The notes below the pieces were generated by a model. That model saw only the letters and a list, made by a program, of their open reading frames with translations, did not search any database and was not told where the DNA came from. Below, in pieces: positions 1 through 37,454 of a stretch of 37,454 bases of DNA. The DNA comes from Actinomycetota bacterium (GTDB lineage Bacteria > Actinomycetota > Acidimicrobiia > IMCC26256 > PALSA-610): contig SXHN01000030.1 in NCBI GenBank assembly GCA_005773635.1, positions 1 through 37,454 of the forward strand, read 5' to 3'. Positions within the stretch are counted from its first letter, which is position 1. Every line of letters starts with the position of its first letter. The position numbers and the translations under genes are program-made.

Positions 1-27
1 CGTGCTGCGTGCTGTTTGCATTGGCGA

Positions 28-780
28 TCATGAGGGGTCTTCGCGCTGAGCGATGATGTTTTGGAACGCGGAGCCGAGGTCGTGTTCAGCGGTGACGCCG
101 ATATTGCGGGCGATGTCGTGGATGGTGATTCGACCGACGCCGTGTGCGAGGAGACCGCGGCTGCGCTGCAAGAAGGCGAGGGTCGCCTCGGCGTCGGCGG
201 TACGCGGGATTCTCCCCATTTGTTCGACGGCAGAGTCGGCAATGGATTGTGCGCCGCGACGCACAGCGTGCAATAGCTCCAAGACATCGTTGATGGCGAT
301 CCCCAAATTGATCGCGTCGATCGTAAGGTGCAGCATCGACGGGCTTGGGATACAAAACGCTTCAGGTCCGCATCGGTCGATGATTCCGGTGGCGACCAGG
401 TCATCGAGTCGCGACGGCACCATGTTCGGTAACAGTTTGGTGAGTTGTGTGAGCGTCGCGGGTGCGCCAGGTTCGTCAATGTGCACCAACTGGTCGGGTT
501 CGAGGCCGAGTACCTCAGTGATGTCTCCGCCGGCACTCCAGTTGCCGAGGAGGTCACTAATCCCGGCCAGTGAGTGGCCGCGTTCGCGCAACCGTGCCAC
601 CAGCGCCAGACGTCGGAGATGCGAGTTGCTGTAGAACCCGACACGACCTTGACGGCGAGGTGCCGGCAAGATGCCCAGCGTTTGGTACTCGCGGATCGTT
701 CGCGAAGGTAGGTCGGCGATGTGTGCAAGTTCATCGATCGTCCATTCGGGCGTCTCTTGGTGCACATGCGGGTTGGTCAT
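28..780 (-). CDS. MerR-family transcriptional regulator
   Basis: This is a 250-residue DNA-binding regulator. An N-terminal MerR winged helix-turn-helix covers residues 10-80 (WTIDELAHIADLPSRTIREY, then a wing around GRVGFYSNSHLRRLALVARL). The longer C-terminal part has no cysteine cluster, so a small-molecule or protein ligand is more likely than a metal. The ATG at 780 is preferred over the longer open frame because the MerR domain starts right after it and a TATTGT box lies 6 nt upstream, giving a leaderless start. It is divergent from the APH-fold kinase at 820 with only 39 nt between the starts, so it probably controls itself and that kinase. The ligand is unknown. Confidence 0.88.
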   Translation of the reverse strand: MTNPHVHQETPEWTIDELAHIADLPSRTIREYQTLGILPAPRRQGRVGFYSNSHLRRLALVARLRERGHSLAGISDLLGNWSAGGDITEVLGLEPDQLVHIDEPGAPATLTQLTKLLPNMVPSRLDDLVATGIIDRCGPEAFCIPSPSMLHLTIDAINLGIAINDVLELLHAVRRGAQSIADSAVEQMGRIPRTADAEATLAFLQRSRGLLAHGVGRITIHDIARNIGVTAEHDLGSAFQNIIAQREDPS

Positions 781-819
781 GGCTAGACAATACCAGATAT
801 TTCCGTTACAGTAAAAACC
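781..819. promoter_or_regulatory. Back-to-back leaderless promoters of the MerR/APH pair
   Basis: The 39-nt gap holds two opposed -10 boxes. TATTGT (787-792, minus strand) is 6 nt from the MerR ATG, and TACAGT (807-812, plus strand) is 7 nt from the APH ATG. A direct repeat, ACAGTAAAA at 808-816 and ACGGTAAAA at 823-831, overlaps the plus-strand start site and could be the MerR operator. The boxes are read directly; transcription start sites and binding are inferred. Confidence 0.5.
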
Positions 820-1845
820 ATGACGGTAAAACAAGATATTAATGGTCTGATCGCGGCTCGGATCGAGGATGCCTGGCCTGGGACCGCACTCGTCGGCGAC
901 CCGGTTCCGCTGACGGGCGGGTTCTGGGCATCGATGTATCGCCTGCGCCTCAGCGGCCAGCCGCCCGAGATCCCGAGCGAAGTCGTATTTCGGATCGCCC
1001 CGGATGCAGCCATGGGCGCCAAGGAATGCGCGGTGCAGGGGGCTGTGTCGGAACTGGGTTTTATTACGCCTCGTGTGCGGGTGCAAGACGGTGGCGATCA
1101 GGTACTTGGTGGCACCTGGTCGGTGATGGATTTCGCACAAGGTGTACCGCCGCTCGGAAATCTCAGCGGGTTGGGCGCGCTGCGTGTCGCACCCAAACTA
1201 TTCGTAGCGTTGCCGAAGCAACTCGCGGCGTCCATGGCTGCCCTCCATGCGCTCGATCCGAAATCCGTCACTGTCGCAATCGATGCAGCCGCGCCCGAAG
1301 TGGCGTGGACGGTTGATGAACTGCTCGGTCGCTTTGAAGCCCGTGCCGAAGCACTTGGACGCGATGACCTTGTTCGGGTTGTATCTACGCTGCGCCAGCA
1401 TCGCCCGGCGAGATCGCAGGAGGTTGTGTGCCACGGCGATCTCCACCCGTTCAATCTGTTGGTTGATGCCACCGGTGCAGTCACGGTAGTTGACTGGACC
1501 GCGTCGATTCTGGCCGCGCCCGCGTTCGACGTCGCATACACCTCGATGCTCCTCGCAAACCCACCGCTCGACGCGTCTGGACCCATTGGTGCCATGGTCG
1601 GTTACGCAGGAAGGCGTCTCGCGAAGCGCTTCGTTCGGGCATATCGCCGGGCGTCGCCGCACCACGACCTCACGAATATCGAATGGTATTGCGCTCTGCA
1701 TGGCGCGCGCATGCTGCTGGAAGTCGCTTCGATGACAGCTGAAGATTCTGAACGGGCCGCGCAACACCCATTCAACGCGCTTGCACCCGCGTCGACCGCC
1801 GCCATTTTTGCGATGACCGGTCTCACAGTTCAATCACTGCGCTAA
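820..1845 (+). CDS. APH-fold phosphotransferase (aminoglycoside phosphotransferase / choline kinase-like)
   Basis: This 341-residue cytosolic kinase-like protein has the APH catalytic motif VCHGDLHPFNLLV near residues 205-217, with Brenner-type HGDxxxxN, followed by the metal-binding VVDWTAS near residues 225-231. The N-terminal lobe (GGFWASMYRLRL, then VVFRIAP) matches the nucleotide-binding lobe. The family phosphorylates small alcohols, sugars, CoA-ester precursors or antibiotics; the substrate cannot be read from sequence and resistance should not be assumed. It is divergent from a MerR regulator that probably controls it, and its start looks leaderless. It converges with the SRPBCC gene on the minus strand. 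Confidence 0.85.
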   Translation: MTVKQDINGLIAARIEDAWPGTALVGDPVPLTGGFWASMYRLRLSGQPPEIPSEVVFRIAPDAAMGAKECAVQGAVSELGFITPRVRVQDGGDQVLGGTWSVMDFAQGVPPLGNLSGLGALRVAPKLFVALPKQLAASMAALHALDPKSVTVAIDAAAPEVAWTVDELLGRFEARAEALGRDDLVRVVSTLRQHRPARSQEVVCHGDLHPFNLLVDATGAVTVVDWTASILAAPAFDVAYTSMLLANPPLDASGPIGAMVGYAGRRLAKRFVRAYRRASPHHDLTNIEWYCALHGARMLLEVASMTAEDSERAAQHPFNALAPASTAAIFAMTGLTVQSLR

Positions 1846-1938
1846 TTGCCGTGATTTGTTGCGACTTGTTGCAAGCGCGCTATACAAGACCCGGATTTAC
1901 GTCGGATCCGCAGACCGCATTTGCCAACTGCGCTCAAA

Positions 1939-2859
1939 TCAATTGGCGGCGCGTGCCGCGGCCTGCCAGCCTCGCATGATGCGGCGCAGTACGAGTGGAA
2001 ATCCTACCTGCATCGCTATGGCAAAGAGTCGACCACCAATGCTGGCATTGGGTCGGTATCGAAAATCCATACCAACCGTCGTCGGATTTGTTTCGCGAAC
2101 CCACCATGAGCCGCGCATTTCGGCGAGCGGGTATGGGTAGTTCGTCGTGTCTACTTCAATGTCGTATTGCTTGCCGTCGTGCCAGAGGGTGCAAGATTCG
2201 AGCCACTGTTCGCCACTGCGGTTGGAGCATGTGCGCGCGAGGTCGGGCCCGTTCGGCGTCGTCGCAACAACGCTGCCGAGATTCGGTGCGAGCCGCCCGT
2301 AGAGTGCGTGGTCGGTAACGATCGACCATGCACTGGCCGCGTCTTCGGCAATGGGCACCTCGCAGTGAAAAATTTCCGAAGGCGGCGACTCAGTCAAGAT
2401 TGTCTGGCCGATGCCGTGTGCCGCTTGCGCCAAACGCCGCGCGAGAACGAACTGGCGTGCTCCGAAGGCCGCGACCATGGCTGCGACGACGCCGACGACG
2501 ACCCCACCGCGAGTGGAGAACCAACCGAGCGCGATGGTTGTAACGCTTGCGCCGACCCAAACCGCATCGGCCGCGCTGATAGACGGCGTGTAGGTCTGAA
2601 GTTTTTGGATGTTGGAGCCGGCAACGATGACCACATCGATTGCGAAAAGGACCAGGCCGAATCCCACTACGCGCACCCAATTTGTGGAGCTTGCGCCAAG
2701 GAGTGTGTTCACAGGTCCACCAACCGTCGCCGCGGCGACACCACCGAGCAAGGACGTGGCGGCATTGAGTCGCAAGGTATTGCGTAATCGTTGCGCCGCA
2801 CTGCGAACCTGTGTATGCGCGTCAACGACTGCACCGTCAAGGATGAGGTATGGGGTCAT
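1939..2859 (-). CDS. Membrane protein with C-terminal SRPBCC (polyketide cyclase-like) domain
   Basis: This 306-residue protein has two parts. Residues 30-135 contain four hydrophobic segments in two hairpins (LLGGVAAATVGGPV, VVGFGLVLFAIDVVIV, WVGASVTTIALGWF, VVVGVVAAMVAAFGA). Residues 165-306 read as an SRPBCC/polyketide-cyclase fold: a strand with EVPIAEDAASAWSIVTDHALYGRLAPN, then WLESCTLWHDGKQYDIEV and a long final helix. SRPBCC domains bind hydrophobic ligands; the ligand is unknown here. I chose the ATG at 2859 (start of MTPYLILDG) over 2904 because residues before it do not look coding and overlap the promoter of the divergent XRE gene. It converges with the APH-fold gene. Confidence 0.72.
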   Translation of the reverse strand: MTPYLILDGAVVDAHTQVRSAAQRLRNTLRLNAATSLLGGVAAATVGGPVNTLLGASSTNWVRVVGFGLVLFAIDVVIVAGSNIQKLQTYTPSISAADAVWVGASVTTIALGWFSTRGGVVVGVVAAMVAAFGARQFVLARRLAQAAHGIGQTILTESPPSEIFHCEVPIAEDAASAWSIVTDHALYGRLAPNLGSVVATTPNGPDLARTCSNRSGEQWLESCTLWHDGKQYDIEVDTTNYPYPLAEMRGSWWVRETNPTTVGMDFRYRPNASIGGRLFAIAMQVGFPLVLRRIMRGWQAAARAAN

Positions 2860-2895
2860 GAGCGAGATTGTGGACGTTGGAGTGGCCTGTTTCCA

Positions 2896-2938
2896 TGACC
2901 TCATAGGTCAAAGAAACGCCCGCGAATCTGGGTACGGT
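2896..2938 (+). promoter_or_regulatory. Palindromic operator and leaderless promoter of the XRE/MmyB gene
   Basis: A perfect inverted repeat TGACCT-CAT-AGGTCA lies at 2896-2910. A TACGGT -10 box lies at 2933-2938, six nt before the ATG at 2945. The palindrome sits where a -35 element or repressor site would be, 35-49 nt upstream of the inferred start, so autoregulation by the XRE protein is the simplest reading. It may also act on the divergent SRPBCC gene at 2859. Confidence 0.5.
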
Positions 2939-2944
2939 GTTGTG

Positions 2945-3727
2945 ATGATGTCGACTCCCAATGCTGGTCCACTGTTGCGTGAATGGCGTGTGCGGCGACG
3001 AATGAGTCAACTCGACTTGTCCGCGCGCACTGGGGTTTCGACTCGCCACTTGTCGTGTGTCGAGACGGGTAGGGCTCGCCCAAGCCGAGAACTGTTGCTG
3101 TTTCTGGCCGATGAGCTTGAGGTACCGAAACGCAACACGAATGAAATTCTTCTTGCTGCCGGTTTCGCACCGGTGTTCACAGAGTTCGCGTTGAGCGATA
3201 CGGAGGTGTCGCAGATCGCCGGGCTCGTGCGGCTCGTACTCGACGGCAACGATCCGAACCCAACGACGGTGATCGATACGCGCTGGAACCTTGTGGACGC
3301 GAATCACGCGGCGCTGTGGTTCACCCAAGGTGTTGCTGCTGAGTTGCTCGAACCGCCGATCAATGTGGCGCGGTTGAGCCTTCATCCCGACGGGCTCGCG
3401 CCGCGCGTCCGAAATTTTGGTGAGTATGCCGCACACCTGCTGCGTCAAATGCACCGCACACTGGAAGTGACGCACGACCCGCAACTCGCAGAGTTGATCG
3501 AAGAAATCAGTGGCTATGCGTCGGGAGCGATACGAAACCACAGTGAATGGAACGGTCTCGTGTTGCCGCTACAGCTTTCGATTGACGGCCACGAATTGTC
3601 GTTTCTCTCGACCGTCACCACTTTCGGTGCCGCGCTTGATGTGACACTTTCGGAGCTATCGATTGAAACCTTGTATGCGGCTGATGAAGCAACGTCGCGC
3701 GTACTCGGGTTGCGCCCCTGGCGTTGA
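2945..3727 (+). CDS. XRE-family regulator with MmyB-like ligand-binding domain
   Basis: This is a 260-residue regulator. Residues 8-65 form an XRE helix-turn-helix (LLREWRVRRRMSQLDLSART, then SCVETGRARPSRELLLFLAD). The rest matches the MmyB-like ligand-binding domain, a PAS-like fold (NPTTVIDTRWNLVDANHAAL; late SFLSTVTTFGAALDVTLSEL; final LYAADEATSRVLG). Such proteins, typical of actinomycetes, bind small hydrophobic ligands and often control a neighbouring oxidoreductase gene. Here the adjacent luciferase-like gene is decayed, so that original target may be lost. The start is ATG 2945 or 2948; 2945 fits the leaderless spacing. The open frame extends upstream to 2609, but that part runs through the promoter and the antisense SRPBCC gene. 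Confidence 0.87.
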   Translation: MMSTPNAGPLLREWRVRRRMSQLDLSARTGVSTRHLSCVETGRARPSRELLLFLADELEVPKRNTNEILLAAGFAPVFTEFALSDTEVSQIAGLVRLVLDGNDPNPTTVIDTRWNLVDANHAALWFTQGVAAELLEPPINVARLSLHPDGLAPRVRNFGEYAAHLLRQMHRTLEVTHDPQLAELIEEISGYASGAIRNHSEWNGLVLPLQLSIDGHELSFLSTVTTFGAALDVTLSELSIETLYAADEATSRVLGLRPWR

Positions 3728-4129
3728 ACGGCCGCGTGCTGCGGCAACCACAACAACTCTGCGCGTTGGCACCGGAGTCGCACTTCTTGCGTTGCGCGAT
3801 CCGGTAATCGCAGCGAAAACGATTGCTACCCTCGATTGGCAATCCCAAGGCCGTGTTGAGTTGGGGGTGGGGTACGGATGGGACCGCGAAGAATGCGTGA
3901 CACACGGCGTAAGTCTCGACATATTGCGAGCCGCGTTCGAACGTAACGATCGCGATCCGCAGTCCGCTTGTGTGACCCCTACTCATCCCAGGGTGACGCC
4001 TCGGTGTTGGAGGAGTACCGGAATGTCGGCGTCGATCGCGTTGTCGTGTGGCTTCCGCCAGCCGATGAGGGAACTGTCTATGACGCGATGAATGCCTACG
4101 TGAAACGATTGGCCGATTTCATGCGTTGA
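3728..4129 (+). pseudogene. Decayed luciferase-like (F420-type) monooxygenase
   Basis: Two fragments of one LLM-family gene lie in different frames. The first (about 3740-3940) reads LRVGTGVALLALRDPVIAAK and then GRVELGVGYGWDREE, the typical strand after the missing N-terminus. The second (about 3990-4129) reads DASVLEEYRNVGVDRVVVWL followed by a normal family C-terminus and a TGA at 4127-4129. The N-terminal third and the middle, including most of the barrel and cofactor site, are absent. It lies immediately after the MmyB regulator stop, where an intact regulated oxidoreductase is often found, so a deletion relic is the best explanation. Confidence 0.75.
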
Positions 4130-4188
4130 CGACTCTCAAGCGAAATCGCGTACTGCCGTGCAACTTGCTCGCCCTCGCGCATGCCGAA

Positions 4189-5940
4189 CTAGCCGAGAGC
4201 GTGTCGTAGCCGCTTCGAGATTGTCGATGCCGCGATTGTCATGACGACGAGTGCTGCGATGGTTGATGTGACAGCGGCGAAATCGCGGGCGACGAGGTCG
4301 TCTTGAATGAGGCGACCCAACCCAGCGGCGCCGACGACGCCAACGATGACGGTCTCGCGCATGATCACCTCCCATCGGTAAGCGCTGAGCGAGACGATGC
4401 GTGCTGAAGCCGCAGGAATCGTTGCATACAACAGCCGGGCGGGCGAACGAGTTCCTTGGGCGAGCAGCGATTCGTCGGTGCGAGGATCAACATCTTCGAG
4501 CGTTTCGCCGAATAGTCGCGCCATGATGCCGGTGTTGTACGCGGCAAGCGCAGCTATCCCCGGCCAGGCCCCAGGAAACAAAATGAGAGCCGCGAGGAAA
4601 GCCCACACCTGTGGTGGAATCGCTCGACTCACCAGCATGACTATTCGTGTCGCGAATCGAAATGCGGAGTTTCGGACTCGCGCTGCTCGGGCCGCTGGTG
4701 TTGCAGCCGCGATAGGACGCATGCCGACGGTTGCGTAGAGCAGCCCAAATGCAACCGACGCGATGATGGCAATCACTGACATAGCGAAGGTATCGACCGC
4801 GGCGCTCCAGAGGGAAGGGAATCCACCAGGGCCATAGCGCGGCGGAAACATGTCTCCCAGGAGTTCTGACATGAGTGATCGACGCCGCGGGTTCCAAAGT
4901 ACCGTTGGATTCAGATCGATCCACCACCAGGCGAGCGGGACCGCGGCAACGAGGGCCAGCAATGAGCGCCGCAACAGGAGGTCGAAGCGACGCTGCGATT
5001 GCGCGATTGCCGGCGTTGCGACGACGCGGCGACTTATGTCGGGAAAGCGAAGTTCTCCGCAGCGCACAACCGACTTTGATTGGCGCCGCCGGATAGCAGA
5101 CGACCACATATCGGCGCATCCTGCAATAACCACGAGCGCATATATCAACGTCCACATTTCTGAATACCGCAAGGTCTGAAAGCTCAATTGCATTTGATAG
5201 CCGAGGCCCCCGGCGCCGATTACACCAAGAATCGCTGCAGTTCTGATCGCGCATTCAAAGCGGTAAAAGACATAGCCAGTTATATCCGCAACCACCGTGG
5301 GGCCGATGCTGTACGTGAGCGCTGCCAGCCGCGGCGCGCCAGCCGCTCGCAAATTGTCATGAGCGTGAGTCGCAGCATCGTCGATGGTGTCTGCGAAGAC
5401 CGCAGCGGACACGGCACCAAACGGGATGCCGATTGCAAGAATGGCGACTATCGGGTCGGGTCCAAAAACCTGCACGAAGAGCAATGCCCAGACGATTTCA
5501 TGCACTGACCGAGGTATCGCCGCAATGGTGCGAACTGCACGAAATGCAGTTGCGCGCATCGCTGCGTGCCCCCGGGACTGGCGGTTGGTTTGTTCCCAAA
5601 GCCGACGCGCGAGCAACGGGGCACTGAGCAACCCGATTATGGTGCTCAGTACAGTGCCGATGACTGCGTACGAAAGCGTTGTCGCCGCGGCTCGCAGCGT
5701 GATCGCGCTGAAGTCCGCAGTGATGGCGGGTCGGGCTGCCGCCGACCAAAACTTCCAAAAATTTGGCCAGCCTCGCTCGTTGAAGTGCGAACCCGTAATA
5801 CCGATCCGACTCAATGACCAGATGGTGACTGCGGCAATTCCGAAGAACCAACGGCGCCGTGTTCTGTTGCTGCTACGCATGGATAGCGCCTGCGGGGCTC
5901 GGGATGCTCCCGGTTGATGGTCGGTTGCAGAGACATTCAC
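4189..5940 (-). CDS. phnE: Phosphonate-type ABC permease, two fused PhnE domains
   Basis: This 583-residue integral membrane protein carries two BPD-type permease domains in one chain. Domain 1 spans about residues 30-285 and domain 2 about 320-583. Each ends in the coupling-helix region: VIGAGGLGYQMQLSFQTLRY in the first and VVGAAGLGRLIQDDLVARDF in the second. Each also has the PhnE-like segment around 'IPRSVHEIVWALLFVQVFG' or 'IPPQVWAFLAALILFPGAWP'. Ordinary PhnE is about 260-280 residues and works as a dimer, so the fusion supplies both halves. It overlaps phnC by ATGA and is the last gene of phnD-phnC-phnE. The transported ligand (phosphonate, phosphite or a relative) cannot be fixed from the sequence. 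Confidence 0.88.
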   Translation of the reverse strand: MNVSATDHQPGASRAPQALSMRSSNRTRRRWFFGIAAVTIWSLSRIGITGSHFNERGWPNFWKFWSAAARPAITADFSAITLRAAATTLSYAVIGTVLSTIIGLLSAPLLARRLWEQTNRQSRGHAAMRATAFRAVRTIAAIPRSVHEIVWALLFVQVFGPDPIVAILAIGIPFGAVSAAVFADTIDDAATHAHDNLRAAGAPRLAALTYSIGPTVVADITGYVFYRFECAIRTAAILGVIGAGGLGYQMQLSFQTLRYSEMWTLIYALVVIAGCADMWSSAIRRRQSKSVVRCGELRFPDISRRVVATPAIAQSQRRFDLLLRRSLLALVAAVPLAWWWIDLNPTVLWNPRRRSLMSELLGDMFPPRYGPGGFPSLWSAAVDTFAMSVIAIIASVAFGLLYATVGMRPIAAATPAARAARVRNSAFRFATRIVMLVSRAIPPQVWAFLAALILFPGAWPGIAALAAYNTGIMARLFGETLEDVDPRTDESLLAQGTRSPARLLYATIPAASARIVSLSAYRWEVIMRETVIVGVVGAAGLGRLIQDDLVARDFAAVTSTIAALVVMTIAASTISKRLRHALG

Positions 5941-6740
5941 GGAATCGACGAGTCGCTGCCGTAAATGGCTTGGAGATCGGCGTCATGGACGTCCACCGAC
6001 TTGCGGTCGAAGACGATGGTCCCGAGGCGAAGCCCAATAATGCGGTCGAAAAATTCAAGTGCGAGGGCGGGCGAATGCAAACTCGCCATGATGCCTTCGA
6101 CTCGGCGCGCTTCGACACCTGACGCGCCGGAATTGTTGACTGTTGGCATTGGGGCGAGCATTGCGTTGGTGAGCTGCCGTAGCGAGAGCTGGGCAAGCGC
6201 GGGGTCGAGGCTGGAGACTGGTTCATCGGCGAGCATCAGGCGTGGCTGCTGGATCAATGCCCGCGCGATTGCGACGCGTTGTTGTTCGCCTCCAGAGAGT
6301 TCGTCGGTCCGGCGCCATTGGTATCCATCGAGCTCCACTGCAGCGAGCGCGGCGGTGACGCGATCCAGGTCGATGGGGCGAATGAGCGAAGCGAGCGCTT
6401 TCCACGTCGACCATTGGCCGAGCCGCCCCGCATTCACGTTGTGTACCACGCGCAGCGACCCCGGTAAGTCGACGTTTTGTGACACTGTCGCAATTTGCGC
6501 GCGCGTTTCTCGTAACGCCGCATTTCGCAGCAATGCGAGGTTGTTGCCAAACACTTCAACTGTGCCGGCAGATGGTCGAACCAATCCGCTAATGAGCCGC
6601 AGCAACGTCGATTTACCAGCCCCGCTGCGACCGAGGAGCGCGACGCGCTCCCCGGTGCCAACGGTGAGGTCGATCGACCGCAACGCGTGGTGCGTTGCGA
6701 ACGAAACGTCGACGGAGTTGAGTTGCACTATGGGCATCAC
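5937..6740 (-). CDS. phnC: Phosphonate-type ABC transporter ATP-binding protein
   Basis: This 267-residue cytoplasmic ATPase energises the importer. Visible motifs are Walker A LLGRSGAGKSTLLRL near residue 36, the Q-loop region ATVSQNVDLPG, the signature LSGGEQQRVAIARAL near residue 150, Walker B RLMLADEP near residue 167, and a D-loop SSLDPALA. The usual post-Walker-B switch histidine is not obvious, because the region after ASGVEARRVEGIMASLH is unusual; H may be in 'MASLHSPALALEFFDRIIGL'. The start is GTG 6740 or ATG 6737. The stop overlaps the phnE start, so the two are coupled, and phnD ends 11 nt downstream of the reading start on the upstream side. Confidence 0.88.
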   Translation of the reverse strand: MMPIVQLNSVDVSFATHHALRSIDLTVGTGERVALLGRSGAGKSTLLRLISGLVRPSAGTVEVFGNNLALLRNAALRETRAQIATVSQNVDLPGSLRVVHNVNAGRLGQWSTWKALASLIRPIDLDRVTAALAAVELDGYQWRRTDELSGGEQQRVAIARALIQQPRLMLADEPVSSLDPALAQLSLRQLTNAMLAPMPTVNNSGASGVEARRVEGIMASLHSPALALEFFDRIIGLRLGTIVFDRKSVDVHDADLQAIYGSDSSIP

Positions 6741-6751
6741 TGGAACCGCGG

Positions 6752-7744
6752 TTAGCGAATCACGCCGATTTCCTTGCCGATTTCTTCAATCTGCGAGTAA
6801 TTCTCGGGAAACGTCGGGATGAATTTCTTTGCTCCAAAGAGCTCGAGGATTTCGGCTTCGCCATCACCGCTTCCGTCGAGATCAAGGATGGCTTGCTTCA
6901 TCGCTTCCGTGAATCCAGCGCCGAACTTCGCGTCGAGCGAGGGTTGTGCGAGCCAGTGGTAGTCGAAGAACGTTGGAGTGCGGAAAACTTCGACGATTTT
7001 CGTCCTATCGATCGTCCCTGCAACCACGGCTTTGTCCCACACCGACGAATTTAATGCTCCCACTTCGAAGGTTCCTGCGGTGACCAACTCGATCGTTTTG
7101 TCGTGCGAACCCGAGAAACCGGCTTTGCCCTTGAGATCCGAGTTGACATCTACGCCGGCCTTTCCGAGGAAGTATTGCGGCATGACTCGACCTGACGTTG
7201 ACGACTCAGACCCGAACGTGAACGAATGGCCGCCGACTGTCTTGAGGCCAGCAACATCGGTAATCGGGTCGAGACCAGCATCCGGCGACGCGACGAACAC
7301 CGATGTGAATTTCGCGTCGATGTCTCGCTGTGCGAGCGTGAGTGCACCCGGTATTTCGTTGCGAGCCTGTACTCCGGTGAGCCCGCCGAACCAAACCAGG
7401 TCGAGGTCGCCAGTGCGGAAACTCGACACCGACGCTTGGTAATCGGAGACCGGGACGTACTCGACCTTGATTCCGGGCACTTGGGTTTCGATATACGTCG
7501 CGAACCGGCCGTAGGTGCGGAGTAATTTCTCAGGGTCTTGGTCGGGAATCGCACTGACTTTCAAGGTGCCGGTGAACGTTGGCGTGGCGTCACCTTTGGT
7601 CGTCGTTGAATTCGAGCCGGTGGTCGTTGCGGATTCAGCCTTTTCTTTGGGGTCGCTGCCGCAAGCTGTCGCCGCTGCCGCGAGCAGCGTGATGGCGAGT
7701 ATCCGTTTGGTTGACAAGAATCGGCGCTGAACGTTTGTTGGCAT
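6752..7744 (-). CDS. phnD: Phosphonate-type ABC substrate-binding lipoprotein
   Basis: This 330-residue periplasmic-type binding protein is lipid-anchored. The signal peptide ends in the lipobox LAAAATAC (Cys about residue 26), followed by a Ser/Thr-rich linker. The mature part shows PhnD hallmarks: LKVSAIPDQDPEKLLRTYG, SDYQASVSSFRTGDLDLVWF and SFTFGSESSTSGRVMPQYFL, whose Ser-Thr-Ser run binds the phosphonate group in the family. The ATG at 7744 was chosen over the longer frame because the signal peptide begins there and AAAGGA lies about 10 nt upstream. It is the first transporter gene; the methyltransferase gene ends 46 nt upstream on the same strand. Confidence 0.88.
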   Translation of the reverse strand: MPTNVQRRFLSTKRILAITLLAAAATACGSDPKEKAESATTTGSNSTTTKGDATPTFTGTLKVSAIPDQDPEKLLRTYGRFATYIETQVPGIKVEYVPVSDYQASVSSFRTGDLDLVWFGGLTGVQARNEIPGALTLAQRDIDAKFTSVFVASPDAGLDPITDVAGLKTVGGHSFTFGSESSTSGRVMPQYFLGKAGVDVNSDLKGKAGFSGSHDKTIELVTAGTFEVGALNSSVWDKAVVAGTIDRTKIVEVFRTPTFFDYHWLAQPSLDAKFGAGFTEAMKQAILDLDGSGDGEAEILELFGAKKFIPTFPENYSQIEEIGKEIGVIR

Positions 7745-7790
7745 GGTGGTGGATTCCTTTATATATGAATACTGCTGGGTCGATGCGGTA

Positions 7791-8501
7791 CTACTCAACT
7801 GGAGCCATGCGGCGGGCAGCGATGAATACGAATGATTGACGGGTGCCACTTGGCGTGATGTGGGTGGTTTCGGTCGCGTCGATAGCGACGAAGTCTGACT
7901 CAAAACACGCCATGAGCGTGGAGATGCTGCGGCGCTGGACTGGCAAGCCGCTGCAGGATGCGGGTCCGTCGAGGTCGAATGTACCGATGACGAGCAGCCC
8001 ACCGGGCGCTACTGCAGCACCGCACGTTTGAGCGTAGCGCTGTACCTGCTCCTCGGCGACAAGAAAGTGGAACGCGGCGCGGTCGTGCCAGATGTCGTAG
8101 GTGCGCTTTGGCGTCCATTGGTTCATGTCGGCCACGATCCAGGTGATGTCACCACTATGATCGGCGAAATTCGCGCGACTTTCAGTGAGCGCGGCGTGTG
8201 AGACATCGAGCACCGAGAGGTCGCGGAATCCTTCTTGGTACAGGCATCGCGTGAGCGGTGAGCTGCCCCCGCCGATATCGATCGCGCTGCGTGGAGGTGC
8301 GGCGTGGCGTTTGATGAGTTCGAGAGAGGTCGTTGGCGAAGCCTCAAACCAGCTGTTGATTTCAGGCGCTTTCGACGTCCACACCGATTCCCAATGGGCC
8401 GCGACAACGCCGTCGTCAGTGCCGGTCATGTGCTCGGGTTTCGGCCGACGATTCGTGGACTTTGGCGTCATTTTGTGATTTTCCGTGTGAACCCAGCACA
8501 T
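7791..8501 (-). CDS. Class I SAM-dependent methyltransferase
   Basis: This protein of up to 236 residues has the Rossmann methyltransferase motif I AIDIGGGSSPLTRCL, an acidic end of strand 2 (LSVLDVSHAAL), motif II-like ITWIVADMN and motif IV-like YDIWHDRAAFHFL. The target is not identifiable. The start is uncertain: ATG 8501 has TATGGT/TATATG 5-7 nt upstream and could be leaderless, whereas ATG 8471 and 8429 lie closer to the conserved domain. It runs in the same direction as phnDCE with 46 nt between, so it may head that operon, although a separate phnD promoter (AT-rich 7760-7770) cannot be excluded. Confidence 0.82.
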   Translation of the reverse strand: MCWVHTENHKMTPKSTNRRPKPEHMTGTDDGVVAAHWESVWTSKAPEINSWFEASPTTSLELIKRHAAPPRSAIDIGGGSSPLTRCLYQEGFRDLSVLDVSHAALTESRANFADHSGDITWIVADMNQWTPKRTYDIWHDRAAFHFLVAEEQVQRYAQTCGAAVAPGGLLVIGTFDLDGPASCSGLPVQRRSISTLMACFESDFVAIDATETTHITPSGTRQSFVFIAARRMAPVE

Positions 8502-8599
8502 CGCAAACCATATACGGAGCCGGATACGTTCTCGGATGAAGGAAATTTTTCGTCAGGAAATCACCCGAGCGCGGTCGTCACCCATGGAGTGCCCGACTA

Positions 8600-8605
8600 T
8601 ACGAT
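8600..8605 (+). promoter_or_regulatory. Leaderless -10 box for the AhpD-like/radical SAM operon
   Basis: TACGAT lies 6 nt (CCGGCC) before the ATG at 8612, the same spacing seen at several other genes in this window. No Shine-Dalgarno motif is present at this start. Confidence 0.5.
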
Positions 8606-8611
8606 CCGGCC

Positions 8612-9199
8612 ATGACAGCGCGCGTTTCGTTCATCACTGCAAACCAGGCGCCGGTGTCGGCCCGACATCTGTTTGCGGGTGGCGACCCCGGTCCGCTGGT
8701 TTCGTCGTGGGCTCAAGTGCCCGAAATGCTCGACGTGACGTTGCCGTTCGTGGGCATGATCATGGGAGCGTCGTCGGTGTCTGTGCGACATAAGGAACTT
8801 GTCATCTTGCGAACATCAGCATTGATGCAATGTCGTTTTTGTATCAATGCGCATACCGAAGTTGCCGTAGACGTCGGCCTGAATGAGCTGGAAATCCGTG
8901 CGTTGCGAGGCGAGTTGGCCGTTGGCGACGTATTCGCAATGCCATCGGAAATCGCCTTGCTGCGTTGGATCGACGCGGTTGCTACGGGGCGTGGAGCGGT
9001 CGCCGACGACATCGCAACCGCGTTCGCAGGGCATTTTCAAGACCACGAAGTAGTGGAAGTAACGATGCTCATCGGCGCAACGCTCATGCTCAACCGCTAC
9101 GCGTCTGCGCTCCAACTCCCAAACAGCGCCGAGTCGATTGATCGTCTGCAACAGGCCGGTTATGAGACCGCGCTAACCAATCAAGGGGCAATTGCATGA
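8612..9199 (+). CDS. AhpD-like / carboxymuconolactone decarboxylase-family protein
   Basis: This 195-residue all-helical protein belongs to the AhpD/CMD superfamily. The redox site reads ELVILRTSALMQCRFCINAH around residues 58-77: a CxxC with the upstream Glu and the downstream His (CRFCINAHT) of the AhpD proton relay. Members are thiol peroxidases or hydroperoxide-detoxifying partners. The C-terminal half (TMLIGATLMLNRYASALQLP) fits the second helical repeat. Its stop overlaps the start of the radical SAM gene (ATGA), so the two are very probably made together. Alone it would be called an alkylhydroperoxidase-like protein; the fixed partner suggests a role with the radical SAM enzyme. Confidence 0.85.
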   Translation: MTARVSFITANQAPVSARHLFAGGDPGPLVSSWAQVPEMLDVTLPFVGMIMGASSVSVRHKELVILRTSALMQCRFCINAHTEVAVDVGLNELEIRALRGELAVGDVFAMPSEIALLRWIDAVATGRGAVADDIATAFAGHFQDHEVVEVTMLIGATLMLNRYASALQLPNSAESIDRLQQAGYETALTNQGAIA

Positions 9200-10023
9200 A
9201 CGCCGTTCTTGACGCCATGGAGAATGGAACGATCTCGCGGCGGGTGTGGTTCTACGCGAACTACCACTGCAATTTGGAGTGTTCCTATTGCCTCACTGAG
9301 AGCTCACCGCGAGCACCGAGGCGCCAACTGGATCATTCGTTGATGAAGTCGCTGACCCGTCAAGCCGCCGACTTGGGTTTCACGGAGGTGGGAGTTACCG
9401 GCGGCGAAACGTTTCTCGACCTCGCACTGCCCGCGACCCTCGCCGAAATGTCTGAATCCGTGCCAGTGATTGTGTTGACGAACGGCACACTGTTTGCCGG
9501 TGATCGCCTTGAGCGGCTGGCTCCCATGCTCGGGCGCCAGATTTCAATGCAGATTTCGTTAGATTCCGCCAACCCCGATCTCAACGACATGGCGCGGGGT
9601 CCTGAGAACTTCGCCAAAGTTGTTGAGTCGATACCTCGACTCATCAACGCCGGCCACCGTGTGCGAATCGCCAGCACGGGCCAGGCGCCCGATGAAGAGT
9701 CGCAAGAAGCGCTGTGCACGTTGCATCGCAGCTTAGGTATCTCCGATGATGATCATGTTGTGCGCCCGATCGTTCGTCGTGGGCGCGGCGCGACCTTCGA
9801 TGGTTCAGTTCCGGCCGGCCCCGACGAATTGTTTCCGGAGCTGACGATCACCGCCGATGGGGCGTTTTGGAGCCCGTTTGCTCCGACGGTATCGAATGAT
9901 CACGTCGATACCGACCTACTTGTGAGCAGGACGGTCGAGCCGTTGTCCGTCCCCGCTCAGCGACTCGTGGCGTTGGCGCAAGGCCGTCCTGTCGGAAGCG
10001 ATGTCGCCAATAACATTCGTTGA
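9196..10023 (+). CDS. Radical SAM enzyme
   Basis: This 275-residue enzyme has the canonical cluster motif CNLECSYC (Cys25, Cys29, Cys32) and the SAM-contacting VTGGETFLD near residues 69-77. The barrel continues with IVLTNGTL and ISMQISLDSA, which match the MoaA/PqqE-type core. It lacks a cysteine-rich SPASM or twitch extension: after the first motif there is only one clear cysteine (EALCTLHRS). It probably carries only the SAM [4Fe-4S] cluster. It overlaps the AhpD-like gene by four bases. No precursor peptide gene is evident beside it. The substrate is unknown. Confidence 0.86.
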   Translation: MNAVLDAMENGTISRRVWFYANYHCNLECSYCLTESSPRAPRRQLDHSLMKSLTRQAADLGFTEVGVTGGETFLDLALPATLAEMSESVPVIVLTNGTLFAGDRLERLAPMLGRQISMQISLDSANPDLNDMARGPENFAKVVESIPRLINAGHRVRIASTGQAPDEESQEALCTLHRSLGISDDDHVVRPIVRRGRGATFDGSVPAGPDELFPELTITADGAFWSPFAPTVSNDHVDTDLLVSRTVEPLSVPAQRLVALAQGRPVGSDVANNIR

Positions 10024-10034
10024 GTGTGATCAGG

Positions 10035-10050
10035 GTGGCCGGTCGGCCAC
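10035..10050. terminator. Short GC hairpin between convergent genes
   Basis: GTGGCC-GGTC-GGCCAC forms a perfect 6-bp stem 11 nt after the radical SAM stop, between that gene and the convergent anti-sigma gene. There is no T-tract, so termination is only inferred. Confidence 0.3.
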
Positions 10051-10115
10051 ATTCCCATGAGTTGCGGGCGGTCAAGTCGCCGTTATTCGGCAACCATCAA
10101 TTTGCGCAACTGGCG

Positions 10116-10478
10116 TTATGCGACCTGGTGCAGGCTTGTGGCGAACTGTTGGAGGCGCGCGACGATTTCAGGTGAGGCTTGCGGCGCGAGTTGCGCAAGC
10201 GATGCCTTGATCGCTCGGAACGTTGCCGCATCGAGGCCGCAATCCCGGCACATCTCGAGATGCTGTTGCAGGGCGGCCAGATCGATCGCGTGATTTGGGC
10301 CAGTGAGGGCACCGTCGAGTTCGAGTTGCAACAGTCGGGCGGCCTCGCGACACTCTTGTGGGGTTCGAGCCCGGAGCCGTTTCAACATCATGATCGGAAA
10401 CCCGGTTGCGTTTGGGTCAATTCCCGGCGGCTTGCTTGCGTTGCGAAGCGACTTCTCATAGCTGCTCACGATCGGCAT
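10116..10478 (-). CDS. Zinc-finger anti-sigma factor (ZAS type)
   Basis: This is a 120-residue protein with the ZAS zinc motif: Cys in ECREAARLLQLELDGAL, then HLEMCRDCG giving HxxxCxxC. A C-terminal helix (RLQQFATSLHQVA) follows. The family binds and inhibits its cognate ECF sigma factor. In RsrA, disulfide formation among these cysteines releases zinc and the sigma; whether this one is redox-sensing is not provable here. It has no membrane segment, so it is a soluble anti-sigma like RsrA. It overlaps the sigma gene by 23 nt if ATG 10478 is used; ATG 10391 is an alternative start that still keeps the zinc motif. Confidence 0.8.
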   Translation of the reverse strand: MPIVSSYEKSLRNASKPPGIDPNATGFPIMMLKRLRARTPQECREAARLLQLELDGALTGPNHAIDLAALQQHLEMCRDCGLDAATFRAIKASLAQLAPQASPEIVARLQQFATSLHQVA

Positions 10479-11001
10479 GGATACCGCTGCGGGCCAAATG
10501 GTCGCGCATTTTGTTGCGGGCGCGGTGCAACCGCGACATGACCGTGCCCGGAGCGACTCCGAGGATCGCTGCGGCTTGTTCGCAGCTCACCCCGTGGATG
10601 TCGACGAGCTCCACCGTCGCGCGAAACGACGTCGACAAGCTGGCGAACGCGGCGCGCACTTCGCGGTCGAATGCGCCTCGGGTTGCTTCGTCTGCAGGGT
10701 CGTCAGTGTTGGCCAACGCCTGTTGCTCGGATTCGGTGCGAGTGGGGTCTTTCAGGAGCGCCGGACGACGTTTTCTTGTCCGATTGCGTTGTGCGTTGCG
10801 CAAAATGGTTAAGAGCCACGCTCTTGGGTGCTCGCCATCAAAGCCGTCCATCGCCCGATACGCGCGGAGCAGAGTGTCTTGCACGACGTCGGCTGCGTCG
10901 GCGTCCGACCTCGTGATTGATCGAGCCACTCGAAGCAGAATGTCGATCTCAGGCACGACGACGCTTTGGAACCTCGCGTCGCGAGCAGACATTTGGGGCA
11001 C
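10456..11001 (-). CDS. ECF RNA polymerase sigma factor (SigR/RpoE-like)
   Basis: This is a 181-residue ECF sigma factor. Region 2 is around ADAADVVQDTLLRAYRAMDG with HPRAWLLTILRN. Region 4 is LSTSFRATVELVDIHGVSCE followed by AILGVAPGTVMSRLHRARNK. A linker of charged residues joins them. I chose GTG 11001 because TACGGT lies exactly 6 nt upstream (11008-11013), giving a leaderless mRNA; ATG 10992 is three codons later. It is coupled to the anti-sigma gene and divergent from ccdA and the selenoprotein-like TlpA gene, which are its most obvious candidate targets. Confidence 0.86.
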   Translation of the reverse strand: MPQMSARDARFQSVVVPEIDILLRVARSITRSDADAADVVQDTLLRAYRAMDGFDGEHPRAWLLTILRNAQRNRTRKRRPALLKDPTRTESEQQALANTDDPADEATRGAFDREVRAAFASLSTSFRATVELVDIHGVSCEQAAAILGVAPGTVMSRLHRARNKMRDHLARSGIHADREQL

Positions 11002-11007
11002 AGCTAC

Positions 11008-11013
11008 ACCGTA
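11008..11013 (-). promoter_or_regulatory. Leaderless -10 box of the ECF sigma gene
   Basis: On the minus strand TACGGT-GTAGCT-GTG places the -10 box 6 nt from a GTG start. This spacing decides the start of the sigma gene as GTG 11001 rather than ATG 10992. Confidence 0.45.
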
Positions 11014-11089
11014 TCTGGCGCATGCCCAGTAATTAGCGCGCCGACCCCTGTAGGCAGCGCTTGTCAGCGGTCTCCGGGAAGCGGGCGCG

Positions 11090-11983
11090 GTGCGACGGGG
11101 TTCCCATGACGTGCTTGATGTTCCGATCGGACTCGCTGTTGGAGCGGGCATGGTTGCCAGCGTGAATCCTTGTGGGTTTGCGATGTTGCCTGCCTACGTT
11201 GGCTTCTTCGTTGGTACCGACACGGAATCGTCTCGTTCGAGTCGGGTGCGGCGCGCGTTGGTGGTGAGCGGCGCGATGACTGCGGGCTTCATTACGGTAT
11301 TCGGCACGGTTGGTTTGCTTGTGCAAACCGTGGCGAGCAGTATCGATCAGCATCTCTCGAAGGTCACGGTTGTGATTGGGGTATTGCTCGTTGTGCTCGG
11401 CATCTACCTCCTGAGTGGACGCGAGCTTCGGTTCAACGGACCCAAGATTCAAAAGGGCGGACGCGAGCGCACCATGGTTTCGATGTACCTCTTTGGCGTG
11501 TCGTACGCGACGGCCTCGTTGTCGTGCACGCTCGGGCCGTTCCTCGTGGCGCTGACGCCCACGTTTCGTGATTCGGGCGTCGTATCAGGGATGGCAGCGT
11601 TCGTGTCGTATGGCCTCGGAATGGGCATGGTCATCACGATCGTTACCGTCGCGGTGGCCTTCGCCCAACAGACATTTGTGACTCGATTGCGCCGCGTTGG
11701 GCCCTTGGTGAATCGCATCGCTGGCGCCATGCTTGTCCTAGCCGGTGCCTACGTTTCTTGGTACGGGTATTGGGAAATTAACGGCGATTTCAGGCCTGAC
11801 CCGGTGGTGGATCGAGCGTCGAAGATTCAAACCTGGCTCACGGATCAGGTTGGTTCGATCCCGAAGTGGCCGCTGGCGCTATCAGTCGCCGCTATCGTGA
11901 TCGTCATGGTCGTCCGTCAGCGGGTTCGAAAAGTTGTCGCATCCGGGAAGCCCGATGACAGTGAGCGGGTTTCGGTGCCGTGA
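11090..11983 (+). CDS. ccdA: CcdA/DsbD-type transmembrane thiol reductant transporter
   Basis: This 297-residue membrane protein has the two cysteine motifs of the CcdA/DsbD transmembrane domain, NPCGFAMLPAYVGF near residue 27 and SLSCTLGPFLVAL near residue 145, each at a helix start. About six hydrophobic helices form the core and a seventh lies near the C-terminus (LALSVAAIVIVMVV). The family moves reducing equivalents from cytoplasmic thioredoxin to extracytoplasmic thioredoxin-like proteins. Its stop overlaps the next gene (GTGA at 11980-11983), a TlpA-like lipoprotein that is the natural electron acceptor. The start is GTG 11090 or GTG 11111; no clear Shine-Dalgarno or -10 decides between them. 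Confidence 0.85.
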   Translation: MRRGSHDVLDVPIGLAVGAGMVASVNPCGFAMLPAYVGFFVGTDTESSRSSRVRRALVVSGAMTAGFITVFGTVGLLVQTVASSIDQHLSKVTVVIGVLLVVLGIYLLSGRELRFNGPKIQKGGRERTMVSMYLFGVSYATASLSCTLGPFLVALTPTFRDSGVVSGMAAFVSYGLGMGMVITIVTVAVAFAQQTFVTRLRRVGPLVNRIAGAMLVLAGAYVSWYGYWEINGDFRPDPVVDRASKIQTWLTDQVGSIPKWPLALSVAAIVIVMVVRQRVRKVVASGKPDDSERVSVP

Positions 11984-12516
11984 CGACGACGAGAAATCGA
12001 CCGGCGCGGGTCGCAGCAGCATTTCTTGCCGGCGCGGTGTTCGTTGGTGCGTGCGGGAGCTCAGCCAAGAGTGATGGCGCCAATACGAATGGTGAACCGA
12101 CGGCGACCGGCGTGTTCACGATGCCTGCCGTCGACGTGCTCGATGTCGCAACCGGCGGCAAGGTGCCATTCGCCAAGCTGAGCCCGAGCGACAAGCCACT
12201 TTTACTGTGGTTTTGGGCGCCCCACTGACCGGCGTGTAATCGGGAAGCCCCCGACGTTGAGCAGTTTGCTCAGCAGCATGCAGACATTCAGGTCGTGGGC
12301 ATCGGCACCCAGGACAGCTTCGATGAAGCGCAGCAGTTTCGAGCACGTCACAACATCACGTTCGAGTTCCTGTGGGACGAATCGTTTGATACCTGGAAGG
12401 CGTTCGGAGTTGCGGGCCAGCCTGCTGCTGTCCTGTTGTCACCTGACGGTAAGCGGCTCGGCAAATGGAGCGGCATGTTTCCCATCGATACGGTAGTTGA
12501 ACTCGCAGGCCAGTAG
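11980..12516 (+). CDS. Candidate selenoprotein: TlpA/DsbF-like thioredoxin lipoprotein with in-frame UGA in the CxxC site
   Basis: Read through the TGA at 12226-12228, this is a 178-residue protein with Sec83. The signal peptide ends in a lipobox (AVFVGAC, Cys about 25), so the domain is outside the membrane. The redox site reads WFWAPHUPACNREAP, where relatives such as mycobacterial MPT53/DsbF have WxPxCPxC. The 95 codons after the TGA stay in frame and complete the fold: IQVVGIGTQDSFDEA, FEFLWDESFDTWKAFGV and the cis-Pro loop GQPAAVLLSPDG. Neither half alone is a functional thioredoxin. A bacterial-type SECIS hairpin follows the UGA. It starts GTG-on-stop with ccdA and is followed by doxX. 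The alternative is a single nonsense mutation of a Cys codon. SelA/B/C/D are not in this window. Confidence 0.8.
12256..12274 (+). promoter_or_regulatory. Candidate bacterial SECIS hairpin
   Basis: An 8-bp stem (GTTGAGCA pairing with TGCTCAGC, one G-U pair) closes a 3-nt loop GTT at 12264-12266. The loop begins 35 nt after the UGA and starts with G then U. Known bacterial SECIS rules ask for a loop roughly 16-37 nt from the UGA with a G in its first two positions, and E. coli fdhF uses a loop GU. A second hairpin, TCGG-GAAGCCC-CCGA at 12240-12254, lies nearer the UGA and is a weaker alternative. Folding was done by eye. Confidence 0.5.
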
Positions 12517-12541
12517 TTCTAGCCACCATCCGGGAGGGCTT

Positions 12542-13459
12542 GTGACCAATTTGAAGTCGCTGGATATCAGGGCAAATGAAGTGGCCGCATGGCTAGAAGA
12601 GCATGCGATTCGATATTCGCTCGTCGCTTTGCGGATCCTGATGGGCTTGCTGTGGTTCCAAAACACTGCTTGGAAGCATCCTCCGTTCAACACCAGTTAC
12701 TCGTTTGGTAAGTACGTGAAATTCGCTGTGGATTACCCGGTGTTTTCGCCGTTCTCATGGTTTGTTGAAACCACTGTCATTCCGAATCTCACGTTGTTCG
12801 GGTACATGATCATGGTGGTTGAAGGCGCACTTGCAATTTCAATGCTCCTCGGCCTCTACACGCGCACGTTCGCGTTGGTGGGTATCTTCCAGTCGCTCTT
12901 CATCTTGTTTTCAGTCGTGCGCGGGCCCGGTGAATACGGCTGGGCGTACTGGATGATTTTGCTGATTCACGTTGCGATCTTTGCCAGTGCAGGCGGTGGG
13001 CGTTTCAGCGTCGATCATGTTGTGAATACGAGCGATTCCGAGTTGCGGCGTCGAGCCCAGATGACGCTCGGCAGCATCGTGATGTTCTTTGGGGCCATTG
13101 CGTTGTTACGCAACGGTTTCTCGTTCGCGAACGGTCCGGGCGCTCGCCTGTGGCACCAAGGTGACTACGTGCCTTGGGGTCGATTGGCCCGCCTCAACGG
13201 CCGCGGTTCGACGTTGATCATCTTGATGGGAGCGGCTGGCTTCGTAGGCGCGTACATGCGACAAAAGATTGTGGCTGGCGTTGTTGCGGCGATCGGGGCC
13301 GTGGCTGCATTCAGCATCTTGCGCGACATCAACATCCCGGACCTTTGGCTCGGCGAAGGCAATACGAGCAATGGGGTCTTGTACCTCATCGTTGCCGCTG
13401 GTTTTGCGACGCTTGCGTTCGCTGAAAAACCCTCATCAGAACTTGCTACTTCGCAGTGA
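12542..13459 (+). CDS. doxX: DoxX-family membrane protein
   Basis: This 305-residue membrane protein has the DoxX signature region SLVALRILMGLLWFQNTAWK near the N-terminus, then YMIMVVEGALAISMLLGLYT, typical of the DoxX helical bundle. It continues with several further helices and a C-terminal extension of three more (LIILMGAAGFVGAYM; AAFSILRDINIPDLWLG; YLIVAAGFATLAF). GTG 12542 is preceded by GGGAGG at 12532-12537. The gene lies 26 nt after the selenoprotein-like gene. In mycobacteria DoxX joins SodA and a thiosulfate sulfurtransferase in a membrane redox complex, so a role in extracytoplasmic thiol chemistry fits this operon. The exact reaction is unknown. Confidence 0.78.
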   Translation: MTNLKSLDIRANEVAAWLEEHAIRYSLVALRILMGLLWFQNTAWKHPPFNTSYSFGKYVKFAVDYPVFSPFSWFVETTVIPNLTLFGYMIMVVEGALAISMLLGLYTRTFALVGIFQSLFILFSVVRGPGEYGWAYWMILLIHVAIFASAGGGRFSVDHVVNTSDSELRRRAQMTLGSIVMFFGAIALLRNGFSFANGPGARLWHQGDYVPWGRLARLNGRGSTLIILMGAAGFVGAYMRQKIVAGVVAAIGAVAAFSILRDINIPDLWLGEGNTSNGVLYLIVAAGFATLAFAEKPSSELATSQ

Positions 13460-13486
13460 GGACACGCAAGCGGTAGCGTCGTTTTC

Positions 13487-14356
13487 ATGAGTGGAGAGTC
13501 ACCGCAACCGATGGCCGGGTATTCCCCGGCGGATTGGGCGGGCGAAAGTGCCCAGCGCTGGGCCTCGCAAGCTGACCGGCTAGAGGCTCAACTCGTTCCC
13601 GTGTCGGAAGTGTTGTTCGCGGCGGCGAAATTACAACCTGGTGAACACGTGCTCGATGTGGGTTGCGGTCGGGGAGCGACAACCGTTCAGGCCGCGGGTC
13701 TCGTTGGAGCGCGCGGATCGGCAACGGGTATCGATATTTCCGAGGGGCTCGTCGATGAAGCGCGCGGTTTCGCGGACGGTACTCACAATGCGGAGTTCAT
13801 TGTTGCCGACGCGCAGCACCATCGCTTCGCGGCGCAGTTCGACGTTGCGATATCGCGATTTGGCGTGATGTTTTTCGACGATGCCGTGGCTGCGTTCTCC
13901 AATCTGCGCGCATCCGTGCGCGGCGGTGGCCGATTGGTTGCAGCAGTTTGGCAAACTCGCGACATGTCTGAGCTGATGGAAACGCCATTGCGAATAGGCG
14001 CGCGGACTATCACGGGGTTAGGCCACGCGATTGATCTCCCGCCGATCGACGGTGGCCCGTTCAGCTTGGGCGATGTTGAACACGCTCGTGCAGTAGTGAG
14101 CGAAGCCGGATGGGCACAAGTAGAAGTCGCTTTGCATGATGTATCGCTGCACAACGGCGGGCCGGGTTCGGTTGACGACGCGCTTGAATTGACCTTGACG
14201 ATTGGCCCGCTGCGGATGTTGCTCGCCGATCTACCCGATGCAGTAACCGCGGCGGTGCGCTCGGAATTGCATGAGGAATATGCGCGCCGTCACGATGGCG
14301 TCGGTGTGCGGTTCCAAGGCGCGATTTCAATCATCACCGCTCAAGTGCCAGCTTGA
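13487..14356 (+). CDS. Class I SAM-dependent methyltransferase (UbiE/type 11-like)
   Basis: This 289-residue enzyme shows motif I HVLDVGCGRGATTVQAAGL near residues 54-72, strand-2 acid in GSATGIDISEGLVDEAR, motif II AEFIVADAQHH and motif IV FDVAISRFGVMFF. The C-terminal cap is moderately long (LPPIDGGPFSLGDVEHARAV), as in SAM methyltransferases acting on lipids, quinones or small metabolites. It begins 27 nt after doxX but has its own leaderless box, TAGCGT at 13474-13479, 7 nt before the ATG, so it is probably a separate unit. The substrate is unknown. Confidence 0.85.
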   Translation: MSGESPQPMAGYSPADWAGESAQRWASQADRLEAQLVPVSEVLFAAAKLQPGEHVLDVGCGRGATTVQAAGLVGARGSATGIDISEGLVDEARGFADGTHNAEFIVADAQHHRFAAQFDVAISRFGVMFFDDAVAAFSNLRASVRGGGRLVAAVWQTRDMSELMETPLRIGARTITGLGHAIDLPPIDGGPFSLGDVEHARAVVSEAGWAQVEVALHDVSLHNGGPGSVDDALELTLTIGPLRMLLADLPDAVTAAVRSELHEEYARRHDGVGVRFQGAISIITAQVPA

Positions 14357-14375
14357 TGCAATCGTTTCATACAGT
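14356..14375 (+). promoter_or_regulatory. Palindrome and -10 box upstream of the YraQ/TIGR03943 pair
   Basis: ATGCAA-TCG-TTTCAT (14356-14370) is an inverted repeat with one mismatch that touches a TACAGT -10 box at 14370-14375. The ATG of the permease is at 14400, so this mRNA has a short 5' leader. Its A/T-rich ATG...CAT form resembles sites of Fur-superfamily regulators, and zur lies 1.9 kb away; regulation by Zur is only a suggestion. Confidence 0.35.
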
Positions 14376-14399
14376 CCGCGTCTCGAACGCTGAAAGCGC

Positions 14400-15404
14400 A
14401 TGACTCGCCTGAGCGCTCCGGCAGAGGTGCCGCAACTGGAAACGCGAGTTTCGCCTCCCGATTCATTGAGCACAAGTGTGCCTCGGCAGTGGCGCCTCGC
14501 AGTGCTGTTCGCGGTGTCTATACCAACGTTGTATAACCGCACCGATTGGCCGCCACTGGAAAACTGGGCGACAATATTTTTGGCGCTGTCGCTACAAGCA
14601 TTGCCATTCCTTGTGCTCGGCGTCATCGTTTCAGCGATGTTGTCAGCGTTCGTTACCCCGCGGGCACTCGCCAAGGTTGTGCCCAAGGGACTTGTGGCTT
14701 CCGTCGGCACAGCTGCGATTGCCGCGACAGCGTTGCCAGGATGCGAATGTAGTTCGGTACCGGTCGCGAACCGACTGCTGTCGCGCGGCGTGCGTCCGGC
14801 TGCAGCACTCACGTTTCTTCTCGCGGCACCGGCAATTAATCCGGTCGTAGTTGTCGCAACAACGGTGGCGTTTCCCGGGCGGCCTGAGATGGCGTTGGCC
14901 CGATTTGGGGCGTCGATCCTGGCCGCAGTGGTTGTCGGGCTGATTTGGGGCGTGATGTTCGAAAGCATTCCCATTCGAACATCGCATCACGAGCATGAGG
15001 GATCGGGTATGCAGCGATTCTCGTCGGCAGCCGTGCATGATTTCGTTCAGGCTGGTGGCTACCTCATTGTTGGGGCGTCGATTGTGGCCACGATCCAGAC
15101 CGTCGTGCCGCCCCGTACGCTCGCTTCGCTTGGTGGTAGTGGCCTGCTGGCGATCGCGATCATGGCGGTCGCGGCCGTAGTGCTGTCGATGTGTTCCGAA
15201 GGTGACGCGTTTGTTGCCGCTGGGCTCTCACAGTTCTCGTTGACATCGCGGTTGGTGTTTCTGGTTGTTGGCCCGATGATCGACATCAAATTGGTTGCGA
15301 TGCAGACGGGGGCGTTCGGCAAATCGTTCGTCGCTCGGTTCGCGCCACTCACGTTTGTCGTCGCACTCGCGTCCAGTCTTGTTGTCGCTTGGATCATCCT
15401 GTGA
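14400..15404 (+). CDS. YraQ/ArsP-like permease (DUF318 family)
   Basis: This 334-residue permease has the family fingerprints ALPGCECSSVPVANRLLSRG near residue 119, LLAAPAINPVVVVAT, and late MCSEGDAFVAAGLSQF. About eight to ten membrane helices are visible. A cytoplasmic His-rich loop (IRTSHHEHEGSG) sits in the middle and could bind metal. The family is called UPF0718/YraQ; ArsP relatives export organoarsenicals, but the transported species is not established for this clade. The stop overlaps the next gene by GTGA, and the two form the common two-gene YcgR/YcgQ-like module. Placement beside zur and znu suggests metal handling. Confidence 0.83.
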   Translation: MTRLSAPAEVPQLETRVSPPDSLSTSVPRQWRLAVLFAVSIPTLYNRTDWPPLENWATIFLALSLQALPFLVLGVIVSAMLSAFVTPRALAKVVPKGLVASVGTAAIAATALPGCECSSVPVANRLLSRGVRPAAALTFLLAAPAINPVVVVATTVAFPGRPEMALARFGASILAAVVVGLIWGVMFESIPIRTSHHEHEGSGMQRFSSAAVHDFVQAGGYLIVGASIVATIQTVVPPRTLASLGGSGLLAIAIMAVAAVVLSMCSEGDAFVAAGLSQFSLTSRLVFLVVGPMIDIKLVAMQTGAFGKSFVARFAPLTFVVALASSLVVAWIIL

Positions 15405-16195
15405 AACCGCGGGACGCGGGGATCTTGACGATTGTGATCGGCGTGCTCGCGTTGCAAGTGAGCGCGTCGAACGCGATTCTCAAGTATCTGCGGCCTTCGA
15501 TGCGACCCTACTTGTTGTCGACCGCCGTGTTGCTTATCGCTGCGGGCGTTGTGAGTCTGCTGACGTTGCGTGCGAAAGTACGTGGTGATGCTGCGGGACC
15601 GGGTGCCGATGAAGATCCAGAGATTGGATCAGCGGAGTTGCATTCTGGAATGCATCATCGACCATCGCGCATGGGGTGGATGCTGTTGCTCCCCGCATTA
15701 ATAGCGGTGGTCGTTGCTCCCGGAACGTTTGGTTCGTGGGGGGCTGGGCGGCACGGCGCGTTGGCGCTTTCGTACCGTCATGACTTCGACTTGGGTAAGT
15801 ATCTCGCCGCGCAACGCCTCGCCGGTTCCCAACCTTCGATGAAGATCAGCGACTTTCTCTGGGCGGCCAGCGACCCAGAGCAGACTGGCGCGCTCGCAAC
15901 GGTCGATGTGGAGATAACTGGTTTCGTGACGCACGTCAGTTCTGACGGCGAGGGGGTGGTGCGGGTGAACCGCTACGTGATGGGGTGCTGTGCGGCCGAT
16001 GCGTCGCCATTGCAAGTGATTGTGCGAGGCAGCGAGTCCCTGGCTGACGACCAATGGGTAAAGATGAAAGTGCGCTACGTACCTGCATGGAATTCCGGGG
16101 CGACTGAACGCGATGAGGTCCCCCGTCCGGTGGTGCAAGCGCGAGGAGTTCGCAAGATCGCAACGCCAGCGCAGCCGTTTGAATATCTGTACTAA
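15401..16195 (+). CDS. TIGR03943/DUF1980-family permease partner protein (YcgQ-like)
   Basis: Starting at GTG 15401 this is a 264-residue protein. Two N-terminal helices (GILTIVIGVLALQVSA; YLLSTAVLLIAAGVVSLLT) are followed by a His-containing loop (LHSGMHHRPSR), a third helix (MLLLPALIAVVVAPG) and a soluble domain. The soluble part has the family motif VTGFVTHV, then RYVMGCCAADASPLQVIV, which includes an adjacent cysteine pair, and ends in YVPAWNSGATE. The family is always found with a YraQ-type permease, as here. The function is not established. The start codon overlaps the permease stop, so translation is coupled. Confidence 0.82.
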   Translation: MKPRDAGILTIVIGVLALQVSASNAILKYLRPSMRPYLLSTAVLLIAAGVVSLLTLRAKVRGDAAGPGADEDPEIGSAELHSGMHHRPSRMGWMLLLPALIAVVVAPGTFGSWGAGRHGALALSYRHDFDLGKYLAAQRLAGSQPSMKISDFLWAASDPEQTGALATVDVEITGFVTHVSSDGEGVVRVNRYVMGCCAADASPLQVIVRGSESLADDQWVKMKVRYVPAWNSGATERDEVPRPVVQARGVRKIATPAQPFEYLY

Positions 16196-16243
16196 TTGTT
16201 CAAAGGTAGGGGCAGCGATGGTGAATCATGATCATCGAGCCAA

Positions 16244-16696
16244 CTACTTGGCGGCGCGACATTTTGCGCAGATTCCTTCGAGATCGAAGCGATGGTTGTG
16301 TACTTGGAATCCCATGGTCGAGGTGACGTCGGCGACTGCTTGACTCATCGCTTTTTCGAGTCTGGCTGGAGCCTCAAAGTCGGTGACTATTCCACACTCG
16401 ACGCAAACGAGGTGGTGGTGATGATGGTCGGTAAGTGCCTCGGCAAGTTCGTAGCGCAGTGAGTCGTCCCATCCCACGACGCGTGCCACCACGCCAGATG
16501 ATTCGAGCACCACAAGGTTGCGGTACACCGACGACAGCACTAACCCGTGCTTCTTTCCGCGTTCGGCAATTTCGTTAGTGGTGAGCGGGCGATCCGCACC
16601 ATCCAAGACCCTCACGACCGCTTGGCGTCCTGTGGAATAGCGATGCCCGGCGTCGGTGACTCGTTGGCCTGCAGCGACGATCGTGGTCGACTTCAT
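16244..16696 (-). CDS. zur: Fur-family zinc uptake regulator Zur
   Basis: This 150-residue repressor has an N-terminal winged helix (TGRQAVVRVLDGADRPLTTN, SSVYRNLVVLESSGVVARV) and a C-terminal metal domain: the histidine cluster HHHHHLVCVECG, then HRFDLEGICAKC, giving two CxxC structural zinc sites. It is called Zur rather than Fur because it is divergent from znuA and an operator overlaps the znuA promoter. With zinc bound it would repress znuACB. The ATG at 16696 is preferred to longer frames; TAACCT (16704-16709) sits 7 nt upstream, so this gene also looks leaderless. It converges with the TIGR03943 gene. Confidence 0.9.
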   Translation of the reverse strand: MKSTTIVAAGQRVTDAGHRYSTGRQAVVRVLDGADRPLTTNEIAERGKKHGLVLSSVYRNLVVLESSGVVARVVGWDDSLRYELAEALTDHHHHHLVCVECGIVTDFEAPARLEKAMSQAVADVTSTMGFQVHNHRFDLEGICAKCRAAK

Positions 16697-16760
16697 TTTT
16701 GGGAGGTTAGGCGACCTCGGAAATGGGAGTCGATCTCGATAATTTGCAAAATGCTTTTGG

Positions 16761-16773
16761 TAATGATTATTAT
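16761..16773 (+). promoter_or_regulatory. Zur-type operator over the leaderless znuA promoter
   Basis: The 9-bp palindrome TAATGATTA (16761-16769), extending as imperfect TAATGATTATTA, overlaps the -10 box TATTAT (16768-16773). The box is 6 nt (TTTCGG) from the znuA ATG at 16780. A zinc-loaded Zur here would block polymerase directly. AT-rich TAAT/ATTA cores are typical of Zur/Fur-superfamily sites. Confidence 0.6.
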
Positions 16774-16779
16774 TTTCGG

Positions 16780-17793
16780 ATGATGAATTTGGCCTTCGTT
16801 CGTTCCGGAGTCCATCGAGTTGCGGTTGGTGTGCTGGCCGGTACGCTCGCTGCATGCGGGAGTTCCAAGCCATCGCCCAGCGCTTCGGACTCGAGTCGGC
16901 GCTTGAGCGTGGTGGTGACCACTTCGCAACTGAAGGATTTCGCGACCGTGATCGGCGGTCCGAACGTGACGGTCTACAGCCTTCTCAAGCCCAACGTGGA
17001 TGCTCACGACTTTGAACCTTCTCCCGCTGATATCGATGCGATCGCGCAAGCTGATGTCGTCGTGAAAAATGGTGTGGGTCTCGAATCGTGGTTCGATGAT
17101 GTGCTGAAGTCGGCTGATCCCAAAGGTGTGGTGGTCGACGCGAGCGCTGGCGTTGCGACGCGCAAAGGCGGCGCCCACGACGAACATGGTGACGAACATG
17201 CCAAGGAAGGTGGTGGTGAACATGGCGAGGAAGGTGGTGGTGAACATGGCGAGGAAGGTTCCCAAGATCCACACATCTGGTTCGATCCTCGTAACGTCAA
17301 AGTGATGGTGCGCAATATCAGCGAAGCGTTCGCGGCCGCAGATGATGCGCATGCGTCTGGGTACGCAGAGCGCGAAAGGGCGTACGCCAAGGAACTCGAT
17401 ATTCTCGACACCGAGATCGCCGCCAAAATCAGTGCATTGGATAACAAGAAGTTGATCACGAACCACGATGCATTCGGCTACTACGTCGACCGGTATGGCT
17501 TGGAGTTTGTCGGCTCGGTGATACCGAGCTTCGATACCAGCGCCGAGATTTCCGCGTCAGCGCTCGCGCAGCTCGTGAGTGACGTGAAATCACAAGAAGT
17601 CAAGGCGATTTTCGCAGAGACTTCGCTTCCTGCGAAGGCTGCAGCGGCCCTCGCCGAAGAAGCTGGTGTGCAGGTCGTAGCAGGCGATGATGCGCTCTAT
17701 GGCGACGCGCTCGGCCCGGAAGGTTCTGCTGGCGCCAACTATCTTGCAATGATGCGACATAACACCGACACGATTGTTGCCAATCTCACATGA
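16780..17793 (+). CDS. znuA: Zinc ABC transporter substrate-binding lipoprotein
   Basis: This 337-residue cluster A-I binding protein is lipid-anchored; the lipobox is GTLAAC (Cys about residue 25). Metal ligands are visible in the expected order: His in LLKPNVDAHDFEPSP, His in SQDPHIWFDPRNV, His in LITNHDAFGYYV and Asp in VVAGDDALYGDAL. Between the first and second ligands is a His/Glu/Gly-rich loop of about 35 residues (HDEHGDEHAKEGGGEHGEEG), which in ZnuA proteins collects zinc. It starts the znu operon and its stop overlaps znuC by ATGA. The start is ATG 16780 (leaderless) or the adjacent ATG 16783. Confidence 0.93.
   Translation: MMNLAFVRSGVHRVAVGVLAGTLAACGSSKPSPSASDSSRRLSVVVTTSQLKDFATVIGGPNVTVYSLLKPNVDAHDFEPSPADIDAIAQADVVVKNGVGLESWFDDVLKSADPKGVVVDASAGVATRKGGAHDEHGDEHAKEGGGEHGEEGGGEHGEEGSQDPHIWFDPRNVKVMVRNISEAFAAADDAHASGYAERERAYAKELDILDTEIAAKISALDNKKLITNHDAFGYYVDRYGLEFVGSVIPSFDTSAEISASALAQLVSDVKSQEVKAIFAETSLPAKAAAALAEEAGVQVVAGDDALYGDALGPEGSAGANYLAMMRHNTDTIVANLT
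17206..17259 (+). repeat. 24-nt tandem repeat encoding the znuA His-rich loop
   Basis: Two perfect 24-nt copies (17206-17229 and 17230-17253) are followed by a 6-nt partial copy. Each unit encodes EGGGEHGE. Perfect identity at the DNA level points to recent duplication and possible copy-number variation of the zinc-collecting loop. Confidence 0.9.
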
Positions 17794-18554
17794 GCCCGCT
17801 CAGCGCGCTTCGCATCGACGACCTCGCGGTGGCGTTCGATGATGAAATCGTGCTGGATGGCGTTACGGGCACAGTGGCTCCCGGCGAGTCGTTGGCTCTC
17901 ATCGGCCCGAATGGTGCTGGCAAATCGACGTTAATCCGTGCAATTCTTGGTTTGGTTGAGCCGGTGCGAGGATCATTGACCGTGCTGGGCGTTGCACCCG
18001 CCGAGGCGCGGTTGGATGTTGCCTATGTGCCGCAATCGGACGTGCTCGACTCTGAGTTTCCGATCAGCGTGGCGCAGGTGGTGTTGATGGGGCGATACCG
18101 CCGCATCGGGTGGCTGCGGCGACCGCAAAGTAGTGACCGCGCAACAGCGATGGCGGCGCTCGAGCAGGTCGGTCTTGCTAGTCGAGCAAGTGACCGTTTC
18201 GGAGTGCTCAGCGGAGGCCAACGGCAACGTGTCCTGATTGCCCGAGCGATTGCACAGCAGGCGAAGCTGCTCTTGCTCGATGAGCCATTCAACGGTGTCG
18301 ATTCCACAACGCAAGAACTCATTGTGGAGGTGCTCGCGCAGCTCCGAGCCGACGGAGTCGCGATCGTGATGGCAACGCATGATCTTTCTGTCGCGCATCT
18401 CGCTTGTAGCGATGCATGTCTGTTGAATCGTCACCAGATCGCGTTCGGTCCAATTGTTGATGCGCTGACGGCCGAGACGCTACAGGTGACCTACGGTGGC
18501 CACGCGGTTGAGCTTGCCGGTGGGAGCACCATTGTGTTGCCCCACGGGCACTGA
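17790..18554 (+). CDS. znuC: Zinc ABC transporter ATP-binding protein
   Basis: This 254-residue ATPase has Walker A IGPNGAGKSTLIRAI, Q-loop VAYVPQSDVLD, signature LSGGQRQRVLIARAI, Walker B KLLLLDEPF and switch His in VMATHDLSV. The sequence ISVAQVVLMGRYRRIGWLRR is typical of manganese/zinc importers of the ZnuC/MntB group. It overlaps znuA by four bases and precedes the first permease by 2 nt. It would power both permeases in the operon. Confidence 0.93.
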   Translation: MSPLSALRIDDLAVAFDDEIVLDGVTGTVAPGESLALIGPNGAGKSTLIRAILGLVEPVRGSLTVLGVAPAEARLDVAYVPQSDVLDSEFPISVAQVVLMGRYRRIGWLRRPQSSDRATAMAALEQVGLASRASDRFGVLSGGQRQRVLIARAIAQQAKLLLLDEPFNGVDSTTQELIVEVLAQLRADGVAIVMATHDLSVAHLACSDACLLNRHQIAFGPIVDALTAETLQVTYGGHAVELAGGSTIVLPHGH

Positions 18555-18556
18555 AA

Positions 18557-19426
18557 ATGCGATTCCTCGTCGACTCGTTTACGGCTCCGTACATGCAACG
18601 GGCGTTGATCCAATTGATGCTGCTCGCGTTGCTGACCGGACCAATCAGTGTGTTTGTACTGCTGCGACGTCGTTCATTTATGGCTGATGCCCTTACCCAT
18701 ACTGTGTTCCCTGGCGTTGCCATCGCATTTTTCGTCGACCAATCACTCATCATTGGGGCAGCGATCGCGGCGTTACTTTCGGTGGTGTTGCTTTCCTTTG
18801 GTCTTCGAGTGCGCCGCGTTGATGGCGACGCCATGCTCATCGTGCTGATCGGTGGATTCTTCTCAGTAGGCGTGGTGATCGTTTCTCGCGGTCGCAGCTT
18901 TGCGTCGGATCTCAACGCCTTGTTGTTTGGCAAAATCCTCGCGGTTGATCGTGCCGATATCGTTGCCACGGTGGTGATTGCGTTGATTGTTTTATTGGCT
19001 GTTTCGGTGCTTGCCAAAGAGTTCATCACCGTGGCCTTCGACGAAAACGCGGCGACCGCGTGGGGCCTGCCAGTCGGTCGTCTTGATCTCGCACTCAATC
19101 TTGTTATCGCGCTCGTGATCGTCGCCTCACTCAAAGCGGTCGGCACGGTGCTGGTCGTAGCGCTGATCATCGTGCCTGCCGCAATCGCGCGAGTGTGCAC
19201 AGAGCGCATCGGTCCAATGATCTGCATTTCGACGTTGGCTGCCGGGATCGGCGGTTGGGTCGGTTTAGCCGCGAGCTATGAGGCGTCCATTCGCTATGAC
19301 GTGCGGCTGGCGCCGGGTGCGACGGTGGTGCTCATACTCACAGTTGGCTTTGGCGCCGCGGCCGCGATCTCAGCCGCGTTTCGCCGCCGGTCACGAGCGG
19401 CTTCGCAACGATTGGCAAACGTATGA
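18557..19426 (+). CDS. znuB: Zinc ABC transporter permease (first copy)
   Basis: This 289-residue ABC-3 permease has about eight helices, beginning YMQRALIQLMLLALLTGPIS. Hallmarks are SFMADALTHTVFPGVAIAFF near residue 40 and LKAVGTVLVVALIIVPAAIA near residue 195, the conserved ABC-3 segment. It ends with a basic tail (RRRSRAASQRLANV). It overlaps the second permease by ATGA, implying both are made together and may form a heterodimer rather than the usual homodimer. Confidence 0.9.
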   Translation: MRFLVDSFTAPYMQRALIQLMLLALLTGPISVFVLLRRRSFMADALTHTVFPGVAIAFFVDQSLIIGAAIAALLSVVLLSFGLRVRRVDGDAMLIVLIGGFFSVGVVIVSRGRSFASDLNALLFGKILAVDRADIVATVVIALIVLLAVSVLAKEFITVAFDENAATAWGLPVGRLDLALNLVIALVIVASLKAVGTVLVVALIIVPAAIARVCTERIGPMICISTLAAGIGGWVGLAASYEASIRYDVRLAPGATVVLILTVGFGAAAAISAAFRRRSRAASQRLANV

Positions 19427-20235
19427 GCAGTCTCTGGAACACGATGACGATGCCGTTCATGCAACGAGCGCTACTTGAAGCCATTCTCGTAGGGGCGCTC
19501 GCTGGAATCGTTGGCGTACATGTCGTGTTGCGACAATTACCCTTTTTCAGTTTGACGATTGCTCACGGAACATTTCCAGGCGTGGTGCTTGCAGAAATCG
19601 CGGGCATCAGCCTGTTTCTCGGTGGTGTTGGTGCGGCTGTAGTTATCACCATCGTCGTGTTCGCGGCCGGACGTGACAGACGCTTTGATACGAGCGTCGT
19701 CACTGGGATCGCGCTGTCTGCCACGTTCGCGCTCGGGGTGTTGCTGTTGTCGACCCGCGATGGAAGTGCAAAGAATCTGAGCGCTTTTCTGGTGGGGTCG
19801 ATCCTGACGGTTGATCGGTCTGATGTGTGGGTGACTGCGATCGTAGGCATCGGGATTCTCGGCGTGCTTGGCGCCTTGCACAAAGAGTTCGTCTTCGGTG
19901 CGTTCGATCCTGGGGGTGCGAAGGCGGCCGGATACCCGCGACGGCTGGACCTATTGCTGATGTTGCTCGTTGCTATGACTGTGGTTGTTTCGTTGCCGGT
20001 GGTCGGAACGATTTTGGCCGTCACTCTGATCGCTGTACCTGCGCTCACCGCCCGCTTATGGGCCGATCGCATTGCAACGACAGCGCTGTTGGCGGCGATC
20101 TTTGGAGCAGGCGCGGGCGTTGTCGGGCTTACCGCGTCCGCGCAGTGGAATGTGGCGGCGGGTGGGGCCATTGCCGTTGCTGCCACTGGTTTTTTTGGGA
20201 TATCTTTGCTGATCGCACCGCACCGCACCACTTGA
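19423..20235 (+). CDS. Zinc ABC transporter permease (second copy)
   Basis: This 270-residue ABC-3 permease is paralogous to the preceding gene: FMQRALLEAILVGALAGIVG matches its N-terminus, PFFSLTIAHGTFPGVVLAEI the second motif, and LPVVGTILAVTLIAVPALTA the conserved late segment. It retains all eight helices. Divergence from the first copy suggests an old duplication and a heterodimeric channel. The stop is 12 nt before the xylanase start. Confidence 0.9.
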   Translation: MSSLWNTMTMPFMQRALLEAILVGALAGIVGVHVVLRQLPFFSLTIAHGTFPGVVLAEIAGISLFLGGVGAAVVITIVVFAAGRDRRFDTSVVTGIALSATFALGVLLLSTRDGSAKNLSAFLVGSILTVDRSDVWVTAIVGIGILGVLGALHKEFVFGAFDPGGAKAAGYPRRLDLLLMLLVAMTVVVSLPVVGTILAVTLIAVPALTARLWADRIATTALLAAIFGAGAGVVGLTASAQWNVAAGGAIAVAATGFFGISLLIAPHRTT

Positions 20236-20247
20236 ACGAACGTTCAT

Positions 20248-21999
20248 ATGTACAGACGACTCGTCACATTGACCGCGATTTTGATGACTGCAGCCGCTAC
20301 TTCGTGGTCAGCGCTGCCCGCTGAGCGCGCATCTGCTGACACCATCCCTGCGATCTCTATTGGTGACGTTGCGGTCTCCGAAGGCACCGAGACAGCGAGG
20401 AAGGTGTCGTTGCCGATTGTGCTTTCGCACCCGAGCGCGTCACCCGTATCGGTGCAGTATCGAATCGCGCCCGAAACTGCATCTGCCGACACCGATTTTG
20501 ATGACCGAGATGGTCGGTTGTTCACGATCCAATTCAACCCCAACGCATCAGGCGTAACGGCAGTTGTTAAGTACGTGAGCGTTACCGTGTTGCCCGACAG
20601 CATCGATGAATCTGACGAGACGTTTCATGTGACGTTGAGCGATCCCCTGGGCGCTACGGTCAATCGAGGAGTCGGCGTCGGGACAATTCGCGACGACGAT
20701 CCGATCGGTCCCGGGTTTCTCGCGACTGTGAGTGATCAATCGATTGTCGAAGGTGATTTGGCAAGTCGGTCCGTGAAGTTTTTAGTATCGCTGTCCCAAC
20801 GCGCTCCCGCGACGGTCAGTCTCTACTACTCGATAGTTGCGCTGAGCGCTACTGCAAACTCAGACGTTGCTGTGACAACAATGCCGAGACGATTGACGTT
20901 TACTCGGGGATCGAGTGGATTCACTCCGATTAGTAAGACGATTTCAGTTTCGGTGAAGGCCGACGATCTGAGTGAGGGCAACGAGACTTTCGCAATTGTG
21001 TTATCGAACCCGAGTGTCGGAGTGCTATTGGCCGACGCCACGGGAATCGGCACGATTGTCGATGATGAACCCATTCGGCGGCCTTTGATGGGTGCTGCGG
21101 TTACGTGGCCGACGCTGTCACTTGATTCCTCGTATGCCGATGTTGCTGGGCGCCGATTCGACATCGTGACTCCAGAAAACGAGATGAAGTGGGACGCAAC
21201 TGAGCCGAGTCGCGGCGTGTACACCTTTGCGCGCAGCGACGCGATCGTGAAGTTTGCGACCGAGCATGGCCAGGCGGTGCATGGTCACGCGTTGGCATGG
21301 CACTCGCAGAACCCAGCATGGCTGACGAACGGAAGCTTCACGCGCTCCGAACTGATATCGATTTTGACTGATCACATCGACACAGTGGCGACACGGTATC
21401 GCGGTGCCGTCACGGTCTGGGATGTTGTCAACGAGCCCATTGGCGATGATGCACTACTGCGACCGAGCGTGTGGTCGCAAGGCATCGGAAGTGACTACTT
21501 GGACATCGCCTTCCACGCAGCCCGCGCTGCCGATCCCACTGCCAAGTTGTATGTCAACGACTACAACATTGAATACGCAGGTCCGAAAGCCGACGCGATG
21601 TACACGTTGGTCGCGGGCATGGTGTCGCGCGGCGTTCCGATTGATGGTGTCGGCTTTCAGACCCACACGTTCCCGGGTTGGACGACCGCGGAGTCACTCG
21701 GGACACAGTTCTCGCGATACACGGCGTTGGGGCTCGATGTTGCTGTAACTGAGCTCGACGTTCGGGTACCCGTTCCCGCTTCGGCAGCCTCGCTCAGTGC
21801 CCAGGCGGCGACGTACCAAAGCGTTGTTGATGCATGCATCGCGGCGATACGTTGCACCGGCATCACCACGTGGGGCTTCACCGACGCCCACTCATGGATT
21901 CCCGCCGTATTCCCAGGCTTTGGCGCCGCCTTGCCATGGGACGCGACGTACCAACCAAAGCCTGCGTACTTCGTGCTGGAGCCGTATCTTCGCAATTAG
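20248..21999 (+). CDS. Secreted Calx-beta / GH10 endo-1,4-beta-xylanase
   Basis: This 583-residue extracellular enzyme has a signal peptide (cleavage about residue 30, ERASA-DT). Two Calx-beta modules follow, about 35-152 (ending VGTIRDDDP) and 155-276 (ending IGTIVDDEP). A GH10 barrel covers about 278-583. GH10 motifs are present: FDIVTPENEMKWDATEPSRG, HGHALAWHSQNPAWL, the acid/base Glu396 in WDVVNEP, GVGFQTHTF, the nucleophile Glu502 in VAVTELDVRVP and late TTWGFTDAHSWIP. It would cut xylan or related beta-glycans. Calx-beta modules bind calcium and act as spacers. It begins 12 nt after the znu operon with no clear Shine-Dalgarno or -10; a GAACGTTC palindrome lies at 20238-20245. Confidence 0.9.
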   Translation: MYRRLVTLTAILMTAAATSWSALPAERASADTIPAISIGDVAVSEGTETARKVSLPIVLSHPSASPVSVQYRIAPETASADTDFDDRDGRLFTIQFNPNASGVTAVVKYVSVTVLPDSIDESDETFHVTLSDPLGATVNRGVGVGTIRDDDPIGPGFLATVSDQSIVEGDLASRSVKFLVSLSQRAPATVSLYYSIVALSATANSDVAVTTMPRRLTFTRGSSGFTPISKTISVSVKADDLSEGNETFAIVLSNPSVGVLLADATGIGTIVDDEPIRRPLMGAAVTWPTLSLDSSYADVAGRRFDIVTPENEMKWDATEPSRGVYTFARSDAIVKFATEHGQAVHGHALAWHSQNPAWLTNGSFTRSELISILTDHIDTVATRYRGAVTVWDVVNEPIGDDALLRPSVWSQGIGSDYLDIAFHAARAADPTAKLYVNDYNIEYAGPKADAMYTLVAGMVSRGVPIDGVGFQTHTFPGWTTAESLGTQFSRYTALGLDVAVTELDVRVPVPASAASLSAQAATYQSVVDACIAAIRCTGITTWGFTDAHSWIPAVFPGFGAALPWDATYQPKPAYFVLEPYLRN

Positions 22000-22022
22000 C
22001 GACTCGGGGTTGGTTCGCTGAT

Positions 22023-24677
22023 TTACCTGCGCCCGCGCGCGCGCTGTACTCGAACGGCAGTGCCATGCTCCAAGATGGTTTCGAGCCGTAGTTGCGTTTT
22101 GGTGTCGAGCTTGTTGCCTTTGGCGTCACTCACTTCGAACTCGTCGACCGCGTGTCCGTTTACGGTCGACACCGAAGCCGAATGTACGTTGATTCCCGCG
22201 GCCGCGAAGGCGCTAGTGACGCGATGGAGAAACCCTTCGCGGTCGATCGCTTCGACGCTGCATCGTGTCCACGATGGTGAGCTCTCATTGTCAAACTCGG
22301 TCGTCGCGCCCGGCAGCGGAACCACCGTGAGAGGAGCAACGATCGAGTCGCGGACTGCTTGCGACAGACGTTCGGCCGAGGGCGGGTTCTGACTGTGCAC
22401 TCGATAGGTGGCTACCGCGATTCCGTCGGGCCAAGTAACTGCCGACGCTGATGAAACTGAGCACGCCGATTCGAGGAGCGCACGCGTTTCTCGCGCAATG
22501 AGGCCAACCCTGTCGCGGGCGGTGAACACAACAGAGAACTGGTCTTCGATGGCGACCACGTTGGCCCGTACATCATTCTTGCCGATCGGAGGTTGTAAAA
22601 GTCTTGCGATGTCGCGTAGCGTCTCTGCATCGTTGGCCAAGATGAATGTCGGTGGAGCCGTCCGAATACGTTCCGCGAGTGCTGCATCAAGTCCTAATGA
22701 CGCCTCGCTAATGCGCCGCTCGCATTCTGCCTGCGCGCCGCTCGCGAGTTCCGGTCGATGGAGTACCTCAGCAATGGCATCGGCGAGGGCCTCTATCCGG
22801 CGCGCATCGTGTGATTCGGCCTGAGTATGCGCCAACGTGAGGGCTTGCAAGCCGCGTACGTACGCTGTGCTTCCGCTGTGCAACGCGAGTTGCACCACGG
22901 TCTGTTCACTCAGCGCGTCGACGCGGCGCGCTGAAGCATCCAACAGTCGTACATCGCGAGCCAACGTTGCGGCGACCTCCTGTTGTTCGACGGACAATCC
23001 GAGGCGTGAAGCGGTGCGTCGCGCAATCGATACTGTTGACATGCCTGAATCTTGCGTTGCGTCGAGTGCCAATGCTGCCACGACGATTGCATCTGCGTGC
23101 TCATTGAATGCAATCGCTGTGGAGTTGCGGACACTTTCGAGCGTGGTGAGTTGGGTTGCGTTCAAAGGATCGAAAGCGACTTGAAGGCGATGTTCCAGGA
23201 GTTCTGCGATTTCTGGTGTCGTGCGCGCCAAGACCCCAGTGACTAGCAAGGTTCGCCATGCGCCGGAGCTGCCTCCCCGCACCACTGCGAGGTACTCGCG
23301 TTGGGCATCACCATCGAGGCGTCGTGCTCCCGACGGGAGCTCACTCATCCACTTGAGTAAAGCTTCGGACGGCGTGTGTTCGTCGCACATGCGCGACACG
23401 TGGAGCGCCCCGGCAAGCGCAGATACTTCTTCGGGTTCGCGAAGGATTGTCACCTTGCCGTCAACGATCGTGTAGGTACCGAGTCCGCGCGTGGCGTCTT
23501 CGCTCAACGAGAATTCGTCTTCTGCAGTCCGGCGCCTCTTGTTGACTTTGAGATAACGCGATCGCAACCAGGGTGGCGTCATTACCGTCGTGAGTAGCAC
23601 GACGATCAGCATCGAGGCGTACGTTTCCTCGCCGAAGATTCCCTCTTTGAGGCCCAAGGTGGCGAAGATCAACCCCACTTCGCCGCGCGGGATCATCCCG
23701 ATACCCACGAGCATTTTGTCGCCGACGGAGCCGAACATGCCGGCAGCTGCGACCAATTTTCCGAGTACGCCAACCAATACCAACGCGCCGCCGATCAGCA
23801 GTGCCCGCGGTTCGGTGAATGCCTTGATATCGGCATCGATGCCGATTTGGAGAAAGAAGACGGGAATGAAGATGTGCCCGAGCGGCGCGAGTTCGTTGCG
23901 AATTTTCGAAGACTGCTGGGTTTTGGTGAGTGCGAGCCCCGCGACGAACGCGCCGATGATTGGAGCAAGGTTTGCAAGTTGTGCAAGCTCGGCGAGGCCC
24001 AGCGTGAATGCCAAAGCGATCGCCACAAGGGTGCCGGCCGATCGGCTTTGTCTGGCAACCACGCTAAAGATTGGTGGGGCGATGGTTCTGGCGACGGGGA
24101 TTGCAATGAAGAGGAAGCCAAGTGCCGACCCGATCACAACAAGAATCGAACCGAGCGACACCGAACCTTGGGTTGCGATGCGTGTCACTACGGTGAGGAT
24201 GACGAGGCCCATGACATCGTCGGCGACGGCTGCCCCGAGAACGGTTCGCGCTTCGACGGTAGCGAGTGCCCGTAGGTCGCCGAACACCCGAGCAGTGATG
24301 CCGACACTGGTAGCGGTGAGCGCGGCTCCGACGAACAGCGCTTCAGTCCCCGAGCCGTTGAATGCTGCAATCACCAAGTAGCCAGCTCCGAACGGCACCG
24401 CGACGCCGATAGTTGCGACGAGCAACGATGACTTGCCAACCTTGCGGAGTTCGCCGAGGTCCATTTCCATGCCGACCTCGAGGAGCAACAAGATAACGCC
24501 AAGTTCCGCAAGCGTGTGGAGAACTTCATTCACTTCGACGAGACCCAGCAATGATGGGCCGATGATCAGGCCGGCCGCAATCTCGCCAACTACGGCAGGA
24601 ATGCCGATGCGGTCAGCGATTTCGGCAGCGGCCTTGGCTGCAATCAGTACAACGAGAATGTCGAAAATGACATCCAT
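22023..24677 (-). CDS. CPA2-type cation/proton antiporter fused to a GlnD-like degenerate HD and two ACT domains
   Basis: This is an 884-residue fusion. Residues 1-377 form a CPA2/KefB-type antiporter with about 12 helices (IGIPAVVGEIAAGLIIGPSL; ILLLLEVGMEMD; ALTATSVGITARVFGDL; GMIPRGEVGLIFATLG). There is no TrkA-N domain. Residues about 475-650 align with the GlnD region around its HD domain (LLVTGVLARTTPEIAELLEH; SIARRTASRLGLSVEQQEVA), but the HD metal motif is lost: LALDAT replaces LHDIGK. Residues about 713-785 and 805-875 are ACT domains; the second (VEAIDREGFLHRVTSAFA, GINVHSASVSTVNGHAVDEF) is strikingly like the GlnD C-terminus, which senses glutamine. It lies downstream of amt on the same strand. 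AAGGA precedes ATG 24677. Confidence 0.85.
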   Translation of the reverse strand: MDVIFDILVVLIAAKAAAEIADRIGIPAVVGEIAAGLIIGPSLLGLVEVNEVLHTLAELGVILLLLEVGMEMDLGELRKVGKSSLLVATIGVAVPFGAGYLVIAAFNGSGTEALFVGAALTATSVGITARVFGDLRALATVEARTVLGAAVADDVMGLVILTVVTRIATQGSVSLGSILVVIGSALGFLFIAIPVARTIAPPIFSVVARQSRSAGTLVAIALAFTLGLAELAQLANLAPIIGAFVAGLALTKTQQSSKIRNELAPLGHIFIPVFFLQIGIDADIKAFTEPRALLIGGALVLVGVLGKLVAAAGMFGSVGDKMLVGIGMIPRGEVGLIFATLGLKEGIFGEETYASMLIVVLLTTVMTPPWLRSRYLKVNKRRRTAEDEFSLSEDATRGLGTYTIVDGKVTILREPEEVSALAGALHVSRMCDEHTPSEALLKWMSELPSGARRLDGDAQREYLAVVRGGSSGAWRTLLVTGVLARTTPEIAELLEHRLQVAFDPLNATQLTTLESVRNSTAIAFNEHADAIVVAALALDATQDSGMSTVSIARRTASRLGLSVEQQEVAATLARDVRLLDASARRVDALSEQTVVQLALHSGSTAYVRGLQALTLAHTQAESHDARRIEALADAIAEVLHRPELASGAQAECERRISEASLGLDAALAERIRTAPPTFILANDAETLRDIARLLQPPIGKNDVRANVVAIEDQFSVVFTARDRVGLIARETRALLESACSVSSASAVTWPDGIAVATYRVHSQNPPSAERLSQAVRDSIVAPLTVVPLPGATTEFDNESSPSWTRCSVEAIDREGFLHRVTSAFAAAGINVHSASVSTVNGHAVDEFEVSDAKGNKLDTKTQLRLETILEHGTAVRVQRARGRR

Positions 24678-24733
24678 TCAGATGTTTCCTTGCGGCTGTT
24701 GCACAGCAATGGACTGCGCGTGGTGGACGTGGC

Positions 24734-24763
24734 GAGGGGTCGGTGGCGAACCACCGACCCCTC
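24734..24763. terminator. 13-bp GC-rich hairpin between amt and the antiporter
   Basis: GAGGGGTCGGTGG and CCACCGACCCCTC pair perfectly around a 4-nt loop. It lies 35 nt after the amt stop and 57 nt before the antiporter start, with no T-tract. Actinomycete terminators often lack one. It may end the amt mRNA or attenuate read-through into the antiporter gene. Confidence 0.6.
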
Positions 24764-24797
24764 CATGTGACTCGGGCGCCGTTGCCCGATATTCGAA

Positions 24798-26357
24798 TTA
24801 ACTTGACGATGTAACGAGTTCCTGTGGATCCGAAGAAACGTATGCGTCTTCGGGGTAGGCAAGCACACCCATCTCTGGCATATCCAGACCTTCGATCTCG
24901 TCGGTTTCGTCGGAGCGAATGCCGCCTTTGGTGAATGCGTTTTGGATCTTGAAAAATGCCAACGCGATGCCGAAGATCACGGTGCAAATCACCAGCGAAC
25001 CGACCACCTGCGCACCAAGCTGTCCGAACCCGAGGCTTCCCTGGTCGTACAGAATTCCAGTGACGCCTTTGCCCGCTTCGGTTGCCTTGCCGGCTTCGCC
25101 TTTGGTCGTGAGGTTCCACGCAGCACCGTAAGAGCCGCTCGAGAAGATGCCAACGCTGAGGACCCCGAAGAGGCCGCACACGCCGTGCACCGAGATTGCG
25201 CCGACCGGGTCATCGATGCCCTTCCTTTCAATGAAGAACACGGCCTCGACTACCAACACTGCTGCGATCATGCCGATCACGGCGGCCGCCCATGGTTCAA
25301 CGAATGCACACGGAGCCGTGATTGCTACCAAACCGGCGAGCATGCCGTTTGCCATCATGGCTGGGTCGGGCTTGCCCATGCGTTTCATGATGTACAAGAT
25401 GCATGTGGTGGCCCCGAATGCTCCTGCGATCGCAGTGTTCACTGCAACCACCGCGAAACGAACGTCGGTTGCTGCAAAGGTGGAGGCGGCATTGAATCCG
25501 AACCAACCGAACAGCAGAATGAATGTTCCGAGCATCGCCATTGGAATGTTGTGGCCCGGCATTGCCCGTGGCTTCCCGTCTTTACCGAACTTGCCAATGC
25601 GCGGACCAAGCACGATCGCTCCAGCTAGAGCTGCCACACCACCAACCGCGTGCACAACACCCGAGCCTGCGAAGTCGACGTAACCGAATCCGAGTTTCGC
25701 ATTGTTGCCGAGTTGGTTCAACCAACCGCCGCCCCATGTCCAGCTGGCAAAGATCGGGTAGTAGATCGCGCCGCAGAACAGGCCCCAGACACAAAATGAT
25801 TTCCACTTCCAACGCTCAGCCATGCTGCCGGTGGGAATCGTTGCAACGGTGTCCATGAATGCAACCATGTAGAGGAAGAACGCAGCGATCGGCGCGAGCC
25901 GTACTGCGTCCATGTTGGTCATCCAGCTCCAACCACCCCAGTAGAAGAAGTCCCAACCGCTGATGCCGAGCTTCGTAATGTCGGCGCCTCCGAGCGAACT
26001 ATCCATGCCGAAGTAACCGGCATAGCTGAAGTTGCCAAACGCAATGGAGAAGCCGCTGATCATGAAACCTACGAACCCGAGCCCGAAGATCGCGAAGTTC
26101 GTCGAGACCACGTGTGCAGCGTGCTTCTTGCGACAGAATCCAGTTTCGACGAGTGCGAACCCAGCTTGCATAAAGATGACGAGCGCCGCACCAATAATCA
26201 CCCACAGAAGGTTCAAACTGATGCCGATGTCGCCAGGATTGGAGACAGGTGCGTATGCGCTGTCGGTGGCGGCATACGCGACGTTCGTTCCGAGTACGAC
26301 GATAGAGCCGGTAATGCCTGCCAAAACGGCCAGACGACCCCGTGTGCGGAGTCTCAC
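24798..26357 (-). CDS. amt: Ammonium transporter
   Basis: This 519-residue Amt/Rh channel has a cleavable signal peptide (ending AYA-ATD) and eleven helices. The twin histidines are visible: AGSGVVHAVGGVAALAGA and SVHGVCGLFGVLSVG. Other marks are LLWVIIGAALVIFMQAGFAL, ETGFCRKK and GWFGFNAAS. The C-terminal tail ends in MGVLAYPEDAYVS, the EDAY-like region by which PII proteins usually gate the channel. The start is GTG 26357, because GGGAGG (26367-26372) lies 9 nt upstream; the TTG at 26366 would leave no spacer. No glnK or glnB gene follows, unlike many amt operons; the next gene is the ACT-domain antiporter. Confidence 0.93.
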   Translation of the reverse strand: MRLRTRGRLAVLAGITGSIVVLGTNVAYAATDSAYAPVSNPGDIGISLNLLWVIIGAALVIFMQAGFALVETGFCRKKHAAHVVSTNFAIFGLGFVGFMISGFSIAFGNFSYAGYFGMDSSLGGADITKLGISGWDFFYWGGWSWMTNMDAVRLAPIAAFFLYMVAFMDTVATIPTGSMAERWKWKSFCVWGLFCGAIYYPIFASWTWGGGWLNQLGNNAKLGFGYVDFAGSGVVHAVGGVAALAGAIVLGPRIGKFGKDGKPRAMPGHNIPMAMLGTFILLFGWFGFNAASTFAATDVRFAVVAVNTAIAGAFGATTCILYIMKRMGKPDPAMMANGMLAGLVAITAPCAFVEPWAAAVIGMIAAVLVVEAVFFIERKGIDDPVGAISVHGVCGLFGVLSVGIFSSGSYGAAWNLTTKGEAGKATEAGKGVTGILYDQGSLGFGQLGAQVVGSLVICTVIFGIALAFFKIQNAFTKGGIRSDETDEIEGLDMPEMGVLAYPEDAYVSSDPQELVTSSS

Positions 26358-26574
26358 GAGAAACAACCTCCCAAGTAACTAATCAATACGGTCGAGACGC
26401 CGTTGTCCCACCAAGGTCACATGAATGTGTCCGTTGGATGAAGGAAACCTACGGACGTCGCATTTCTCAGCAACGACGCCAGTGTGAACGCAACCGCGCG
26501 GGTTCATGTCTTGAATCTGACGCCGACAAGAATCGCTTCACGCCATGGCTAGGTCGGTCTATTCGCGTCGGCCA
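26358..26574 (-). promoter_or_regulatory. amt upstream region with Shine-Dalgarno
   Basis: The 217 nt between amt and the DUF222-HNH gene hold the amt ribosome binding site GGGAGG (26367-26372, minus strand) and presumably its promoter. On the minus strand GTTTC-CTTCAT-CCAAC (about 26430-26445) vaguely resembles half of an actinomycete GlnR box, but the match is too weak to call. No other gene is visible here. Confidence 0.4.
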
Positions 26575-27786
26575 CTAGCTGGGTGGTTGTGGTTTGGGTG
26601 GGATGAGTTGGCATTTGCCGTGTTCGTTGGTGGGGCTGAGGGTGTAGCCGTGGTGGGTGACGAGGTCGTGGTCGTGGCTACAGACTCGCCGGAGGTTGAA
26701 GATGCTCGTCTGACCGTTGGATGCGACGGCTACGACGTGGTGGCGTTCGAGGCCTTTGGTGCGGTGACAGCCTGCGATGACACATGTGGGGTCGCGGTAG
26801 GTGAGTGCGGTCTTCAACTCGGCGGGGATGTTGCGGCCGTAGTGACAGACGGTACGGATATCTATGCCTTTGGCGATCAGAACTTTTAGGAACGCGCCGC
26901 CGAGGAGATACTCGCGTGCCTGAACGACAGGTATTGGCCCGATTCCTGGGATCTCACACCGTTCACCGTCACGTAACTCGCCCCGTAACAGTGCTTCGAA
27001 GTCGATCACGACCACCACATCAATATTGTCTGTCGGTTTCGCAACGACTGGCATTTCCGACGTTGACTCACCTGCGGGTTGCGGTGATGTGATGTGTGCG
27101 ATGAGGGCGTCCGCGGCGTAGTTCTCTTGGGTGTCGCGGACACCTTGCTTGCGTGCAGTATCGAAGATCTTTTTGGCGGCGGCTTCGATACGCCGCCGAA
27201 ATACGATCCCTGCTGTTGGTTCGAGCCGGAACTTCCCGCAGGTCATTCCTTCGTCATCGACCCAGAAGGTCAATGACCGCGCCGCCCGTTGCCGCCGCGC
27301 ACGTTCGGCTTCTTCCTCACTACTACGCGCCGCCGCGAGGACCCGCGCCGATTCGCGTTTCACTTCAGTCAAGCCACCACGGTGCGCAGCACGCAACAGT
27401 CGCTGTTCTTCCCCAGGGACTTTGATCGCAGCGCGCGTTACTGCAGACGCCTGCGGCAACGAGAGGATTCCTTGACGGATCGATAATTCGGTCTCGGGGA
27501 GTTTCTCTATCGAACGCGCCACTGCGACCGTCTCAATCGCGGGGCCGATCCCAGTACCCGCGACGTTCGATAACCAATCCGCTGGTGACTTCGCACCCGT
27601 ATTGGCCCACGACCCCGTCGCATCTACCCGCCCCATCGCGAGCATCTTGCCTGCCGACGCGATCCGTTCCATTTCTGCGAAAACCACCACAAGATTCCGT
27701 GCCGCGACCCCGTCAATACGATCGACATCGAGACCCACCACACAGGTACGCAGTTCGTCTCGGAGGCCTTGAATCTCAGTCAACAT
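26575..27786 (-). CDS. DUF222 / HNH endonuclease-domain protein (13E12 repeat type)
   Basis: This is a 403-residue protein. An alpha-helical DUF222 region covers roughly 1-300 (AEMERIASAGKMLAMGRVDA; SLPQASAVTRAAIKVPGEEQ). A C-terminal HNH nuclease motif follows: CVIAGCHRTKGLERHHVVAV, then NLRRVCSHDHDLVTHHGYTL, with the zinc-binding Cys pairs and catalytic HH. The family is multicopy in actinomycetes (13E12 repeats) and is considered mobile or phage-linked; its biological role is unknown. A CAATAT box 6 nt before ATG suggests a leaderless start. It lies upstream of amt on the same strand and does not look functionally related to it. Confidence 0.88.
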   Translation of the reverse strand: MLTEIQGLRDELRTCVVGLDVDRIDGVAARNLVVVFAEMERIASAGKMLAMGRVDATGSWANTGAKSPADWLSNVAGTGIGPAIETVAVARSIEKLPETELSIRQGILSLPQASAVTRAAIKVPGEEQRLLRAAHRGGLTEVKRESARVLAAARSSEEEAERARRQRAARSLTFWVDDEGMTCGKFRLEPTAGIVFRRRIEAAAKKIFDTARKQGVRDTQENYAADALIAHITSPQPAGESTSEMPVVAKPTDNIDVVVVIDFEALLRGELRDGERCEIPGIGPIPVVQAREYLLGGAFLKVLIAKGIDIRTVCHYGRNIPAELKTALTYRDPTCVIAGCHRTKGLERHHVVAVASNGQTSIFNLRRVCSHDHDLVTHHGYTLSPTNEHGKCQLIPPKPQPPS

Positions 27787-27838
27787 CTACAGATATTGAA
27801 ACACGAGGGTACGACATTCAACCAACAAAAACAGGCAC

Positions 27839-27869
27839 TCTTCACATCGCTGTCTGAAGAATATTTTTG
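27839..27869 (+). terminator. Hairpin with T-run in the HNH/ABC-exporter intergenic region
   Basis: TCTTCA (27839-27844) and TGAAGA (27855-27860) form a 6-bp stem followed by ATATTTTT, the form of a plus-strand intrinsic terminator. No plus-strand gene lies just before it, so it may insulate the exporter operon from antisense or HNH-promoter noise. The rest of the 180-nt gap shows no gene. Confidence 0.35.
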
Positions 27870-27966
27870 ACGACGCGGATTTCTTTGCGGGGTCGGTGGT
27901 CGGTGGTCGAGAGGTTCTGATGGAGCTTCAACGAAGCCGAGTGAGATGTCAAGTAGCCTTCATGTG

Positions 27967-28755
27967 ATGCGGTTGTTCTGGGAGTTAGCTCGCCGCGAGT
28001 TTCGGCGCTACACCACGTATCGTGCGGCCACCGCAGCTGGATTGTTCACGAATACTGTCTTCGGGTTTCTTCGTGGCGCCGTGATGATCGCGGCCTTGCG
28101 AGCGTCATCGCAGGGATCAATCGGTGGCTACAACATGAGCGAAGCCATGAGCTACACGTGGCTGACGCAATCGATGCTGATGGTGGTGGCGGTATGGGGT
28201 TGGAATGACATCGCGCTGCGAGTGCTCAACGGCGATATCGCCACCGACCTTGCCCGTCCTGTCCATTTTCAAATGTGGTGGTTGGCGCGTGATTTCGGGC
28301 GAGCTTGGTATCAGGTGCTCGCGCGGGGCATCGTTCCTGTTGTGACGGGGTTGTTAGTGTTTGATCTCGCCTTGCCGGCATCGTGGTGGCGATGGTTCGC
28401 GTTCGCGCTCAGCGTTGTGTTGGCTGTCGCGGCGAGCTTCGGGTTGCGATTCGTGATGAATCTCTTGGTGTTTTGGACGATGGATTGGCGCGGCCTGAGC
28501 TCGACTCACAACGCGCTGATGAGCGTCTTTTCCGGGATGGTGTTGCCCGTTGCATTCTTTCCGCATTGGATGGCGGTTTCGTTTCGATCGTTGCCGTGGT
28601 ATCAAGCGCTACAAGCTCCAATCGACGTGTTTCTCGGCAAGGGTTCGCTGGTGCAAGTGCTCATGATTCAATTCGTGTGGGTATTCGCAATGCTGGCGGT
28701 TGGTCAGGCGCTGCTTGTTGCTGCGCAACGGCGTTTGGTGGTGCAGGGCGGATGA
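27967..28755 (+). CDS. ABC-2 type exporter permease (first)
   Basis: This 262-residue membrane protein starts MRLFWELARREFRRYTTYRA, with a cytoplasmic N-terminus then AAGLFTNTVFGFLRGAVMIA, as in the ABC-2 permeases of the viologen-exporter-like group. About six helices are visible, and it ends LAVGQALLVAAQRRLVVQGG. I chose ATG 27967 because TAGCCT lies 7 nt upstream and relatives usually begin at this point; ATG 27946 adds seven residues. The stop overlaps the next permease by ATGA. The exported substrate is unknown. Confidence 0.82.
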   Translation: MRLFWELARREFRRYTTYRAATAAGLFTNTVFGFLRGAVMIAALRASSQGSIGGYNMSEAMSYTWLTQSMLMVVAVWGWNDIALRVLNGDIATDLARPVHFQMWWLARDFGRAWYQVLARGIVPVVTGLLVFDLALPASWWRWFAFALSVVLAVAASFGLRFVMNLLVFWTMDWRGLSSTHNALMSVFSGMVLPVAFFPHWMAVSFRSLPWYQALQAPIDVFLGKGSLVQVLMIQFVWVFAMLAVGQALLVAAQRRLVVQGG

Positions 28756-29561
28756 ATCGACTGGCAACTCGCGCGAACATCACGTTGTACCGGCACCTCA
28801 TTGGCGCGCGGATCCGATCACAGTGGCAATACCGCGTATCGCTATCGGTTGATACGGTCGGTTCCTTTGTACTGACGTTGATCGATTTCGTGGTGGTGAT
28901 CGCGTTGTTTGGACACTTAGAGACGCTAGGCGGTTGGTCGTTTCGCGAAGTGGCGTTTCTCTATGGAACCACCAGTCTGGGGTTCGCATTGTGCGACTTG
29001 GTGATCGGCCACATCGAAAACATTGGAGACATGATTCGCCTTGGCCAATTCGACACCGTCCTTTTACGGCCAGCAGGAACTCTGCTGCAAGTCATCGCGT
29101 CGGATTTCGCGTTGCGGCGAGTGGGGAGAATTGTTCAATCTGCGGCGGTGTTGGTGTATGCGATTGTGGCGATCGACGTGCAGTGGACCATTGCAAAGAT
29201 CGCGCTGATGATGCTCACAGTTCTCTCTGGCGCGGCGATCTTCGGGTCGATATTTATTCTCACTGCATCGATGCAATTCGTCGTCGTTGGTAGCGGCGAA
29301 CTCTCGAACGCGTTTACCTACGGCGGGAATCAATTCAGTTCGTATCCGGTGTCCATCTACCGTGGCTGGTTGCGGCGCATCTTTGCCTACGCAGTGCCTC
29401 TCGGGTTCGTGTCCTATTTTCCGAGCCAGTACATCTTGGGCCGCACCGACGACCCGCTGTGGGTACAGCTCCTTGGCCCGCTCGTGGCATTTACGATTTC
29501 TGCGTTGGCTGTAGTTGTTTGGAACTGCGCCGTGCGGCGGTATCGGAGTACTGGTTCATGA
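28752..29561 (+). CDS. ABC-2 type exporter permease (second)
   Basis: This 269-residue protein begins MNRLATRANITLYRHLIGAR and contains about six helices. The family segment GDMIRLGQFDTVLLRPAGTL and late GNQFSSYPVSIYRGWLRRIF, then AVPLGFVSYFPSQYILG, match the second permease of two-permease ABC-2 exporters (DUF990-like). Together with the previous gene it should form a heterodimeric channel. Four-base overlaps on both sides show tight coupling. Confidence 0.84.
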   Translation: MNRLATRANITLYRHLIGARIRSQWQYRVSLSVDTVGSFVLTLIDFVVVIALFGHLETLGGWSFREVAFLYGTTSLGFALCDLVIGHIENIGDMIRLGQFDTVLLRPAGTLLQVIASDFALRRVGRIVQSAAVLVYAIVAIDVQWTIAKIALMMLTVLSGAAIFGSIFILTASMQFVVVGSGELSNAFTYGGNQFSSYPVSIYRGWLRRIFAYAVPLGFVSYFPSQYILGRTDDPLWVQLLGPLVAFTISALAVVVWNCAVRRYRSTGS

Positions 29562-30511
29562 TTGAAGTGCGCGGTCTGCGCAAAACTTTCAACGTTTATC
29601 GCAAGATCGGGCGGTTTCGCCGCGAACGCGTCACAGCGGCGGCAGTCGATGATGTGAGCTTTGCGGTTGGCGCCGGCGAGATTGTGGGTTATGTCGGCCC
29701 AAATGGGGCTGGAAAATCAACGACCGTCAAGATGCTCACCGGAATACTTGTGCCGAGTGAAGGATCACTCACAGTTGCTGGCCTCGTGCCCACGCAACAA
29801 CGGGTCGAACTTGCGCGCCGCATTGGAGTGGTTTTCGGCCAGCGGAGCCAACTCTGGTGGGATCTTCCCTTGCGTGAGTCGTTCGACTTGTTGCGGCATC
29901 TGTACCGCGTCGATTCGCGTGTGCATCGCGAACAACTCGATGAATGCGTGGAGCGGCTCGAACTCCAAGGGTTTCTCACCACGCCAGTGCGGCAACTGTC
30001 GCTTGGCCAACGGATGCGTGGGGAACTTGCGGCGGCATTGTTGCATCGTCCCGAGGTGCTGTTTCTCGACGAACCCACGATCGGTCTCGACATCGTGAGC
30101 CGGGCCAAAGTGCGAGACTTCCTCGCAGCGCTGCACCGAGACAGGGGGGTGACGGTGATGCTCACCACGCACGACCTCGGTGATATCGAACATTTGTGCC
30201 GGAGGCTGCTCATTATTGACCAGGGCCGGGTGATTTACGACGGAGCGCTTGCAGCGTTACGCGATCAGTTTGAACCGTTCCGAACGCTGGTCGTCGATCT
30301 TGTGGTTTCCGGTCCTGCGATCAGTGTCGAGGGGGCAGAGGTAGTCAAGATCGATGGCCCTCGTCAGTGGCTGCGATTCCATCGTGAGCACACCAATGCC
30401 GCCGACCTTGTGGCTCGAGTCGCCGCCCACGTCGAACTCAACGACCTCACAATTGAAGAACCCGGGATCGAAGACGTCATCACGCGGATCTATCGGGGTG
30501 AGACCGCCTAA
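29558..30511 (+). CDS. ABC-2 type exporter ATP-binding protein
   Basis: This 317-residue ATPase has Walker A VGPNGAGKSTTVKML, Q-loop VVFGQRSQLWWDLP, a variant signature LSLGQRMRGELAAAL, Walker B VLFLDEPTIGLD and switch His in LTTHDLGDIEHL. The loop VYRKIGRFRRERVTAAAVDD near the N-terminus is typical of the NatA-like ATPases paired with two permeases. The C-terminal 80 residues (after IYDGALAALRDQF) form the usual ABC-2 accessory domain. The gene ends 17 nt before the tRNA, so the transcript may run into it. Confidence 0.88.
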   Translation: MIEVRGLRKTFNVYRKIGRFRRERVTAAAVDDVSFAVGAGEIVGYVGPNGAGKSTTVKMLTGILVPSEGSLTVAGLVPTQQRVELARRIGVVFGQRSQLWWDLPLRESFDLLRHLYRVDSRVHREQLDECVERLELQGFLTTPVRQLSLGQRMRGELAAALLHRPEVLFLDEPTIGLDIVSRAKVRDFLAALHRDRGVTVMLTTHDLGDIEHLCRRLLIIDQGRVIYDGALAALRDQFEPFRTLVVDLVVSGPAISVEGAEVVKIDGPRQWLRFHREHTNAADLVARVAAHVELNDLTIEEPGIEDVITRIYRGETA

Positions 30512-30528
30512 TATCACCGAGCCCCAAC

Positions 30529-30601
30529 GGGCCCGTAGCTCAGTGGTTAGAGCAGGGGACTCATACGCCTTCGGTCGCAGGTTCGATCCCTGCCGGGCCT
30601 A
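30529..30601 (+). tRNA. tRNA with CAU anticodon (Met or Ile2)
   Basis: A complete 73-nt cloverleaf is visible: acceptor GGGCCCG / CGGGCCT, D stem GCTC / GAGC, T arm GCAGG-TTCGATC-CCTGC, discriminator A, and no encoded CCA. The anticodon loop CTCATAC gives CAT at 30562-30564. The anticodon stem GGGGA / GCCTT is weak: one A-G mismatch beside the loop and two G-U pairs. Anticodon CAT means elongator Met or, if lysidinylated, Ile2; identity elements were not resolved by eye. The weak stem could mean a divergent or decaying tRNA. Confidence 0.82.
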
Positions 30602-30907
30602 CTAGAAAGTCCTGGTTAAAGCGGTGTTGCACTGGCTCGGTTGTGAAGTGGGTATCTGGCTTCGCAACGAAGAGAGCGGCCGAGCTTGTGGGTTTGAAAG
30701 ACACGCCGACTCCCTCGCGCTCGTGGCTGTTTTTCCAACCTCTGCTGGCGTTCAGGCGGACTGCTGTGAGGTTGGTGAGCGATGGCAGCATGGTTTTCCT
30801 CGCGCGCAACAAACCGAGTTGTTGGTCGAACTGCTTGACAACGTGGTTTCAGAAACAAGCCGCGGAACCCTCGACATGCTGGCTGGTTGCTCGACTACGT
30901 TGCAACG
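30602..30907 (+). other. Intergenic region between the tRNA and the alkylsulfatase-like gene
   Basis: Open frames on both strands here (for example plus 30643-30999 and minus 30561-30812) show no recognisable domain, and the minus one runs through the tRNA. The only supported element is TACGTT at 30896-30901, a leaderless -10 box 6 nt before the ATG at 30908. I see no attachment-site duplication of the tRNA 3' end. Confidence 0.4.
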
Positions 30908-32620
30908 ATGTCTACTCCTTCGAGCTTCGAATCAGACAGCAGCAACACTGCGACGGGGCCGAAAGGACAGATTGCTCATCGCGCCCATCTCGCTCATAGC
31001 GATCGACTCGCCAATCGTTTGTATGCAGTTGGCGCTGATGCGTGGTGTCACGTCGGCAACGGCCTGTCGAATCAGACGTTCGTGCGTGGCCCACAAGGGA
31101 TCATCGCCATCGATACGGGCGAATCGATCCAAGAGATGCAGGGCTCGCTTGAAGCTTTACAGGCGGTAGCCGACGAACCAGTCGTCGCCGTGTTGTATTC
31201 GCACTTCCACTATGTGCAGGGCACCAAAGCAGTTCTTGGCGCTGGTGAAGATGCGCGGCCGATCCCAATATGGGGTCACGCCAAAATTGCCGGCAACCTG
31301 TTGCGGGCTGCGACCGACATCGCGCCGACCTACGTGCGCGGAATTGTTGAACAGTTTGGCGTTGTCATGCCGTCGGAAGGCCCCGATGGTCTTGCGAACG
31401 TGGGACTCGGCATGGCGTTTCGCTTCCCTCATCACGCGCCATCAACCCCCGGGTTTCTTGTTCCAACCGACACCTTCGACGCGGCGTGTGTCATTGAAGT
31501 TGCGGGTCTCGAAATTCACGTAACACCGGCACCGTCAGACGCGGACGATTCGGTCACGTTTTGGTTTCCTTCACTGAAACTGGCAGTTCACAACATCGTT
31601 TGGCCCACGTTGTTTAATGTCTTTGCGATTCGTGGCGAGGAATATCGTGATCCGCGAGTCCTGTTGGAAGGTCTCGATCATCTGCGGTCGCTCGGTGCCG
31701 AACATTTGATCGCGACGCACGGACCGCCGATGAGTGGCGCTGAGGAAATCACCAAGCGTGTCACCCGCTATCGCGACTCGATTCAATTCATGTGGGATCA
31801 GACGGTTCGATGGACCAACCGCGGAGCTACCAGCGAGGATCTTGCCCATCTCGTGCACCTACCGAGCATCTACGACGACGATTACCTCACCACCGAGCTC
31901 TATGGCGTCGTCGAACATCATGTTCGCCAGATTCGCAGCGGTCTATTCGGCTTCTTCGACGGTGATCCACAGCACCTTCTGCCACTCGAGCCGTGCGATC
32001 GCGCGACTCGACTCGTCGATGCGATGGGCGGGCGCGGTCGCGTGCGCGAGCTTTGTCAAGGTGCAATTGAAGCTGAAGATGTGCGATGGGCACTGGAACT
32101 CGCGACATTGCTCGAACGATCTGGTGATTCGCTCACAGAGGTGCAAGATCAGCTGACGCTGGCGCACGTGTTGAGACTGGTGGCGCAGCGCACGTCAGCT
32201 GCCAATATTCGTAATTGGTGCATCACACGTGCCTTGGCATTGGACGGTTCTGTCGATACGAATTGGTTGCAACTGCATCGCTTCACCAAGGGTCAGGTCC
32301 TGAGTTGGCCGTTCGACATATCGCTGAACGTTCTGCGCGTATTGCTGGATCCTGAACGCGCCGACGGGATCGATACGCACGTAGCGCTGACGCGTGATGG
32401 CGTGACGTGCGGACTCCACTTTCGCAATTGTGTCGCAGTTCCAACGGACGGCGAAGGTGCCGATGTCGTCGGTCGCTGTACGAACGAGACCTGGGCCAAT
32501 GTACTCAGCGAACGCGTCACCCTTGCCGCTGCGATCAGTGACGGGCTCTTTGAATTCACAGGAGATGCCGCGAGGTTCTCGGCGGCGTTCTGTTGCATTG
32601 ATCACCCATCGTTTGCTTGA
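30908..32620 (+). CDS. SdsA-like alkylsulfatase-family metallo-hydrolase with altered metal motif
   Basis: This is a 570-residue protein. An MBL-fold hydrolase covers about 30-290 (CHVGNGLSNQTFVRGPQGII; LIATHGPPMSG). The alkylsulfatase dimerisation domain is about 310-430 (YDDDYLTTELYGVVEHHVRQ; LELATLLERSGDS), and an SCP2-like C-terminal domain is about 440-570. In SdsA1-type enzymes the first metal motif is HxHxDH; here it reads HFHYVQ (His99, His101), so the Asp and third His are missing, and the usual Glu in the second motif region reads VHNIVWP. It may be a variant hydrolase or no longer a sulfatase. It is leaderless (TACGTT then 6 nt) and is followed 9 nt later by an arylsulfatase. Confidence 0.82.
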   Translation: MSTPSSFESDSSNTATGPKGQIAHRAHLAHSDRLANRLYAVGADAWCHVGNGLSNQTFVRGPQGIIAIDTGESIQEMQGSLEALQAVADEPVVAVLYSHFHYVQGTKAVLGAGEDARPIPIWGHAKIAGNLLRAATDIAPTYVRGIVEQFGVVMPSEGPDGLANVGLGMAFRFPHHAPSTPGFLVPTDTFDAACVIEVAGLEIHVTPAPSDADDSVTFWFPSLKLAVHNIVWPTLFNVFAIRGEEYRDPRVLLEGLDHLRSLGAEHLIATHGPPMSGAEEITKRVTRYRDSIQFMWDQTVRWTNRGATSEDLAHLVHLPSIYDDDYLTTELYGVVEHHVRQIRSGLFGFFDGDPQHLLPLEPCDRATRLVDAMGGRGRVRELCQGAIEAEDVRWALELATLLERSGDSLTEVQDQLTLAHVLRLVAQRTSAANIRNWCITRALALDGSVDTNWLQLHRFTKGQVLSWPFDISLNVLRVLLDPERADGIDTHVALTRDGVTCGLHFRNCVAVPTDGEGADVVGRCTNETWANVLSERVTLAAAISDGLFEFTGDAARFSAAFCCIDHPSFA

Positions 32621-32629
32621 AAAGGCCTT

Positions 32630-34960
32630 ATGACGAAACGAATTCCTCGCCCGACACCCCCTTTCGTCGGTGACGCGCAACGTCTCATCGCTGATTCGAC
32701 ACCTCATCGTTTGGAAGCGCCGAGTCCACCGACGGACGCTCCCAACATTGTGGTTGTGATGTTGGATGATGTCGGGTTCGGTTCGTTCGACACGTTCGGT
32801 GGGCCCGTTTCCTCGAGCGCGTTTCAACGAGTGTCCGATCGCGGGTTGCGGTTCAACCAATTTCACACCACTGCGCTGTGTTCCCCGACGAGAGCTGCGT
32901 TGCTGACAGGGCGTCAACACCATGCAGTGCACATGGGCGGGATTACAGAAATTGCCAACTCGTTTCCGGGATACGACTCGGCGATTCCTCCCGAGGCCGC
33001 AACAGTCGCGCAAGTGCTCCGCATGAACGGGTACGCCACTGGGTGTTTCGGAAAATGGCATCTCACACCATCATGGGAACAGAGCCCCGCCGGTCCGTTT
33101 GATCGTTGGCCAACAGGTATGGGATTCGATCGCTTCTACGGGATCATCGGCGCAGAGTCATCACAATGGGAACCACCCGTCTACGACCAGACCACGCCTA
33201 TTGCGCCTCACGCCGGACGCGACGGATATCACCTGAGCGAAGACCTGGCCGATCAAGCCATCACCTGGATGCAACGCCACGTTGCGTCCACGCCACACCG
33301 ACCCTTCTTTTGCTATTTCGCAACGCCAGCTGCGCACGCTCCGCATCATGTACCGAAAGAATGGATCGATCGCTTTGCAGGCGAGTTCGACGATGGTTGG
33401 GATGCCTTGCGCGAGCGGATCTACCAGTCGCAACTCGAACTTGGTGTGATCCCCCACGGCACCGCGCTCACCGAGCGGCCCGAGCAAGTGCCCGCGTGGG
33501 ACGACTATCCGCAGCGCTACCGGCCCGTAGCGACGAGGCTCATGGAATGCTTCGCAGGCTTCCTCGCGCACACCGACGCGCAAGTGGCGCGGGTGCTCGA
33601 AGCAATTGACGACCTTGGTCTGGGTGACGACACGCTCGTGATCTACCTCAGCGGCGACAACGGCGCCTCGGCCGAGGGCACGATTCATGGGGCGTGGAGC
33701 GCGCCATCGTTCCAAAACGGCATTCCAGAAGATCCTGAATGGCTCTTGGACCATATCGATGATTTCGGCACCGACCGTTGCGAAAACCACTTCAACGTCG
33801 GTTGGGCATGGGCGCTCGACGCTCCGTTTCAATGGATGAAACAGGTCGCCTCGCATTTCGGGGGCACAAGAAATGCACTGGCGATTTCGTGGCCTGACCG
33901 AATCAAGCCTGGTGGTTTGCGTTCGCAATTTCACCACGTGGTTGATGTCGTGCCAACAATCTACGACGCCGCGGGTATCACCACTCCGACCCATGTGAAT
34001 GGGATCGAACAAATGGAGATGCACGGGGTGTCGATGCTGTACGCGTTTGATGCCGCGGGCGCACAGACGCGCAGTCCGCGCACAACGCAATATTTCGAAA
34101 TCCTCGGCAACCGCGCGCTCTATCACGACGGCTGGATTGCGTCGTGCTTCCACGGTCGACCGCCGTGGGTTCGACTCCTCGGCCTGGAATTCGACGGCCC
34201 ACAAGAGAAGTGGGAGCTTTACAACATCGAACAGGATTTCTCTCAGGCGGTCGACCTTGCTGATGAGTATCCCGAGATCCTCGCTGATTTGCAGCAGCGA
34301 TTCCATGAAGCCGCGCTGGAATTTGGGGTGTACCCACTGCGCGATCCGGCATCACCGCGCCACGGTGATTTCGCGGTTCCACATTCGCTCGGCGAGCGAA
34401 TGTCGATGACCTACACGGGTGCGCATGTTCGTATGCCGGAAAGTTCAGTGATCAACCTCAAGAACTGTTCGTGGCGAATTGCTGCTGAAGTTTCGTTGCA
34501 ACGACAAGGTGAAGGTGTCGTGGCATGCCAGGGGGGCAATATGGCTGGCTGGTCGTTGTATTTCGACGAAGGTCGTCCCGCATTTATCTACAACTGGTTT
34601 GGACATGAATTCACAACCGCGATTTCTTCTGAACTGCTCGGCATGGGTCGACACACGCTCGAAGCTTTGTTCGACTACGACGGGGGTTTTGGCGCCGGAG
34701 GCGAGTTGGTGTTGTGCATTGACGGACGCGCAGTGGCGCGTTCTCGCATTGAACGGACTGTTCCGATCGTGTATTCGATGAGCGGCGAGACGTTCGACGT
34801 GGGCACGGATACGGGGTCGCCTGTCGGCCAATACGGACCTGTCGTTGATTGCACTGCCGACATCATTGGGGTCACACTTGAACGCTTGACCAATCCGGGT
34901 GCGGCCGAAAAAGCGGCCATGGCAGTCGGACTTTTTCGAGCCAGCCTCAGCACGCAATAG
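32630..34960 (+). CDS. Type I arylsulfatase (formylglycine-dependent, AtsA-like)
   Basis: This 776-residue sulfatase has the FGly signature CSPTRAALLTGR with Cys84 as the residue to be oxidised, and the metal site NIVVVMLDDVGFGSFDTFGG (Asp46, Asp47). Further ligands are FGKWHLT, PFFCYFATPAAHAPHH and YLSGDNGASAEG. Length and the beta-sandwich-like C-terminal 200 residues (GEGVVACQGGNMAGWSLYFD; ALFDYDGGFGAGGELVLCID) match actinobacterial AtsA of about 780 residues. It has no signal peptide, so it is probably cytoplasmic. AAAAGG lies just upstream of the ATG. It is co-transcribed with the SdsA-like gene, making an organosulfate-use cassette; the FGly-generating enzyme is not in the window. Confidence 0.92.
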   Translation: MTKRIPRPTPPFVGDAQRLIADSTPHRLEAPSPPTDAPNIVVVMLDDVGFGSFDTFGGPVSSSAFQRVSDRGLRFNQFHTTALCSPTRAALLTGRQHHAVHMGGITEIANSFPGYDSAIPPEAATVAQVLRMNGYATGCFGKWHLTPSWEQSPAGPFDRWPTGMGFDRFYGIIGAESSQWEPPVYDQTTPIAPHAGRDGYHLSEDLADQAITWMQRHVASTPHRPFFCYFATPAAHAPHHVPKEWIDRFAGEFDDGWDALRERIYQSQLELGVIPHGTALTERPEQVPAWDDYPQRYRPVATRLMECFAGFLAHTDAQVARVLEAIDDLGLGDDTLVIYLSGDNGASAEGTIHGAWSAPSFQNGIPEDPEWLLDHIDDFGTDRCENHFNVGWAWALDAPFQWMKQVASHFGGTRNALAISWPDRIKPGGLRSQFHHVVDVVPTIYDAAGITTPTHVNGIEQMEMHGVSMLYAFDAAGAQTRSPRTTQYFEILGNRALYHDGWIASCFHGRPPWVRLLGLEFDGPQEKWELYNIEQDFSQAVDLADEYPEILADLQQRFHEAALEFGVYPLRDPASPRHGDFAVPHSLGERMSMTYTGAHVRMPESSVINLKNCSWRIAAEVSLQRQGEGVVACQGGNMAGWSLYFDEGRPAFIYNWFGHEFTTAISSELLGMGRHTLEALFDYDGGFGAGGELVLCIDGRAVARSRIERTVPIVYSMSGETFDVGTDTGSPVGQYGPVVDCTADIIGVTLERLTNPGAAEKAAMAVGLFRASLSTQ

Positions 34961-34981
34961 TAAGGAGTCGACGATCATTCT

Positions 34982-35009
34982 CACTCTGATCAATGGGCAG
35001 ATCAGGGTG
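34982..35009 (+). terminator. 10-bp hairpin after the arylsulfatase
   Basis: CACTCTGATC and GATCAGGGTG pair (one T-G) around the 8-nt loop AATGGGCA. It begins 21 nt after the arylsulfatase stop. There is no T-tract. Confidence 0.5.
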
Positions 35010-35071
35010 CTGCGAGTATGTGAGACTGCGAAGCGCTGCATCCGACGTCGTCGGCAGTAACGTGCACCGCC

Positions 35072-36118
35072 ATGAAACTCAGCGTGATGATCAACTATTC
35101 CGGCGACGTGATGGCGGCGGCCAACGAAGCGATTGAACTCGAAAAGGCTGGCCTCGATTGCGCTTGGGTTGCGGAGGCGTACAGCTTCGATGCCATCTCT
35201 ATGATGGGTTACCTCGCAGGCCGCACCGAGCGCCTCGAGATTGGTAGCGCGATCGTAAACGTCTACTCACGCACACCGACGCTGCTCGCGATGACCGCCG
35301 CTGGCCTCGACGTCGTCAGTGGTGGTCGCATCAACCTTGGCATCGGTGCCAGCGGACCACAGGTTGTCGAAGGATTTCACGGTGTGCCCTACGACAAGCC
35401 GCTTGCGCGCACCAAGGAAGTCATCGATATCTGTCGGCGGGTGTGGAAGCGTGAGGTCATTGAGCATCACGGAGCAACGGTCGACATCCCGTTGCCCGAA
35501 GGTCAAGGCACCGGACTTGCGAAACCGCTGAAGCTCATCAATACCCCTGTTCGCGAATCGATCCCGATTTGGGTTGCCAGCCTCAAGGACAAAAGCGTCG
35601 CCGCAACTGCAGAACTCGCCGATGGTTGGATTCCGATCTTCTATGTCCCCGACCGCGCCGATCGGGTGTGGGGTGATGCGCTCGCGGCGGGCAAGGCGAA
35701 GCGCGATGCTTCGCTCGGCCCACTGCAGACGATCGCCGGCGGCCCGGTGCTCTTTACCGACGACGCCGATGTTCCCATGAAGGTCAACAACTTTGGTCGG
35801 CCGATGGTCGCGCTCTACGTGGGCGGAATGGGCGCCAGGGGCAAGAATTTCTACAACGAAATCATGAGCGCGTACGGCTGGGAAGGCGCAGCGAAGACCA
35901 TCCAAGACTTATACCTTGACGGTAAGAAACAAGAGGCCGCAGCCGCTGTACCGGATGACTTCCTTGCCGCGTCGTCGCTCGTCGGCAGTGAGGGCTATGT
36001 GAAGGAACGCATCGCCGCATACGCCGAAAGTGGTGTGACGCACCTGCAGCTCACACTCATTGGATCTCTCGAGCAGAAACAACAAACGCTGGAACGGCTG
36101 CGCTCGATCGTCGATTGA
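35072..36118 (+). CDS. F420-type luciferase-like (LLM) oxidoreductase
   Basis: This 348-residue TIM-barrel oxidoreductase shows LEKAGLDCAWVAEAYSFDAI, LEIGSAIVNVYSRTPTLLAM, the family signature SGGRINLGIGASGPQVVEGF near residue 88, PIWVASLKDKSVAATAELAD and AESGVTHLQLTLIG at the end. This arrangement is typical of actinobacterial LLM enzymes that use coenzyme F420 rather than FMN, but the cofactor is inferred. The substrate is unknown. TAACGT lies 8 nt before the ATG, so it may be leaderless. The gene is downstream of the sulfatases but has its own promoter and a hairpin between. Confidence 0.9.
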   Translation: MKLSVMINYSGDVMAAANEAIELEKAGLDCAWVAEAYSFDAISMMGYLAGRTERLEIGSAIVNVYSRTPTLLAMTAAGLDVVSGGRINLGIGASGPQVVEGFHGVPYDKPLARTKEVIDICRRVWKREVIEHHGATVDIPLPEGQGTGLAKPLKLINTPVRESIPIWVASLKDKSVAATAELADGWIPIFYVPDRADRVWGDALAAGKAKRDASLGPLQTIAGGPVLFTDDADVPMKVNNFGRPMVALYVGGMGARGKNFYNEIMSAYGWEGAAKTIQDLYLDGKKQEAAAAVPDDFLAASSLVGSEGYVKERIAAYAESGVTHLQLTLIGSLEQKQQTLERLRSIVD

Positions 36119-36154
36119 GGCGTCCACACCGGGCGCCGCCATCGCCGTTACCTC

Positions 36155-36197
36155 CGTTGTACGCACAACTTGCCCTATCGCTGTTGTGCGTACAACG
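36155..36197. terminator. Bidirectional hairpin between convergent genes
   Basis: A perfect 15-bp inverted repeat, CGTTGTACGCACAAC (36155-36169) and GTTGTGCGTACAACG (36183-36197), surrounds a 13-nt loop. Flanking CCT/AGG and CCACACC/GGTGTGG extend the symmetry. It lies between the convergent LLM and secreted-protein genes and can serve both as a terminator. Confidence 0.75.
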
Positions 36198-36217
36198 AAG
36201 GTGTGGTGGTCCTTGCG

Positions 36218-36727
36218 CTAGTTCAGCGGGCAACCCAAGTTGTTTGCGTTGTCGAGGGTTGTTGCGAGTGCAAGGATGGTGTCTCGGTTGCCAGAAGCGA
36301 GTGCGTCGGTGACTGCGCCACGAATGCCGTTGGCGAAACGAGCATCCGATGCCCACGGTTCGAATGGCGACGGCAAGCTACGACGCAACGGGAACCCGAC
36401 ATTGTCGTTAGCTGCGTTCAGGTACGACGCGGACGCGGCTCGGACCAGGATTGTCGTTGCGCCGTTGAGTCCTGGACCGCCACCGCCGTTCAGTGCTTCG
36501 AGCATCGTCTTGCTGCCGAACGACGACAGGTTTGCCGGGATCGTGAACAAACTAGATAGTGGGGTGGAAGTCGAGTATTCCTGCCAAGCCGACGTGTGGT
36601 TCTTCCAGTATCCAGGGGTACATCCCTGGTCCGAGCCGACTTTCGTGGCCGACGCCGGCGATGCGATCGCGATCATGCCCGCTAGCAGTGCGGACGTGGC
36701 GACTGATTTCAATGTTCGGTGTTTCAT
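36218..36727 (-). CDS. Secreted CTPGYWKNH-motif protein
   Basis: This 169-residue exported protein has a Sec signal peptide (SALLAGMIAIASPASA, cleavage about residue 27). The mature part begins KVGSDQGCTPGYWKNHTSAW, the CTPGYWKNH motif found at the start of many secreted or surface proteins of unknown function. A Gly-rich turn (LNGGGGPGLNG) and late ILALATTLDNANNLGCPLN follow; two cysteines remain in the mature chain and may pair. ATG 36727 was chosen because GGAGG (36734-36738) is 6 nt upstream; ATG 36733 would be too close. The role is unknown. Confidence 0.8.
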   Translation of the reverse strand: MKHRTLKSVATSALLAGMIAIASPASATKVGSDQGCTPGYWKNHTSAWQEYSTSTPLSSLFTIPANLSSFGSKTMLEALNGGGGPGLNGATTILVRAASASYLNAANDNVGFPLRRSLPSPFEPWASDARFANGIRGAVTDALASGNRDTILALATTLDNANNLGCPLN

Positions 36728-37269
36728 ACTCATCCTCCAAATTTTTGATACGAACGCGTGCGTCCGCCGCCCGTCCCCAGGTGAGAACACGTAGCACCTC
36801 TCAGAGAATGCCACAGTAAGTGAGAAAATGCAACTGAGTGTGTTCGGCCATGACGGGCAATATCGACGATTTGGCGGCGCCGTCCGCAACAATCGCCACC
36901 CGTAGATTTCTCGCCGCGCAGCCGGAAATTGATTGCGCCCAGGTTGCATGCTCGTTGGTTGGTTTCGAAGTGCCGTCGTTTGATTCGCCGTTCAACGTCG
37001 CGTTGCGCTTCCCCGCTCGTTTCCCGCGTTTTCAATATCGCGTAGAGCTGCCGCAACTGGCTCGGTTGCGATGGGAACGCCCGCTCACTCCAGCCCGTCG
37101 AAGTGATGGCTACCGGCGTAGTTACCTCAACCGCGGGTGAACCCGCTGTGACGCTGTTGCGCACGATCGACCTCAAGTAGTCGCCAGGCACTTCGCTGCT
37201 GGTTCAAATTGATTTGAGTTTCAGCGTCTTGCGTCGATGCCGATCTGTGGCGGCCGTAGGGTTGCTGCG
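36728..37269. other. Region without a confident gene
   Basis: It contains the Shine-Dalgarno and presumably the promoter of the secreted-protein gene (minus strand). A plus-strand frame from ATG 36850 to 37140 (96 codons; middle reads PSFDSPFNVALRFPARFPRF) has a protein-like composition but no recognised family, no Shine-Dalgarno and no leaderless box. An overlapping minus frame is equally long. I do not call either. TAGGGT at 37257-37262 is a possible -10 for the next gene. Confidence 0.35.
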
Positions 37270-37454
37270 GTGGAATCCATGAAGGCCTCGACACTTGGCC
37301 GCGCTGTTATGCAGGTCTTGTTGCTGACGATGGTTCTCGTCGGTTTTACGTCATCGGAGGCCTGGCCGTTCACCAGTTTTCATTTGTTCAGCCGTACCCG
37401 AGGTCGTTTCGTCGACGAGTGGGTGGCGGTGACCGTCGACACTTTCGGTGTTGA
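37270..37454 (+). CDS. N-terminal part of a membrane protein, truncated by the window end
   Basis: At least 61 codons are visible. The start is GTG 37270 (TAGGGT 7 nt upstream, leaderless) or ATG 37279. A basic N-terminus leads into a membrane helix or uncleaved signal (VMQVLLLTMVLVGFTSSEA), then WPFTSFHLFSRTRGRFVDEW. A 'WPFTS..LFS' segment after a first helix is reminiscent of HTTM-associated membrane proteins, but too little is present to name it. Confidence 0.55.
   Translation, partial: MESMKASTLGRAVMQVLLLTMVLVGFTSSEAWPFTSFHLFSRTRGRFVDEWVAVTVDTFGV

Follow-up and report, generated by a model that had tools for sequence, protein, structure and literature searches.

Is a lipoprotein gene that is interrupted by a single TGA at its catalytic codon a broken gene, or does it encode a selenocysteine (Sec) enzyme? 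The question is raised by a locus on contig SXHN01000030.1 of the Actinomycetota bacterium GCA_005773635.1 (class Acidimicrobiia), of which a stretch of 37,454 nucleotides (the window) was analysed. The frame at 11980–12516 on the forward strand has a GTG start codon and a TAG stop codon and gives a protein of 178 amino acids when TGA is translated as Sec (U). A preliminary description of this DNA had proposed a frame interrupted only by a TGA at the catalytic residue (WAPH-U-PAC), and the translation bears this out: the sole in-frame TGA is codon 83 (12226–12228), and readthrough gives the motif LLLWFWAPH-U-PAC-NREAP followed by a complete C-terminal half. The lipobox and cis-Pro loop that had been placed on either side of the TGA were both located. 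A lipobox-like VGAC, with Cys25 (12052–12054, forward strand) as the predicted lipidation site, precedes the TGA, and Gln-Pro 147–148, conserved at 90% or more in the protein alignment of the homologues, follows it; Pro148 (12421–12423, forward strand) is assigned to the cis-Pro loop of the thioredoxin fold by the alignment and a structure model. Read as Sec83, as translation and homologue alignment suggest, the UGA would provide the N-terminal residue of a UxxC redox motif, with Cys86 (12235–12237, forward strand) as the resolving cysteine. The anticipated splitting of the gene by gene callers is also seen, as the ORF list has only an 82-aa stub (11980–12228) in the frame of the Sec gene and no ORF of at least 80 aa covering the downstream half in the same frame. 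That description missed a hairpin at 12240–12254, the overlap with ccdA, and a Sec paralogue at another locus of the genome.

The homologues are the first body of evidence that bears on this question. A survey of 395 genomes of the class gave more than 100 homologues with exactly one stop, a TGA, and nearly all others had none; among the homologues listed, there are either zero stops or exactly one TGA, with a single exception (G043:C79), and the pattern of random stops and frameshifts that would have pointed to a pseudogene was not seen. An alignment of 50 distinct homologues, comprising 38 Sec (TGA) and 12 Cys (TGC/TGT) forms, places the two kinds of codon in exactly one shared column, with five to seven Sec/Cys interchanges on the homologue tree, in agreement with the alternation predicted for codon 83. 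Changes in the coding region past the UGA fall mostly at third positions. The relatives found in genome contigs come mostly from Acidimicrobiales and Microthrixaceae MAGs, and the Sec form is present outside the class too (e.g. in G489, 52% identity). The paralogue with a TGA in the same genome (C20:24769–25197; L062, G000:C20, TGA at L062:8054, reverse strand) has the same two hairpins; its neighbour is not CcdA but a frame that on visual inspection resembles an NhaA antiporter. Paired Sec copies lying close together, each with its own SECIS, occur in G157 (L042/L072), G251 (L040/L071), G319 (L044), and G382 (L046), and in the G251/G319/G382 group the QP of the cis-Pro region is changed to QH in one of the two Sec copies.

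The genome also has the machinery for Sec insertion. In this draft assembly (3.56 Mb, 125 contigs, 95% complete), selA, selB, selC, and selD were all found by homology, so that the absence of selA, selB, or selC, which would have spoken against a selenoprotein, does not apply. The selA gene (463 bits) lies directly upstream of selB (335 bits, over the cut-off), the tRNA-Sec (61.5 bits, anticodon TCA) is on the contig that carries selAB, and selD scores 413 bits. The formate dehydrogenase alpha subunit of this genome (L095, G000:C115:22508–24517) has no in-frame TGA, and Sec use in the genome is thus independent of that formate dehydrogenase.

Across the class, selB is over the cut-off in 220 of the 395 genomes. 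Of the class genomes whose homologue scores at least about 78 bits, 53 of 56 with the TGA form have selB versus one of six with the Cys form only (p about 5e-5), and in the rest of the phylum it is over the cut-off in 11 of 13 TGA-form versus two of 17 Cys-form genomes (p about 1e-4); the lists behind these associations were compiled by hand from tables, and kinship among the genomes makes the p-values optimistic. No selB was found in five TGA-form genomes (G185, G378, G291, G640, and G649), two of which are about 80% and three 93–96% complete, and G291 did not yield selA either. The TGA forms in G291, G640, and G649 may reflect a selenoprotein relic, an assembly gap, or a missed gene. The Cys-form genome G087 has selA and no selB match at the threshold used.

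Downstream of the UGA lies a hairpin (hairpin II, 12256–12274, forward strand; GUUGAGCA-GUU-UGCUCAGC) in which positions 12256–12263 pair with 12267–12274 around a GUU loop at 12264–12266. The preliminary description had an 8-bp stem with a GUU loop starting 35 nt past the UGA; stem and loop are as described, but it is the loop that lies after 35 nt, the stem starting after 27 nt. With a folding energy of −10.8 kcal/mol (z = −3.6 versus dinucleotide shuffles), hairpin II alone agrees in loop, stem, distance, and energy with the published bacterial SECIS model, which has a loop of 3–9 nt with a G in the first two positions, a stem of 4–16 bp, a distance of 16–37 nt from the UGA, and a minimum free energy (MFE) of −7.5 kcal/mol or lower (PMC13188914, Fig. 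2 legend).

This fit is matched by conservation of the hairpin, with a core of GAGC-AGUUN-GCUC, in the Sec forms only. There, the stretch GAG-CAG-TTN-GCT after the UGA is nearly frozen at synonymous positions, whereas the Cys forms vary: GAGCAGTT is invariant, synonymous sites included, in 37 of the 38 Sec forms, and CAGTT at the place of hairpin II is absent in all 12 Cys forms. The one exception, L038, is compensated to GCACAGUUUGUGC, GAGC/GCUC having become GCAC/GUGC with the stem kept, and the base pair adjoining this core on its outer side is C-G in 31 sequences and U-A in seven. Covariation of the kind expected for a SECIS was found in hairpin II, with two-sided changes in three of six pairs and 97.8% of cells paired, and for the whole two-hairpin structure none of 500 shuffles was as good on four of five measures. 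Hairpin II is, by the published model, a SECIS element, and its recognition by SelB is predicted from sequence and folding.

Hairpin I (12240–12254, forward strand; 5-bp stem, loop AAGCC) precedes it. Taken as one fixed register, it is only 71% paired, and since the register shifts between clades, we relied on synonymous-codon shuffles for this hairpin. In the 38 Sec forms, the mean z was −2.2 for hairpin I, −2.9 for hairpin II, and −3.2 for both, compared to values near 0 throughout in the 12 Cys forms (0.2 for both hairpins). RNAalifold called hairpin II only. A covariance model of both hairpins gave significant scores in the genome at the Sec gene and its paralogue only, the same hairpin pair is found in G489 from another class, and no Rfam family matched 12000–12600. 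An outer stem closing both hairpins appears in the MFE structure of the window, where alone it was seen, and is not claimed here. Selection on hairpin I suggests that it is functional, and the signal for recoding appears to be a tandem of two hairpins. We give even weight to a broader proposal, namely that the signal of this clade is a tandem SECIS, in which a SelB-binding AGUU hairpin is preceded by a hairpin selected in Sec forms only that probably spaces the former from the ribosome, and that this signal marks a large undescribed actinobacterial DsbF-like clade, occurring here alongside a formate dehydrogenase that lacks Sec.

Taken together, UGA 12226 is very probably recoded as Sec in a TlpA/DsbF-like thioredoxin-fold lipoprotein, with support as strong as sequence comparison can give. 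The protein matches the Pfam families AhpC-TSA, Redoxin, and Thioredoxin over their cut-offs, and an AlphaFold2 model built from 23 sequences (pLDDT 86) has a thioredoxin fold with the redox motif at a helix start and a cis-Pro, the hallmarks of the TlpA/DsbE/DsbF-like family. None of the NCBIfam models for ResA, DsbE, MauD, and TlpA scored over its cut-off, the best being ResA with 36 bits against a cut-off of 170; we therefore use the label “DsbF-like” rather than ResA, DsbE, or TlpA. The nearest solved structures, both by sequence (E about 1e-16) and by fold (top Foldseek hits), are MPT53/Mt-DsbE (Rv2878c, 1lu4) and Mt-DsbF (Rv1677, 3ios). These actinobacterial secreted proteins share the thioredoxin fold and an active-site motif in a WFW(A/T)P context, which in the Mt pair is CxxC. 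They differ in having Cys instead of Sec as the N-terminal residue and are only about 30% identical in the structural alignment, and the SECIS within the gene and the overlap with a CcdA gene distinguish the locus described here.

The overlapping gene (11090–11983, forward strand) encodes a CcdA/DsbD-TM membrane protein, as indicated by family match and cysteine conservation, with a conserved pair in NPC (Cys28) and SLSC (Cys146), and is the likely electron partner; its stop codon and the GTG start of the Sec gene overlap by 4 nt (GTGA). Four near Sec loci (L031, L032, L033, and L035) and four Cys loci (L012, L016, L017, and L019) have CcdA next to the gene, with the Cys pair conserved in seven of these eight. 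A CcdA neighbourhood had been expected for the whole family and was not found: distant Sec loci lie elsewhere, and in the wider family only near relatives have the adjacent partner. Downstream, a Rv1678/DoxD-like membrane protein without Cys (12497–13459, forward strand; listed from TTG 12497, with GTG 12542 as another possible in-frame start; NF049986, 38.6 bits, below the cut-off of 50) is a probable member of the operon. In the region 8612–11151, an AhpD-like gene and a Rv1681-type radical SAM gene (219.6 bits, cut-off 380) overlap end to end and are followed by genes for an anti-sigma and an ECF sigma factor, which are encoded as a pair on the opposite strand with their start region towards ccdA. 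These genes and the selenoprotein may form a redox regulon.

The best explanation for the gene product is a membrane-anchored seleno-thiol:disulfide oxidoreductase that would work with CcdA. In the proposed mechanism, SelB-GTP-Sec-tRNA would bind the apical AGUU loop of hairpin II so that UGA 12226 is decoded as Sec, with hairpin I perhaps needed to set the distance. The protein would then be exported and lipidated at Cys25, and its Sec83-Cys86 pair would exchange electrons with disulfides of exported proteins, the presumed substrates. As the gene overlap and knowledge of the family suggest, CcdA would most likely re-reduce the selenoprotein with cytoplasmic electrons.

In the preliminary description, the product was a Sec-containing extracytoplasmic reductase. 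Machinery, alternation, and SECIS uphold the Sec part, whereas “reductase” is unproven, since both closest solved relatives, Mt-DsbE and Mt-DsbF, act as oxidants in vitro, folding hirudin oxidatively without reducing insulin, and Rv2874/Rv2877c has been proposed as the membrane partner in the Mt system (PMC3853704). The same selenoprotein might accordingly be an extracytoplasmic oxidase or folding catalyst like these relatives, in which case its redox state would be set by either CcdA or the DoxD-like protein. The downstream gene fits this alternative through its resemblance to Rv1678, which presumably shares its mycobacterial neighbourhood with the DsbF gene Rv1677. However, the overlapping gene encodes a CcdA/DsbD-TM protein with a Cys pair, a family known for outward electron delivery, and no VKOR or DsbB gene was seen adjoining the Sec gene. 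We consider an oxidase possible but rather unlikely and favor, with some reservation, reduction as the direction of the reaction.

The remaining alternatives concern the UGA itself. In bacteria, release factor 2 competes with Sec decoding at UGA, and both signal peptide and lipobox are on the stub; the UGA could thus mostly terminate translation, yielding an 82-aa lipoprotein with a role of its own, and be read through as Sec only when selenium is available. This dual product is improbable, as the stub lacks the resolving Cys, the cis-Pro, and half of the fold and shows no sign of conservation as a unit. That the TGA is a real stop in a pseudogene, or a miscalled TGC or TGT one base change away in a draft assembly, is rejected by a TGA shared with more than 100 homologues of other genomes and with the paralogue of the source genome, by purifying selection past the TGA, and by a SECIS conserved in TGA forms only, next to the full Sec machinery. 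An in-frame TGA in an otherwise open frame could also arise if UGA were reassigned genome-wide or read as another residue, but the TGA forms align with Cys, tRNA-Sec (TCA), SelA, and SelB are present, and general reassignment is rejected by the overlapping ccdA itself, which ends in TGA (11981–11983).

TlpA-like UxxC selenoproteins as such are already known, having been predicted in Sargasso Sea data (PMC1088965) and listed, along with a UxxC redoxin family, in a 2026 inventory (PMC13188914). The Sargasso Sea thiol-disulfide isomerase-like selenoprotein (cd02966 TlpA-like; PMC1088965, Table 1 of PMC13188914) is likewise a metagenome prediction with a TlpA-like fold, UxxC, and a bacterial SECIS; it was defined on four marine sequences and is compared here with the actinobacterial clade by description only. 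The redoxin family selenoprotein (PF08534, HEU0032618.1; PMC13188914) has UxxC in a redoxin fold, and the Sec protein of the window also matches PF08534; compared by description only, it may or may not belong to this clade. Two further TGA frames in the genome bear the motifs of the UGC-containing TlpA and Prx-like UxxC selenoproteins (PMC13188914) and differ from the Sec gene in motif spacing (UGC) or context (HFGULHC). One is a thioredoxin-fold frame with one in-frame TGA in SSWUGC (L104, G000:C45:32792–33124, reverse strand), like the listed UGC-containing TlpA selenoproteins, and the other is Prx-like, its single in-frame TGA lying in LRHFGULHC (L106, G000:C4:13699–13989, forward strand); a CGCAGUUGCG-type stem-loop follows in the DNA, its loop letters resembling AGUU as in the SECIS of the window. 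In the available literature, we found no description of the actinobacterial DsbF-like clade, its size, its ccdA link, or the tandem hairpins, and none pairing Rv1677, Rv1678, or Rv1681 with selenoproteins; NCBIfam has no model fitting the Sec clade, and neither actinobacteria nor TlpA are mentioned in the deep-Sep paper. The tandem hairpin could be the feature that makes this gene a variant.

Readthrough of the UGA is almost certain, and the gene is part of a large actinobacterial set of Sec enzymes, little described so far, that are cut in two by gene callers. Judged by selB, Sec use is widespread in the class, yet annotation of the corresponding selenoproteins is sparse, and automatic gene calling would reduce the gene to a stub plus an orphan fragment in many such genomes. 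Within the set, nature provides Sec/Cys swaps both with and without a SECIS, which could help to show why bacteria bear the cost of selenium in extracytoplasmic proteins and how SelB copes with a variety of hairpin layouts.
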